Below the pieces are notes generated by a model. It did not search any database and was not told the origin of the DNA. It saw nothing but the letters and a program-made list of their open reading frames with translations. From Planctomycetota bacterium (GTDB taxonomy: Bacteria > Planctomycetota > B15-G4): a DNA stretch of 64,000 nt. Of the stretch, positions 1 through 64,000 are shown one piece after another. Made by a program: the position numbers and the translations under genes. The stretch spans positions 1 to 64,000 of the forward strand of contig JAQWOM010000028.1 of the NCBI GenBank assembly GCA_029245865.1, given 5' to 3'. Position 1 is the stretch's first letter. The number at the start of each line of letters is the position of its first letter.

Positions 1-153
1 CTGTCTCGTAGAGGATGCGTTCAGGCTCGACTTCAAGGAACGTCCGCATTTAAACCTTCTGTTGTTCAGAGTGGTGAGGAGTTTCATGGTTTCTTCAGAC
101 TGTGTTTAGGGCTCCTAGGACAAGAGTCCCAGTGCATCAAAGTTTCTGCGGAT

Positions 154-348
154 TCAGGCCTTCTGATGATTGCTCGAACCACAAGTTGGACACTTTCCGT
201 GGCATTGAAAGCACCAGACGGTGTCGCATTTGAGGCATTGACGGAGCACTCCTTTGCACGTTCCGCAGTTCATTCTTCCTCTCCAAGGGTTGAGCGAATA
301 CTTATTGGTAAGAGCCGAAGCATGCAATTCGAGACAGAAGAATCTCAT
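154..348 (-). CDS. small Cys-rich zinc-finger-like protein (start uncertain; 348 or 273 both possible)
   Basis: ORF C-terminus MNCGTCKGVLRQCLKCDTVWCFQCHGKCPTCGSSNHQKA contains four CxxC-type knuckles; the upstream part of the 132-aa ORF looks non-coding. Confidence 0.45.
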   Translation of the reverse strand: MRFFCLELHASALTNKYSLNPWRGRMNCGTCKGVLRQCLKCDTVWCFQCHGKCPTCGSSNHQKA

Positions 349-545
349 CTCGTTCACTTTGGGTGTGTGTTTTGACCCGGATTTCTCAAAAAAGTGCGGG
401 TCGATGTGAAGCGGAATGCGAGAAACGGGATAACCGTGGCAAGAGCCGTTCAGAACACCCCCTGAAACCTGCGGTAGGTGACTCAAACTTGGACCCCCAT
501 CGCTTTCATACATCAGTGAATCAAGAAACGCGCTGCCCTTCGCGA

Positions 546-2234
546 ATGACAAGGAGCGCCTTCTTCATGGCCATGGCCCTCTGTCTCTTGAGCAGTTGCC
601 GCCAGAACACCTCCGACGAAGAACACTCGGAAACAAAGGCCTGGTTGACCGAGGCCACGGCGGATGCAGGGCTCTCCTTCACGCACACCGAAGGGCAGGA
701 GCAATGGGACATTCGCCCCACCATGGGTCCAGGAGCTGCCTGGGCTGATGTCGATGGCGACGAGAGCCCGGATCTCTACGTGGTCGGAGGAACCGAACAG
801 TCCGGACGTCTGTTCCTGAACGACGGGACGGGACATTTCACCGACGTCACGGCGGCCTGGGGGCTGGAGACTCCGAACGGCTCTGGCATGGGCGCCTGCT
901 TTGCAGACTGGGACGCGGACGGGGACCAGGATCTTTACGTCACCTACGACGGCCCCAATGTCATGTGGCGTAACGACGGGAATCGATTCACGAACATCAC
1001 GGCAGAGGCCGGAACGGGCGATACACGCTGGGGCGCAGGTGCAGCCTTTGCCGATGTCGATGGCGATGAAGATCTCGACCTGTACGTGACCAACTATCTG
1101 GAATTCGATCTGGCGCTGATCCCCCCCGAGTCCGAGGAGCCCGGCCACCGACGAGAAGACCCCCTTGCCATGCTCCCTTATGTGTTCCCAGGTCAGCCCA
1201 ACGTGCTGTACCGCAACGAAGGGGGCGGACGGTTCACCGACATCACCGAACTCTCCGGACTTCTCGCACCGGATGGAAAAAGCCTGGGTGCGATTTTCTT
1301 TGATGCGGACGAAGACGGAGACGCCGATCTGTATGTCGCCAACGACACGACGCCCAACACCTACTGGGAAAATGACGGCCAAGGACACTTTGAAGAGCTC
1401 TCGCTCTTCGTCGGCCTCGACGATCCACGTGGAGGCATGGGGCTGGCCGGCGGTGATGTGGACGGCGACGGTGATGTCGATCTGGCGCTCACCAACTGGC
1501 AACTCGAACCCAACGCGCTGTACCGCAACAACCACCGTCACCAACCAAGTACGCGCAAGTTCATGCCGCGCTTCGAGGATGTTGCAGTGCGTGCAGGGCT
1601 CGCGCGCCACTCGGTCGGTTACGTGGGCTGGGGCTGCGTCCTCGCAGACCTCGACAACGACGGCGACCTCGACGCCTTTGTCGCCAACGGCTACACAAGT
1701 CCGGACTACGAGACCACCATGATCTGTGTCGGGCAGCCGAACCAGTTGTTCGAGAACGTCACAGAACCTCACGCACTGACCCACCACCGCGATGTCCCCC
1801 GCTGGGAACTCGTCGACATTGACCGGGCCGGAGCATGGGCGGCGCAGGAACTTCCCTCGCGAGGACTCGCTGCCGCCGACGCAGACGGAGACGGAGATCT
1901 CGACCTTGTCGTCACGGCTAACAATGGCCCTCTTGTTTACCTGCGCAATGACAGTGGCGGACGTTCTCTGCGGGTGGTCCCCGAAGGCTCGGCAGCGAAT
2001 CGCGATGCGGTGGGTGCTCGGATCGAGTTGCTGCTCGAGGGAGAAGCCGCGCCCCAGGTCGCCATCGTCCGCGCTGGCTCAGGCTATCTCGGCAACCATC
2101 AACGAGGCGTTCACTTCGGGCTCGGCGAGGCTCAACCCCGGGCGGTCTCGGTTCTCTGGCCAGACGGAACAAAGAGCACGCATGAGGTACCGCAAGACGT
2201 CCACCTCTTGCGCCCTCGGCACTCCAGCAAATGA
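546..2234 (+). CDS. lipoprotein with FG-GAP/VCBS repeats and C-terminal ASPIC/UnbV domain (CRTAC1-like)
   Basis: Start moved to MTRSAFFMAMALCLLSSCRQN (lipobox LSSC); repeated D-x-D-G-D-x-D-L-Y/A-V motifs; C-term VGARIELLLEG...GSGYLGNHQRGVHFGLG...VLWPDGTKS. Confidence 0.85.
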   Translation: MTRSAFFMAMALCLLSSCRQNTSDEEHSETKAWLTEATADAGLSFTHTEGQEQWDIRPTMGPGAAWADVDGDESPDLYVVGGTEQSGRLFLNDGTGHFTDVTAAWGLETPNGSGMGACFADWDADGDQDLYVTYDGPNVMWRNDGNRFTNITAEAGTGDTRWGAGAAFADVDGDEDLDLYVTNYLEFDLALIPPESEEPGHRREDPLAMLPYVFPGQPNVLYRNEGGGRFTDITELSGLLAPDGKSLGAIFFDADEDGDADLYVANDTTPNTYWENDGQGHFEELSLFVGLDDPRGGMGLAGGDVDGDGDVDLALTNWQLEPNALYRNNHRHQPSTRKFMPRFEDVAVRAGLARHSVGYVGWGCVLADLDNDGDLDAFVANGYTSPDYETTMICVGQPNQLFENVTEPHALTHHRDVPRWELVDIDRAGAWAAQELPSRGLAAADADGDGDLDLVVTANNGPLVYLRNDSGGRSLRVVPEGSAANRDAVGARIELLLEGEAAPQVAIVRAGSGYLGNHQRGVHFGLGEAQPRAVSVLWPDGTKSTHEVPQDVHLLRPRHSSK

Positions 2235-2253
2235 AGCGTTCGAGGCGCTTACC

Positions 2254-5073
2254 TCAGTGCTTCTTGTGGCGCACCGTTCCCGTTGAATGACCCGCGTGTG
2301 CTCCGGTGGGCCTCGGCGGGGGAGTGCTCTTCCGCAACACCAGCTGCTTGTGTTGCGTCCGACGGGGCATCACCACCGTCGTCGCCTTGATGGACTCGTG
2401 ACCCCGCGCCCGAACGCTCAACGCGTACTCGCCGGGTGGCAACGCCTCGAACAGCACCTGCTCCGGCGCGCCCCGTGGTGAAGACTTGCGCATCAAATCA
2501 TAAGCGCGATTCTTGCCGGCAGTGCGCACGGTCACGCGTGGCCGATTCATCGGCGAGCCCGAGTCATCCAGCACCACCAGCGCCAGATCGCCGGTTGCTG
2601 GCAGGTGATACGTTTCCTCGATTACAGGGCCGGGCGTCACGTTCAGTTGCTGAGGCCCGAGCCAACCGGCGCCACCCGAGGCCAACCGATAAACCCCACC
2701 GGCCCCAAGATTGAAACGGGCCACGCCCTCGCTGTTGGTGCGCCGGCTCGGGCTATTTTTACGTGCCTTCTTCTGGCGCTTGGGGTCTTTCGAGGCGAGC
2801 GCGTCGACAACATTGACGCGGAACCCGGGCACAGGCCGACCGGAGGAATCTCTCACCGTGACCTCCAACACCGCAGCCGGCATCAGAAAAATCTCGGTTG
2901 GAGGCGGCTCCCGAGTGCCATCAAAAACCACGATCTCACTCACCGCTTCGGCGTAATCCAACGACGAGATGAGCAAGCGGTAGCGCCCCTCGGAGGGCAA
3001 CTCGGCACTCAATGCCCCCGGGTCGCCAGGCGGGTGATCCACCCGCATCTTCAAGTTCTTGAAGACCGGCCCCGTGTCCATGAGGCGTTCACGCTGCAAG
3101 CGAGCGTGGTACTTCTCGACCGGAAATCCGGTGGCGCCATCGATGACGCGGCCTGTCCACAGGACAACCGATTCGAGCGTGATGTTCAGTGCGTCCATCC
3201 AGGGAGACACCGCGTCGATGACCGTGCGGGTTTCCCGATAGCCTGGCGCGAAGGCCGTCAACTTGACCCCGGTTCCTTCCTCCAGAGGTCCGAGACGAAA
3301 AGTGCCTTCGAAGTCCGTGTGCGCCCCCACGACCCCACGCCCCCAGACCCTGGCCCCGGCAATGGGATGCCCCGCAACATCCCGCACCACACCTTCGATC
3401 CACGTGCCCTCTTCGAGGTCGAGCACGATCTCCGAGAGCCCCTCCGCTTCGACCAGACCCACCTCGATCGGCAAACTTTGAGTGCCGGCGTAACGAGCCT
3501 GCAGCGAGACATGCTCCACGTCCGGCGACGAACGGGAGTAACTCAACTCGACGGTGCCGTCCGACCCGGTGCTCACCAGCATGGGTTCGTCCGGCCCGCG
3601 ACCTGCCTCCACCGCCACCTGAGCCCCTGCAATCGGGCTCGAGCCAGCCGTGACTTTCACGCGCAGTGACACAGGCTCCGTAAGATGCACCAGCAACTCC
3701 TGCTCATCAGAATGCCTGCGCACCCGCGTGCTGCCACGCAAGTCTTCGTCCCCGAAGGCCGTCACGACGAGCCTCCCTTGTCCGCTCCACTCATCCAGAG
3801 CGAAGGAGAACGCGCCCGTCTCATCCGCAGTGCCCCGCACCAAGACCTCGTCATCGGCAGACAACTCGACCGGAACGCCAGGCACCCCGGCCTGATCCGG
3901 CCCCACCACGACACGCCCCTGAACCTCTTCGAGGGGGCTCATGCGAAGGCTGATGGGGCAGTGAAGTGGAAGCACCCAGTCCACGCAGCCCGTATGCCGA
4001 TGGGGCACAAAACCCTCGGCGGTGAGATCTAGAACGAAGCCCGTGGACGGCACATCGGGCACAAAGAACTCGCCCGCCTCGTCGGTCAACACCACCTGCT
4101 CGAACACGGTGTCTTGTGCCGCTTCCAGTTCGGGAGACCCCTCGTTGGCGACTCGCGCCGCCAGATCCATGCTGAAACGAACCTCGACACCTACCAGAGG
4201 CTCGCGTGTCTCGGCGTGAATCACCGTGCCGGTGACCTCACGCCCCGGCTCCAGTTCCATCGTCACCGGCTCCCACCCGGGCAACGCATCCTCTACGAAA
4301 CCGATCTCAAAGCCGGGCGCCCATGCAGCGAGCTGAACATTCTCAAACGGCACCGGTGCCAGGCGGAACGCCCCCGTTTCATCGGCATGCGCCGTCAGTG
4401 ATTCGGCCCCGCCGATGACCAGCACCTGCGCACCGGCGATGGGCTCGGCCCACTCCGCATCCCGAACCACGCCTTCAATCCACCGCGGGTCCTCGACACG
4501 GACCTGCAACTGGTCCGAGGCGACCACCTCGTCGAGCCGTACCCGCGCCCAGGAAAGCCCCCCCGCGAAAAGGGTGTGCGCGGCTCCCGATCGAGCTGGA
4601 AGTTTGAAAGCACCAGCCTCATCGGTGCGCATCGAGCCGATCTTCAGAGAGAGCTCGTCGTCATCCAGCTTTTCATCCCAGGGATCCTCGACGACATAGA
4701 GCAGAACCGGCACGCCTGCTTGCGGCGAGCCCGTGGGGTCGACAACGTGACCACTGACCCAACCGTCCGCGAGAATCCCGGCCCGCGCGGCCAACCCTTC
4801 CTCGCGGGTCTCCGGAACGTGCTCGGGCAGCAGCGGCGAGGGGTTCGTGTCGGCGCTCTGCGCTTGAAGCTCGCCAGCATCTGGAAAAGTCGTCTCCGGT
4901 CGAGAGGCCAGAATGCTCGCCCCCGAGACTCCTCGCCCCACCCCGTTCACGGGCTCTTCCAGCAACAGCAACGCGATGCCGAGCACGGTCAGGACGACGA
5001 AGCAGGCAAGGATAAGGCGAACGGGCACGAACGGCTCCTCCGGCTGGCTGAGGGGCAAGGCGACCCCGGCCAC
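2254..5073 (-). CDS. membrane-anchored protein with multiple carboxypeptidase-regulatory-like (CarboxypepD_reg) repeats
   Basis: N-terminal TM segment VRLILACFVVLTVLGIALLLL, then repeated G.V.D..G.P..GA.V......T...G.F.... Confidence 0.75.
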   Translation of the reverse strand: MAGVALPLSQPEEPFVPVRLILACFVVLTVLGIALLLLEEPVNGVGRGVSGASILASRPETTFPDAGELQAQSADTNPSPLLPEHVPETREEGLAARAGILADGWVSGHVVDPTGSPQAGVPVLLYVVEDPWDEKLDDDELSLKIGSMRTDEAGAFKLPARSGAAHTLFAGGLSWARVRLDEVVASDQLQVRVEDPRWIEGVVRDAEWAEPIAGAQVLVIGGAESLTAHADETGAFRLAPVPFENVQLAAWAPGFEIGFVEDALPGWEPVTMELEPGREVTGTVIHAETREPLVGVEVRFSMDLAARVANEGSPELEAAQDTVFEQVVLTDEAGEFFVPDVPSTGFVLDLTAEGFVPHRHTGCVDWVLPLHCPISLRMSPLEEVQGRVVVGPDQAGVPGVPVELSADDEVLVRGTADETGAFSFALDEWSGQGRLVVTAFGDEDLRGSTRVRRHSDEQELLVHLTEPVSLRVKVTAGSSPIAGAQVAVEAGRGPDEPMLVSTGSDGTVELSYSRSSPDVEHVSLQARYAGTQSLPIEVGLVEAEGLSEIVLDLEEGTWIEGVVRDVAGHPIAGARVWGRGVVGAHTDFEGTFRLGPLEEGTGVKLTAFAPGYRETRTVIDAVSPWMDALNITLESVVLWTGRVIDGATGFPVEKYHARLQRERLMDTGPVFKNLKMRVDHPPGDPGALSAELPSEGRYRLLISSLDYAEAVSEIVVFDGTREPPPTEIFLMPAAVLEVTVRDSSGRPVPGFRVNVVDALASKDPKRQKKARKNSPSRRTNSEGVARFNLGAGGVYRLASGGAGWLGPQQLNVTPGPVIEETYHLPATGDLALVVLDDSGSPMNRPRVTVRTAGKNRAYDLMRKSSPRGAPEQVLFEALPPGEYALSVRARGHESIKATTVVMPRRTQHKQLVLRKSTPPPRPTGAHAGHSTGTVRHKKH

Positions 5074-5363
5074 TCTAGCCGAGATCGCCTCCTGCGGCGG
5101 GCGCCTTCACCACGGGCTCTCTCACCCTTCCATTAGGGTGCGCTGCCCCCATGGAAACACCGAAGAGGGCACCCAACAGAAATCCCGGCCCGTGCGTGTT
5201 GTTTCTTACGCACGAGCCTTTCACTTCAGCGCCTCGTGGGCTCACCTGACAGTGGGCCGGATCGGCCAGATTCCTGCCTTTCTGGTCAGATGACCGATCG
5301 GAGGCTCCGTGATAGGCTGTTTACTGGCGCTCACCAAAGAATCAGACCCTCGCTGCTCCCCTA

Positions 5364-5921
5364 ATGACAGTCCTTGCGATCCGACGCCTTTTCAGTGATC
5401 TGCGTGCCCGTTATCACGTGTGGCACGGTCAGAGGGCTTATCAGGCAGGTCGTCTGCGGGCCGCCGGTCGACATCTAGACCGCGCCCTGTCGAGCGGCCA
5501 CAGTTCGTTCACGGCCTGCCTCCTCCTGGGCAAGGTCGCTTATCGGGTCCAGGACATGCCGCGAGCCATGGACTGCTTCCGGATGGCCAAGCGGGCAGAC
5601 CCCACTCGGTACGCGCAGGAGGGCTTTCCCAAGGGCTTCATCGAGTCCCTGGGTAGCCATGCCACAACCGCCCCTCGCCAGAAGTACCACATCGTGATCG
5701 AGCCCTCACCGCGCCCAAACAGCCCGGAACGCACCCAGCGCCCCCTCCAGGATGTGATGAATGGCAGTTCTCGAAGAGCCCAGCCAGAAACTGAGCACGC
5801 CTTAGGCGACTTCGGCAGCCGAGCTGAGCAAGAAAAGGCCCGGTCACGCCCCATGTTCAGTGCCGGCGAATGGGCAGATATCGACTGGGATCTCGAGGCC
5901 CGCAAGCTGTTCGGCGACTGA
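5364..5921 (+). CDS. TPR-like small protein
   Basis: AYQAGRLRAAGRHLDRALSSGHSSFTACLLLGKVAYRVQDMPRAMDCFRMAKRADP resembles two TPR units. Confidence 0.6.
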   Translation: MTVLAIRRLFSDLRARYHVWHGQRAYQAGRLRAAGRHLDRALSSGHSSFTACLLLGKVAYRVQDMPRAMDCFRMAKRADPTRYAQEGFPKGFIESLGSHATTAPRQKYHIVIEPSPRPNSPERTQRPLQDVMNGSSRRAQPETEHALGDFGSRAEQEKARSRPMFSAGEWADIDWDLEARKLFGD

Positions 5922-6035
5922 GGCGGATCGGCGGTCTCGGTTCCCCCCCCGTTCCTGACCGGCCACGTCTGGTGTCAGAGCGACGTTTCCGCGAAGATCC
6001 TCTGCTTCCCGGGCACCTCGCGGAGACCCTCGCCC

Positions 6036-7151
6036 ATGACCACGCCAACCGCGCTCAAGCACACGCCCCTCACGGCCCTCCATGAAGCCGCCGGCGCGCG
6101 CCTTGTCGACTTTTCCGGTTACCTGATGCCCGTGCAGTATGACGCCATCATGGATGAAGTTGTCCGCGTTCGGACAAAGGTTGGCTTGTTCGATCTCTGT
6201 CATATGGGGCGCTGCCGGATCACTGGCGCGCGCGCGATCGAGGCGGCCCAATTCCTGGTGCACGTCAACGTTCACACCATGAAGGTCGGTGCGATCCGCT
6301 ATTCCTTCTTTGCGCGCGAAGATGGCACGACCATGGACGACGTCCTGGTCTACAAAGAAGAAGACTCTGTTTTCTTCTGCATCAACGCAGGCAATCGCGA
6401 ACGCGATCTGGTGTGGATGCGAGAAGTTGCAGCACGCTACGACTGCGAGATCGAAGACCTCTCAGACGAGTTGGCCATGATTGCCCTCCAAGGCCCCGCC
6501 TCACTCGAGGTCATTGCGCCACTCATGGGCATCGACTCCACCGAACTGAACGAGATGAAGTACTACTCGTTCCGGCAAGGTCAGGTGGGTGGTGTTCCCG
6601 CGATGATCTCGAGAACGGGTTACACCGGCGAAGACGGTTTCGAAATCTACTTTGACGCCGACATGGCTCAGGATCTGTGGCAGTCCATCCTGGAAGCCGG
6701 AGAGGACTTCGGCCTCACGCCCATCGGGCTCGCCGCTCGTGACACGCTACGGCTCGAGGCGGGGATGGCGTTGTACGGTCACGAGTTGGATGACACCACG
6801 AATCCGGTCGAGGCTGGCATCGTGTTCCGCCCCATCAAGCACACTCATGACTTCTCCGGCCGAGCTGCGATTGAAGCGATGCTGGAGACGGGCCCTGAGC
6901 GCGTCCTCGTGGGCTTCACAGCCGATGGCCCGCGCGTCCCGCGCCAGGGCTATGAGCTGGTTTCGCTGGATCACACGCCTATCGGCAAGGTCGTCAGCGG
7001 ATCCCCCTCGCCCACCCTGAACAAGAACATCGGCACGGCCTATGTGGTCAGCGGACACGACGCCCCTGGCACGCGCATGGCCATGGAGATCAGCGGCAAA
7101 CGCTACGAGGTCACATTGCACGCCCTGCCTTTCTACAAACGTTCACGTTGA
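6036..7151 (+). CDS. gcvT: aminomethyltransferase (glycine cleavage system T protein)
   Basis: 371 aa; LFDLCHMGRCRITG, ALQGP, SRTGYTGEDGFEIY, ARDTLRLEAGMALYGHEL. Confidence 0.95.
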   Translation: MTTPTALKHTPLTALHEAAGARLVDFSGYLMPVQYDAIMDEVVRVRTKVGLFDLCHMGRCRITGARAIEAAQFLVHVNVHTMKVGAIRYSFFAREDGTTMDDVLVYKEEDSVFFCINAGNRERDLVWMREVAARYDCEIEDLSDELAMIALQGPASLEVIAPLMGIDSTELNEMKYYSFRQGQVGGVPAMISRTGYTGEDGFEIYFDADMAQDLWQSILEAGEDFGLTPIGLAARDTLRLEAGMALYGHELDDTTNPVEAGIVFRPIKHTHDFSGRAAIEAMLETGPERVLVGFTADGPRVPRQGYELVSLDHTPIGKVVSGSPSPTLNKNIGTAYVVSGHDAPGTRMAMEISGKRYEVTLHALPFYKRSR

Positions 7152-7219
7152 ACGGATGCATCTGGGGGGCTATCCCCCACGAATCCCATCACACACCTTC
7201 TGCAGGAGATGTTCGAAGG

Positions 7220-7600
7220 ATGAGCAACCCGAGCGACCTGAAGTACACAGAGAGCCACGAGTGGGTCCGAATCGACGGTGAAACCGCGACCATCGGGATC
7301 ACTGCACATGCAGCCGCGAGCCTCTCCGATCTCGTCTTTCTGGAACTGCCCGATGTGGGAGACACCGTCTCCTCGGGAGACTCTTTTGGCGAAATCGAAT
7401 CTGTGAAAGCCGTTTCCGATCTGAAGAGTCCCGTCAACGGCGAAGTCACCGGCTCCAATCACGCACTTGAAGACGATCTGAAGGTGATCAACGCCGATCC
7501 CTACGGAGATGGCTGGTTGATCAAGGTCACCACCAGCGAAATCCCGGGGGGGCTGATGGATGTCAGCGCCTATGAACAACACGTTGCCGCTGAGGCCTGA
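7220..7600 (+). CDS. gcvH: glycine cleavage system H protein
   Basis: MSNPSDLKYTESHEWVRIDG...GEIESVKAVSDLKSPVNGEV contains the lipoyl-Lys motif ESVKA. Confidence 0.95.
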   Translation: MSNPSDLKYTESHEWVRIDGETATIGITAHAAASLSDLVFLELPDVGDTVSSGDSFGEIESVKAVSDLKSPVNGEVTGSNHALEDDLKVINADPYGDGWLIKVTTSEIPGGLMDVSAYEQHVAAEA

Positions 7601-7641
7601 CACCACAACACGCTTCACATCACCACCCGGAACATTCCACC

Positions 7642-8982
7642 GTGACGTACGTCCAGAATACTGAACAGAACCAAGCTGACATGCTTGCCGCCATTGGAAT
7701 GGCAAGCACGGACGAACTCTGGAAGGTCATTCCGGAGGACTGTCTCTTCGACGGTTCACTCGACGTCGGACCAGCGCTTACCGAAGATTCACTTGTGCGT
7801 CATATGCGTGAGATTGCGAAGCGCAACGTCACCGCAGACGACATGCCGAGTTTTCTGGGTGCCGGGGCATACCGACACTTCTGCCCGGCTTTGGTAGACA
7901 ACCTCGTTTCACGCACCGAGTTCTGGACGGCCTACACGCCGTATCAGCCAGAAGCGAGTCAGGGCACGCTGACGACGATCTATGAGTTCCAGACCCTCAT
8001 GTGCCGTATCACAGGCATGGAGGTAAGCAATGCCTCGGTCTACGACGGTGCCACCGCTGTCATCGAAGGCGTCATGCTTGCACTGCGCGCCAAGCGCAAG
8101 GCCAAGCGCGTGCTGGTCAGTAAGGGCCTTCACCCGGACACACTCGCCGTCCTGCACACGTACCTGAAACACCTGGATATCGACGTGGTGGAGGTGGACC
8201 TCGTCGACGGAGCGACGCCAACCGAGGCCATCTCCGGCGACGCCGTGGCAGCCGTTGCATTCCAGAGCCCGAATTTTTACGGCGTCCTCGAAGATGTGAC
8301 CGCGCTCTCTGCAGCGGCCCACGAACTCGAGGCCCTGTCAGTCGTCTCGGTCGATCCGATCTCGCTTTCGGTGATCGAAGCCCCCGGCAAGCAAGGCGCA
8401 GATGTTGTCTGCGGAGAGGGCACGCCCATGGGCAACGAGCCCTGGTACGGCGGCCCAGGCTTCGGCTTTCTTTGCAGCAAGATGGACATGGTTCGGCAGA
8501 TGCCCGCACGTATTGCCGGCGAAACGACCGATGACGACGGCAACCGCGCGGTCGTTCTGACCTTCCAGACCCGAGAGCAACACATCCGCCGCAAGAAGGC
8601 GACGAGCAACATTTGCACGAGTCAGCAGTTGATGGCTTTGCGAGCCACCATCTGGGCTTCACTGCTCGGCAAGCAAGGATTTGCGGACCTTGGCAAAACG
8701 AATCTCAGCCGCGCGCACTACGCCGCGAAACGCCTTGCCGAACTTCCCGGATGGTCACTGACCTACCCCGAGCGCTCCTTTTTCAAGGAGTTCTGCGTGA
8801 CCACACCTTTGCCCGCAGCGGAACTCAATGACCGCCTGCTCAAGGAGCACGGCATCCTTGGTGGCTTTGACCTCGGGCGTCTCGATGAAAAACGGAAAAA
8901 CGACTGGCTCGTCTCCGTGACCGACCTCGTAACACGCGAAGACATCGATCGCCTGGTCGATGCACTTCAGGGAATGGCCTGA
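7642..8982 (+). CDS. gcvPA: glycine dehydrogenase (decarboxylating) subunit 1
   Basis: 446 aa; FLGAGAYRHFCPALVDNLVSRTEFWTAYTPYQPEASQGTLTTIYEFQTLMCRITGMEVSNASVYDGATA. Confidence 0.95.
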   Translation: MTYVQNTEQNQADMLAAIGMASTDELWKVIPEDCLFDGSLDVGPALTEDSLVRHMREIAKRNVTADDMPSFLGAGAYRHFCPALVDNLVSRTEFWTAYTPYQPEASQGTLTTIYEFQTLMCRITGMEVSNASVYDGATAVIEGVMLALRAKRKAKRVLVSKGLHPDTLAVLHTYLKHLDIDVVEVDLVDGATPTEAISGDAVAAVAFQSPNFYGVLEDVTALSAAAHELEALSVVSVDPISLSVIEAPGKQGADVVCGEGTPMGNEPWYGGPGFGFLCSKMDMVRQMPARIAGETTDDDGNRAVVLTFQTREQHIRRKKATSNICTSQQLMALRATIWASLLGKQGFADLGKTNLSRAHYAAKRLAELPGWSLTYPERSFFKEFCVTTPLPAAELNDRLLKEHGILGGFDLGRLDEKRKNDWLVSVTDLVTREDIDRLVDALQGMA

Positions 8983-8983
8983 C

Positions 8984-10513
8984 GTGAGCACCGCAGAAGT
9001 GACAAGAAACGTGAATACGCCCGCCTGCCCTGCCGACTCGGCCGATAAGGCCTCGCTGCCACTAACGATTTTCGAAAAATCGAGCCCAGGAAGGCACGGC
9101 GTCGCCACCCCCTCGACAGACGTGCCCGATGTCGACCCGGCCAGCGTGCTCCCCAAGAGCGCCGTACGTGCAGAGGTCGCAGAGTTGCCCGAGGTCGGCG
9201 AACTCGACGTCCAACGCCATTACACGCACCTCTCAACGCTTAACTTCTCGATTGCCAATGCGTTCTATCCGCTTGGCTCGTGCACGATGAAGTACAACCC
9301 GCTCGTGAACGAAAAGGTCTGCGCTCTGCCCGGCTTTGCAGCCTTGCATCCGATGCAGACGGACGACCAGGCACAAGGCATGCTTGAGTTGTACTGGAGG
9401 CTCGAGCATCTCCTTTGCGAAGTGTCTGGCCTTGATGCCGTGAGCATTCACCCAACTGCTGGAGCCCATGGCGAGCTCACGGCGCTCATGGTGATGCGCA
9501 AGTACCTCGATGATCATGGTCAAGCCGAGCGCAAGGTCATTCTCATCCCGGATAGCGCCCATGGGACCAACCCGGCTTCCTGCACGATGGCCGGCTTCAC
9601 CACTCGTGAGCTGAAGAGTGATGCACGTGGCCGTGTAGACATGGAGGCACTCGACAACGTTCTGGGTGCAGACGTTGCAGGGCTCATGATCACCAACCCT
9701 TCAACGCTTGGCCTGTTCGAACCCAACATCAAGAGGATCTGCGACAAGATCCACGAGGTTGGCGGGCTCGTCTACATGGATGGCGCCAACATGAACGCCA
9801 TTCTCGGGCGCACACGCCCGGGCGACTTTGGCGTCGACGTCATGCACTTCAACCTGCACAAGACGTTTAGTCAACCTCATGGTGGGGGTGGTCCAGGCGC
9901 AGGCCCGATCGCCGTAACCGAGGCACTCGCACCCTACTTACCCGTACCGAAAGTCGAAAAGGATGGCGACCGATTCCGGATCGTGCGCTGCTCGGAGAAG
10001 AGCATTGGTACGACACGCGGCTTCCTTGGAAACTCGGGTGTCGTGGTGCGCGCCTACTCCTACATTCGTTCGCTCGGAGAGCGTGGCCTGCTGCGTGTCT
10101 CTGAAAATGCGGTCCTGAATGCCAACTACCTCCGCATCAAGCTGCAAGACAGCTACCGTGTGTGGGTCAATGAAACCTGCATGCATGAGTTCGTCGCCAC
10201 GGCCAAGGGGCTGCCCAATGACATCAAGGCGACGGACATTGCCAAGCGGCTGATTGACTACGGAATCCACCCGCCAACGATTTACTTCCCGCTCATTGTC
10301 CCCGAGGCGCTCATGATCGAGCCCACGGAGACAGAGTCGAAAGAGACGCTCGACAAGTTCGTCGCTGCGATGAAGGCCATCCGCGCTGAATGTGACACGG
10401 CCCCCGAGACACTCAAACACGCGCCCCACTCCCGAAGCATTGGGCGCCCCGATGAGGTCAAGGCCGTGAAGGAACCGCGGATCACGTACGAGGGCGACAA
10501 CAAGTCCCGGTAG
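8984..10513 (+). CDS. gcvPB: glycine dehydrogenase (decarboxylating) subunit 2
   Basis: PLP-Lys motif HFNLHKTFSQPHGGGGPGAGP; YPLGSCTMKYNP; likely GTG start 2 nt after the gcvPA stop. Confidence 0.95.
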   Translation: MSTAEVTRNVNTPACPADSADKASLPLTIFEKSSPGRHGVATPSTDVPDVDPASVLPKSAVRAEVAELPEVGELDVQRHYTHLSTLNFSIANAFYPLGSCTMKYNPLVNEKVCALPGFAALHPMQTDDQAQGMLELYWRLEHLLCEVSGLDAVSIHPTAGAHGELTALMVMRKYLDDHGQAERKVILIPDSAHGTNPASCTMAGFTTRELKSDARGRVDMEALDNVLGADVAGLMITNPSTLGLFEPNIKRICDKIHEVGGLVYMDGANMNAILGRTRPGDFGVDVMHFNLHKTFSQPHGGGGPGAGPIAVTEALAPYLPVPKVEKDGDRFRIVRCSEKSIGTTRGFLGNSGVVVRAYSYIRSLGERGLLRVSENAVLNANYLRIKLQDSYRVWVNETCMHEFVATAKGLPNDIKATDIAKRLIDYGIHPPTIYFPLIVPEALMIEPTETESKETLDKFVAAMKAIRAECDTAPETLKHAPHSRSIGRPDEVKAVKEPRITYEGDNKSR

Positions 10514-10523
10514 AATCCGGCAC

Positions 10524-11963
10524 ATGTCCGACCCCACGCCTTCATCCGCCACGCTCTCGGTTCTTCGCGACCGGTTCGGCCATGAAGCGCTGTTCCCGCT
10601 GCAAGCCCGCGTGGTGGCACAGATCATGAAGGGCGGTGATGCCCTGGTCGTCATGCCCACGGGCTCTGGCAAGAGCCTTTGCTTCCAGCTACCTGCGCTG
10701 GCCATGCCAGGGCCTGGAACGACCGTGGTGTTCAGCCCTCTCATTGCCCTCATGGAGGATCAGGTCGCAGCCCTCTGCAAAAAGGGAATCAAGGCGCAGT
10801 ACATCAACAGCACGCTTCGGCGCAGTGAGCGAGAAACGCGTTACGCTCAGCTAGCAGACGGCGCCTACGACTTGATCTACGCCACGCCCGAGCGGATGGA
10901 CAAACCAGAGTTCCTGGAAGCTCTCGACGCGATGCCCGGTGGCGTGCGCCTGCTGGCTATCGATGAAGCGCACTGCATCACCAAGTGGGGACATGACTTC
11001 CGGCCCGCCTATCAGCGCGTTGGCGAATTCCGAAAACGCCTTGGCTGCCCTCCCACCCTTGCTCTCACGGCCACGGCAACTCCAGAGGTACGTACCGACA
11101 TCCGGCGCACGCTTGGGCTCACCGAGGAGTCACTGCCTTTGTTCGCCAGCGGTATTGACCGGCCGAATCTCTCCCTGGAGGTTCGCAACTGCTGGGACGA
11201 CGACGAGAAGCTGGAACAAATTCGCAACATCACCCTCTCCTTGCCTGGCACGGGCATCGTCTACTTTTCACTCATCAAGCAACTCGATCACTTCGCCTCC
11301 AGGATTCGTGAACTAGACCTGCCCATCCAACTGGCTCTCTACAACGGCAAGCTCTCACCCGGTGAAAAAAAGCGTGTCTACAACCGGTTCATCGATGCAG
11401 TCCCAGAGGAACGCCTGCTGCTTCTGGCGACCAATGCCTTCGGTATGGGCGTCGACAAATCAGACATTCGGTTCATCATCCACGCTCAGTTGCCCGGATC
11501 CGTGGAAGCCTATTACCAGGAGGTCGGCCGAGCAGGGCGAGACGGCGAACCGTCGCTCTGCGCTCTCCTTTACTGCCAAGACGATCTGGCGATCCAGCAG
11601 CAGTTCGTTGACTGGCTCAACCCATCCAAAAAGCTCTATGAAGAGGCCACGCGTGTCCTCGAAACATGGCCCCACGGTGAATTCACTGTCGATGACGTGC
11701 GCCCCTTGATCATCGCGCGTGACCGCGGAGACCGTCGCGCAGAAGCGGCACTCACAACATTGGTAAGCCTGGGCGTCGTCAAGCAGAGCAACTCCCCCGA
11801 CCACTACCGCTTCGTACGCCCGCTTCGCCCTGGCGAAATCTCTGAGAGAGAACTCGAAAAGAAGCGCGAACTCGACCTGCGCCGCCTGCTGGACATGGTG
11901 CAACTGGCCAAATCTGAAGACCTTCGCCGGGACATCAAGGCCTACTTCCAGTTGGACGACTGA
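10524..11963 (+). CDS. recQ: RecQ-family DNA helicase lacking the zinc-binding and HRDC regions
   Basis: MPTGSGKSLCFQLPAL, DEAHCITKWGHDFRPAY, ATATPEVRTDI, YYQEVGRAGRDGEPS; ends at DIKAYFQLDD. Confidence 0.9.
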   Translation: MSDPTPSSATLSVLRDRFGHEALFPLQARVVAQIMKGGDALVVMPTGSGKSLCFQLPALAMPGPGTTVVFSPLIALMEDQVAALCKKGIKAQYINSTLRRSERETRYAQLADGAYDLIYATPERMDKPEFLEALDAMPGGVRLLAIDEAHCITKWGHDFRPAYQRVGEFRKRLGCPPTLALTATATPEVRTDIRRTLGLTEESLPLFASGIDRPNLSLEVRNCWDDDEKLEQIRNITLSLPGTGIVYFSLIKQLDHFASRIRELDLPIQLALYNGKLSPGEKKRVYNRFIDAVPEERLLLLATNAFGMGVDKSDIRFIIHAQLPGSVEAYYQEVGRAGRDGEPSLCALLYCQDDLAIQQQFVDWLNPSKKLYEEATRVLETWPHGEFTVDDVRPLIIARDRGDRRAEAALTTLVSLGVVKQSNSPDHYRFVRPLRPGEISERELEKKRELDLRRLLDMVQLAKSEDLRRDIKAYFQLDD

Positions 11964-12068
11964 GTCTTCGCGAAGGCCCGTGAACGCCTCTTCTAAAATG
12001 GAACCAGGCCGGCGAACTGCAAATCTTGCAGCGCACCGACCTGGGAAGAGCCGCCGAATCGAAAAGCG

Positions 12069-12683
12069 TCAGTCGTTCAGCGCCTCGTGCACTCGGCCGA
12101 CCATCTTTGCCGATGGCTTGAGAGTCGCATCGCCCTCATCTTTCCACTTCGAAGGGCAGCCCTCGTCGGTCTTCTTGGCGAGATACATATTCGCTTTGAA
12201 GAGCCGCATGAGTTCGTCGATGTTCCGGCCCATGTTCAAGAAGTTCACAGCGCCATTCATCAGTTGCCCTGCTGGGCTGATGATGAATGTGCCGCGCAGC
12301 GGCAAGCCGGCATCTTCCAGATACACGCCAAACATCCGAGCAAGACTGCCGGTGGGATCGGCTCCCATCGGGTACTTCACATCTGCAAGTTGCTTCTCTT
12401 CACGCTGCCAGGCGAGATGCGTGAACTGCGTGTCACAACTGACGGTCACAACCTCTGCACCCAACTTCACAAACCGCTCGTACTGCTCTGCCAGAGCAGC
12501 GAATTCGGTCGCTCATACAAAGGTGAAGTCGGCGGGGTAGAAGAACAAGATGCTCCACTTCCCGGCCTTTGTGTTTTCAGCGAGACTGAATTCGCCGAAA
12601 TCCTTGGTCTTGGGGTCAAATGTCGTCAACTTGAAGTCGGGCACGATCTGCCCAACCTGAATGCCAGACGATGAGTCGGTCAT
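12069..12683 (-). CDS. AhpC/TSA-family 2-Cys-type peroxiredoxin with in-frame UGA at the peroxidatic position (probable selenoprotein)
   Basis: Same-frame halves MTDSSSGIQVGQIVPDF...[10 protein letters not shown] and [32 protein letters not shown]...EGCPSKWKDEGDATLKPS separated only by TGA (12515-12513); canonical sequence is FTFVCPTE. Confidence 0.88.
12477..12503 (-). promoter_or_regulatory. candidate bacterial SECIS hairpin
   Basis: Minus-strand TTCG-CTGCTCT-GGC-AGAGCAG-TA-CGAG: perfect 7-bp stem, GGC loop starting 21 nt after the UGA, lower 4-bp stem across a 2-nt bulge. Confidence 0.7.
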
Positions 12684-12875
12684 GGGATTACCTCGCATAG
12701 AAAAGGCATAGAAAAGTCGGCCGGGGCCGCGCCCATCGTGGTCGATCGCCATGCCTCGCATGCGCTCCCACGAGCCGACCAGTGTATCAACGAGTCTCCT
12801 CCACGGGCACCGCCAGCCCCCCCTGGCAACCACAGGTGGCGCCCCTTCGGGCCCGGCGGTAAAGTTTGCTCCAAC

Positions 12876-15719
12876 ATGTGTGCTTTGAACGTTCCCGCAG
12901 TCATTCGGCCGCTCTTGCTGCTCCTCGCAGCTGCGACCCCCCTCAGTTGTGGCAACTCTGAGCCAGAACTAGCCGTAGGGCGCGTTCACGACCTCTATGC
13001 CCTTTTCGGAACGGCCGCTGTTCAGAGCGCCGAAAAGTTCGAAGAGCCTCCTCAGTCGCTCTTCCGACTCGTCTATCTGGACAACAAAGTAGACGACCGG
13101 GATCGCGTGGCCTCCATTCATGCCCCAACTCCCACCAGCCTGATCTGGCGAGACCTGGACACCTACGGAGAGGCACAGCTGACCTTCGGCCTCGGAGTCG
13201 TCCCCCTCTCCACGGAACCCGCACCAGTTCCCGTCGTCTTCCGCATTGAAGGCCGCGAAGAAAGCCTCGAAGACGCAGAGTTCATCACTCTGTTCGAAGA
13301 AACACTCACACCGACAGACCTTGCCAACCCGAAAGAGATTCTCCGTCGCAGCGTGTCATTGCCGAAGTCACCTGACGCACGCTGGACACTCCGCTTCACC
13401 ACCACTCTTGCCGGCAAGCGCGGACGACAAAACTGGCCCGGATGGTTCGAACCCATTCTTCGCTCCGAAGGGCAACAGGTCGATCGAGCAGAGTCCCCCT
13501 TGGTGGTGCGCACTGTTTACGAAGACCTGGTCACCTCGCTCGACCAAGCAGAAGTGCACCAAGAAAATTCAGCGAGCCCCGTACAAACCAGTGCCTTCGA
13601 CGCAGGTCTCGAAGTCCCGGGTCGCGGGCGTTTCCGCGCCCACCAGCTGACGACATTCAAGAACTTCACGTCCAACGCCCGCCGAGCCGAACGCGCCGTC
13701 AAACACGACGGTGATCAGGCTCCGCCCTCCCTCGACCTGCGTGACGCGGACGGGAGCCATGCCGTCGAACCCGCGGACGAGCGCCCACCCGAGAACGCCT
13801 TCGAGCGCGCCTGGGCACAAAGCGTGCTGCAAGCGGCCAAAGAGCGTTTGCGCGCCGACTATAGCGCGCGAGGTCGTGCGGTCATCTTTGATGGGTTGCT
13901 TCAGTACCTGGGCGGCGCGGAAGTTTCCCACGCGGACACGGCTCAAGCGCTGGGCATGACGGAAGGTGCGGTGCGCGTGGCTGTGGGCCGGCTGCGCCAG
14001 ACCTTCGGCGTGGCTCTGCGGGCGGAAATCGCCCAGACCCTGACAGATCCGGTCGTTGGCGGGCGCCGAACGCTCGTGTCGGCTGCCGCACCAAGTCGCA
14101 TTTCTTGGCGTCTCGACATACCCAGCAACAGCACGTTGGACTTTGCCGTTGGCATGGATAGCGAGCATGGCTGGGCCCGGCCTGGCGACGGAATGACTTT
14201 TGCCGTCGAGATCGATGCTGAACGCATCTGGGAACTCACGCTGAATCCGCATTCGGTGGTCAATGACCGGGGCTGGAATCCGGCAAGCATAGACCTCACC
14301 CCTTGGGCCGGAACAACGATTGAACTCTCCCTGGTGACAGAGACCGGCGCCGACCCGGCCAACGATGTCGGGGGGTGGGCGAACTTGCGAGTTCTACGCG
14401 ACACGCACACCCGCCGACTTGCGCGTGGAGAAGCACCAAACGTCCTCGTGCTGCTCATGGACACGCTTCGTGCCGACCGTTTCGGCAGCTATGGCAACCC
14501 CAACAATCTCACTCCGCAGATGGATGCGCTTGCGGCCAACGGAATCCGGTTCGCCAACGCCCGCACGGTCGCCTCCTACACATGGCCATCCACAGCCTCG
14601 CTTTTCACAGGGCTCTACCCCCACGCCCACGGGGTGCTGAGCAATGGACAGGCCTTCCTGGTCGACCGAGTCGAAACCCTCGCCGAACTCTTCTCGCAAG
14701 CCGGTTACACGACCGGCGCTTTTGTTGCCAACCCACTGATCAGTCCGTGGGGCAACTTCCAGCAAGGCTTCGAGAGCTTTGTGAATGCACCCGCAGTGCG
14801 TGCACGAGCTCTCAACGAGCGTGTCACTCACTGGCTGGAAGGTCGAGAGGGCAATGCACTCTTCACCTACGTTCACTACTTCGACCCTCACAACCCCTAC
14901 AACCCTCCTGAAGGGTATGCGCCGGGCGACAACTACTCGCAAGACGACACAGTCTCCCTACCCCACGTTGAAGCCATCTACTCGGATGTCGTCTGGGACA
15001 AAAATCAGCGGCGCGACTTCAAGATGCAAAACAGCAGCAACCTTCAGAACTACGACGCCGAGGTCATGTACCAAGACGCAGCAATCGGCGAACTTCTAAG
15101 CGAATGGGACCGTCGCGGCCTTCTCGAAAACACCCTTGTCGTGCTGATGTCGGATCACGGAGAAGAATTCTTTGAGCACGGCCGCCCTTTTCACGGCCCC
15201 AATCTTTATGACGAAAGCCTCTTCATCCCACTCATCGTGACGGGCTTCGGAGAGGCGGCCTTGCAGCCGAGCGTTGTAGAGCAGCCGGTACAGATCACCG
15301 ACGTCTTGCCGACTTTATGTGCTCTCGCCGGGGTCGACCGCCCCCAGAAGTCACTGGACGGCCGACCGCTCATCGAAAACGGTCGCGCGTCACCCAAGAT
15401 CCGCTCCGACGAACCGCTCTACTGCATCTCGATGAACGGCGAAGCCAAAGGCATCGAAGGAATGACGGAAAAACTCGCGATCCTCTGGTCACCCTGGAAG
15501 CTGATCTACACCCCAGCCATCAACGACATCGAGCTGTACCGTCTCGATCTTGACCCAGGTGAGTTGGACAACTTGGCCCAGAGCGAACCAGCAGTCCGCG
15601 AGCGATTGATGAACTCACTCGAAAGCTGGCTGACAGAAGCCGTGGAAACTGGCGCACAAGACACTCGCGTGACCCCTGAGCAGGCCTGGTTCCTGAAGCA
15701 GCTGGGCTACACGAAGTAA
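12876..15719 (+). CDS. exported alkaline-phosphatase-superfamily (sulfatase-like) protein with internal ECF-sigma-like segment
   Basis: Signal peptide MCALNVPAVIRPLLLLLAAATPLSCG; sulfatase core NVLVLLMDTLRADRFGSYGN...TWPSTASLFTGLYPHAHG...VLMSDHGEEFFEHG; residues ~246-392 resemble an ECF sigma factor. Confidence 0.88.
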   Translation: MCALNVPAVIRPLLLLLAAATPLSCGNSEPELAVGRVHDLYALFGTAAVQSAEKFEEPPQSLFRLVYLDNKVDDRDRVASIHAPTPTSLIWRDLDTYGEAQLTFGLGVVPLSTEPAPVPVVFRIEGREESLEDAEFITLFEETLTPTDLANPKEILRRSVSLPKSPDARWTLRFTTTLAGKRGRQNWPGWFEPILRSEGQQVDRAESPLVVRTVYEDLVTSLDQAEVHQENSASPVQTSAFDAGLEVPGRGRFRAHQLTTFKNFTSNARRAERAVKHDGDQAPPSLDLRDADGSHAVEPADERPPENAFERAWAQSVLQAAKERLRADYSARGRAVIFDGLLQYLGGAEVSHADTAQALGMTEGAVRVAVGRLRQTFGVALRAEIAQTLTDPVVGGRRTLVSAAAPSRISWRLDIPSNSTLDFAVGMDSEHGWARPGDGMTFAVEIDAERIWELTLNPHSVVNDRGWNPASIDLTPWAGTTIELSLVTETGADPANDVGGWANLRVLRDTHTRRLARGEAPNVLVLLMDTLRADRFGSYGNPNNLTPQMDALAANGIRFANARTVASYTWPSTASLFTGLYPHAHGVLSNGQAFLVDRVETLAELFSQAGYTTGAFVANPLISPWGNFQQGFESFVNAPAVRARALNERVTHWLEGREGNALFTYVHYFDPHNPYNPPEGYAPGDNYSQDDTVSLPHVEAIYSDVVWDKNQRRDFKMQNSSNLQNYDAEVMYQDAAIGELLSEWDRRGLLENTLVVLMSDHGEEFFEHGRPFHGPNLYDESLFIPLIVTGFGEAALQPSVVEQPVQITDVLPTLCALAGVDRPQKSLDGRPLIENGRASPKIRSDEPLYCISMNGEAKGIEGMTEKLAILWSPWKLIYTPAINDIELYRLDLDPGELDNLAQSEPAVRERLMNSLESWLTEAVETGAQDTRVTPEQAWFLKQLGYTK

Positions 15720-16804
15720 GCGGAGTCTAACACCGGCTCCAACCAGGCTGAGGTCGTGTTGCCATGCTTCCCTCCGTGACTCCCCGTGTCATCCGGAGCC
15801 AGCAAAGGGATGCTCGCGCTCTTCGGTACAGGGCCCGCCCCGAAACGCAGTGCCACCGGAAGCTTCGTGTCCCAGGCTTGCCTCGGACCAAGGCGAGCGA
15901 CAAGTGCAGCTGCTACGAACCCGAATGTCATGCGTACGTTGAGTTCACACTGTGCTCGGAATCGGCGCTCGCCCGACTGACTTCGATAAGCAAATGCGTC
16001 GACTCCAAAAGGCCCTTCATAGCCATTTGCCAGCAATCGAATGCCCGCCGCCTTCGCTGATGCGACAAGTTGCTTTGACTCATCATTTCGTAAACCTGGC
16101 GGAATCCCACCACCTGGAGTAACCACCACACCTCGAAAGCCTCCCGACGGCGTCACAAGCAAGCGGTGCAGGCCTTCGATTTCGACTCGCCCGCCTATCG
16201 CACGCGCCCGACATCCGAAATCGCTCAAGCGATCGACCCATGGCTCAAGAAGAGCACCCCGCAGTTGACCGCCCCCACGAGAATCCGCTGCGAACAGAGA
16301 AGAGATTGCTGGCGAGTTCTCCAGGGGAGTGCCATCGAGCAAGGCCTCTCCGCGCCCTCTGAGAGCGCCTCTCCCCGCCGCCGAAAAATCTGGCTTTAGG
16401 AGCCATTCCGCGCGCTCTGCAAAAACATCTTCATGCAAGCCATCGCGAAGTGCTTCAAGGCTGTTGATCCATCTTGTTCCGACAAGTCGACTTAACTGCT
16501 CATTCTCGCAACAGAAATCGAAAAAGCGTGACAAGAGATTGGAGTTCTCGTGCGCACACCAAGCGACACGCGGGGCGGTCGGCCTCTCCTCTGCGCCGCT
16601 TACAAGACGCGGTTGTGCCAGACCTTCGACGGGAAGCACGCGATGTGAAGCGACAGCTTCCGGTGTCCACAAGGGTTCGTCTGGCTCCGAGAAAACGCGC
16701 AAGAGCGTCCCCACGGCCGCAAGCCGGTGCGCAAGTACAGTTGGCAGCGGCCTTCCGGTGGCAACGGCCTCAACGTCAAGGTTCGCGAGCACACCGCAAG
16801 TCAC
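15707..16804 (-). CDS. ATP-grasp-like protein
   Basis: EWLLKPDFSAAGRG, GYEGPFGVDAFAYRSQSGERRFRAQCELNVRMTFG resemble ATP-grasp ligase motifs; start overlaps the stop of the upstream DUF455 gene (ATGA). Confidence 0.6.
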   Translation of the reverse strand: MTCGVLANLDVEAVATGRPLPTVLAHRLAAVGTLLRVFSEPDEPLWTPEAVASHRVLPVEGLAQPRLVSGAEERPTAPRVAWCAHENSNLLSRFFDFCCENEQLSRLVGTRWINSLEALRDGLHEDVFAERAEWLLKPDFSAAGRGALRGRGEALLDGTPLENSPAISSLFAADSRGGGQLRGALLEPWVDRLSDFGCRARAIGGRVEIEGLHRLLVTPSGGFRGVVVTPGGGIPPGLRNDESKQLVASAKAAGIRLLANGYEGPFGVDAFAYRSQSGERRFRAQCELNVRMTFGFVAAALVARLGPRQAWDTKLPVALRFGAGPVPKSASIPLLAPDDTGSHGGKHGNTTSAWLEPVLDSAYFV

Positions 16805-17613
16805 GGCGATTGAGAACCCTCTTGACGATCTCGCACATCTGCCTGAGCCAAGCGCTTCAGAAATGTCTCGTCAAAACCTGCCACGCGACGCGGCTCCTCG
16901 TGAAGCCGATAACCCCGAGCCAACGCGGGGCGAAGTGGCCACTCCAAAGTTGCCTCCCAGGCCGCCACGCGCTCTTCACTCGCTTCTTTGAATGCGTCTA
17001 GCCATTCCAGGCCAAAACGCACATGACGAATTTCGTCTGCATGGACCTCATACAAAACCTTCGCCGTCTTTTCGTCACCTGCGCGTGTTGCAGCGGCAGC
17101 ATATTCGAGGGTGTGGTCAAGATTTGCATTCTCGAACGTGAGGCACATGGCACAAACGAAACCTCGAGGGGTCGAATAGTGTCCGAGCTTTCCCCAGAAA
17201 TACCCGCTTAGCGGATAGTCACCGAAGTGCCCTCCGAGTTCTTCAAGGCGGTGAATGTACAACCGTGCATGGCGTTGTTCGTCGCGCAATGTGCTCAGCA
17301 ATCCACGGCGAAATTGTTCGGGCGCTTCTGAAAAATTCAGCAAAGCCCATGCGAAGAGCTCAACTGCCTGAAGTTCGTGATTCGCAAAAGCATGAAGGAT
17401 GCGCACGCGCTGCGCAGGATCTGCCATGCCTTCGAGTGGCGGCACCTTGATCTCTGGACCAGTCCTGATCGCGATCTCAGGTGCACGCGCAGGGCGCTGC
17501 GGTGGAACGCCACCCGCAGGGGCATCATCTTTCAACAGCGAGAGCGGAGGCGTCAGCTTCGCCTCCAGATCTGGGGCAGCGAGCAAAGCGGCAGCAAACT
17601 CGCGGACCTGCAC
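16801..17613 (-). CDS. DUF455 ferritin-like protein
   Basis: 270 aa; FANHELQAVELFAWALLNF, LRDEQRHARLYIHRLEELGG, YEVHADEIRHVRFGLEWL contain carboxylate/His ferritin-like ligands. Confidence 0.8.
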   Translation of the reverse strand: MQVREFAAALLAAPDLEAKLTPPLSLLKDDAPAGGVPPQRPARAPEIAIRTGPEIKVPPLEGMADPAQRVRILHAFANHELQAVELFAWALLNFSEAPEQFRRGLLSTLRDEQRHARLYIHRLEELGGHFGDYPLSGYFWGKLGHYSTPRGFVCAMCLTFENANLDHTLEYAAAATRAGDEKTAKVLYEVHADEIRHVRFGLEWLDAFKEASEERVAAWEATLEWPLRPALARGYRLHEEPRRVAGFDETFLKRLAQADVRDRQEGSQSP

Positions 17614-17621
17614 TTTGGCTG

Positions 17622-19241
17622 TTACTCCTCACCAAAGATAAGCGGATTCACAACATTGATTTTAATCGACAGCGACTTCGATTTGTTTTCGTTTGAGATC
17701 TGAAAAGAGGCTGTCGTTTTACCGACATCTTCAAATGCTGCGGTCCAAACCAGCGCATTAAGTGCTTCGTCGTATGTCGCGCCGAGCGCAAACGCGCCCT
17801 TGTTGAGCTTAGGGCTGACATCCGGCCTTGAACCATCACGAGTGACGGCAAGTATTGGCAAAACGTAAGGGCGTCCAACGAGCACCTGAATCGGAGAGAT
17901 TGAACTCACCCACGGCGCACGGACCTTTCCTCCTGTTTCGGCCGGCTTCACATCAATCTTGTAGGTGAAGAACGATGGACTGCTTCCAAATCCATCATCA
18001 ACGCTGATCTGAAATGAATATTTACCCTTCGGCCCCGGGTTTGCCCAGTTCACCGTACGCGTTCCCTCGTCATAGGTCGCATCAAGTGGAAGGCCTGAAA
18101 GATCTGCCACCACGATCAGTTCGTCCGCGGCACGGTCTACGTCGTTGATCACCAGCGGAATAGACAGTGGAAGACCTTCTACCGCTTTCGCCGAATAGAC
18201 AGCTGCGACAGGATCTGAATTCGCGAAGTTCGTCATGTCCGGTGCCGAGGTGCTCGTGCCAAGGCGCACGTAGCGCTTGCCTTCGAGATCAACGACAAGG
18301 TCGGTACTCAGCCCACGATAGAAACGGCCATCCCAACGAATGGCCATGAACTCGCCCTCAAGGAGAGCTAGGTCCACATAGCCTTCACCGCGCCTTGCAG
18401 TCTTCGTCTTGCCCGGGTAGTCCACAAGCTCAACGTCTGTCACTGTCGTGTTGTAAACCTTGCCGTCGCGACGCAGAACATATCGTTGCCCGCTACTCGC
18501 GATCTCGAGATCGATGTAACGATGGCCAGGGCGCACTTTTTCTGACTTCTTCGGAAACGGAAGCGATTCCAAAACGAAGGGCGAGGGCTGGCCGGGACCC
18601 CACGACTGCAGTTGTCCGTCACCACGCAAAGCAACCAAGACTCCGAGAGCCGGATCTGTAACCAAGCGTTGCCATATGCTTGCTCCGAACGCCCCTTTTC
18701 CTTCCTCGGTGTCTAACTTGTTCTTCTTGCCAGTGAACTTCACGGCGGGGTCTGTCTGGTCGTCGACAAAGACAGTTCCATCTCCTCTTAGGACGTAGAC
18801 TCGCCCATCGAGCACTGCCGTGTCGTAGAACTGATAGATCTCTCGGTCGTATTGGATGGTCACCCCACTGTCGAGTGCGAGGAGGCCATCTGTTCGCAGT
18901 GCGTGAACAGCGTCCCCATCCAACTCCAAGTTCGACCAGCTGAAATCAGCAACAAAGAATGGGAGCTGGCGAAACAAGGCACCGTTTTTCTCGATGCGGC
19001 CATCAAGCCGGAGCTCAAAGCGATCTGATCCGGACACCGCGAGATCTGTCCAACGCTCAGGTCCGTGAGGCGAAAACACATTGTGAAGATTGAACTTGCC
19101 CGGGAGGATCTCGAAGAGAGTCGAGTTGACGTAAACCCTGCCCTTTTGCGTCATCGCGTAAACAATGGACTCGCCTCCGCCCGCAGCAAAGCGAGCAACC
19201 CCAAGAAGCACCAAGGTTGTTAAGAAAATTCGTGAGCGCAT
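17622..19241 (-). CDS. exported protein with RCC1/propeller-like LRxDG repeats and cadherin/Ig-like C-terminal domains
   Basis: Signal peptide MRSRIFLTTLVLLGVARFAAGG; repeated 'LRGDG.V', 'LRRDGKVY', 'IRWDGRFY'; C-term Ig-like 'YSFQISVDDGFGSS'. Confidence 0.6.
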   Translation of the reverse strand: MRSRIFLTTLVLLGVARFAAGGGESIVYAMTQKGRVYVNSTLFEILPGKFNLHNVFSPHGPERWTDLAVSGSDRFELRLDGRIEKNGALFRQLPFFVADFSWSNLELDGDAVHALRTDGLLALDSGVTIQYDREIYQFYDTAVLDGRVYVLRGDGTVFVDDQTDPAVKFTGKKNKLDTEEGKGAFGASIWQRLVTDPALGVLVALRGDGQLQSWGPGQPSPFVLESLPFPKKSEKVRPGHRYIDLEIASSGQRYVLRRDGKVYNTTVTDVELVDYPGKTKTARRGEGYVDLALLEGEFMAIRWDGRFYRGLSTDLVVDLEGKRYVRLGTSTSAPDMTNFANSDPVAAVYSAKAVEGLPLSIPLVINDVDRAADELIVVADLSGLPLDATYDEGTRTVNWANPGPKGKYSFQISVDDGFGSSPSFFTYKIDVKPAETGGKVRAPWVSSISPIQVLVGRPYVLPILAVTRDGSRPDVSPKLNKGAFALGATYDEALNALVWTAAFEDVGKTTASFQISNENKSKSLSIKINVVNPLIFGEE

Positions 19242-19374
19242 AGGGACTATCCCGCTTCCGTATAAATTGCGGCATGGCGCCTCGGGCCATGAGCCGGACA
19301 ACTCAGTGTCCCGAATCCTGTGATCACCACAAGCCAAACGCTGGAGGCAAGTTTCGCGAAAGCCTGACGGCCTC

Positions 19375-19689
19375 CTACTCGTGCTGTTTGACGAGTTCCT
19401 CGCGAAAGCCCGCGTACTCCGCAGCCACTAAAGAGGGTGGCGGATTGCACGAACTGATGCCCTTGGCTTCATACTGCTGAAGGTGGTGGGCGCTGGCCAA
19501 GATGTCGTCGAGCGCCGCAAGCTTCTCTTCGTACGACTGCCCCCGTTCGTGGAGGTGCATCGCCTCATAGATGACATTGCTGTGCTTGTCGATGTCAGGA
19601 GTGACGGTTGGGGCGCAAGACTTACAGAGGCCTTCCTTGTCTACCTTCTGGAAGATCCCACCTTTTTCGCAATGTTTGCATCGTGCCAT
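19375..19689 (-). CDS. small zinc-ribbon protein
   Basis: MARCKHCEKGGIFQKVDKEGLCKSCAPTVTPDIDKHSNVIYEAMHLHERG has a paired CxxC zinc ribbon. Confidence 0.6.
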   Translation of the reverse strand: MARCKHCEKGGIFQKVDKEGLCKSCAPTVTPDIDKHSNVIYEAMHLHERGQSYEEKLAALDDILASAHHLQQYEAKGISSCNPPPSLVAAEYAGFREELVKQHE

Positions 19690-19927
19690 GAGTTGCATTC
19701 TACCGATCAGAGCCCACAACTGCCGCAGCAAGCTTTGCCCGAAATCACGCCCCCTAAATTCTGCGGAGGACCACCCCAAAAAACCCGAGAGAGCGGTACC
19801 CTTAACTGACCGCCCGATACTTTGGAACAGGCCAGCAAAGCCCCGGATCCCAGCCCTTCTCCTCGGGAGGAGCAAGAGATCGACCTCTTTCAAAGCTTGC
19901 CCGCAATCGGACTTCTCCTCCTCGGCT

Positions 19928-22804
19928 ATGTTGATGCCCCGCGCGACACAGATCTCAACGTTGCTGCTGTTTCTTTGCAGTGCACTCACTGCTCAGAGCG
20001 ACATGCTCGAGACAGCACACACCCAGGTCGACTCCAAAGCGCCCCCGCCAAAGGTGCTGGGCCCCAGCTTCATCAACTATGAAACGCCGCACGTTCATCC
20101 GCTTGAATTAACACCCAATGGCTCGCTGCTCCTCGCGGTCAACACCCCCGACAACCGACTCGAGGTCTTTGATCCAACGACGACCCCGATTCGACACCTC
20201 AGATCGATTCCTGTTGGGCTCGAACCCATCAGCGTGCGAGCGTACGACTCAACAACAGCCTGGGTTGTGAACCACCTTTCAGACTCTGTGAGTCTCGTCG
20301 ATCTGATCAGCGGCCATGTTGTGAACACCCTCGCCACGGATGACGAGCCCGCCGACGTGATCTTCGCAGGAACCCCGACACGCGCCTTCGTCAGTTGCAG
20401 CCAGGCAAATGCCGTCAATGTGTTCGATCCTGCCGACCTTACCAGCCCCCCCCTGATTATTCCGATCGCAGGGGAAGACCCACGCGCACTGGCAGTGAGC
20501 CCAGACGAGAAGACGGTCTATGTCGCCATCTTTGAGTCTGGAAACGGCACAACAATCCTTGGCGGTGGCTCCACGGAGGGCGGCGGCTTTCCCCAGAATG
20601 CCGTCAGCAACAAGATCGGCCCTTACCAAGGGGCCAACCCGCCACCGAACGAGAACTCTTTGGTGAGCCCACCGCTCGCCCCAGGATTACCGACACCCCC
20701 TCCTGTCGGCTTGATCATCAAGCACGATCAATCCACGGACACTTGGCTCGACGACAACGGCCACGATTGGACCGACCTCACGTCTGGCGCAAACGCCAGG
20801 CTTTCCGGCCGCCCCTACGGCTGGAAGCTCCTTGATCACGATGTTGCAGTGATCAACACAGAAAACCTCGCGGTCAGCTACATAGATCGACTGATGAACA
20901 TCGTGATGGCACTCGCCATCCACCCTCTCACTGGGATGTTGACGGTCGTGGGAACGGATGCCACGAATGACATTCGATATGAATCCAATCTGAACGGAAC
21001 ATTTCTCCGCGTGATCGGAGCCCAAATCGCCTCGCCATCGGGCGACGCGCTGAAGTTCGACCTCAATCCACACCTGGACTACACGACCTCCACGTTGCCA
21101 CAGGCAAAGCGCAATAAGAGCGTAGGCGATCCTCGCCAAGTCATCTGGGACGAACTCGGCCAACATGCGTACGTCGCCGGGATGGGCAGCGACAACGTCA
21201 TTGTCATCGACGCCTCAGGCAGCCGAGTTCGATCGAACAATCCGATTCAAGTGGGGGGCGGACCGAGCGGCCTCGCACTTCTGAGCTCGATGAACCGACT
21301 CTTTGTGCTCAATAGATTCGACGGCAGTATCTCTACGATCAACACAAACACCCAGAAGCAGGCTCACCGGCACCCCTTCTTTGATCCCACTCCCAGCCAC
21401 ATAAAGCAGGGGCGAAAGTTTCTGTACAGCACGCATGACACATCCGGATTGGGGCAGCTCGCCTGTGCCAGTTGTCACGTCGATGCGCGCACCGACCGCC
21501 TTGCCTGGGATCTCGGAGATCCTGCCGGAGCGATGGCTCCCATCGAAGGGCAAAACCTCGGGATGAACAATCCCGACCTCTCGTTGTTCATGGAAGATTT
21601 CCACCCCATGAAAGGGCCGATGGTGACGCAAACGCTGCAAGACATCATTGGTAAAGAACCGCTGCATTGGCGTGGAGACAAGAACGGCCTTGAAGACTTC
21701 AATGGCGCTTTCACCTCTTTGCAGGGTGACGACGCCCAACTCACGGATGAGGAGATGCAGACCTTCGAAGACTTCTTGTCATCGATTTACTTTCCTCCAA
21801 ACCCGTACCGCAATCTTGACAACTCATTCAAAAGCCTTCTGGAGCTCCCCGGGCATTTCACCACCGGCAAGTTCTTACCGGAGGGACTGCCGCTGCCACC
21901 TGGCAATGCCAAGCGAGGCAAAGAATTCTTTGTCGGACCCAACGGTTTAGTGGGTGGACAATTCGATTGCATCACTTGCCACACATCTCCAACCGGCATG
22001 GGCAGCGACACAGTTCAGGTGGGTAATACGATGGAGTTCTTGCCCGCAGGTCCTAACGGGGAGCACCATCACGCACTTGTGGGAATCGACGGCAGCACGA
22101 ACAAGTCCATTAAGATTGCACACCTCCGCAATCTCTACGACAAAGTCGGCATGGACATGGCTGTCGAGGAAAGCCGCGCAGGGTTTGGCTTTCTACACGA
22201 CGGAAGTGTGGACTCTATTGCACGCTTCCTCTCCAAACCGAGCTTCGGCCTCACCAGCGACCAGGACATCGCCGATATGGTGGCATTCTTGCTCTCGTAC
22301 TCAGGCGGAGGCTTACCGAGAGGAAGCCTTTCGGATCCGATGAAACCACTCGGCCCCATGAGCCAAGACAGCCACCCCGCAGTCGGGCAGCAGGTCACCA
22401 TCGCCTCGTGGGACACACTCGCATCCGAGCAAACCCAGTTGATCCAGACCATGGTCTCTCTGGCGGAAAGCCAAGAGGTTGGACTTGTCGTCTGCGGACT
22501 TCAGGGTGACTCTGTGGCGGGCTGGGCTTACCTGCCTGGCGGACTGGCGCAATCCAACCGCATCAGTCAGAAACTGGATTTCACAGACCTCATGGAACTT
22601 GCCGGGGTTGGCTCGGAACTGACATTGACTCTCGTGCCAAAGGGCACTGAAATTCGAATAGGACTCGACCGTGACAACGACGGAGCCTACGACGGCGATG
22701 AGTTCGATGCCGGAACCAACCCTCTCGACCCACTAGACTCTCCAGGCAACAGCGGAAAACTCAGGACGCCCTCGACGCCCCCCGGCTTTGAAGCCCCGCG
22801 CTAA
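19928..22804 (+). CDS. exported YVTN beta-propeller / c-type cytochrome protein
   Basis: Signal MLMPRATQISTLLLFLCSALTAQ; propeller repeats; heme motifs LACASCH and DCITCH; C-term D-x-D-x-D-G-x-x-D calcium-like motif. Confidence 0.8.
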   Translation: MLMPRATQISTLLLFLCSALTAQSDMLETAHTQVDSKAPPPKVLGPSFINYETPHVHPLELTPNGSLLLAVNTPDNRLEVFDPTTTPIRHLRSIPVGLEPISVRAYDSTTAWVVNHLSDSVSLVDLISGHVVNTLATDDEPADVIFAGTPTRAFVSCSQANAVNVFDPADLTSPPLIIPIAGEDPRALAVSPDEKTVYVAIFESGNGTTILGGGSTEGGGFPQNAVSNKIGPYQGANPPPNENSLVSPPLAPGLPTPPPVGLIIKHDQSTDTWLDDNGHDWTDLTSGANARLSGRPYGWKLLDHDVAVINTENLAVSYIDRLMNIVMALAIHPLTGMLTVVGTDATNDIRYESNLNGTFLRVIGAQIASPSGDALKFDLNPHLDYTTSTLPQAKRNKSVGDPRQVIWDELGQHAYVAGMGSDNVIVIDASGSRVRSNNPIQVGGGPSGLALLSSMNRLFVLNRFDGSISTINTNTQKQAHRHPFFDPTPSHIKQGRKFLYSTHDTSGLGQLACASCHVDARTDRLAWDLGDPAGAMAPIEGQNLGMNNPDLSLFMEDFHPMKGPMVTQTLQDIIGKEPLHWRGDKNGLEDFNGAFTSLQGDDAQLTDEEMQTFEDFLSSIYFPPNPYRNLDNSFKSLLELPGHFTTGKFLPEGLPLPPGNAKRGKEFFVGPNGLVGGQFDCITCHTSPTGMGSDTVQVGNTMEFLPAGPNGEHHHALVGIDGSTNKSIKIAHLRNLYDKVGMDMAVEESRAGFGFLHDGSVDSIARFLSKPSFGLTSDQDIADMVAFLLSYSGGGLPRGSLSDPMKPLGPMSQDSHPAVGQQVTIASWDTLASEQTQLIQTMVSLAESQEVGLVVCGLQGDSVAGWAYLPGGLAQSNRISQKLDFTDLMELAGVGSELTLTLVPKGTEIRIGLDRDNDGAYDGDEFDAGTNPLDPLDSPGNSGKLRTPSTPPGFEAPR

Positions 22805-23790
22805 GTGCTGGAAGACCCCGGCGCCCTCGCAAAGATTTCCTTGAGACCGCCCAGCGAACCCAGCACGCTCGAAGTCTCGTAGGGCAAGAAGACGGTGTTG
22901 CTTTCACCCGGGTTCTGCGCAATGTCGCGCATCATCTTCAGGTACTCCATCGCAATCAGATACTGCGATGAATCTGCCCCTGAGTTTGAAAGAGCTTCCG
23001 TCACCTTGCTGAGCGCACCTGCCTCCCCATCCGCCTTCAGCAGCAGCCTCTGGCGCTCACCTTCGGCCTCTGCGACAGCTGCATCTCGAATACCTTCAGC
23101 ACGCAACACACGCGAAGCTTTCTCGCCTTCCGCCTCGAGCACGACGGCGCGACGTGAACGCTCCGCCTTCATTTGCTTCTCCATGGCAGCCTGAATTTCA
23201 GGTGGAGGGTTGATGTCCTGCAACTCGACACGGTTGACCTTGACTCCCCATTTGTCCGTGGCGTCATCGAGCACTTCACGCATCTTGCCGTTGATCTCAT
23301 CGCGGCTTGAAAGCGCTTTGTCGAGATCGAGGTCACCGATGAGGTTCCTCAGGGTGGTTTGCGCAAGCTTTTCGATGGCATTGGGGAGGTTATTGACCTC
23401 ATAGGCAGCCCGCATCGAGTCGGTCACTTGTGCGAAGAGCAGTCCGTTGATCTCGATCACCACGTTGTCGCGCGTAATCACGCGCTGCTGCGGAAAATCT
23501 AGCACCGCTTCGCGCATATCGAGGCGGTCCTGGAGACGAATCAAGTTTGCTGTTCGGCTGCCAGATCGTACGGAACTCATCCACGCAACCTGCCGAGGCT
23601 TGTCGATGATCGGCCACAACACATTAAGGCCTGGCGCAAGCATGCGGTGAAACTTGCCTAGGCGCTCGACAAGCATGATCTCTGCCTGTCGAACGATCTT
23701 GACTCCCCGTGCCACGAGGATGATCGCCAGCACAAGAAATGAAAGCAGAATGGCTGTCGTTGGAGAGAGAGCAAGCGGAACGAGTGTCAT
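22801..23790 (-). CDS. SPFH/band 7 (stomatin/QmcA-like) membrane protein
   Basis: VPLALSPTTAILLSFLVLAIILVARG; VERLGKFHRMLAPGLNVLWPIID; RVELQDINPPPEIQAAMEKQMKAER. Confidence 0.92.
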   Translation of the reverse strand: MTLVPLALSPTTAILLSFLVLAIILVARGVKIVRQAEIMLVERLGKFHRMLAPGLNVLWPIIDKPRQVAWMSSVRSGSRTANLIRLQDRLDMREAVLDFPQQRVITRDNVVIEINGLLFAQVTDSMRAAYEVNNLPNAIEKLAQTTLRNLIGDLDLDKALSSRDEINGKMREVLDDATDKWGVKVNRVELQDINPPPEIQAAMEKQMKAERSRRAVVLEAEGEKASRVLRAEGIRDAAVAEAEGERQRLLLKADGEAGALSKVTEALSNSGADSSQYLIAMEYLKMMRDIAQNPGESNTVFLPYETSSVLGSLGGLKEIFARAPGSSST

Positions 23791-23852
23791 GGGTTGTTCC
23801 TCAATGTTCAGAGCATGCGCAGGGGATTACACCTCGCGCGAAAACGATATTC

Positions 23853-24344
23853 TCAGGGGCGACCTACAGAAAGTGTGTTGCCCTCCACAGCGAGCACTTT
23901 GACTTCATCGCCTACGTCTAAGGCGTCATCTGAAGTTGCTCGCCATTCTTCGTTGGCAAGGCGGACGCGGCCAACGCCTCGCGGAGGGACTTGGGCGACA
24001 ATCGTCGCGAGCTTTCCAACAAGTGCATCTGCGTTCGTAGAGACAACTTTGGGGGAAAGAAGCTTCACGAACACTGGGCGGATCCACAACAACGTTCCAA
24101 TGGAACTCGCACCGAAGAAAGCCATCTGAACTTCAGCGGAAGCCCCGAGCCATGCCACGCCCGCCGTGAACAAAGCGCTGACAGCCAGCGCGCCCAAGAA
24201 GAAGCCCGCAGTGAAAACCTCAAAGATCATCAGCACCAGCGTCAGCCAGAGCCAAAACTCGACAGGGTCTCCGAGAAACCCTCCCAAGCTCAGCATGCCA
24301 TCTAACCCAGAGCCAGTTGTGATGAGAGTCCACATGTCAGTCAC
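23853..24344 (-). CDS. NfeD-like membrane protein
   Basis: Multiple TM helices and C-terminal OB-like domain ending GDEVKVLAVEGNTLSVGRP; adjacent to the SPFH gene. Confidence 0.85.
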   Translation of the reverse strand: MTDMWTLITTGSGLDGMLSLGGFLGDPVEFWLWLTLVLMIFEVFTAGFFLGALAVSALFTAGVAWLGASAEVQMAFFGASSIGTLLWIRPVFVKLLSPKVVSTNADALVGKLATIVAQVPPRGVGRVRLANEEWRATSDDALDVGDEVKVLAVEGNTLSVGRP

Positions 24345-24414
24345 CCTTGGGGAATTCCGCGTGCACGGACGCGACAGCTGTCAGTGTAGTCAAACGAGAG
24401 ATCTAAGCCCTTCT

Positions 24415-25167
24415 CTATCTCTTATTGGGCTTCGCCATGACGATTTTCGTGCCCTCCGACTCCATGGCCGAAAGTGCGTCTGGAATCAGCCCCCCTCCAC
24501 ACAGCGAGATGCGAAAAGTCATTTCCACGGCATCGGCTGCCTCTTCCCACGTAACGGCCCTCCCCGCTGCGAGCCCAACAGAACCCGCATCTGGTGACAG
24601 AAGAGGAACTGAAAGTGGAATCGATCCATGATGGAGGACGCGGCCATCAGATCGACGTTGCGCCGACCCCACAACCTTGCGTCCCTGTGCATCAACAAGA
24701 TCCATGGAAGTGTGATCGTCAAAGCACATCGAAGCGTCGCGCGGCCGCACCGACAACGGGGCCTCTTCTCCGCGGAATGACAGTTCGGCCCCGAGGCTCC
24801 CAAGCGCCTCGATCAGAAGCTCATGGATACGCCGATAAGCCGCAATCGTGTCGGACGGATAGCCATCTCTTCCCGGTGTAGCCACGACGCAAAACGTGAG
24901 TTCGTCATCGTGGTAGATCGCTCCGCCACCCGTTTGACGCCGAACAATTTCCACACCAGCCAAGGCTGCTGGACGAACGAAGGGCTCCCGGGGCTGAAAA
25001 TACCCGAGCGACAAAGCGGCGGGGCGCCAGCCATACAGACGCAGAGCAGGTCGATCATTCTCAGATCGAAGCAGCGCTTCGTCACACGATAAATTGTAGG
25101 CGGGTTGGCCGTGACCTGTTCGCAACAAACGCCACGACCGAATGCCCTTGGCTTCGGAATCAGCCAC
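24415..25167 (-). CDS. lipoate-protein ligase A / octanoyltransferase-like protein
   Basis: YNLSCDEALL, LSLGYFQP, VRRQTGGGAIYHDDELTFCVV, GRKVVGSAQRR. Confidence 0.88.
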   Translation of the reverse strand: MADSEAKGIRSWRLLRTGHGQPAYNLSCDEALLRSENDRPALRLYGWRPAALSLGYFQPREPFVRPAALAGVEIVRRQTGGGAIYHDDELTFCVVATPGRDGYPSDTIAAYRRIHELLIEALGSLGAELSFRGEEAPLSVRPRDASMCFDDHTSMDLVDAQGRKVVGSAQRRSDGRVLHHGSIPLSVPLLSPDAGSVGLAAGRAVTWEEAADAVEMTFRISLCGGGLIPDALSAMESEGTKIVMAKPNKR

Positions 25168-27051
25168 TCAGTTTTTCGTGGTCACTTCCACTTTTGGAAG
25201 CAGGTTCTCGAGGCACTCCTGCGTCCAATACATGTAGTTCAAGTCGAGAAAGTCCTCGGTCGCTTGAGCGAGCTCGCGGTCCTGGAGAGGAGCAAGCGGA
25301 CGATCGCGGTTAAACCCGTTGATCCGTGCCATCCAACCGCCCGCATTGATCTCAGCACCCCAGGAATGACGACGGCAACGCTGTGCATAGGGGCCAAAAA
25401 CCTCACCATCAACACCGTGATAGAAGATGTCATCTCCCATGCTGTAGCCGGTGATAAGCATCGACATCTCGGATTCCGTGAGACGGATTCGCAACGGGTT
25501 TCGAGCAAAGTTGCGGTCGACCTCGGGGTTGGTGTTTTCTTGTGTGTTCCTGGTTAGCGGGCGCGGAAATTCCCCCACAAGCTCCTGGAAGACCGCCGCA
25601 TCCACATCACCCTCAGCCAAAGCAGCCGCGTACGCGGCTTCCATGCGTGCAAGGCTTTCAGCGAAGCGCTCGTCATTGAACGGGCCCGCCATCTTGTCGA
25701 TGGCGTCGTGTGCGATATCAACTTCGACAGTTCCGCGCTCGAAGAACAATCGTCCCGACGTCCGGTAGTGGTCCTCGATCTCTTCGTCTGTCAGTGTCTT
25801 CTTGCGCCAGCGGAAGTAGGCCTCCTTGTGACGCCAGTGCTCACGATAACGATCCAGTGAGCGATAGCCCCGAAGCACAATGATGGATCCGAGCGGGAAC
25901 ATCGTGCCTTCATACTCTTCATTCAGTTCGAGAAATGCCTGGGCAGATTCCTCGTCGTCCATCCACTGGCCAACGGCCTCGAGCGTCGAGCGAATGCCCT
26001 CCAGCGTCAACGCCTCGCGGAGGATCAGCTCAATATCCGTGTCTGAAAGGTCATCCTTCACTTCGTTCCAGAGTTGATCCACCATGATGTCGTGATCTCC
26101 GAGCCTCACGAGCACATCGTCTGGCAGGTCTGTGTCAAAGAAGTAGTCCACGCCTTCCAGCTTTATGACACCGTTTCTGATCATCGTGGTGATCTGACCG
26201 CGGAAGAAGGCGGGGACAGGATTTCCCTCGGCGCCCTTGCTCTTGACGAAAGCGCGTAGTTGCCTGCCCGTCACGTCAAGGCCAAGTGCATCCCACGTCG
26301 CCTGTGGTATCCAGTCCGGCTTCGGATCATCTTCCGGTGGCGGGCCATCTTCAGGACTCCAGACTTCGCCGCCTTGCGGCTCAGTCGGCATGGTCAGGAA
26401 GACTTTCTCGAAGCTCACCTCCGCGCTCATCATTTGACGGTAAGCCTCCATCCCGATGCTGGCCTCGATCGATTCAAGGAAGTCCCTGCGAGCCTTGGCC
26501 GCCGCATCCTCGCCAGCCACGGCATCTTGATCTGGCGTGATGGAACCACGTGCCTGCATCTCCACCATCTTGATGAGGTTCTCGACCTTCTCGTCGAGAT
26601 CCTCGTCGGTCACCTCCAGGGTTGCCGGGTCCACACCTTCAGCAATGCGCTTTGCCCGCTCGTTCTCCGTGATCACTCGCGTGAGTTCTTCATCCACACG
26701 GTTCACAGCCAGGTACATGATGGCGCGTTTGCGGAAATCGCTCTGCGTAAACGGCTTGCCGTCGATGGTCATGATCACATCAGCGTCAAGATCGACATCA
26801 CCGAGATCGACTTGCACAACGTCTTCAAGGCGACGGACATAGGCGGCTGGCTCGACCCGGTGCAGGTCAATTTCTTCGATCGCTCGGCCAAAGCCGGTGA
26901 GCCCCTGAGCGGGAATGAGCCGGGGCCCATCCTGAGCAACTTGCGGCTGAGCCGATGCTGAGCCTGCGGGGTCCTGCCCCGTGGCCGCAGGAAGCAGGCC
27001 AATCAACAACGCCAGGCCGGTAAGGAACTTCGAAGTCTTCTGACAAGACAT
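25168..27051 (-). CDS. exported SurA/PpiC-like N-terminal-domain protein
   Basis: Signal MSCQKTSKFLTGLALLIGLLPAATGQ; VIMTIDGKPFTQSDFRKRAIMYLAVNRVDEELTR; charged helical repeats. Confidence 0.5.
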   Translation of the reverse strand: MSCQKTSKFLTGLALLIGLLPAATGQDPAGSASAQPQVAQDGPRLIPAQGLTGFGRAIEEIDLHRVEPAAYVRRLEDVVQVDLGDVDLDADVIMTIDGKPFTQSDFRKRAIMYLAVNRVDEELTRVITENERAKRIAEGVDPATLEVTDEDLDEKVENLIKMVEMQARGSITPDQDAVAGEDAAAKARRDFLESIEASIGMEAYRQMMSAEVSFEKVFLTMPTEPQGGEVWSPEDGPPPEDDPKPDWIPQATWDALGLDVTGRQLRAFVKSKGAEGNPVPAFFRGQITTMIRNGVIKLEGVDYFFDTDLPDDVLVRLGDHDIMVDQLWNEVKDDLSDTDIELILREALTLEGIRSTLEAVGQWMDDEESAQAFLELNEEYEGTMFPLGSIIVLRGYRSLDRYREHWRHKEAYFRWRKKTLTDEEIEDHYRTSGRLFFERGTVEVDIAHDAIDKMAGPFNDERFAESLARMEAAYAAALAEGDVDAAVFQELVGEFPRPLTRNTQENTNPEVDRNFARNPLRIRLTESEMSMLITGYSMGDDIFYHGVDGEVFGPYAQRCRRHSWGAEINAGGWMARINGFNRDRPLAPLQDRELAQATEDFLDLNYMYWTQECLENLLPKVEVTTKN

Positions 27052-27185
27052 ATTAAGGTGAACTCCAACACAACAGGGGCGACCCATACGCCCGATTCGC
27101 ACGATCGTTGGCAATATTGGGAATGGGCGGTCGGGTAGCCCCACATCAAATGAAAGGCCCCCGACGGCTGTCAAGATAGACTGAT

Positions 27186-27896
27186 TTGATTACAGGACCC
27201 TGTCCTCCTAGGTTTCGAGACTCCTTGCCCCCCCTAGACGAAGAGCTTTCGAAGGCAATCTGCTCCCCCGGGGGAGATCCGAGCGTGCGATGCCTCGCAC
27301 TTCTCCACGGAGCTGCTGTGGCTGGCCGCTTCGACGCGGTGGAGGCACTTGTCCCACTCGCCGAGCAGCTCGGCATTCCTCGCACACAAATCGAAGCCGC
27401 AGGCCTTCAAGTGGTGCCCTACGGTGGGTTTCCGAGGGCAATCGAGGCACTGAGCCTCATCGCTTCGAGGCTCTCGAAGGGCGCCCCGAACCGCATGCCC
27501 TCGGCGCCGGACAGCCGCTCATCCGGTGAGATCAGCTCCTCAGGCCGAGAAACCTTTGAGCGGATCTATGGGGACAAAACGGATGCGGTCCTCGAACAGC
27601 TCGAGTCACTGCACCCGGGACTGTCAGAACACGTGCTAGAGGCCGCATACGGCAAGATTTTAGCCGCGACTGAACTCACCCTGGGGCTGCGCGAGATCCT
27701 GGCCGTCGCTGCCCTGGCTCTGGCGGCTCTGCCCACCCCCCTCCAATCACACATCCGGGGAGCGCTTCGGAACGGTTTCACGACTGCCGCCGTAGAGGAT
27801 ATTCTTCACGCCTCGTCGATCCTGGCCGACGAACGCGCCTTGCCCGTCATCGAACAAGCGCTCGACCAGCTCTCTCGGAAGGTCCCTCGACCATGA
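27186..27896 (+). CDS. carboxymuconolactone decarboxylase-like (AhpD-fold) protein
   Basis: ELTLGLREILAVAALALAALPTPLQSHIRGALRNGFTTAAVEDILHASS; start codon uncertain. Confidence 0.6.
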   Translation: MITGPCPPRFRDSLPPLDEELSKAICSPGGDPSVRCLALLHGAAVAGRFDAVEALVPLAEQLGIPRTQIEAAGLQVVPYGGFPRAIEALSLIASRLSKGAPNRMPSAPDSRSSGEISSSGRETFERIYGDKTDAVLEQLESLHPGLSEHVLEAAYGKILAATELTLGLREILAVAALALAALPTPLQSHIRGALRNGFTTAAVEDILHASSILADERALPVIEQALDQLSRKVPRP

Positions 27897-30800
27897 ATTC
27901 CCCTTCACCCGCTGACGGGTCTACGCACATGCCGCCACAGGGCAGTGCTCTGCCTGCCCTCCTGGTGTGCCTCGTCGCCCTGTTCCTGTTTCTTCCCACG
28001 GTGGGACATGAGCTGGTCTACGACGATTGGTTCCTGATCGACCCGGGGCAGAACGCCTCCATGCAAGGTATCAACGACGACTTCGGGGTCGCCTTGCGGT
28101 TGTTCGGCGAAGAGTACTGGGAAGGCGTCAATCCGTCTGGCGTCGAGGAACTCAAGAACAGGGGCCAAGCCCTCTACCGTCCGTTGACCACATTCACATG
28201 GGCTGCGCTGTCGTACGTCACCAAATACAAAGGTGCCACCGAAGCAGTCGCCTATCACCTGACCAACGTGCTGCTGAATGTGTTGGCCGTGTTTCTTCTG
28301 TTCCGCCTGATCATCAGGCTCTTCGGATCAGTCCGATTGGCTGTACTCGCCTCGCTTCTCTTCGCCGTCCATCCACTCCACAGCGAAGTGGTGGCGTATG
28401 TAGCCGGACTCTCCGACCTGCTCTCCACCCTCGCAGTTCTTGGCGGGCTCTTGTTCTGGCTGAGAACAATTGAAGACCCGGTGAAGTTAAGGATGGGTGC
28501 GTACATCGGTTTGCTGCTGACACTCTTCTTGGGCCTGCTCGCCAAAGAGGCCGCCGTCTTGCTGCTTGCCGTCGTTGCCTTGACGGACCTCATGTTGACC
28601 CTCAGAGGGCGGGTCATCTCCATGAGCCATCGCATCGCGACTTATCTGGGCATGATTGTCGTGATCTGCATGAACATCGGGCTTCGCTATTCGGTGCTCG
28701 GATACCTCAAGCCAAGTTCAAGCGCCATCAGCACGCTCGACAACGTGCTCATCAATACGGAGACCAGTCTCCGTATGGCGAATGCCTTCAAGATCATCGC
28801 CAAGTACCTCTGGCTCGTCCTTTGGCCCAAAAACCTGTCCGTGGACTACTCCAAGAGCGCGATTGATGTGTCGCAACACTGGACGGACCCGGGGCCATTA
28901 ACAGGTCTCATCCTGGTCTCGGTCCTCGTGATTGTCGGGCTCGCAAAGCTGCGAACTTCGCCAGCTTTTGCCTGGGGCATCTTGCTCTTCGTTGGCTGTG
29001 CGACCTTCGTCTCCAACATGTTTGTTCCCATCGGCACCATCATGGGCGAGCGCCTCATGTACCTGCCTAGCGCAGGGCTCTGCCTCGCAGTCGCCGTGAT
29101 CCTCGACTACATGCTGAAGCCAGGCGGCGGTCGCGGCGGCAAACTGAATCCTCTGGGCGTGTTGCTAGCTGTCGTGGTCATCGGTGCAACGGCGCTTCGC
29201 ACGATTGAGCGCAACGCGGAATTCGAAAACCCGCGCGTGCTCTTTGAAGCTGCTGAAAAAGTCGTGCCAACCAGCGCGCGCGTGCATTTCCAACTTGGCA
29301 CGCTGTACTTCAATCAGGGCCTCTACGACACAGCCACCCAGCACCTGGAAACATCTCTGACGCACGACCCGAATTTCATCCGGGCGGCGATTCAGATGGG
29401 CGACGTCCACTACGCCAATCTCAACTGGGAAAAGGCCATCTCTGTCTTTACGCAGATCCTGGGCAGCGTGAAGGGCGATGGAGCTGATCCAGGCGACCTT
29501 GCTGCCTTGCAGGACATGGTGTTGAAGAAACGCGCTGAGTCCTACCGCCAGAACGGTGACCTCGAACTCGCCGTCGCCGACCTCCAAGCGGCTGCCAGCC
29601 TCGGCATACCGAGTTCTGGCGCCCAGTCTCAACTGGTCTCGATGCTGCAGGGCCAACAGCGCTGGGAAGAGTCAGTACCGGTCATTCGTAATGCTCTCGT
29701 TCTCGACCCGGGCAACGTCAACTTGCTCTTCGCACTTTGCCGCGCTGCAGCAAGAATGGGCGACAAGGCCATCTACAAGGAGAGCCTCGCGCAGCTCAAA
29801 GAGACGGAAGGAGGGCGTGCCCTTGCTCTCAGCATGGAAGCCTCAACCCTCTACGTTCAGGCTCTCGCCGCTGAAGATGAGGCACTCCGCTCCCAGGCCA
29901 TGGACAAGTTCGAGCAGGCCATCGAACTCGATGACACCCTGGCGACTCCCTATGCGTTCCGCGGTCGTTACATGGCAGAGCGCTCACGGTATTTGCACGA
30001 CGCGATCATCGAATATGACCGCGCTCTCGAACGTGACCCACTCCACAGCATGGCCCTGAGCCTGAAGGCCACGGCGCTGCTTCAGTTGTTCGATTTCGAA
30101 GCGGCTCTGGCGACCCTGGCCATCCTCGAAACGGTGAACCCCAATCCAGAATTGCTGAGGCTCAAGGCCGAGGCCTATTTCGGGTTGGGCCAACTCGAGG
30201 AACTTGAGACGACTCGCGAGCAACTTCGCGAACTCGGCATCGATCCGATCGAAATCATCCTGAATACAGCCATCACTTACGACGACCAGGGTGACACCGA
30301 GCGTGCGTTGAATCTTCTGAGCCAAGCGTTCTCCGATCCAGAAGCAGCTCTGAATCCGCGCCTCTGGCGTCTCCTTGGAATCATCAACTTGAGCGCGGGG
30401 CACTACGAAGAGGCACTCGTGGCTTTCACAGAGCAACTCTCCGCGACTCTTTCGAATCCTGAGCAAGAAGGTCCATTTCCTTACATCCCGCTGAACAAAG
30501 CCCGCAGTCTCATCGGACTGCAGCGAGATATGGAAGCCGCCGCTCAGCTCGAAGAAGCCGACGCCATCCTCATGGGCCTGGAAGAACAGCATCCCCTCTG
30601 GAGGACGCTACGCGCCGACGTGTTGCTCACTCGCGCAGATCTCTTCTTGATGAAGAGCAGCTCGCTGTTTAATCCCGCGCGCGCCGAAGAACTTTGTCTC
30701 GAGGGCATGGCGCATACAGGCAATCAGTACCCGCCCTTCTACGATCGCTCCATCGAAGCTCTCGTGGATGCAAACGACCTCACGAGCGCCCTTGAGCGAG

Positions 30801-30982
30801 CAGAATTCGCCGCAGAGCGTTTCCACAAGCTGAAACGCTACTCGGTCATCGTGCAAGCTCTTCAACTGGCCCAAAACGGTGATCAGGCAGGAGCGATTGC
30901 GCGCTTGAAGTCGGCTGAGGAGAGTGACGAGAACGATCGTGACAACACCTTGTCACGACTTGCGGCCACCCTAGCTGGCTGA
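27893..30982 (+). CDS. multi-TM TPR protein (TMTC/PMT-like N-terminus, many TPRs)
   Basis: Membrane domain FAVHPLHSEVVAYVAGLSDLLS and C-terminal TPRs (AAEKVVPTSARVHFQLGTLYFNQGLYDTATQHLETSL); ATGA overlap with the upstream gene. Confidence 0.8.
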   Translation: MNSPSPADGSTHMPPQGSALPALLVCLVALFLFLPTVGHELVYDDWFLIDPGQNASMQGINDDFGVALRLFGEEYWEGVNPSGVEELKNRGQALYRPLTTFTWAALSYVTKYKGATEAVAYHLTNVLLNVLAVFLLFRLIIRLFGSVRLAVLASLLFAVHPLHSEVVAYVAGLSDLLSTLAVLGGLLFWLRTIEDPVKLRMGAYIGLLLTLFLGLLAKEAAVLLLAVVALTDLMLTLRGRVISMSHRIATYLGMIVVICMNIGLRYSVLGYLKPSSSAISTLDNVLINTETSLRMANAFKIIAKYLWLVLWPKNLSVDYSKSAIDVSQHWTDPGPLTGLILVSVLVIVGLAKLRTSPAFAWGILLFVGCATFVSNMFVPIGTIMGERLMYLPSAGLCLAVAVILDYMLKPGGGRGGKLNPLGVLLAVVVIGATALRTIERNAEFENPRVLFEAAEKVVPTSARVHFQLGTLYFNQGLYDTATQHLETSLTHDPNFIRAAIQMGDVHYANLNWEKAISVFTQILGSVKGDGADPGDLAALQDMVLKKRAESYRQNGDLELAVADLQAAASLGIPSSGAQSQLVSMLQGQQRWEESVPVIRNALVLDPGNVNLLFALCRAAARMGDKAIYKESLAQLKETEGGRALALSMEASTLYVQALAAEDEALRSQAMDKFEQAIELDDTLATPYAFRGRYMAERSRYLHDAIIEYDRALERDPLHSMALSLKATALLQLFDFEAALATLAILETVNPNPELLRLKAEAYFGLGQLEELETTREQLRELGIDPIEIILNTAITYDDQGDTERALNLLSQAFSDPEAALNPRLWRLLGIINLSAGHYEEALVAFTEQLSATLSNPEQEGPFPYIPLNKARSLIGLQRDMEAAAQLEEADAILMGLEEQHPLWRTLRADVLLTRADLFLMKSSSLFNPARAEELCLEGMAHTGNQYPPFYDRSIEALVDANDLTSALERAEFAAERFHKLKRYSVIVQALQLAQNGDQAGAIARLKSAEESDENDRDNTLSRLAATLAG

Positions 30983-31501
30983 CGGGTCTGCAGCTTCTGA
31001 CACGTCGATCTCGACGATCACGTCGCCTTGCTCCACCGTCTCTCCCGGCGATTTATGGATGACGCCGACGACCCCGTCGACCTCAGCCTTCACCTCGTTC
31101 TCCATTTTCATCGCTTCAAGGATGAAAAGCACCTGACCGGCGACCACCTTGTCGCCTGTCACGACTCGCACTTCACGAAGAATGCCCGTCATCACGGCGC
31201 GCACGGAAGAGTCGCCCGTCTCGGTCTCCTGACGAATTGAACGGGCGAGATACTCACGCTCACCCAGGACGTCAGCCGGGTAGCGACTGCCGCCGATAAG
31301 TAGCTCGATCGCATCGCCGCGCTCTTCGACGCCCACATCTACGGAGCGTCCGTTCATCACAAGGGAGTAGGCGTTCCCATCCAGGAGTGTCGCAACATCT
31401 ATATGACGAGATTCTCCTCCGAGCGTCGTGCAAATGCCGCTTCCATCCACTCGGACATCAACTTCGTAGTGCTCACCACCGACCAGAACGTGATATTTCA
31501 T
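30971..31501 (-). CDS. biotin carboxyl carrier protein
   Basis: EAMKMENEVKAEVDGVV biotinylation motif; upstream of accC on the same strand. Confidence 0.92.
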   Translation of the reverse strand: MKYHVLVGGEHYEVDVRVDGSGICTTLGGESRHIDVATLLDGNAYSLVMNGRSVDVGVEERGDAIELLIGGSRYPADVLGEREYLARSIRQETETGDSSVRAVMTGILREVRVVTGDKVVAGQVLFILEAMKMENEVKAEVDGVVGVIHKSPGETVEQGDVIVEIDVSEAADPSAS

Positions 31502-33042
31502 GCATCCGCTCCTGGGCGAAATGAGTCGGCCCAACGGCTAGACGGCGGCGCAGGCTTCTCTGCAGTTGAAGCATTCACAGCCCCTGAACGAGCGGCGAAA
31601 CCGCGACGGCGGCGTAAAAGAAACGCCATCGCCGCAGCGAGATGCGCAATGTCTTTTTGGCGTCGTTCACTCGTTCGCGGTGCGAACTCCTCTGGGTTAG
31701 ATTCAACGGTGCTCGTGTCGTAATGCCCACTCCGAAAGACCTCGCTCGACAAGATGCGCCGGAGAAACGGAAGGTTCGTGGTGACACCCGTCACGGTTGT
31801 CTCTGCCAGGGCGCGCGCCATGCGTTCAATCGCGGCCGCACGATCTGCTCCGTGCACCGAGATTTTCGCGAGCATCGGGTCATAGTGCAGACCGACCTCC
31901 ATACCCTCGAACAGTCCGGTATCGACGCGGACTCCCGGCCCACCAGGCATCTCTAACCGGTGCACTCGACCGGTGGCCGGCAAGAAACCACTGTCGACAT
32001 CCTCGGCATACAGACGGCACTCGATGGCATGCCCGCGATGCTCGATTTGGTCCTGAGCCAATGGAAGTGGCTCACCTCGTGCAATCAGAATCTGCCAGCG
32101 CACAAAATCAATACCGGAAGTCAATTCCGAGACCGGATGCTCGACCTGAAGCCGAGTGTTCATCTCTAACACATAGAAATTTTTGTCGCGGTCAACGAGG
32201 AATTCCAGCGTGCCTGCATTCTCGTAATGAATCGCTTTGGCAGCACGTACGGCTGCTTCACCCATCGCATCGCGAAGCTCTTCATCCAGCACAGGCGAGG
32301 GGCGCTCTTCAACAACCTTCTGGTGCCGTCGCTGAATCGAGCACTCGCGCTCCCCGATGTGGACCACATTGCCGTGCGAGTCGCCAAAGATCTGAATTTC
32401 AACGTGCCGCGGCTCGATCAGATATTTTTCAAGGTAGATCGTGTTGTCGCCGAATGCGTTTTGCGCTTCGCTTTGCGCACGGGCAGAGGCTTCGAGCAGC
32501 TCTTCTTCGTTGTGGACAATGCGGATCCCTTTGCCACCCCCGCCTGCGCTTGCCTTGATCATGACCGGATAGCCGATGCGCTCTGCCTCGGACATGAGGG
32601 TCTTGTCATCACTCGCGGGGTCAGTTGTCCCGGGAACCACCGGTACACCTGCAGCGACCAATCGCCGCCGCGCATGAATCTTGTCGCCCATGGCTTCCAT
32701 CGCTTCTGCCGAGGGACCAATGAAGACAAGGCCCGCCTCTTCGCACTCGCGCCGAAAAGTCGCATTTTCGGACAGGAATCCAAATCCTGGGTGAATGGCG
32801 TCCGCCTTCGTTTCGAGAGCGGCCTTAAGAATCAGATCACCGCGCAAGTAGCTCTCGGAACTCGGGGCTGGCCCGAGACGAACAGCCTGGTACGCAGCCC
32901 GGACATGCAGAGCAGCTCGGTCAGCGTCGGAGTAGACGCCTACCGTCTTGATGCCCATTTCCCGGCACGTCCGCATGACCCGCAGGGCGATTTCGCCTCG
33001 ATTGGCGACGAGAACCTTCTCGATCGTGCGTTGTTGAACCAT
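31498..33042 (-). CDS. accC: acetyl/propionyl-CoA carboxylase, biotin carboxylase subunit
   Basis: KVLVANRGEIALRVMRTCREMGI; IKASAGGGGKGIRIV; EMNTRLQVEHPVSE. Confidence 0.95.
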   Translation of the reverse strand: MVQQRTIEKVLVANRGEIALRVMRTCREMGIKTVGVYSDADRAALHVRAAYQAVRLGPAPSSESYLRGDLILKAALETKADAIHPGFGFLSENATFRRECEEAGLVFIGPSAEAMEAMGDKIHARRRLVAAGVPVVPGTTDPASDDKTLMSEAERIGYPVMIKASAGGGGKGIRIVHNEEELLEASARAQSEAQNAFGDNTIYLEKYLIEPRHVEIQIFGDSHGNVVHIGERECSIQRRHQKVVEERPSPVLDEELRDAMGEAAVRAAKAIHYENAGTLEFLVDRDKNFYVLEMNTRLQVEHPVSELTSGIDFVRWQILIARGEPLPLAQDQIEHRGHAIECRLYAEDVDSGFLPATGRVHRLEMPGGPGVRVDTGLFEGMEVGLHYDPMLAKISVHGADRAAAIERMARALAETTVTGVTTNLPFLRRILSSEVFRSGHYDTSTVESNPEEFAPRTSERRQKDIAHLAAAMAFLLRRRRGFAARSGAVNASTAEKPAPPSSRWADSFRPGADA

Positions 33043-33135
33043 CGATCGGCTGCCGTGGAGCGAAGGGGGACCCCGAGGGCGCCCCCGGAGAGCACGGAAT
33101 CATAGCAACGAGCCCCACTCTGACGCCTCCTTTGA

Positions 33136-33429
33136 GGCGCCTCGCCAGACAAGTCTCAAAAGTTCCTTGGGTCGAGGATTGACGAACCCGCCGTGGCAGA
33201 CCAGGAAACCGCCGCTGTGCGAGAAGTTTTCACCGCAAAGCGAAACCTCATGGTGAAGCGCCTCACTGACATGGGCATCCGACTTGCAGCCGAGCCGACG
33301 TCCACTTTTTACGCGTGGGGCTCACCGGCCGACCTCAGCTTCGGCCCTCACATGGACAACATGATCCGCATTGGCAAGACGAAGAAAGGTCGCAAGCTCT
33401 TGAATCAATTCAAGGCGGTGGCCAGCTAA
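33136..33429 (+). pseudogene. remnant of a class I/II aminotransferase (5' truncated and internally deleted)
   Basis: ETAAVREVFTAKRNLMVKRLTDMGIRLAAEPTSTFYAWGSPADL joined directly to SFGPHMDNMIRIGK; PLP-binding domain absent. Confidence 0.6.
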
Positions 33430-33434
33430 CGACG

Positions 33435-34973
33435 TCAGAGCGGAATGTTGCCGTGCTTCTTCGGAGGGTTCCGGTCACGTTTCGTTTCCAGCAAACGAAG
33501 CCCAGCACAGAGCCTGGCTCGAGTATGTCGCGGCTCGATCACGGCATCGATGTAGCCGCGGGAAGCCGCCTCATACGGATTGGCAAAATTGTCTTCATAC
33601 TCCGCGACAAGCCGATCCGTTTCCGCCTGCTTGTCTGACGCGCCCTTGATCTCTTTGCGGAAGATAATCTCAACGGCGCCCTTCGCTCCCATCACTGCAA
33701 TTTCTGCGGTCGGCCAGGCAAGATTGAGATCACCCCGGATGTGCTTGCTGCTCATCACGTCATAAGCACCCCCATATGCCTTGCGACAAATGACGGTCAG
33801 CTTTGGAACCGTTGCCTCGCAATATGCGTAAAGCAGCTTCGCTCCATGCCGGATGATCCCCCCATACTCTTGCGCGGTGCCTGGAAGAAAACCCGGAACA
33901 TCCTCAAAGGTCACCAAAGGGATGTTGAACGCATCGCAGAACCGAATAAAGCGAGCTCCCTTATCGCTACTGTCGATATCAAGGACGCCTGCAAGCACGA
34001 TCGGGTTGTTGGCAACAATGCCTACGGTTCGGCCATCTAACCGTGCGAACCCCACACTCAGGTTCCCGGCAAAATCCGGCTGCACTTCGAGAAACTCCCC
34101 GTCATCCATCACGCGCGTGATGACTTCGCGAATGTCATAGGGCTTGTTTGGATTCTCTGGGACGAGCGTGTCGAGTGCCTCATCCGCTCGGGCGGCATCA
34201 TCGTGACACGTCACCCGCGGCGGGTCTTCGCGATTGTTGAGTGGCAGATAGCTCATGACTCGACGCAGCAAGCTCAGGCAATCCGCGTCGTTGTCGGCTC
34301 GGAAGTGCGCAACACCACTCTTGCGTGTGTGCGTTCGTGCGCCTCCCAGCTCTTCGCTGGTCACTTCCTCGTGTGTCACTGTCTTCACAACATTGGGGCC
34401 CGTCACAAACATATACGACGTCCCTTCAACCATCACGATGAAGTCCGTGATCGCAGGGCTGTACACCGCTCCACCTGCACACGGCCCCATGATGGCGGAG
34501 AGTTGCGGGATAACACCGGAGGCGAGCGTGTTCTGCAAGAAGATGTCGGCGTAACCACCCAAGGAAACAACGCCCTCTTGGATGCGCGCACCTCCGCTGT
34601 CATTGAGACCGACAACAGGCACGCCAACCTTCAGAGCTTTCTCCATGAGTGCAACAATCTTGGCTGCGTGCGCTTCCCCAAGGCTTCCCCCGCTGATCGT
34701 GAAGTCTTGGCTGAAGACCGCCAGTGGACGCCCGTCGATCGTTCCGAAACCCGTGATCACGCCATCTGTCAGTTGCGGCTTGTATCCAAAGCCTGTGATA
34801 TCGCCTCGGATGAGCCGTCCGTACTCTTCGAACGACCCTTCATCGAGTAGCAACTCGAGACGCTCGCGCGCCGTCAGTTTTCCCTTCTCGTGCTGCGCTG
34901 CAACCCGTTGCTCACCACCTCCGGCGAGAGCTTCGATGGAGCGACGGCGGAGATCTTCAAGACGTTCGGACAT
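33435..34973 (-). CDS. pccB: propionyl-CoA carboxylase beta (carboxyltransferase) subunit
   Basis: [69 protein letters not shown]. Confidence 0.93.
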
Positions 34974-35209
34974 GAGGCACTCCAAGGGGCGCCGTGCCGT
35001 GCCGAACATCGGCCCGGGGCACAGCGCCTGAGGATGGGCGAGTATAGGTGGGAGCCCAGTACCATCGAAAGACGATCCTCAGAGACCGCCGCATAACGCA
35101 TTCCCTCGCAAGACAGCGCAGCCGGCCGTTGTTCGCCCTCCCCGCCGTTTCACGATCTCCGTGCCATCCATGGCGCTCGGCCTTGGGAATGGCGACTAGG
35201 CCTTGAGCA

Positions 35210-35425
35210 TCACGTCCCTTGCCGAAACTCCTCTCCCACGCTTTGGGCGAAGTACTCCACCCGCCCGCACTCGGGGCACAGGTAGATATCGAGCCAGTTG
35301 TTGTCGACCAACTGTTTTCCGTGCTCTTCGAGCGCGCCTTCCGAGAAAGTGGTCGTCCCCACGAATTCGAGGCTCCGCTCACAACGAGGACAACGCAACG
35401 GACTGAGGGGATCAGGACTCACCAT
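35210..35425 (-). CDS. small zinc-ribbon protein
   Basis: LRCPRCERSLEFVG...IYLCPECGRVEYF has two CxxC pairs. Confidence 0.55.
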   Translation of the reverse strand: MVSPDPLSPLRCPRCERSLEFVGTTTFSEGALEEHGKQLVDNNWLDIYLCPECGRVEYFAQSVGEEFRQGT

Positions 35426-35518
35426 GGTTATCAGGCCTTTCTGCCGGCGAAGAGGGCGGCCGCGTCAGGGCCGCAGAGCGGACCGATCTGACCCGAAGCA
35501 CCCACGGTACCTCCAAGG

Positions 35519-35929
35519 TCATCCGCTCGATGCCACCAGTTCCACAAGGACCCCGCCAGTCGAGGCCGGGTGAACGAAGGCAACGGTTGTCCCGTGAGCA
35601 CCGGCTCGTGGCTGTTCGTCAATGAGACGGATGTTGGCGTCCTTCATCCGGTTCAGCAATCCGTCGATGTCGTCCACCTCGAAAGCCACGTGATGGAGCC
35701 CGGGTCCGCGCTTCGCCAAGAATTTGCCGACCGGGCTCTCTCCCGGGTCGGGCTCCAGAAGCTCCACCGCCCCACTTCCCTCTCCAAGTCGCAACATGGC
35801 GACAGAGACACCGTCTCCGGGCACATGTTCGATGTGCTCCACAGGAAGACCCAGAAGATCGCGCCAGAAAACGAGCACGTCGTCGTGCGCCGGAACCGCA
35901 ATACCCAGGTGAGAAAGACGGGTGGCCAT
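35519..35929 (-). CDS. mce: methylmalonyl-CoA epimerase
   Basis: LSHLGIAVPAHDD, GLHHVAFEVDDIDG, VAFVHPASTGGVLVEL glyoxalase-fold metal ligands; next to mutase. Confidence 0.9.
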   Translation of the reverse strand: MATRLSHLGIAVPAHDDVLVFWRDLLGLPVEHIEHVPGDGVSVAMLRLGEGSGAVELLEPDPGESPVGKFLAKRGPGLHHVAFEVDDIDGLLNRMKDANIRLIDEQPRAGAHGTTVAFVHPASTGGVLVELVASSG

Positions 35930-35940
35930 AGAGAGATTCC

Positions 35941-37581
35941 TCAGAAAATAGACGCGGGAGCGTGCTTGCCAAAAACGCGCTCGAGTTCAGTGCACACTTC
36001 GCCCACGGTCGCGCCAGCTTCGACGGCATCTAGAATGAAGGGCATGAGGTTCTCTGTTCCAGAAGCGACCTGGCCCAACTGCGCCAAAGCAGATTTACAC
36101 GCACCCTTGTCGCGTTCCGCACGCCAGGCAGCGATTTCTTCCGCGCGCTTTTCAGCCAGTGCGTCATCAACCTCAAGGATCTCCTGTGTCGCTTCCTCTT
36201 CCACTTCGTAGCAGTTCACACCAACGATCTGGCGTTCGCCTCGCTCGACAGCGCGCTGGTAATCGTAAGCCGCACGATGGATTTGTTTCTGCTGAAAGCC
36301 TTCTTCAACAGAGCTCAGTGCGCCGCCTCGCTTATCGATCTCGGCCAAGAGTTCACGTGCAGCCTGCTCAAGCTTGTCGGTCAGTGCCTCGATCAAAGGA
36401 GCGCCCCCCAGAGGGTCGATGCTCTGTGTCACACCGCTCTCTTCAGCGATCACCTGCTGCGTCCTGAGCGCAAGAAGTGCGGCGTCCGCCGTAGGAAGGC
36501 TCAGGGCTTCATCCCTGCTATTTGTGTGCAGCGACTGAGTGCCCCCCAACACGGCAGCGAGTGCCTGAAGCGTGACACGCACCACATTCACGTCCGGCTG
36601 TTGGCTGGTCAGCGTGGAGCCCGCTGTTTGCGTATGAAACCGCAAACGCATGGCTGCGTCTTTCTTTGCTCCGAAGCGCTCCTTCAGCAAGGTGGCCCAC
36701 ATACGGCGGGCTGCACGAAACTTAGCCACTTCCTCAAAGAAATCATTGTGAGCGTTGAAGAAAAAGGACAGCTGTCCGGCAAAAGAGTCGACATCCAAAC
36801 CGCGCTCCACCGCGCACTCCACATACTGCAAACCGTTCGACAGCGTGAAGGCCAACTCTTGGGCAGCCGTACAGCCCGCCTCGCGCATATGGTAGCCGCT
36901 GATCGAAATCGGGTTAAAACGCGGAAGCTCCGTGTTGCAGTACTCGATGACATCTGTCACCAGTCGCAAAGACGGTTCCGGTGGAAAGCGGAACGTTCCA
37001 CGTGCGATGTATTCCTTGAGAAGGTCGTTCTGCAGCGTTCCACGCAACTGATCAGGACGAACACCTTGCTTGCGCGCAGCGGCCACCAAAAATGCCAACA
37101 GCACCGCCGCTGTTGAATTGATAGTCATCGAGATGCTGATTTCATTCAGCGGGATGCCATCGAACAAAGATTCGAAATCGCGCAAGCTCGCAATCGAAAC
37201 TCCCACCTTGCCAACCTCACCAACAGCCAGTGGTGAGTCAGGGTCGTACCCCATCTGCGTCGGCAAATCGAAAGCCACGCTCAGGCCCTTCTGACCGCGT
37301 GCGAGAAGGAACCGGAAGCGTGCATTGGTTTCTTCGGCTGTCGAGAAACCCGAATACTGCCGCATCGTCCAGGGACGGCCTCGATACATAGACGGATAGG
37401 GGCCTCGAGTGAATGGAAAGGAACCCGGCCGCCCCAACTTCTCGTCGCAGCTCTCCCCCGACTCGTACAGAGGCTCAACGGGCACCCCAGACCCCGTGGA
37501 AACCTCTTCCTGGGCGTCCGCAGGCAGCGAAAGGGTGTAGGTGTCCTGGATCCATCTATCGAGTGAGTCGCTCTTCGTCAT
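35941..37581 (-). CDS. methylmalonyl-CoA mutase large (substrate-binding) subunit
   Basis: [65 protein letters not shown]; 546 aa without B12-binding domain. Confidence 0.93.
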
Positions 37582-37599
37582 GATCTGTGCGCCAGCGGG

Positions 37600-38619
37600 T
37601 CAATCCGCACTCGCAGCCTCCTCAAGGACCTCCACCAGATCGGCCATATCCGGCGGAAGTGGGGACTCGAAACAGACTTCTTCATTACTGCTCGGATGAC
37701 GAAACGCAAGAGTGCGCGCGTGCAAGGCCTGCCGTGCCAGGATAGGAACACGTAGCCCCTTTTCCTCGCGCTTTGCGACCCAACGTCGCCACGATTCTTG
37801 CGCACCGGGACCATAGGCCGGATCCACCAGGATCGGGAACCCCAGATGGTCGAGATGGACACGGATCTGATGCGTCCTGCCAGTGCGTGGCGAGACATCA
37901 AGCACAGAGGCAACCCCAAGCCGCTGCCTCACCTCATAGAAGGTCGATGCCGCCTGCCCTCCCTCTGCCACCACCGCACGTCGCTGAGGCTTGCGGGGAT
38001 GCTGTCCGATCGGGAGATCGATCCAATCACTGTCGAAAGGCATCTCGCCCCACACCACTGCGGCATACTGCTTGCGCACCGTCTTCACTTTGAACTGGTT
38101 GACCAGAGAACGCGCCGCATCGTTTGTACGCGCAACCACCATGATGCCCGTCGTCTCGCGATCGAGTCGGTGAACAATGCCAGGCCGGTCTGCGCGCCCG
38201 ACAACTGACAACTCAGGAAACAACTTCAGCAAACCGTTCACCATGGTCCCACTTGCAGCACCACTCCCCGGATGAATAACAAGCCCTTGCGGCTTATCTA
38301 CAAGGATCACGGACTCGTCCTCATGCAAGATCTTGAGCTCGAGATCTTCGGCCTCTGGAAGACTCTTGGCCAGCACGCCAAGCTCACCTTCAATGAGCAT
38401 GCCTTCGGCAACTCGGAAAGAAGTTCGCACTGACTGGCCGTCCACCTTGATGGCGCCTTCGGCAAGCAAGGCCGATAAGTAGGACCGTGAGTAATGAGGG
38501 GCCAAGGCTCGCCCCAGAACCCGGTCAACTCGAGACCCAGCCTGATCGGCCTGGATCTCGAGGCGGAGGCGGCCGTCAGGGTCAACGGCCTCGGAGTGTG
38601 TGAAGTCGGCAGGCTCCAT
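37600..38619 (-). CDS. rluD: RluD-family ribosomal large subunit pseudouridine synthase
   Basis: S4-like N-terminus; GIVHRLDRETTGIMVVARTNDA; PRTGRTHQIRVHL. Confidence 0.93.
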   Translation of the reverse strand: MEPADFTHSEAVDPDGRLRLEIQADQAGSRVDRVLGRALAPHYSRSYLSALLAEGAIKVDGQSVRTSFRVAEGMLIEGELGVLAKSLPEAEDLELKILHEDESVILVDKPQGLVIHPGSGAASGTMVNGLLKLFPELSVVGRADRPGIVHRLDRETTGIMVVARTNDAARSLVNQFKVKTVRKQYAAVVWGEMPFDSDWIDLPIGQHPRKPQRRAVVAEGGQAASTFYEVRQRLGVASVLDVSPRTGRTHQIRVHLDHLGFPILVDPAYGPGAQESWRRWVAKREEKGLRVPILARQALHARTLAFRHPSSNEEVCFESPLPPDMADLVEVLEEAASAD

Positions 38620-38706
38620 GAGTACGAATTCCTGTCACAATGAGGGCGATAGAGGAGCTTGTTCGAAAGGGCCCAGCAAGCCCTTATCCTGCGGATTCCG
38701 CACAGG

Positions 38707-38734
38707 TTGACAGCATTGGGACCTCTGTTACAGT
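38707..38734 (+). promoter_or_regulatory. candidate sigma70-type promoter
   Basis: TTGACA - 16 nt - TACAGT upstream of the FGE-like gene; visual match only. Confidence 0.3.
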
Positions 38735-38920
38735 CTCGCGGCCGTTAGACTACATTCATGGATCCGATTGGGTTGTTCCCAATCGACCCCAAACGGTCAC
38801 GGTCCGGAAGCCAAACGCCGAGTTCTTGATGTGATGGCTGTGTCCCGAAGCTCAGTTGAGTCCTTGAAGCACCTTTATCGAGGTTGCTGAGCATTCCCGC
38901 CACGAGGAGCCGTACGCACA

Positions 38921-40579
38921 GTGCTAGCACGCCTCTCCGCCTCTGTGTTTATTTTCCTGAGCGCCGGCCTCGCCGCCACAGGGCAGAGCGCCTCCACGCT
39001 GCCGCAGGTCCAGCCTGTCCAGGCCCAGCAACAGTCTCGATTGAGTTCAGCAAGCGACCTCAGTAAAGAGGTGCCACTCAATACGGACCCAGACAACCCG
39101 AGCCCTCCCTATGGAATGGTGCTCGTTCCGGGAGGAGAAGTTGTCATCGGCACAGAGGTCGAAGATGTTGCCCGACTCGGGCAACAAGACCAGTTCGCGA
39201 TGATGATCGTGACCGCCGAAACTCCTCGGCACACGGAGAGCGTTGATTCGTTCTTCTTGGATGCCACAGAAGTCAGCAATCTTCAGTGGAAAGTTTTTCT
39301 CGGTGCCAAGAAGCGCAAGCCTTCCGATCTCCTTGTGGAGTACGGCTGGCCCAACGGCGAGATCCCCGAAGGTCAAGACTACTTCCCCATCAGCCTCGTC
39401 AGCATGCCTGAGATCGAGGAGTTCCTCGCTTGGTCTGGCAAACGCTTGCCCACCGAAATCGAGTGGACACGCGCCGCACGCGGAGACGACGAACGCGCCT
39501 ATCCGTGGGGCGACAAGTGGAACTCTAAGGTTGTGAGCTACGGCGGCCGTTCACCGAACATGCCCGTCGCCATTGATGATTTCGAAGAAGGCGCAAGTCC
39601 CTACGGCGTGCTGAACATGTCCGGCAACGTCTGGGAATGGGTTGACGCAAGCTTTACGCCCTATGAGGGATTTGAGCCCTACCAGTTCAAGAAGAGCAAG
39701 CGGCAACACATCACGCTCTCCCCTGAGTTCGACTCGCGCCGCCGTGTCGCCAAGGGCGGGTGCTTTGTGTCTTCGCGCGACGAATCGCGTATCGACCACC
39801 GCTTGAGCCTCAATCCGAATGATGCGGATGCCGGCATCGGCTTTCGAACCGCGCGCTCGATTACACCCGGCGCCGAAGTCATCCGCAGCGGCTATCGCCG
39901 CATGGCCTCCGGGAGCCATATCGAAAATGAGGGCCTGCTGGACAAGGCAGACCTCTTTTCGCAGGAACGTGCGACTTATCTCGAAGGCAGTGATGGCCGG
40001 ATCATCTCCGGATTTCGATACCTCGCGTTTGCGCACCTCAAACCTGACCGCAAGGACGGCTTGGCGCGCATGCGCAAGTCCGCACGAGACAACCCTGTCA
40101 CTCTAGGCCTTCTCTCGACGAGCGAAGCTCTTGCGCAACCGGCGTTGCCTCCGGGCGACTATGTTGTTGCCTTCAAGGCACGCGGCGAGTCCAAGAAGCA
40201 CAAAAATGACAGACGCAACAAAAGTCGGTCTAAGAACGAGGACGACGCCGAAAAGCTGGCACCCAATGGCGAGGGTGAGAATGTTGGCCTAGGAGGCCTC
40301 GCTCCATGGCCCGGCATTGCCGTGAATGACATTCATGAAGACATCGATTTTGACCAGGACAAGGACGTCTTCCTCTTCTACAACGTCAACAACGCCGTAG
40401 TCGGTTGGGTTCCCACCGGGGACATCGCCGACGGCGCGTTCGAAAAAGTTAACTCCAGTTGCGATGAAGAAGGAAAAGACTGGACCGTGGAATTCTCACT
40501 GGATGTTGTGAGCCGACGCGTCCCGCGCTTCACCTTGCCCATCAAACTCGCGGGGCAGGGCCTCGGCAAGGCTGACTAA
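38921..40579 (+). CDS. formylglycine-generating-enzyme (SUMF1/FGE)-domain exported protein
   Basis: MVLVPGGEVVIGT, RLPTEIEWTRAARG, YPWGD, NMSGNVWEWVDA, VAKGGCF; N-terminal signal-like segment. Confidence 0.85.
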   Translation: MLARLSASVFIFLSAGLAATGQSASTLPQVQPVQAQQQSRLSSASDLSKEVPLNTDPDNPSPPYGMVLVPGGEVVIGTEVEDVARLGQQDQFAMMIVTAETPRHTESVDSFFLDATEVSNLQWKVFLGAKKRKPSDLLVEYGWPNGEIPEGQDYFPISLVSMPEIEEFLAWSGKRLPTEIEWTRAARGDDERAYPWGDKWNSKVVSYGGRSPNMPVAIDDFEEGASPYGVLNMSGNVWEWVDASFTPYEGFEPYQFKKSKRQHITLSPEFDSRRRVAKGGCFVSSRDESRIDHRLSLNPNDADAGIGFRTARSITPGAEVIRSGYRRMASGSHIENEGLLDKADLFSQERATYLEGSDGRIISGFRYLAFAHLKPDRKDGLARMRKSARDNPVTLGLLSTSEALAQPALPPGDYVVAFKARGESKKHKNDRRNKSRSKNEDDAEKLAPNGEGENVGLGGLAPWPGIAVNDIHEDIDFDQDKDVFLFYNVNNAVVGWVPTGDIADGAFEKVNSSCDEEGKDWTVEFSLDVVSRRVPRFTLPIKLAGQGLGKAD

Positions 40580-40652
40580 GAGCTGGACAAGCACTCGGCT
40601 GCTGGCCTCGACTCAAACGATCTGCGCCCTCTCGCAGGCACGAGTCAAAAAC

Positions 40653-43376
40653 TCACCGCTTCATGGATTCCAGGGCTTCTAGAAGCGCTGAAATTCGGTC
40701 GCGCTCGGCCCCCAGCTCATCGCGACGCGCTTGCTCGCGCTCCACAATCTCTGCGGGCGCACGACTTACAAAGCTCTCGTTCAGCAGCTTCCCGTTCACT
40801 CCGGCGAGTTGCTTTTCGACTTTGCCGAGCGTGCGTTCGAGATCTTTCTTTTGTGCTTCCTTGTCAACCAAGCCGTCGAGATCCAACAACACCTCGAAGG
40901 CTGCAGGCGAGTCGCCAGCCAGATCAACAGCTGCACCTTCCGGACGAGTCGGACTTGCCCCCGCCAGCAAGCTCTCCAAGTTAGCCAGTTGCTTCACGAG
41001 CACCCCCGCCTCGGCCAAGTGTTCGGCCCGGGGGGCATCCAGAACCACAACTGTGACCTTCGCCGGCTTGGATTCAGCCACATCGTTTTGCTGTCGAAGC
41101 TTGCGGACCGAAGCGACGACGAGGCGGCCCGCATCAAGCGCCGCCTCTGCTGCTGGATCAGATGACAGCCCCTCCACGCTCGGGAAACTTGCCCCGGCGA
41201 GAAGTTCTGGGAGATCGCTCTCAGAGGCTCCACACAACCGCTGCCACACGGCCTCGGTAACAAAAGGGGCCAACGGATGCAGCAGGCTGAGAATGTCACC
41301 CAGTACGCGACCCAGCACGGCAGAGGCCACAGCGTCAGCCGTGCCGTCCTCTCTTTCGAGACGAGGCTTCACTGCCTCGACATACCAGTCGCAGAAATCA
41401 TTCCACACAAACCGGTAGAGCGCGTTGGCGGCATCGTTGAACTCGTAGCGCTCGTAATGTCCATCCACCGCCTCGATCGTGCTGCGCAAGCGCGAGAGGA
41501 TCCAACGATCCTCAAGCGCTGTCACCGAACCAGAGTCGAAAGCAGGCAAGCGGCCAGCCTTGCTGAGAACAAAGCGTGAAGCGTTCCAGAGCTTGTTCAC
41601 GAAGTTGCGACCCATTTCGAACTTCTCAGGGGACAACTTCGTGTCCTGCCCCTCCTTGGTAAGCATCACCAATGAGAAACGCACCGCATCAGCGCCGTAC
41701 TGGCTGATCATGTCCAGAGGGTCGATCCCATTGCCCGCGCTCTTGCTCATGCGGCGACCCTGGCCATCGAGCACGGTGGCATGGATAAAGCAGGTGCTGA
41801 ACGGACAGCGCTCATCTTCTGGACGCTTGTCCATGAAGGCATAGCCAGCCATCACCATCCGAGCCACCCAGAGGTAGATGATCTCGCTCGCTGTCGACAA
41901 GAATTGCGTCGGATAGAAACGTGCCAGGTCATCCGAATCCTCTGGCCAACCCAGTGTCGCCATCGGCCAGAGCCATGAAGAAGCCCACGTATCGAGCACG
42001 TCCGGGTCTTGCCGCACGATGGGCTTGCCTGTCTCCGGATGGGGGGCGCCCACTTCCAGATCCGTCGTCGAAGCGACAGGAACTCCGTCCTCGTCGTACC
42101 AGACGGGAATCCGATGCCCCCACCAAAGCTGGCGGGAAATACACCAGTCCCGCACGTTTTCCAACCAATCTAGGTAGACCTTGGACCAGCGAGCTGGCTT
42201 GAACGTCAGCGCGCCATCCTTGACCGCCTTGATCGCAGGCTGGGCCAACGGCTCCATCTTCACGAACCACTGCTCGCTCACGATCGGCTCAATGGGGCTC
42301 TTGCTGCGATCGCTCACAGACACGTTGTGCTCGATGTCCTTGATACCGCCCAACAAGCCCAAGTCGTCCATGGCCTTCACGACGGCTCGGCGCGCCTTCT
42401 CACGCGGCATGCCTGCAAAGCGACCGGCCGCATCGGACAGCGTTCCGTCTTTCTCCATGATGTTCACGATGGGCAGGCGGTGACGGGCGCCACGCTCATA
42501 ATCCGCCGCATCGTGGCCTGGTGTCACCTTCACCGCACCGGTGCCAAATGCCTTGTCGACACTCTCGTCAGCAACAATCGGAATGCTGCGGTCCATGAGA
42601 GGAAGGCGCACCGTCTTGCCGACCAAATCCTGGAATCGCTCGTCATCCGGGTGTACGGCCACGCCCGTATCGCCCAACATGGTTTCGGGGCGCGTCGTCG
42701 AAACGCAAAGGAAGCGGCCCTCTTCCCCTTCTACGGGATATTTCAATTCCCACAGGTGCCCGGCCTTCGTGACGTATTCGATTTCGTCATCAGAGACGGC
42801 CGTTTGCAGCACGCAGTCCCAGTTCACGAGGCGTGCGCCTCGATAAACAAGGCCTTCCTTCCACAGGCGCACAAAAGCCACGCGCACCGCGTGCGACATA
42901 TTGGGGTCCAGAGTGAAGGCAGTCCGTGACCAATCGCAGGACGCTCCCAATTTTTTGAACTGATCAAGAATGGTGCTGCCGTGTTCTTCCTTCCAGTCCC
43001 AGATTTCCTTCAGGAAGGCTTCTCGTCCCAGGTCTTCTCGAGTCTGCTTGCGCTCGGCAAAGATCTTCTTTTCAACGACGGCCTGCGTTGCGATGCCGGC
43101 ATGGTCTGTCCCTGGAACCCACAGCGTGTCGAAACCCGACATGCGTCGGTGTCGCGCCACGATGTCCTGAAGCGTCCCATTGAGCGCGTGCCCCATGTGC
43201 AGCACCCCTGTCACATTCGGGGGCGGAATCATGATGGTGAATGTCGGGCGCGAGCTTCCCTCGGCTGGCGTGAAGATGCCCGAGGCATCCCATCGGGCGC
43301 GCATCACATCCTCGATAGAACCCGGGTCGTAACGAGAAGCCATCTCATCGAGGGGGCGGGCATCGGTGCGACTCAT
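40653..43376 (-). CDS. valS: valyl-tRNA synthetase
   Basis: PPPNVTGVLHMGHAL (HIGH-like), GRRMSKSAGNGIDP (KMSKS), C-terminal coiled coil. Confidence 0.97.
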   Translation of the reverse strand: MSRTDARPLDEMASRYDPGSIEDVMRARWDASGIFTPAEGSSRPTFTIMIPPPNVTGVLHMGHALNGTLQDIVARHRRMSGFDTLWVPGTDHAGIATQAVVEKKIFAERKQTREDLGREAFLKEIWDWKEEHGSTILDQFKKLGASCDWSRTAFTLDPNMSHAVRVAFVRLWKEGLVYRGARLVNWDCVLQTAVSDDEIEYVTKAGHLWELKYPVEGEEGRFLCVSTTRPETMLGDTGVAVHPDDERFQDLVGKTVRLPLMDRSIPIVADESVDKAFGTGAVKVTPGHDAADYERGARHRLPIVNIMEKDGTLSDAAGRFAGMPREKARRAVVKAMDDLGLLGGIKDIEHNVSVSDRSKSPIEPIVSEQWFVKMEPLAQPAIKAVKDGALTFKPARWSKVYLDWLENVRDWCISRQLWWGHRIPVWYDEDGVPVASTTDLEVGAPHPETGKPIVRQDPDVLDTWASSWLWPMATLGWPEDSDDLARFYPTQFLSTASEIIYLWVARMVMAGYAFMDKRPEDERCPFSTCFIHATVLDGQGRRMSKSAGNGIDPLDMISQYGADAVRFSLVMLTKEGQDTKLSPEKFEMGRNFVNKLWNASRFVLSKAGRLPAFDSGSVTALEDRWILSRLRSTIEAVDGHYERYEFNDAANALYRFVWNDFCDWYVEAVKPRLEREDGTADAVASAVLGRVLGDILSLLHPLAPFVTEAVWQRLCGASESDLPELLAGASFPSVEGLSSDPAAEAALDAGRLVVASVRKLRQQNDVAESKPAKVTVVVLDAPRAEHLAEAGVLVKQLANLESLLAGASPTRPEGAAVDLAGDSPAAFEVLLDLDGLVDKEAQKKDLERTLGKVEKQLAGVNGKLLNESFVSRAPAEIVEREQARRDELGAERDRISALLEALESMKR

Positions 43377-44638
43377 GTCGGATTTCTCGTGCTGCAATTT
43401 TCGGAAGCTGTCATGTCGTCCTGAGTCTTTCTGGTGACCCCATCCGAGTTGGGTTTGAGAAGCAGTTCCAGCAAGGAATAGCCGGGGTCCACGACGAGGT
43501 CGCCCTTGGCTGCGTCGGCCTCGGTGTACCGCACCTCGCGATGAGACGACACCCCCGGCCCCCACAACGCGAAGGGAACCAAGTCATGCATGCCCTCACT
43601 GCCCACGAGTGCTGACGTCATATGGTCCGTCGTCACCAGCAACCTCACATCGTCACGCCCACGTAAATCGGCCAGAGCAGGCCCTACGAGACGGCGATCC
43701 ATCTCTTCCAGAGCGCGCTGCTTGAGACGCACATCAGTCTGATGGCAGGCCTCGTTGGCAGCGGCCACATGCACCAGGACCACATCGTGGCTCTCCAGAA
43801 GGTCAAAAGCTGCGGACAGCTTTTCCTCATAGGACGTCTCGAAGTCGCCAGTCGCCCCCGGAAGAGTGGGAACCGTCGCGCCCACCGCCCGCCCCAGCCC
43901 CCGGGCAAGCGGCACAGCGCCGACCACGCCCAGCCGACGCCCGGTCTTCACTTCGAAGGGTTCGATGACTGGCTGGCTTCCACCGCCCCACAGCCAGATG
44001 CGATCGGCTGGGTTCTCGTTCAAATCGAGGCGTACACGATTCACATCGTGCTCGCCAAGAACCTGCGCCGCCTGCTCCATGATGTGTGTCAAAAAGGGTC
44101 CATCCGGACCCTCTGGCTGGTGGTCTTGAACGGGCAACCCCTGCGCGCGCGCTGGCGGAACCGTCTTGGCATCCAGCGCTCCTCGGCCGTGAATCACCAT
44201 GAGGTTTCGGTAGCCAAGCCCTCCATGGAACGAGAGGTGTTCACTTCCGAGTTGGGCGTTGAGTGCTGCGATCAGTACGGCCGCCTCCTCGGAACCAATG
44301 GGGCCTGCTTGAAAATCGACCAGATGCTCACGGAAGGTCGACGCAAAGTTCATGCGAAATGCGTAATCGTCGGAGGCCAGGTTCACCCCCAAGCCCAAGG
44401 CCTCCAGACCTGCGCGACTGACCTGCTCGCGGCGTGGGTCGTAGCCCAGCAGCGAGATCAGCGCGGCGTCACTAGAAATGGGCAGCCCCGCCGGAACCGG
44501 ACGCACCGTGCCCAGACGCCCTTCCCGTGCAACCGTATCCAGATGCGGCGTCTCGGCCGCCGCGAGAGGCGTCTGACCCTCCAGGGACGGAACGGGCAGG
44601 TCTGACAGACCTGTCGGCAGAAGGATGAGGGCCTTCAT
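43373..44638 (-). CDS. apgM: 2,3-bisphosphoglycerate-independent phosphoglycerate mutase, ApgM type
   Basis: LEGQTPLAAAETPHLDTVAREG, ISSDAALISLLGYDP, LVTTDHMTS. Confidence 0.88.
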   Translation of the reverse strand: MKALILLPTGLSDLPVPSLEGQTPLAAAETPHLDTVAREGRLGTVRPVPAGLPISSDAALISLLGYDPRREQVSRAGLEALGLGVNLASDDYAFRMNFASTFREHLVDFQAGPIGSEEAAVLIAALNAQLGSEHLSFHGGLGYRNLMVIHGRGALDAKTVPPARAQGLPVQDHQPEGPDGPFLTHIMEQAAQVLGEHDVNRVRLDLNENPADRIWLWGGGSQPVIEPFEVKTGRRLGVVGAVPLARGLGRAVGATVPTLPGATGDFETSYEEKLSAAFDLLESHDVVLVHVAAANEACHQTDVRLKQRALEEMDRRLVGPALADLRGRDDVRLLVTTDHMTSALVGSEGMHDLVPFALWGPGVSSHREVRYTEADAAKGDLVVDPGYSLLELLLKPNSDGVTRKTQDDMTASENCSTRNPT

Positions 44639-44644
44639 CAACGA

Positions 44645-45427
44645 TCAGGCGTCATCAGGAAGAATGACGCGGCCTTCGACTTGCGAGTAGTCCACGCTGC
44701 CCGAACCATCGTCTTCCACCCGGAAGTCGCCTCCGACCAGACGTACATCGATGCTGCCCGAACCATCGTCTTCCACGATGACATCGCCTCGGACATCTTC
44801 CACGAAGATGGATCCCGAGCCATCGTCCTCAATGGTCACCGAGCCCTCCACGCGACGCACTTCCATGTTTCCTGAGCCATCATCGATCCATACGCTTCCC
44901 GTCACACCCGTGAGGCTCAGGCTTCCCGAGCCATCGTCGATGCGCACATCACCATGAATGTCTGAGAGTTCGATAGACCCCGAGCCATCGTCGATCTCCA
45001 CCCCAGCAACGCCCTGCATGCTGATGGCGCCTGAGCCGTTCTTAACACGCACAGGAATACCCGGAGGCATCTGAACGGTGAGGTCGAGTCCAAAGCCCAC
45101 GTTGGAAATGTCAGGAAACACCGAGGCAAGCTTCAGCACACCATCTGCAGACTCGACCTTGAGCTGAACCAGAGGCAGTTGCTCGAGTTCCGAGGAGCAA
45201 GCCTCTCCTGTGATTTTCACCTCGGTGAGGTCCGGAACCACCTCCACCACCAAGTTTCCGGCTTCAAGGTCGATGTGCATCGACTCGCCAGCCGCGACCT
45301 GAGCCGTCTGAGGTTCGATCGGCTGCGTATGCGCGCATGGCGGGGTCCCAATCCCAAATTGCCCACAAGCCAACGGCAGGAGAGCGCTGAAGCTCACGAC
45401 ACATCTCCAGGCAATCATTTGCGACAT
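44645..45427 (-). CDS. exported protein with tandem DDGSGS repeats (DUF4097-like beta-helix)
   Basis: Six ~18-19-aa units I/VxDDGSGSxxVxxVxGxV; N-terminal hydrophobic signal. Confidence 0.75.
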   Translation of the reverse strand: MSQMIAWRCVVSFSALLPLACGQFGIGTPPCAHTQPIEPQTAQVAAGESMHIDLEAGNLVVEVVPDLTEVKITGEACSSELEQLPLVQLKVESADGVLKLASVFPDISNVGFGLDLTVQMPPGIPVRVKNGSGAISMQGVAGVEIDDGSGSIELSDIHGDVRIDDGSGSLSLTGVTGSVWIDDGSGNMEVRRVEGSVTIEDDGSGSIFVEDVRGDVIVEDDGSGSIDVRLVGGDFRVEDDGSGSVDYSQVEGRVILPDDA

Positions 45428-45562
45428 GCTGTTTTCTCCGATCGAATCGCCGTGTGAAAAAGCTCGTGCGGGACCAAGGCTCTCCCAAGATTCAGTATCG
45501 CAAGAATAGAACTCAAAGAACGAATCCCGCCGGGGGGCCGGTGAGGCACTTACGGCCCTGTC

Positions 45563-46327
45563 TCACAACATACGACGCAACTCCAACTGCAAGCCCTGCT
45601 CGTCATGGAAGCGCAACAATCGCCCCTCCTCTCCGACCCAGAGAGACACGCTTCGGAGCTTTCCCCTCTCGGCCGTCTCGTATTCGAAGCGCCAGGCCTT
45701 CACACGCTGCCCCTCGATTTCCAGTTCCTCACATCCCGAGCAACGCACAGAACGCCCCTTTTCAACAGCAGGGTGGGCTCCGAGCGAGAGGAACGTCAGC
45801 TGCGTCTCCGAGCCAACCTCACGGGGCAACAAACCCGCGAGCCTCATGAGCCCTTGTCGGATGAGAAAGCGCTCCGGCACCTGGAGATCGACCTCACTTT
45901 CGAAGGTCGTGCCTCTCGCCCAACCCTCTGAGATTTCGACTCGCGAATTGGCCGGCGTGTCGGTCCGCGCCGGCAACTGCCCCTCGACCACCTGCGGAGT
46001 GAAGTGGTCATCCAGGCGGCAGCGCGAGATAAAGGCGTAATCCACCAGTTCAGCTTCGCCAGTCGGATCTACAACCCGCGCCGCGTCTTCCATGAGAACG
46101 AAACGCTCGCCTGCTTCCTCCTGAAGACTCTGCCGGAGGGTCATACGGCCCACAGGCTGCCCACGGTCCAAGACGGTGTAGGTGCTGACGGGCCAGGCCT
46201 CGAGCAGTTCGGCCACGCGACCCTGCCAATCAGGCTCGATCGGTTTATAGGTGTGAGAAGCGCATCCAGCGAGCCAACTCACGCATAAGACCTGCAGCAG
46301 CTGTCGTAGGGAGGGTCTTGGGCGCAT
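45563..46327 (-). CDS. uncharacterised lipoprotein
   Basis: N-terminus MRPRPSLRQLLQVLCVSWLAGCASH with canonical LAGC lipobox. Confidence 0.65.
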   Translation of the reverse strand: MRPRPSLRQLLQVLCVSWLAGCASHTYKPIEPDWQGRVAELLEAWPVSTYTVLDRGQPVGRMTLRQSLQEEAGERFVLMEDAARVVDPTGEAELVDYAFISRCRLDDHFTPQVVEGQLPARTDTPANSRVEISEGWARGTTFESEVDLQVPERFLIRQGLMRLAGLLPREVGSETQLTFLSLGAHPAVEKGRSVRCSGCEELEIEGQRVKAWRFEYETAERGKLRSVSLWVGEEGRLLRFHDEQGLQLELRRML

Positions 46328-46406
46328 GGACTGATAGGATACCGCCCAGCCCTCCCATGACCTCCATCTGCGCCTTTACGGCGCTCCCATCAGGATTCAG
46401 ACAGCC

Positions 46407-47219
46407 ATGCGCATCGGCTCACTCGACTTCGTGCCAGGCGGCCCCTTGCTGCTCATGGCGGGACCTTGCGTCCTCGAGGACGACAAGACGCCCTTCGAAA
46501 TCGCGCGACAGCTGCGCGAGATGACGGGCGCCCTCGGCATGCCCTTTGTCTTCAAGGCCAGCTACGACAAGGCCAACCGCACGTCCAAGGACGCTTTTCG
46601 TGGGCCCGGCCCTGAGGAGGGGCTCGCTCTGTTGGCGGCAATTCGCGACGAGATCGGCGTGCCGGTGATGACCGACGTTCATGAACCGGAACATTGCGCC
46701 CTGGCCGTTGGCAAGGTGGACATGCTCCAGATCCCAGCTTTTCTCTGCAGGCAAACCGACCTCCTGGTCGCGGCAGGAAACTCGGGCCTCGCCGTGAACA
46801 TCAAGAAAGGTCAGTTTCTCGCGCCGTGGGACATCGAACACTGTCTGGGCAAGGTGCGCAGCACGGGAAACGAACAGGTCTGCGTCACGGACCGCGGATA
46901 CAGCTTCGGATACAACGCGCTCGTCAGCGACATGCGCGCCATTCCTCAGATGAAGCGCTTTGGGGTGCCCGTCGTTTTCGACGCGACACATAGCGTGCAA
47001 CAGCCAGGGGGAGCCGGGTCTTCAACCTCCGGCGACCGAAGCATGGCGCCCATCTTGGCCCGCGCAGCGGTGGCGGCCGGCGCGGATGCCGTCTTCGCAG
47101 AAACGCATCCCGAGCCAGACAAGGCAAAATCAGACGGTCCCAACATGATCCCTCTGGGTGAGTTGTCCCAGCTCCTCGCCACCCTTCAACGCGTCCAGGC
47201 CGCCATTCGCGAGGACTGA
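46407..47219 (+). CDS. kdsA: 3-deoxy-8-phosphooctulonate (KDO-8-P) synthase
   Basis: MAGPCVLED, FKASYDKANRTS, IPAFLCRQTDLLVAAG, DATHSVQQPGG. Confidence 0.95.
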   Translation: MRIGSLDFVPGGPLLLMAGPCVLEDDKTPFEIARQLREMTGALGMPFVFKASYDKANRTSKDAFRGPGPEEGLALLAAIRDEIGVPVMTDVHEPEHCALAVGKVDMLQIPAFLCRQTDLLVAAGNSGLAVNIKKGQFLAPWDIEHCLGKVRSTGNEQVCVTDRGYSFGYNALVSDMRAIPQMKRFGVPVVFDATHSVQQPGGAGSSTSGDRSMAPILARAAVAAGADAVFAETHPEPDKAKSDGPNMIPLGELSQLLATLQRVQAAIRED

Positions 47220-47225
47220 CGCAGC

Positions 47226-47597
47226 TCACCCGCGAACAGCGTTGCTTACGGCCTCCATCAGAAGGTTCAGCGCGTGCCGGTGCATCGCCTCCGGCTCGCC
47301 GTAAGCCTCGACAAAGCGCTCTCGCAGCTGCTCCGGAAGCCCTGCGCCCAGAACCAATCCGGGGAGCAGTTCGGTCGCAGCCGAAGACATGCCAAGCGCA
47401 GCGGGACATCCGGTTGCCTGAAAGCCCGCTGCCCCCACGCACCCCTCCTCGACACGAAGAAAAATGACCAGGAGATCGCGACAGGCGGGGTTCTGCGCTT
47501 CTCCCCGATGGGTGGCCCCCCCGGCAGGCTCGCCCACATGGCGTGGATCTCGCAGGTGCTGGAGAAGTGCTTCGGGGAGGCGGTTCATGGGGCGCAT
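47226..47597 (-). CDS. IscU/NifU N-terminal-like Fe-S scaffold-like protein
   Basis: LRDPRHVGEPAG...AQNPACRDLLVIFLRVEEG...ATGCPAALGMSSAATELLPG resembles NPxCGD...GCxAxxASSS. Confidence 0.7.
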   Translation of the reverse strand: MRPMNRLPEALLQHLRDPRHVGEPAGGATHRGEAQNPACRDLLVIFLRVEEGCVGAAGFQATGCPAALGMSSAATELLPGLVLGAGLPEQLRERFVEAYGEPEAMHRHALNLLMEAVSNAVRG

Positions 47598-47697
47598 GCT
47601 ACCGCCGGAGCACCCGCTTTGCCCTCGCCCTCAAGTGACCTATGATCACTTGCTCCCCTGACCCTCCCTCTCCACTCCAGCATCCCGGACCTCCCTC

Positions 47698-48183
47698 ATG
47701 GCCTTCTTCATTCTCGAAGAGAAGTGCGTGGGCTGCACCCTTTGTGCCAAGGAGTGCCCGATTTCGATCATCGAAGGGGAAACCAAGCAGGCTTTCCGGA
47801 TCTTTGCCCCCGAAGAGTGCATCGATTGCTCGCTCTGCGCATGGGTCTGCCCTGCCGAAGCCATCGAGAACGCCTTCGGTGTCATCCCCCCCAAGCTCAA
47901 GACCAATGAACGCCCGGTCGCCTGGGTGGATGAGGAAGGCTGCACTGGCTGCGAAGTCTGCATGGAAACCTGCCCGGTCGATGCCATCGACAAGGTGGCC
48001 TCTTTGGAGCCGGGCGACAGCTCTCCCACTCAGGTCTGCCGCGTGGACTACGACACCTGTGTGTCGTGCTCACTCTGCGCCGTCCTCTGCCCCTGGGAGA
48101 CCATCTCGATGGCACTCGATCGGGGCGAAGCCAAGGAACTCGCGGCCATGCAAGGCACCTTGCCGCTAGGGACCAGCGCCTAA
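47698..48183 (+). CDS. polyferredoxin with four [4Fe-4S] motifs
   Basis: CVGCTLCAKECP, CIDCSLCAWVCP, CTGCEVCMETCP, CVSCSLCAVLCP. Confidence 0.92.
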   Translation: MAFFILEEKCVGCTLCAKECPISIIEGETKQAFRIFAPEECIDCSLCAWVCPAEAIENAFGVIPPKLKTNERPVAWVDEEGCTGCEVCMETCPVDAIDKVASLEPGDSSPTQVCRVDYDTCVSCSLCAVLCPWETISMALDRGEAKELAAMQGTLPLGTSA

Positions 48184-48221
48184 CTCCCTCGCCGCAGACC
48201 CGGCGTCAGCTCGGATCACAA

Positions 48222-49100
48222 TCAGCTGAGGAGTGGTCGTTCTTCGAGAATGCGCCAGACGCCGTCTCGCGTCATCACGGTCTCTTGCTTCGGGCAACTC
48301 AGATCTTCCAGCAGCCGTCCGAAAGCGAGGTCGGAGGGCACCAGCACCCAGTCTCCCCGAGTCAGCGTGCCGTGAATGCTCGCCTCGCAAGGAGGCGCAG
48401 ATGCCACGGTCGTGAGCCCTTCGAAGGTTCCCGCCTGCTGCGGGCCAGGCTGAAGGGGCCAGACGTGCAAAGGATCGCATCCGTCCAGCTCTGGGCCCTG
48501 TGCCCAGCGCGACCAGGGGGCATCGACCGCAACCGGGGGAGAGCCGATCAAGACCGGGGCGAAAAGCCCCCCACACCCCTGAAGTGCACACGCAGCGACT
48601 CCCTCGGGCTGCCCATCACTCGGAGGCAACTTGCACTCGAGGAAGGTCGCCATCCGAGCAATATTTGCGGCATCAGCATCATCCACGGCCTCCAGAACTC
48701 CGACCGGAACCAGGAGGGCGTCCTTGATGAAGCCATCGTCTTTCACCCGCCCCGAGGCCACCAGGTGCTCCGGGGAAAAGCCTGCCGAAAGGGCCGCTTC
48801 CAACTCGCCCGGCGTCTGACAGCGCGCCCAGAAGCCAGCCTGCGCAAACATCCCTAGCACCACTGGCGGCCCCACACGGCCCACAGAAACTGTTCGCGGG
48901 CCTTCGCAGGCTGCAAGGCTTCGAACCAGGGCGCCGTGCGACAACAGCCAGACAGCGCGACCCTCCAGCTCTGCGGCCAGATCACCGAGATCGACTCCAT
49001 CGACGGTCAGGTGCCCCTCACGAAGCACACAGGGCGCCGGATCGTTCTCGTCAAACGCTGCGTCAGCCGGACAGGCATCGGCGCCGCCTGGCTCCGTCAC
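48222..49100 (-). CDS. degenerate PLP decarboxylase (LysA/alanine-racemase-fold)-like protein
   Basis: QAGFWARCQTPGELEAALSAGFSPEHLVASGRVKDDGFIKDAL and CEASIHGTLTRGDWVLVPSDLAFG resemble LysA barrel and C-terminal motifs; PLP-Lys motif not seen. Confidence 0.5.
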   Translation of the reverse strand: MTEPGGADACPADAAFDENDPAPCVLREGHLTVDGVDLGDLAAELEGRAVWLLSHGALVRSLAACEGPRTVSVGRVGPPVVLGMFAQAGFWARCQTPGELEAALSAGFSPEHLVASGRVKDDGFIKDALLVPVGVLEAVDDADAANIARMATFLECKLPPSDGQPEGVAACALQGCGGLFAPVLIGSPPVAVDAPWSRWAQGPELDGCDPLHVWPLQPGPQQAGTFEGLTTVASAPPCEASIHGTLTRGDWVLVPSDLAFGRLLEDLSCPKQETVMTRDGVWRILEERPLLS

Positions 49101-49104
49101 CGAT

Positions 49105-49851
49105 TCAGGCCTGATTCTCGAGCCGCTCGGCCAATCGGTCGAGCATGCGCCCGTGGATCTGACACACACGCGACTCGGAAATACCCTCTTTCTTTCCGAT
49201 GTCTTTCAGCGTCAGACCTTTGAAGTAGTAGCCATCGACCAGCCGTCGTTCGACGGCTGTCAGTTCGCGTCGGACCAGTTCGTAAGTCTCACGCTTGTGA
49301 AGGATGTCGGACGGTTCGGGCTGCTCACCGAGAAAGTCAGGCCGATCATCGCTCGACTCCCCATCCCCATGGTCTGGGAAAGGCACCATGGAACTGAAAT
49401 GCAGCTCCGAAAGCGCGGAGCGAAGTGTGTCGAGGCTCAGCTTGAGGTTGCGAGCCAACTCGAGGTCCGTCGGGTCACGACCCAGTTTATCGCGAAGATC
49501 CGCGATGGCCTCGTGGAGACGGGTCCCTCGGTTACGAGCTTCGCGTGGGATCCAGTCGACTTGCCGGAGGAAGTCGATCATCGCCCCGCGCACGCGTAGA
49601 CGGCAGTACGTCTCGAAACGAGCGTTCTTGTCAGGATCGAAAGCTTCGACCGACTTGAAGAGACCAAAGATGCCCGCACTCATCAGATCGTCGTGCTCCA
49701 CACTCCGTGGCAAACGAAGTGAGAGGCGATCTGCCACCATGCGCACGAGTGGCAAGTAATGCAGCACCAACTCGTCCTTGTACATACGCCTTCGCGTGTT
49801 GAGGAACTTCCCCCACAAGCTTTCCGGCGTGCCCCGACTGGCTCGTCTCAA
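49105..49851 (-). CDS. FliA/WhiG-family sigma factor
   Basis: LVLHYLPLVRMVADRL, EHDDLMSAGIFGLFKSVEAFDPDKNARFETYCRLRVRGAMIDFLRQVDWIPR; C-term HTH GLTLKDIGKKEGISESRVCQIHGRML. Confidence 0.92.
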   Translation of the reverse strand: MRRASRGTPESLWGKFLNTRRRMYKDELVLHYLPLVRMVADRLSLRLPRSVEHDDLMSAGIFGLFKSVEAFDPDKNARFETYCRLRVRGAMIDFLRQVDWIPREARNRGTRLHEAIADLRDKLGRDPTDLELARNLKLSLDTLRSALSELHFSSMVPFPDHGDGESSDDRPDFLGEQPEPSDILHKRETYELVRRELTAVERRLVDGYYFKGLTLKDIGKKEGISESRVCQIHGRMLDRLAERLENQA

Positions 49852-50217
49852 GCGAGTCTTTCCCTACGAGTTCGGATCCCGGGTCAAACTTGGCGCATGC
49901 CTATGAGCCCCCGGGATGAGTCGCCCCAACCATGGCCGACTGTATTCGCCCCCGAGTGTCTTGACCGCAGCGCGTGATTCAAGGATTTCGTACTCAAGGA
50001 ATAAGAATCTTTGCCGAGACGTTTCCAAAACGCAACAGTTCACTTTCCTGTTTCGCGGCACAGACCACGCCATCGACCACCGACTCGAAGCCGTCAAGGC
50101 GCTGTCGCACGCGACATCAGCTTCGACTTCAGCAGAGAAGCACATCAGCACGCAGGCACTGAAATTCGGGGCACTGTGCTAGCCTGTCCAGCCCAGTAGC
50201 AAGCCGGAGAGCGCGTC

Positions 50218-51669
50218 GTGACGGACGCATCGTTTCGTATCGGACAGGTCGTATGGCCTGCACTTCGAGCCTCTGCGGGGGAAGCTGGGCTTGATGCTCT
50301 TGCGGAGTTGTTCGAACAATACCCACCCGGGGGGGTGATCGTCTTTGGTGAGGGCGAGCCGCGTGTCGACGCTCTCATCGCAAAATTGCGTCTCCGAATT
50401 CCCGGGGACCCACTCATCGCCTCCGATCTCGAACGGGGGTGCGGCCAACAGGTACGCGAGTTCACCTCTCTGCCCCCCGCGATGGCCATCGCAGCCTGCA
50501 ACGACGACGAGGCCGCATGGGAAGCCGGCATCCTCACAGCTCTCGAAGCTCGCGAAGCCGGAATCGACGTGGTCTTTGCACCCGTAGCAGATGTCAACAC
50601 GGCATCGACCAACCCCATCATCGCAACGCGCTCCTTCGGAGGCGACCCGACTCAGGTTGCTCGCCTCGCCTCTGCATTCGCCCGGGGACTCGATGAGGGC
50701 GGAGTCTTGGCCGTGGCCAAGCACTTCCCGGGTCACGGCAGCACCGTTCAAGACAGCCATGAAGTTCTTGCACGTGTCACCCGCACAGAAGAGGAACTGC
50801 AGGCCGTCGACCTGCTTCCCTTTCGCACTCTGATTGCTGAAGGCGTTGGCGGGCTCATGGTTGGACACCTTGAGGTTCCGGCCCTGGACCCTGTGCCCGG
50901 GCGCCCCGCGACGACTTCACCCAACGTTGTGCTCGATCACCTACGAAACCGCTACGGCTACAATGGATTGGTGATCACCGATGCCATCGACATGGGTGGA
51001 TTCCGGAGCGAACCAGCGGCAGCTCTTGACGTGCTTCACTCTGGACTCGATGTGTTGCTCATGCCAGGTGACCCACTCGCTACGGCACGAACCCTCGGGG
51101 AAGCCCATGCCGACAAGCGCCTTCCCGACGAAGTTCTCGATGCAGCTGTCGGCCGCATCGAGACTGCGCGGCAGAGGGTGCGCAACGCCGCGCCAAGCTC
51201 TCATCGCCCTCGCCCCATGCTTGCTGAAACACTGCTCGCAAACTCCATCTCAAACACGACCGGCTGCGTGCCACGACTTATTCCGGGAGTCCCTATTGAC
51301 CTCACTGTCTTCGGCGAAGACGACAGCGGCATGGTCGTTCCCGCTTTCCTGGAGGCACTGGCAGCAGAGGGCATCGAGCGCGTTCCGGGGGCGCGCCCCA
51401 TCGGTCTCGTGTTGACGTCCGTACGCGCCTGGGCTGGGACCTCACGCCTGGAATCTCAAACCGAGAAACGCTTGCACTGGGCAGCTGCCCATGGACGACT
51501 CGAGGCCGTCATCGTGCTCGGCTCGCCCTACGAGGTCCTCGAACTACCTCCTGGCCCGGACACGCTGCTTGCCTATGAAGCGACCCCCACGGCAGCCCAG
51601 CAGGTTGTCCAAGTCCTCTGTGGTCAAGCCGAAGCGCCGGGAATCTTACCCGTGGGCTCTCCACCATGA
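50218..51669 (+). CDS. nagZ: glycoside hydrolase family 3 beta-N-acetylhexosaminidase (NagZ-like)
   Basis: AKHFPGHGSTVQDSH, ITDAIDMGG. Confidence 0.88.
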   Translation: MTDASFRIGQVVWPALRASAGEAGLDALAELFEQYPPGGVIVFGEGEPRVDALIAKLRLRIPGDPLIASDLERGCGQQVREFTSLPPAMAIAACNDDEAAWEAGILTALEAREAGIDVVFAPVADVNTASTNPIIATRSFGGDPTQVARLASAFARGLDEGGVLAVAKHFPGHGSTVQDSHEVLARVTRTEEELQAVDLLPFRTLIAEGVGGLMVGHLEVPALDPVPGRPATTSPNVVLDHLRNRYGYNGLVITDAIDMGGFRSEPAAALDVLHSGLDVLLMPGDPLATARTLGEAHADKRLPDEVLDAAVGRIETARQRVRNAAPSSHRPRPMLAETLLANSISNTTGCVPRLIPGVPIDLTVFGEDDSGMVVPAFLEALAAEGIERVPGARPIGLVLTSVRAWAGTSRLESQTEKRLHWAAAHGRLEAVIVLGSPYEVLELPPGPDTLLAYEATPTAAQQVVQVLCGQAEAPGILPVGSPP

Positions 51670-52133
51670 ATCTCGCACGATTTTTGCGAGAAGAGCGCGT
51701 GGATCTCAGCTTCGATGATCAATTTGATGACGAACACCCTGTCACACTGGCGCGAATGACCGAGGGCATGGCCAGCCTTCTTGAACGCAGCGACGCCATC
51801 GTCAACCCCTCCAAGCTCCGACTGGATCTGGCGAACAGAGAAAAACGCGCGCCTTCATTTCTCGGACTCGGCATTGCCATGCCTCACGTCCGGACCCTGC
51901 AAGCACGCAAGCTGGTGATGGCCGTAGGCATCAGCCAGAACGGACTGGAGCTAGACACGCCAGATGACCTCCCCGTGCGCATCGCGATTGCACTCGTGGG
52001 GCCGCCCTACGACGACAAGCTTTACCTGCAGGTCTACAAGCGACTCTCAGAGAGGCTTCTCGACCAAGGCGTGCTAGACACCCTTCTCACCGCAGAAACC
52101 GAAGGAGAAGTGGTGCGGGCTCTCTCGGCATGA
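51666..52133 (+). CDS. PTS EIIA type-2 (PtsN-like) domain protein
   Basis: FLGLGIAMPHVRTLQARKLVMAVGIS has the active-site His context; ATGA overlap with nagZ. Confidence 0.78.
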   Translation: MNLARFLREERVDLSFDDQFDDEHPVTLARMTEGMASLLERSDAIVNPSKLRLDLANREKRAPSFLGLGIAMPHVRTLQARKLVMAVGISQNGLELDTPDDLPVRIAIALVGPPYDDKLYLQVYKRLSERLLDQGVLDTLLTAETEGEVVRALSA

Positions 52134-52174
52134 CCCGTCAGTTCGCCCATTCGGGTGCGAGCACTCCAAGCCGC

Positions 52175-53563
52175 TCACGGACGTGAATTCAATTGGCGCA
52201 GAGCACCCGAAGCATGGCTCACTTCTTCCCGGTCATGCACGGCTCGCTGCAGCTCTTGGGAAAGCAATGAAACCGAAGCCTTGCGCGTGTAAGAAACATC
52301 GCGCTGCCCCCCGGGATCCTGGTTCAGATCAAACAACCGCCGACTCCGAGAGGCAACGTCCACCACCAGACGCAGACCTCCTTGCGTCCATGCGAGTCGA
52401 GGCAAATCGCCGTCACGCAACACCTCCAGCTGTCCACGAAGAGGCTGCTCTTCAGTGAGTGCCGTGTGCTCGGCGTGCTCGGAGCCCTCGGGAACGAGCA
52501 AGGCCATGCCATAAATGCTGACCCGGCCCTCCCCTTCCGGCACTCGGACATCGAGTCGCACAGCCTTGCCTGACCACTCCGACAGGTCCACATCCACGGT
52601 TCCTGGTTCGTAATGCTCCGGGTCAACGCGCAACAGTCGCTGCGAGTCTTCGTTGTCCCCCTGAGCCCACAATTCCATCGGGAGGTCCAGCCGTGGAAGC
52701 GCCATCCGCAAGACAACCCGCTCCGACGGAGGAAGCTGGAGAGCCAACCCGAGGTTCGAACCCGCTGGGAGCATGAGTTCCGATCGGTTGGAGTTCGCTT
52801 CAGAAATCGTGCGAACACCTGGGCGCAGACGAGATTCTCGAGTTTCAACGGCCTCGTCCAGTTGAGTCTCTGCCGCAGGTGCAAGAAAACGCACAAGCCT
52901 CAATGCTCCTGCCACGGGCAACTCAAGCTCTTCGCCTTCGAGTCGCTGCTGTTGCACACCGCTGAAATCTAACTGGACACGATTACGGCCTGACGCCTGC
53001 AAGTCCGCGCTGACCGGCATCTGAATAGTCATGTATTGCCTGTCTGAACGTAGGCGTTTCGATTCTAATTTGTGTCCATTGAAGAGCACCCGAACTTGCT
53101 GCGGGGCATCCGTGGCCGATGCGAGAGTGAGCGAGAGCACTCGATCGGACGGCTCTACGACGTCCAAGAAAAAGCCGGGGCGCTGGCCGATCAACCAAGC
53201 AAAGGGCGGCCGTTCATCGCTACGGGAGATGACGCCCACGACTTGCTCGCCGTCGGACGGGTTTGCCTCTACCGTGAACCGCTTGCCCGCCGAGAGCCCC
53301 GGGTTCATTCGCTCAGTCGTCTGAACATACTCCGCAAAAGGCAAGATCTTCATGAGATTGCGGTGGACGGTTACCCGAGTTCGAACAGGATCGCTGTGCA
53401 GGGATTTCATGCCGTTCCAGACAGCGAGTCCAAGCACGACCCCCCCGCCCACGAGCAAGAGCAATCGCCAACCGATAAACCCACGCATGCGAAGTGCCCC
53501 CTTGTCGCAAGACGCCGAACGCACAGAGTCCGCACGACGTTGAACAGCCTCCGAACCGTTCAT
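52175..53563 (-). CDS. membrane-anchored protein with sulfatase-like C-terminal tail but no sulfatase catalytic domain
   Basis: TM segment WRLLLLVGGGVVLGLAVW; C-term RRLFDLNQDPGGQRDVS resembles sulfatase C-termini. Confidence 0.5.
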   Translation of the reverse strand: MNGSEAVQRRADSVRSASCDKGALRMRGFIGWRLLLLVGGGVVLGLAVWNGMKSLHSDPVRTRVTVHRNLMKILPFAEYVQTTERMNPGLSAGKRFTVEANPSDGEQVVGVISRSDERPPFAWLIGQRPGFFLDVVEPSDRVLSLTLASATDAPQQVRVLFNGHKLESKRLRSDRQYMTIQMPVSADLQASGRNRVQLDFSGVQQQRLEGEELELPVAGALRLVRFLAPAAETQLDEAVETRESRLRPGVRTISEANSNRSELMLPAGSNLGLALQLPPSERVVLRMALPRLDLPMELWAQGDNEDSQRLLRVDPEHYEPGTVDVDLSEWSGKAVRLDVRVPEGEGRVSIYGMALLVPEGSEHAEHTALTEEQPLRGQLEVLRDGDLPRLAWTQGGLRLVVDVASRSRRLFDLNQDPGGQRDVSYTRKASVSLLSQELQRAVHDREEVSHASGALRQLNSRP

Positions 53564-53573
53564 CGCGGTTCGA

Positions 53574-54605
53574 TTATCCGTCAGTCGCTTTCTTGTACAG
53601 CTCTTTGGCCTCAAGCGAAGCGACGAGCCCGTCGGCTGCTTCAACCTTCTTGAGGTATGTGGCGAGATCATTCGCAACCCGCTGCCAGTTCTCTTCCCCG
53701 GGCTGCATATATTGCTGCAAATCAGCACGCATCAACCGCCAGTATTCCCGGCTGTGAGCTTCGATCTCGCTGCGTAGCTCATTGGCCACTGCGGCCTGAT
53801 CGGGCCAAGCCGTTGCAAACTCATCAACGGCCAGCATCGAATCCTTGTAGTTCGGGTTCTGCATGATCAGGCGCAAGTTGATCTCAGCGCGTGTGTCCGC
53901 CTCAGTCGGTGGGTTGTCCAGAGAAGCAACATCCTCATAACGCCACATAAGCGCATCGATTTCCTCGATGTGACTGCTGCCCGGGAAGTTCTTCTTAAAC
54001 TGCGCGCAACGCTTGAGCATGTAACGAGTGTATGGCACGTAGTTGGGATCGAAATGTCCTTCGCCGTCGCGATCCACCTGATGTTTCTCGATGGCGATAA
54101 TAATCTGGTAAGTGTTTTCAGACTTTTGGGTCGCCAGCGCAGCGAGCCCCGCGGCACGCCTTTCCTCTGCACTTCCACGCTGCTCCATCGCCTCCGCATA
54201 GAGCCGATCTTCCGGGCCAACTTTGTCGAATTCCGCGATGGCCTCGTCGTACTGTCCCTGCGCAAGGAAATCGAGGCCGGCCGTGTACGGGCCTGGCCCT
54301 GAACCTTCTTGCGTAGCAAACCAGACGCCAACAGCACCGACCGCAGACACGAACCCAATGATGACCGCGAGGTTGAATGGGCTCGACTTTGTACTTTTTC
54401 GTCCGTGAGGCCGACGGGTAGAGCTGCTCGAGCGCCTCTTTGTCGACGTCTTTCGCACAGACACCGCCGGGGTCGACTCAGCGCCCACTTCAAGTTCAGG
54501 TACCACAATCGGCGCCTTGCACGACGGACACTTGCCGTGCCGACCCGCAAGTTCCGGCTTCGCCGTGAAAGCGGCTCCACAAGCGCCACAGGTGACCTTG
54601 ATCAT
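53574..54605 (-). CDS. zinc-ribbon / single-TM / TPR-like protein
   Basis: MIKVTCGACGAAFTAKPELAGRHGKCPSCKAPIVVP zinc ribbon, TM FNLAVIIGFVSAVGAVGVWFA. Confidence 0.75.
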   Translation of the reverse strand: MIKVTCGACGAAFTAKPELAGRHGKCPSCKAPIVVPELEVGAESTPAVSVRKTSTKRRSSSSTRRPHGRKSTKSSPFNLAVIIGFVSAVGAVGVWFATQEGSGPGPYTAGLDFLAQGQYDEAIAEFDKVGPEDRLYAEAMEQRGSAEERRAAGLAALATQKSENTYQIIIAIEKHQVDRDGEGHFDPNYVPYTRYMLKRCAQFKKNFPGSSHIEEIDALMWRYEDVASLDNPPTEADTRAEINLRLIMQNPNYKDSMLAVDEFATAWPDQAAVANELRSEIEAHSREYWRLMRADLQQYMQPGEENWQRVANDLATYLKKVEAADGLVASLEAKELYKKATDG

Positions 54606-55885
54606 GCAGACCTCCTGACAGGTTGGAATGGCGGAAGGAAGCTTGGAGCTCGATGGCCTCGCGGTAGCGGCCGCGTGAAATGCAGCCCCCCTGCAGGAAG
54701 CGGGCGAACACCTTCGCCACCCGTTGAGTGGCCGGACGCCTCGGCTCGGGAACGAGAGGCCTGCGACGGCCGAGAACTTCCGGAAGACGGAGAGCCCTTG
54801 GCGACCGGAGCGCCCTCTTCTTCGAAGAGCTCAAGCTCTTCAAGAACAGGAAGTTCGTCGAGCTCGGTCTTCCCCAGAGGTTTCCGGGGCTCCTCTAGCT
54901 CCTCTAGCTCTTCTAGCTCCTCTAGCTCCTCTAGCTCTTCTAGCTCTTCTAGCTCGCGGGCTGCCTCGGCAGCTTCCTCTGCTTTGAGTCGGGCCGCCTC
55001 GGCTTTGCGATCTTCTTTCGCCTTGGCCTCTGCCTTCGCCTTGGCCTCTGCCTTGGCCTTGGCCTCTCTCTTGGCCTTGGCCTCTGCCTCTGCCCGCGCC
55101 TTGGCCTCTGCCTCTGCCCGCGCTTTGGCCTCGCGTTCTGCCGCAGCTGCCTGAGCCGCCTCGGCTCGCTGCAGGATCTCTGCGAAACTTGCCTCTTGAA
55201 GACCTTCAGCCTTTTCGAGTGCTTCAAGTTTCGACACACGAACCGCATCCATGGCTCGCACTTCATCCAACGCCCGCGGCTTCGACAAGGAGATGAAGAG
55301 TTCCGTGCTGCCTTTCATGGCGGCTTCCAAGCGACGCAAGGCTTCGAGTCGCTTGAAGCGTGCGCGTTCGAGAGTTTGTTCTAGCTCCGCGGACGGTTCG
55401 GGGACCAACTCCTCGAGTTCCTCCAGCTCCTCCAACTCCTCCAGCTCCTCGAGCTCCTCGAGTTCCTCGGGCTCCTCGGGCTCTTCGGGCTCTTCGGGCT
55501 CACCGAGGGCCTCCTGCTCTTCGAGAGCCTCAAGCGCCTCGAGCTCGGGCAACTCGGGCAACGGTTGCAACCTGCTGTTGGATTCCTCTGGTGCAAAGCC
55601 GTCTGCGCCTTCGGGCTGCTTGTAGAGCAACATGACCTCACCAAGACGCAAGGTGTCGTTGTGGTCGAGATCGGCCATCTCGCAGGGCTGCTCGTTGAGT
55701 TGCAAATCGCCCTTGATCAGCTTGACCCGATAACCCCACTTCAGTGGCTTCAGTTCAACACGACAGCCAATCGCCGTGGGATGGTCGAGGACAACGTCAC
55801 ACGAGGGGTTGGAACCCAAGAGGACCACTCCCTCCAGGGAGACGGGAACCGGACCGGAACCCTGGTTGACGATCAGACTGGCCAT
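54602..55885 (-). CDS. FHA-like domain protein with low-complexity (LEE)n and (KAEA)n tracts
   Basis: N-term VVLLGSNPSCDVVLDHPTAIGCRVELKPLKWGYRVKLIKGDLQLNEQP...DTLRLGEVML; two LEELEE blocks flanking a KAEAKAKAEA block. Confidence 0.75.
   Translation of the reverse strand: MASLIVNQGSGPVPVSLEGVVLLGSNPSCDVVLDHPTAIGCRVELKPLKWGYRVKLIKGDLQLNEQPCEMADLDHNDTLRLGEVMLLYKQPEGADGFAPEESNSRLQPLPELPELEALEALEEQEALGEPEEPEEPEEPEELEELEELEELEELEELEELVPEPSAELEQTLERARFKRLEALRRLEAAMKGSTELFISLSKPRALDEVRAMDAVRVSKLEALEKAEGLQEASFAEILQRAEAAQAAAAEREAKARAEAEAKARAEAEAKAKREAKAKAEAKAKAEAKAKEDRKAEAARLKAEEAAEAARELEELEELEELEELEELEELEEPRKPLGKTELDELPVLEELELFEEEGAPVAKGSPSSGSSRPSQASRSRAEASGHSTGGEGVRPLPAGGLHFTRPLPRGHRAPSFLPPFQPVRRSA
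54890..54952. repeat. 9-bp minisatellite, ~7 units (CTCCTCTAG/CTCTTCTAG)
   Basis: Read directly; encodes LEE repeats on the minus strand. Confidence 0.9.
55409..55507. repeat. 9-bp minisatellite, ~11 units (CTCCTCGAG/CTCCTCCAG/CTCTTCGGG)
   Basis: Read directly; encodes EEL/EEP repeats on the minus strand. Confidence 0.88.
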
Positions 55886-55990
55886 GGTGGAAGGAACCCT
55901 GGAGGGTGGAGCGAGCCCACCATTCTAGCGGAAGGTGTCCAACCTGTGCGCCCAGCCAACCCCTAACCCAGAGGGGACTCCCGAATGGGC

Positions 55991-58231
55991 TCAGGCGGGC
56001 TCGAGTCGAGCGTATTCGGCCATGAGCTGCTTTTCCCCGAATCGGTCGAACTTCACGGTGATACGAGCTTTGCTGCCCACACCGGACACGGCAATGACGA
56101 CGCCCTGCCCGAAATGGGTGTGACGCACCCGCTGACGAACCCTGGGGATGTCCACATCCAGAAAATCGTCGGCACTGGGAGAGTAAGCCGCCCCCTCCTC
56201 ATCGCCCACCGCGGCACCAGACTCTCTTCCGCTCCAGCCGCCACTCCAGCCAGAAGAGCTCTCGCGCCGACTCCCGCTACGTCGGTCATCACGCTGGAGG
56301 TGCACTTCAGGCAACTCTTCTAAAAAGCGTGACGGCATGCTGGGCGCCCATTGACCGTGGAGAGCGCGCCGTCCTGCATGGCTCAAAACCAACCGGCGCT
56401 GCGCACGCGTGATACCGACGTAACACAGACGTCTCTCCTCCTGCACATCCTCTTCCGACTCCATGGAGCGTTGATGGGGTAGCAAGCCCTCTTCTACGCC
56501 CACCATGCACACCATCGGAAACTCCAACCCCTTCGCCGCATGCAAAGTCATCATGGTGACGCGTTCGGCAGATGCGTCGTACTGGTCGACATCCGAAACC
56601 AACGCAGTCTCTTCCAAAAAACCAGCAATCGTCGGCTCGGAGGCCGCCTGCTGATAAGCCAGCAAGGCCGCCTCAAGCTCGCCCACATTCTCAAGGCGGT
56701 CTGCTCCTTCAGCACCCCCGAAATCTCGCAGGTAGGCCTCGAAGTTCGTGGCCTCAATCACTGCGCGCAGAGTGTCGCCGGGCAGCCCTTCCAGGCTGCG
56801 CTCAAGCTCATCAAGAAGTGCACTGAAGGCCAGCAGAGCGTTCTTCGGTCGTTTGGAAAGCGTGGGAACTTCTGCGGCCCGCCGCGCAGCTTCACGCGGA
56901 CCGAGACCCTGTGGGAGAGCCCATGCCCGTAACCGTTCTAGGCTCGTTTTCCCGATCCCACGCGACGGAGTGTTGACCACACGCAGGAAAGACACCGCAT
57001 CCTTGGGATTGGCCAGCACCTTCAAGTACGCGAGCAAGTCCTTGACCTCTTTGCGCTCGTAGAACTCCACGGCTCCTACGATTTCGTAGGACACGTTGTG
57101 AAGACGCAAGGCGCGCTCCAGGCCGCGAGACAGTGCGTTCGTCCGGTAAAAAATCGCGATCTCCCCGAGACTCAAGCCTTCGGCTCTGGCCTCTTCGATC
57201 AAGCGAACAACGGCATCTGCCTCACCCTCCTCATCATCGCAAGAGAGCACCGTGAGCTTTTCGCCGTCGCCCAACTCGCTCCACAACTCACCCAGCAGCC
57301 GCCCCGAGTTGTGCTGGATGACTCCGGTTGCTGCCCCAAGGATGTGATTGGTGCTGCGATAGTTCTGTTCAAGGCGCACGATGTGCGCGCCTGAGAAATC
57401 CTGCTCGAAGTCGAGAATGTTCTGCACACGCGCACCTCGCCATCGATAGATGGACTGGTCGGGATCGCCCGTGGCGCACATATTCCCGTGCCCTTCGGCG
57501 ATGCTTCGTGCGATTCGATACTGGATCAAATTGGTGTCCTGGTATTCATCGACCAGAACATGCCGGTATCGCCGCCGGTACTTGTCGAGCACGTCGGGCT
57601 GCTTCTCAAAGAGCTCAACCACCTTGAGCAGAAGGTCGTCGAAGTCAGCAGCATTCGCAGAAGCCATTGCTTCTGCGTATCGCGCATAAACACGCGAGAC
57701 GACACGGTCAAAGCTCGACATCGCACCGGCCTCGGCCTCTTCAGGTTCAATGGCGTCGTTTTTCAAACGCGAGATGGCCCACAGCAAAGATCGCGGTCGA
57801 AAACTCTGGCTGTCGATGCCCTTCTCCTGGCAGATATCTCGAACCATCGCGACCTGGTCGTTCGTGTCGTAAATGCTGTAGTCACGGCTGAGCCCGACCG
57901 CCTCTCCATCAACACGCAGCACTCGAGCGCAGAATCCGTGAAAGGTGGCCAGCATGACCTGCCCCTCACCAACCAGAGCGGAGACACGCTCCTTCATTTC
58001 GCCCGCAGCCTTGTTCGTGAAGGTGATGGCCAGAATCTCCCAGGGTTGCACACCCCGATCAATCAGGCTGGCAATACGCCTCGTGATCACGCGCGTCTTG
58101 CCGCTCCCCGCCCCAGCAACAATGAGCAGCGGACCGTCCCCATAGAGAACTGCTTCTCTCTGGGGTTCATTGAGATCGGCAAGAAAGTGGTCGCTGCTCA
58201 AGCGATGCGGCTCCGCTAAAGATGGACCCAC
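55991..58231 (-). CDS. pcrA: UvrD/PcrA superfamily I DNA helicase
   Basis: LNEPQREAVLYGDGPLLIVAGAGSGKTRVITRRIA; VDEYQDTNLIQY; TMMTLHAAKGLEFPMVCMVGVEEGLLPHQRS. Confidence 0.96.
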   Translation of the reverse strand: MGPSLAEPHRLSSDHFLADLNEPQREAVLYGDGPLLIVAGAGSGKTRVITRRIASLIDRGVQPWEILAITFTNKAAGEMKERVSALVGEGQVMLATFHGFCARVLRVDGEAVGLSRDYSIYDTNDQVAMVRDICQEKGIDSQSFRPRSLLWAISRLKNDAIEPEEAEAGAMSSFDRVVSRVYARYAEAMASANAADFDDLLLKVVELFEKQPDVLDKYRRRYRHVLVDEYQDTNLIQYRIARSIAEGHGNMCATGDPDQSIYRWRGARVQNILDFEQDFSGAHIVRLEQNYRSTNHILGAATGVIQHNSGRLLGELWSELGDGEKLTVLSCDDEEGEADAVVRLIEEARAEGLSLGEIAIFYRTNALSRGLERALRLHNVSYEIVGAVEFYERKEVKDLLAYLKVLANPKDAVSFLRVVNTPSRGIGKTSLERLRAWALPQGLGPREAARRAAEVPTLSKRPKNALLAFSALLDELERSLEGLPGDTLRAVIEATNFEAYLRDFGGAEGADRLENVGELEAALLAYQQAASEPTIAGFLEETALVSDVDQYDASAERVTMMTLHAAKGLEFPMVCMVGVEEGLLPHQRSMESEEDVQEERRLCYVGITRAQRRLVLSHAGRRALHGQWAPSMPSRFLEELPEVHLQRDDRRSGSRRESSSGWSGGWSGRESGAAVGDEEGAAYSPSADDFLDVDIPRVRQRVRHTHFGQGVVIAVSGVGSKARITVKFDRFGEKQLMAEYARLEPA

Positions 58232-58343
58232 ATCTTCGCATCTAGACCCGGACTGCCGACATGCCTCTCATCCTCACGGCCTGCACGGCGAGGACGGCGA
58301 CCACGAGCCGCTCAGAGCCGAGGGCCGGAGCCCCGGGCCCTCG

Positions 58344-59084
58344 TCAGCGGATGAGAACCTCCAGATCCCCACCGCTCGTGGCGATCCGTGCCGCAGCTAC
58401 GTGCAGGTCTCCTGCACTGTCCCTGGACAGCAGGATGACGGAAAGATGCCCATCTCCAAGCATATGCCCATAGGAATCCACGAACTCCTTCAGGGAATTC
58501 AGGTTCACGGCAGGCACCGCACCGACTGGAATCAGAGTCGAAACACCGGCCGGCACGGCAGAGGAGTCAGCGAGCAATTCGTCAATCGAGTCGAGGCTAT
58601 CCATCGTGAGCAAGGCCCCCACCTCAACCGAATCCTCGGGCACCCGAAGGGTTGCCTGAAGAGGACCCTGGCCGTAAGCGGGCAAGCGCAGCAAGTGGCG
58701 CCCTTGCAGGGCCAAGCCCCCCGCAAGCTGTTGCACGTGCACAAGGGCTCCCGTCTCCACCGGCCTGATATGTGCGTCGGCCAGTGTGGCGCCTTCCACG
58801 AAACCCGTGCCGAGGGCCTCTTTGTGATCGACCACCAGTTGTCCCAGTTCGTCCGCCGCAACAAACTCGCTGACCTCGGAGCCGATCTGAACCTCGGTGA
58901 AATCGCCGCCGGACGAGCTGGATTCTTCACCACCCCCCTCGACCATGGTGGGCAATCCCCAATCGTCATCTGGATCCCCAGCAAGGGCGACTCCACTGAG
59001 AAGGAAACACAGGAGTCCGCAAGCCAGTGGCTTGGCCATGTCGAACCAAAAGTGAGATGAGCTGAGAGAGGCCTTCATGATCAA
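58344..59084 (-). CDS. exported protein of unknown function
   Basis: Signal-like PLACGLLCFLLSGVALAG; downstream of the sigma/anti-sigma pair; no recognised domain. Confidence 0.5.
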   Translation of the reverse strand: MIMKASLSSSHFWFDMAKPLACGLLCFLLSGVALAGDPDDDWGLPTMVEGGGEESSSSGGDFTEVQIGSEVSEFVAADELGQLVVDHKEALGTGFVEGATLADAHIRPVETGALVHVQQLAGGLALQGRHLLRLPAYGQGPLQATLRVPEDSVEVGALLTMDSLDSIDELLADSSAVPAGVSTLIPVGAVPAVNLNSLKEFVDSYGHMLGDGHLSVILLSRDSAGDLHVAAARIATSGGDLEVLIR

Positions 59085-59090
59085 ATCCGT

Positions 59091-60242
59091 TCAGGCGGCA
59101 AAGAGCGCCGGTGCTCTCGAGGCAAGGGTCGATTTCAAGGAGAGGTTCTTGTCGAGCAATGCCTGGAAGTAGGTCTTGCGCGCCAACAACTCGCGAATCT
59201 TCGGCAGTCGGTCTGAGAAGAGACGAGCAATGTCCACGAAGGTTTCCGTGGACTTATCAACTTGGCCCGCCTTGGCGTAGTTCACCGCGAGATTAAGGAA
59301 AGCCGGGAACAACTCTGCGGTTTCCGAGGCCTCTCCACTGCGAACAACTTCTTCGTAGCACTCGATTGCTCGGCGGTAGTCTCCGCCTTCTGCATACAAG
59401 CGCCCAATCGACTGGATGGCCAACAAACGGAGAAGGGGGGTCCGACCCTCCAGAGACACTTTTCGGAACTGAATCCGAGCACGATCCGGCCGACCCACCA
59501 CCGCATGACGAAATCCCAGATACAAGCGAGCCTCATCAAGGCTGGCATCAAGCGCCAGAGCCTCCTCAAGAAACCGACGGGCCCGCGTCAGCGCGGCAGA
59601 ACCTCGACGAGAAGGCCCAAACAACTGACGTGAGCGACGCAGCAAGAGCCCCGAACCAGTTCGCAGGGATTGCGCGCCCTCATGCCTTTGGTCTATCTGC
59701 GACTCAAGCGCCTCGGCGTCTTTCAACTCACGGCGCGCTCGTGCTTCGGTTCCGCGAAGTGGAAGAGGCCGTGACGCATAGGCCACAGACTGCCTCCGTT
59801 TCTCCTGGAGTGCTCGATTGCCGGCCAAGGCGTAGGCCTTGCCGATCTCATAAAAGAGTCGCGCAAGCGCTCCGCGCTTCTCCTCAACCAGGTTGCAAGC
59901 AATGGACGCGAAGAGCTTCGAGGGGTCAACGCAGCTTGCTGTTTTTTCCTCCTGCTCAAAGTCAGCGAGAGGCGCGTGCTCGTCGCTCGGATCCGGATAG
60001 GTTGCAGAACTCCGGTTCAGTTCCGAAAGTTGACGTAGCGCGTTGGTGTAATCGTGACATCCCGCGCACTCACCCATATGGCGCACCAAACGCGACAGGT
60101 CCGGATGAAGAGCCTCCTGAGTGCGGCCCAAATCAGGGGCAAGACCCACAGGGTCACGCCCGATTTCACCATCCACGTAGGCGCTCAGATCTTCTACGTA
60201 GTCGGCACAGGGCTCGGCTTTGACCTTAAAGAGTTCATTCAT
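59091..60242 (-). CDS. anti-sigma-factor-like zinc-finger protein with TPR-like repeats
   Basis: N-term CADYVEDLSAYVDGEI...HMGECAGCHDY (HxxxCxxC), C-term TPR-like helices; overlaps the upstream sigma gene. Confidence 0.7.
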   Translation of the reverse strand: MNELFKVKAEPCADYVEDLSAYVDGEIGRDPVGLAPDLGRTQEALHPDLSRLVRHMGECAGCHDYTNALRQLSELNRSSATYPDPSDEHAPLADFEQEEKTASCVDPSKLFASIACNLVEEKRGALARLFYEIGKAYALAGNRALQEKRRQSVAYASRPLPLRGTEARARRELKDAEALESQIDQRHEGAQSLRTGSGLLLRRSRQLFGPSRRGSAALTRARRFLEEALALDASLDEARLYLGFRHAVVGRPDRARIQFRKVSLEGRTPLLRLLAIQSIGRLYAEGGDYRRAIECYEEVVRSGEASETAELFPAFLNLAVNYAKAGQVDKSTETFVDIARLFSDRLPKIRELLARKTYFQALLDKNLSLKSTLASRAPALFAA

Positions 60243-61099
60243 GACTGCTGCGTCCCTAGAACGCGGATCATCGACTGGAAGATCTTCTTGCGTGCTCGGC
60301 AGACCACCATCTTGAAGTTCTCCAGCCGGATATCTAGCACTTCGGCTGCCTCTCGGTAACCCATACCGCGAACCTCAACGAGCTCCAAGGCCAGCCGATC
60401 GCGATCCTTCAACTCGTTTGCGTAAGCATGTGAATAGAGACTCAGCAGAACGCCATACACGCGACGGCAACGAGCCTCGGACTCTTTGTCCTCCGACGCC
60501 TGCGCAGGCGTCGCCATACTTTCATCTTCAAGCACCTCCGCAAGCATCTCTACCGGAATGCCGTCCCGGCTGCGGCGCGACAAATGTCGGTACACCGTGT
60601 TGCGGATAATTGAATAAGACCAGTTGCGAAAGGCGTTCGGTTTTTCGGGGCAGAAGCGAGTCGGGTAACGGTAGATGGCCAGGAAAGCTTCTTGAAGAAT
60701 GTCACTCGGATCTGCACGCGAACCACTCATGCGCATGACACGAGCCGCAATGATCGAGAACGGACGGACATTCAACTCGAACAGCAGGCTGTACGCCTCG
60801 ACGCTTCCAAGAGCGCGAAACGCATCCATGAGAGCGTTGTTGAGAGTCTGCAACTCACAACTCAAACCCTTCAGGACAGCTTCTGCCAGCAAGGAGTGCT
60901 GAGTGCTTTCGGCGATCGCTCGGGCCCGATCAAGGGTTGCGGCCGTGATGAAATCTGGGGGCTGCTTCGGCCGGCGCGTCTTCCGGGTCACCTGCGAAGG
61001 TGGCTTCCCAGAGGCTCGAGACTTGCGCTGCACATGCACGGAATCGGCCCCGAGGGCTTCCTCAGCTGCCTCCCTGCCGCGTGCGTCGCCGGGCTTCAT
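60239..61099 (-). CDS. ECF-type RNA polymerase sigma factor
   Basis: DPSDILQEAFLAIYRYPTRFCPEKPNAFRNWSYSIIRNTVYRHLSRRSRD; HTH GMGYREAAEVLDIRLENFKMVVCRARKKIF. Confidence 0.85.
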   Translation of the reverse strand: MKPGDARGREAAEEALGADSVHVQRKSRASGKPPSQVTRKTRRPKQPPDFITAATLDRARAIAESTQHSLLAEAVLKGLSCELQTLNNALMDAFRALGSVEAYSLLFELNVRPFSIIAARVMRMSGSRADPSDILQEAFLAIYRYPTRFCPEKPNAFRNWSYSIIRNTVYRHLSRRSRDGIPVEMLAEVLEDESMATPAQASEDKESEARCRRVYGVLLSLYSHAYANELKDRDRLALELVEVRGMGYREAAEVLDIRLENFKMVVCRARKKIFQSMIRVLGTQQS

Positions 61100-61185
61100 C
61101 GTGACTCAAAAGCCTCCCTGCATGGGGTCTACACACCGAGAACATCCTCCAGGATCTCCAGACCCAATCCGGGCCTCGGCACCGT

Positions 61186-63039
61186 ATGTCTAGTAGCCAG
61201 GACGCACTCAGAAGTCACAAAACTGACAGTCAGAATCTCGTCTTTACGAAATTCCTGGTCCTTTGGACCTATTTGGCGCAGGTTGGCTCTGTGCGAGCCC
61301 TCCGACCGGCCCTGCTTCTGACCTTCCTGGTGGTGGTCTGCTCAGCGATCGACCCCGTCTGGAGGATCGACCCTGATGCTGCAGCCTACATGAGTCTTGG
61401 AAAAGCGGTGGGCGCTGGGCAGGGATACGTCCTGGATGGTGCTTTCCACGCGAAATACCCACCGGGCTGGCCGCTCGTACTTGCTGGCCTGGGTGCCATG
61501 AGCAACCCCGCAGCCTACGGACTCTTTCACGCGACCCTCGTCCTGGCCTGGCTGGCAGCTGCACTTCTCACGCACCGACTCGCACAGAAACTCGGGCTGG
61601 GTCCGTGGGAAGCCCTCGCGGTGGCCGCTTGCGTTGGCCTCTCCCAGACTCTCTTCGAACTCTCGGTTCGCTACCTCAGGACCGAACCGCTGTTCCTCGC
61701 TCTGAGCCTCGCTGCGCTACTCGCAACTCTGCGTGCCGTTTCTGCTCGCGGTCTGAAACGCCACACCGCCCTGGCAGGACTACTCATTGTAGCCGCCCTC
61801 TCGGTTCGCCTCGCAGGTGTCAGCCTGCTGGTCGTTCCGGCACTGGCGCTGTTCAGAAAGCCCACGCGAAAGACCGCAGCGCTGATCCTCCTCGCAACCG
61901 GTTTAGCGGCCGTCGTGGGCTGGGCCGCCTGGGGTCAACATGTCCGCACTGTCCAGCCCGAGGCACCCGACTACAGCACCGAGTTCTTTGCCTCCGCACC
62001 ACGCGATCTCACCAAGGTTATCCAAACAGATGTCGCCGCTCTCGACGCGACAGGCCTGGAGCAACGGATCGTTCAAAATGTTGGAGTCCTGGCTCGAGCC
62101 TGCGCAGTTCTGATCACCAACGTAGACAAGGCGGGCGCTCGAGCCCCCATTGGCTATGCCGTACTCTTCGTAATTCTCCTCGGTGCTTTTTCTCTCTTAC
62201 GCCCGGCAGAGAGGGCCGGAGAAGACTCGGCCGAGCCCCGCCTGCTCTGCGCGGCCTATCTGGGTGCGACACTTGCGCTGTACCTGGTCTGGCCCTTCGA
62301 CCAGCAGGAACGCTTCTACGTTCCCTTGCTGCCGCTCCTGCTCGTCACGACCTTTGAAGGCATGCGACGCCTCGGCACTCTGCTTCAGCTCTGCGCCGAA
62401 CACTCTTCTCTCCGCATCTTGTCTCTGCTTTGCGCCCTCGCCGTAGTCGCGGTCTTGCTGTCGCAACAATCCGACGACCCCAGCATTCTGGGTCGCTGGA
62501 GCAAGGCCTATGCCCTCATGCTCGCAGTGTCGATAGCCGGCGTTTGCGCCCTGGCATGGTGGATGTACCGCGGCCGCAACACTCGCTGGCCAGCAACAGC
62601 ATGGCTACTGGCTCCAGCTCTCTTCGCCCTGCCTTTTGGCACGCTCCGCTTTCATGAGTGGCCGCAAATCGTTCACTCTTTTGAAGAACGACGCGCCCTC
62701 AACCCACGCACGGGCCCCCTCGAGCGCATTGAAATCCATCCTGTCCTTGAGCAAGTGGCCGACTACCTGGCCACCACGCCGCCAGATACTGTCGTCATGA
62801 CAGATGTTCCCAAGATGATGGCCGTCGTGGCCGAGCGGCGCTGCATTCCGTTCGTATACCGCGCCGAGCCGCCCGACGTTCTCGTCGGGAATGCCGATGT
62901 CCTCTTCTACACGCGAGAGATCCCACAGGCTGCAGAAGTCCTCGACAAGGTGGGGACGAAGTATCACATCGTCTTCGAACTGCCTCCGGTAGACGACGGA
63001 AAGCGACTCGTGACACCCAAGGTTTATCGCACCCGCTGA
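61186..63039 (+). CDS. multi-TM PMT/ArnT-like glycosyltransferase family protein
   Basis: IDPDAAAYMSLGKAVGAGQGYVLDGAFHAKYPPGWPLVLAGLG; many TM helices; exact start uncertain. Confidence 0.75.
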   Translation: MSSSQDALRSHKTDSQNLVFTKFLVLWTYLAQVGSVRALRPALLLTFLVVVCSAIDPVWRIDPDAAAYMSLGKAVGAGQGYVLDGAFHAKYPPGWPLVLAGLGAMSNPAAYGLFHATLVLAWLAAALLTHRLAQKLGLGPWEALAVAACVGLSQTLFELSVRYLRTEPLFLALSLAALLATLRAVSARGLKRHTALAGLLIVAALSVRLAGVSLLVVPALALFRKPTRKTAALILLATGLAAVVGWAAWGQHVRTVQPEAPDYSTEFFASAPRDLTKVIQTDVAALDATGLEQRIVQNVGVLARACAVLITNVDKAGARAPIGYAVLFVILLGAFSLLRPAERAGEDSAEPRLLCAAYLGATLALYLVWPFDQQERFYVPLLPLLLVTTFEGMRRLGTLLQLCAEHSSLRILSLLCALAVVAVLLSQQSDDPSILGRWSKAYALMLAVSIAGVCALAWWMYRGRNTRWPATAWLLAPALFALPFGTLRFHEWPQIVHSFEERRALNPRTGPLERIEIHPVLEQVADYLATTPPDTVVMTDVPKMMAVVAERRCIPFVYRAEPPDVLVGNADVLFYTREIPQAAEVLDKVGTKYHIVFELPPVDDGKRLVTPKVYRTR

Positions 63040-63045
63040 CTGCCC

Positions 63046-63073
63046 CTGAACGGGCCCTTTCGAAAGGGTTCAG
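63046..63073. terminator. candidate bidirectional terminator hairpin between convergent genes
   Basis: CTGAAC-GGGC-CCTTT-CG-AAAGG-GTTCAG inverted repeat at the 61186(+)/63070(-) convergent junction. Confidence 0.5.
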
Positions 63074-63504
63074 TCATCTCTTCGCGGGCGTCCGCGCAAT
63101 TTTTTGGTGTCACTGCGCTGTTTCTTCGACTCAAGCCGTCGCTGCTTGCTGCCCTTCGTGGGCTTTGTTGGTCGCCGCTTCTTCGCAACGTGCAAGGCCT
63201 CGCGCACCATCTCCGCGAGGCGACGCCTGGCTTCGTGTCTGTTGTCCAGTTGACTGCGCGAACTGTCCACATGAACGATGAGTTCCCCCGACTTCGTGAG
63301 ACGCGCCTCAAGCTTGCCTAGGAGCTTCACTCGTCGGGCTTCGTCCAGCGCCACGCTCTCCGCAACATTCCAACGCAGGCTGACTCTTGTCGAGAGCTTA
63401 TTGACGTTCTGGCCTCCAGGACCTCCAGACCGGCTTGCACTCCAGCCTAGCTCCGCTGCTGGAATGACAAAGCCCGGCTGTATTTCGAGATCGTCACGTT
63501 CCAT
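63070..63504 (-). CDS. arfB: peptidyl-tRNA hydrolase ArfB (YaeJ)
   Basis: WSASRSGGPGGQNVNKLSTRVSLRW GGQ motif; basic C-terminal tail. Confidence 0.93.
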   Translation of the reverse strand: MERDDLEIQPGFVIPAAELGWSASRSGGPGGQNVNKLSTRVSLRWNVAESVALDEARRVKLLGKLEARLTKSGELIVHVDSSRSQLDNRHEARRRLAEMVREALHVAKKRRPTKPTKGSKQRRLESKKQRSDTKKLRGRPRRDD

Positions 63505-63513
63505 GAACAGAGT

Positions 63514-63999
63514 TCACCAATCCCGGTCGCCCACGAGTGGAAGCGCAAGCAGAAGTTCGTTCTTGTCGGCAGACATCTCCAGGCGAGTCTCCCCAATTTT
63601 CATTACAAGCCAAGGCGACAACCCTGTGAGGGGTGAGCTTGCAGCAGCCTGCTCGGCATGTATGGCCAGCCTGTCGAGCGCCACAAGAGAGCAGTTCCCG
63701 AAGGTTACGTAAAACACGTCGTCAGCATTCCAATAGATGCCCGGCGGAAAGGGCCCGCTCGACAACATCAACTCGTCCAACGGCAACAAGCTGTCGAATC
63801 CGATGTCGAGATCCAAAGCATGAGCGAACAGATCAAAAATCTCGCTGGCGCTGTCCATATCAATGGACTGCCCTGGCCTCAAAGTCAGTGCGAGAACACG
63901 GCCCCCCTCCTCCCAGCGCGCGAAGAACTTTCCGGCGCAAGGCCGGAGTAATTCAACGATTTGATCTGCCAGCAAATCAGCTGGCCGACCTTGACCCAT
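63514..63999 (-). CDS. uncharacterised protein, possibly 5'-truncated by the window edge
   Basis: 161-aa ORF reaching the last bases of the window, 10 bp upstream of arfB. Confidence 0.45.
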   Translation of the reverse strand: MGQGRPADLLADQIVELLRPCAGKFFARWEEGGRVLALTLRPGQSIDMDSASEIFDLFAHALDLDIGFDSLLPLDELMLSSGPFPPGIYWNADDVFYVTFGNCSLVALDRLAIHAEQAAASSPLTGLSPWLVMKIGETRLEMSADKNELLLALPLVGDRDW

Positions 64000-64000
64000 C

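Follow-up and report, generated by a model that had tools for sequence, protein, structure and literature searches.

A probable selenocysteine-containing AhpC-type peroxiredoxin and its conserved SECIS-like hairpin in Planctomycetota and other bacterial phyla

The locus, its reading frame and the encoded protein

The window, the whole stretch of 64,000 nucleotides analysed, carries on its forward strand gcvT, gcvH, gcvPA and gcvPB in a row (6036-10513), and, after them, a RecQ-like helicase gene (10524-11963), as read by eye, and further on a 993-aa ORF (12738-15719) that is sulfatase-domain-like and contains a sigma-factor-like stretch in the middle of the protein. Beside this ORF, and divergent from it, lies a peroxiredoxin gene that comprises the following features:

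12069..12683, reverse strand: coding sequence of the predicted Sec-AhpC peroxiredoxin, from ATG 12683 to the stop TGA at 12071-12069; 204 aa including one Sec
12688..12696, reverse strand: probable ribosome-binding site GCGAGGTAA upstream of ATG 12683, proposed from inspection of the sequence
12513..12515, reverse strand: in-frame UGA, putative Sec codon (U57) at the position of the peroxidatic Cys; TGA in 71/76 orthologs (at least 58% identity)
12482..12500, reverse strand: predicted bacterial-type SECIS hairpin, stem GCUGCUCU / AGAGCAGU, loop GGC at 12492-12490; begins 12 nt 3' of the UGA
12156..12158, reverse strand: codon of the resolving Cys (C176, EGCPSKW); invariant in 70/70 UGA orthologs that cover the position

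The original prediction described two ORF fragments in one frame, split by a single TGA at 12515-12513, and both coordinates and frame were reproduced: the frame open from 12833 to 12069 on the reverse strand contains this TGA as its sole internal stop, residue 107 when counted from 12833. The upstream ORF, 12513-12833, holds as an open frame, not as the extent of the gene, position 12833 being merely the upstream limit of that frame; ATG 12683 is the likely start, because a GAGG lies just upstream and homology begins at this ATG, with the same N-terminus in many relatives. The TGA falls, as had been claimed, exactly at the peroxidatic Cys of an AhpC-type protein, since the flanks match and 71 of the 76 orthologs likewise have TGA there, which excludes chance; the resolving Cys, described as intact, is present in DEGCPSKW. 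Constraint on the protein persists 3' of the UGA, with a pairwise pN of 0.167 versus a pS of 0.74.

The window protein matches the Pfam family AhpC-TSA with 124.5 bits against a cut-off of 26. The AhpC model TIGR03137 (E=5.8e-54; 182.7 bits, curated cut-off 272) and the model NF040737, which bears the name PrxU (164.8 bits, curated cut-off 270), both score well under their cut-offs, so that no curated NCBIfam family claims the protein, and sequence comparison places it in a divergent AhpC subfamily. The features of a typical 2-Cys peroxiredoxin are present, namely the PxxxTxxC/U motif and a C-terminal resolving Cys, and among solved structures AhpC proteins come closest (PDB codes 1n8j, 1yep and 4o5r). 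Residues P50, T54, U57, A58-T59-E60 and C176 are invariant, or nearly so, across the clade. The Ala that follows U, singled out earlier as standing in place of Pro and as perhaps of mechanistic interest, is indeed the residue found; it is not peculiar to the window gene, being invariant throughout the clade, Cys members included, and is therefore a mark of the clade and not of the Sec residue. C83 (VSCDT), a conceivable third redox residue, was discarded as such, since it occurs in only 7 of 71 sequences.

Conservation of the UGA codon and of the downstream hairpin

The ortholog set comprises 72 loci from a scan in which each species was represented by one genome, together with loci from a further genome search, 76 in all, at 58% identity or more. 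The peroxidatic codon is TGA in 71 of them, two of which are duplicate retrievals of one species, and TGC in five (L017, L018, L019, L112 and L115). Wherever the UGA occurs, it is the sole internal stop. Extra disabling mutations, to which the original prediction had drawn attention, were found in none of the relatives, which have either TGA, or TGC without the hairpin. The titles and lineages of the orthologs include Planctomycetota, Nitrospirota, Acidobacteriota, Methylomirabilota, Rokubacteria, Krumholzibacteriota, Myxococcota, Thermodesulfobacteriota, Bipolaricaulota and Calditrichota, a few of these labels being perhaps blurred by the binning of metagenome-assembled genomes (MAGs); by this assignment, the gene and an identical 18-letter putative RNA signal occur in bacteria of at least eight phyla. 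The tree demands several changes between Sec and Cys, and places at least one Cys form, L112, well within a Nitrospirota group of UGA genes; resolution is poor at the deep forks, so that only cases of this kind give an indication of which way the change went. Among the genomes of Cys relatives, selA is not detectable in G004 and is kept in G002 and G012.

Immediately 3' of the UGA, 12 bases with variable synonymous sites precede the segment GCTGCTCTGGCAGAGCAG, within which the hairpin reads GCUGCUCU-GGC-AGAGCAG. All 18 letters of this segment recur exactly in 65 of 70 UGA genes. The remaining five comprise (i) four loop variants in which GGC is replaced by GUC (Ala65 to Ser), one of them also differing at the first base, and (ii) one compensatory change, in L111, where a U-A pair has become C-G at the cost of a Gln to Arg substitution. 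The GUC loops, which retain the first loop G, belong to loci L058, L059, L061 and L063, from MAGs labelled Geobacteraceae, Myxococcota and Planctomycetaceae.

The conservation resides in the nucleotides as well as in the residues. In 68 less-redundant UGA genes, codons 62-67 are, nearly without exception, GCT GCT CTG GCA GAG CAG; the adjacent codons 58-61, equally conserved as residues, use all synonyms. Accordingly, pairwise pS is 0.005 for codons 62-67 versus 0.84 for codons 58-61, 0.76 upstream and 0.74 downstream. The RNAalifold consensus of 70 sequences is an 8-bp hairpin with a 3-nt loop, and when the window segment was recoded synonymously, no more than 15 of 2000 variants matched the stability of the native fold; compared with dinucleotide shuffles, the folding energy of a 69-nt stretch is not significant (z -0.33). 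The case for the hairpin is one of conservation, not of energy. All five Cys orthologs lack the hairpin. Its 17-mer is found in 22 of 393 Planctomycetota genomes, in 21 of the 22 located 13 nt after the in-frame TGA of this gene, and the reversed 17-mer, taken as a control, has 0 occurrences in the same 393 genomes. The Rfam search of the 64-kb window returned no match. The loop is GGC or GUC with an invariant first G, which fits a SECIS stem-loop just 3' of the UGA with a G in its small apical loop, a recognised feature of the bacterial element (PMC1088965).

Selenocysteine machinery and genomic context

The host genome is a MAG of 3.33 Mb in 57 contigs, about 91% complete. A search for selA, selB, selC and selD, proposed with the original prediction, found all four:

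C23:78486-79568: selA, 390.8 bits
C23:73954-74046: tRNA-Sec (selC), anticodon UCA (tca), 75.5 bits
C23:77470-78390 (L010:11360-12430): selD, 339 bits, with an in-frame TGA of its own
C26:20168-22039: selB, score over the cut-off

The in-frame TGA of selD lies near the N-terminus (NYANCAG-U-AAKIPAQDL), at what we take to be the site of the SelD catalytic Cys/Sec, and the selD product is thus probably a selenoprotein itself. With selD and the peroxiredoxin gene each carrying an in-frame TGA, two genes of the genome point to UGA decoding. The window itself contains no tRNA according to ARAGORN. Co-occurrence with selA was dropped as proof, being weak: selA is present in 20 of 21 Planctomycetota genomes with the gene versus 17 of 25 without the motif, and none was detected in G094, a fragmented MAG that carries the gene.

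The commonest same-strand neighbours within 5 kb in the relatives encode a Fur-family regulator (16 loci), a flavodiiron-type protein (15), rubrerythrin (12) and desulfoferrodoxin (11), the neighbouring regulators being of Fur/PerR type. Anaerobes usually defend themselves against peroxide and superoxide with this set of proteins, and its proximity supports a role of the gene in peroxide defence. The window gene lies outside the oxidative-stress cluster found in the relatives; its own neighbours, the RecQ-like helicase gene and the sulfatase-like gene, both recognised by eye from the translations, add nothing on function. No match to the window was found in the plasmid collection.

As regards the reductant, no AhpF scores over the family cut-off in the host genome, and AhpF was rejected for this role, the only match being thioredoxin-reductase-like with an internal TAG. 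This frame (L146; host C16:6856-7776), which resembles thioredoxin reductase or AhpF and has that one internal TAG, is possibly a pseudogene or a frame-edge effect.

Interpretation, alternatives and relation to known selenoproteins

The locus is almost certainly a genuine selenoprotein gene, in which the UGA at 12515-12513 would be read as Sec by means of the hairpin to give an AhpC-type typical 2-Cys peroxiredoxin, so that the original prediction of a Sec peroxiredoxin is supported. In the proposed mechanism, the hairpin 12 nt downstream would recruit SelB and Sec-tRNA, with the ribosome decoding the UGA as selenocysteine; the U57 selenolate would attack the peroxide and be converted to a selenenic acid, with which the partner subunit's C176 would form a selenenylsulfide in the resolving step; recycling of the enzyme would fall to a thioredoxin-like reductant.

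A single base separates TGA from TGC or TGT, and a pseudogene or an assembly error, with the Cys codon mutated or misread, would produce the same interruption; such an origin is extremely improbable, because the TGA is shared by 71 of the 76 orthologs, protein constraint continues past the stop, and the hairpin is frozen in the TGA forms only. A base-call error is ruled out, as dozens of independent assemblies have the identical TGA. More generally, a pseudogene, a sequencing error or an ordinary stop appears very unlikely in view of the conservation of the UGA, a frozen hairpin absent from the Cys forms, the specificity of the motif and the presence of the Sec machinery.

A regulated or leaky UGA would yield a short N-terminal product, with readthrough inserting Trp, Cys or another residue and the hairpin serving as a readthrough or regulatory element instead of a SECIS. 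The hairpin is frozen beyond structural need, which could mean a second RNA function and to that extent favours this explanation; yet the UGA coincides with the catalytic residue, all of the Sec machinery is present in the genome, the position and loop G of the hairpin fit a bacterial SECIS, and Cys forms occur without it, making a leaky stop very improbable. Genome-wide reassignment of UGA to an ordinary amino acid has the in-frame TGA in its favour and nothing further, and its probability is vanishingly small: the peroxiredoxin gene itself terminates in TGA, neighbouring genes read normally with table 11, internal TGA is seen only in this gene and selD, and a tRNA-Sec is present.

Sec peroxiredoxins, including one of AhpC type, are already known as a kind, in agreement with an earlier remark that other bacteria have them. 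Comparison with the known systems highlights the following: (i) PrxU, isolated from Eubacterium (Peptoclostridium) acidaminophilum (Soehling 2001, as cited in PMC13188914), likewise has Sec at the peroxidatic position in a TxxU motif, whereas the window protein falls below the PrxU cut-off and its clade has Ala instead of Pro after U; (ii) the catalogued prokaryotic selenoprotein family 'Peroxiredoxin (Prx), TxxU' (PMC9312934, PMC13188914; sequences in PMC1794560, PMC1088965) shows the equivalent residue replaced and the same motif, but is filed under COG1225 (Bcp type; PMC9312934, PMC1088965), the window protein being of AhpC type and set apart by description; (iii) Blastococcus saxobsidens has an AhpC with Sec followed by a bacterial SECIS, likened here by description, but decodes UAG instead of UGA with a CUA tRNA-Sec and belongs to the Actinobacteria (PMC5330540); and (iv) AhpC itself (TIGR03137 and the three structures above) shares the fold family, the peroxidatic motif and the resolving Cys in (E)xCPxKW, the window protein differing by Sec in place of Cys, by its score and by a genome without AhpF over the cut-off.

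In the open-access literature searched, no report of an AhpC selenoprotein in Planctomycetota or Nitrospirota was found, and a widespread AhpC clade with a frozen SECIS, set apart from the catalogued Prx by description, appears to be undescribed there. A more far-reaching proposal, possible though somewhat doubtful, is that the clade (TFVUATEF) represents an undescribed subfamily of AhpC, present in at least eight phyla and containing Sec ancestrally, its frozen 18-nt coding SECIS being either recognised sequence-specifically by diverse SelB proteins or endowed with a further function as RNA, for instance in selenium-dependent control.

The gene would add a widespread selenoenzyme, presumably of peroxide defence, mostly in lineages known from metagenomes, where annotation pipelines would split it; the frozen hairpin provides an 18-nt signature with which raw DNA can be searched for the gene directly, and the Cys forms inside the clade may be seen as natural experiments on the consequences of doing without Sec. 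In a Planctomycetota genome from which the 17-nt hairpin motif of this clade is absent (G032), a second, distant peroxiredoxin type (L031:1483-2031; about 40% identity) has a TGA in frame at the peroxidatic position, with Pro as the next residue (TFVUPTE).
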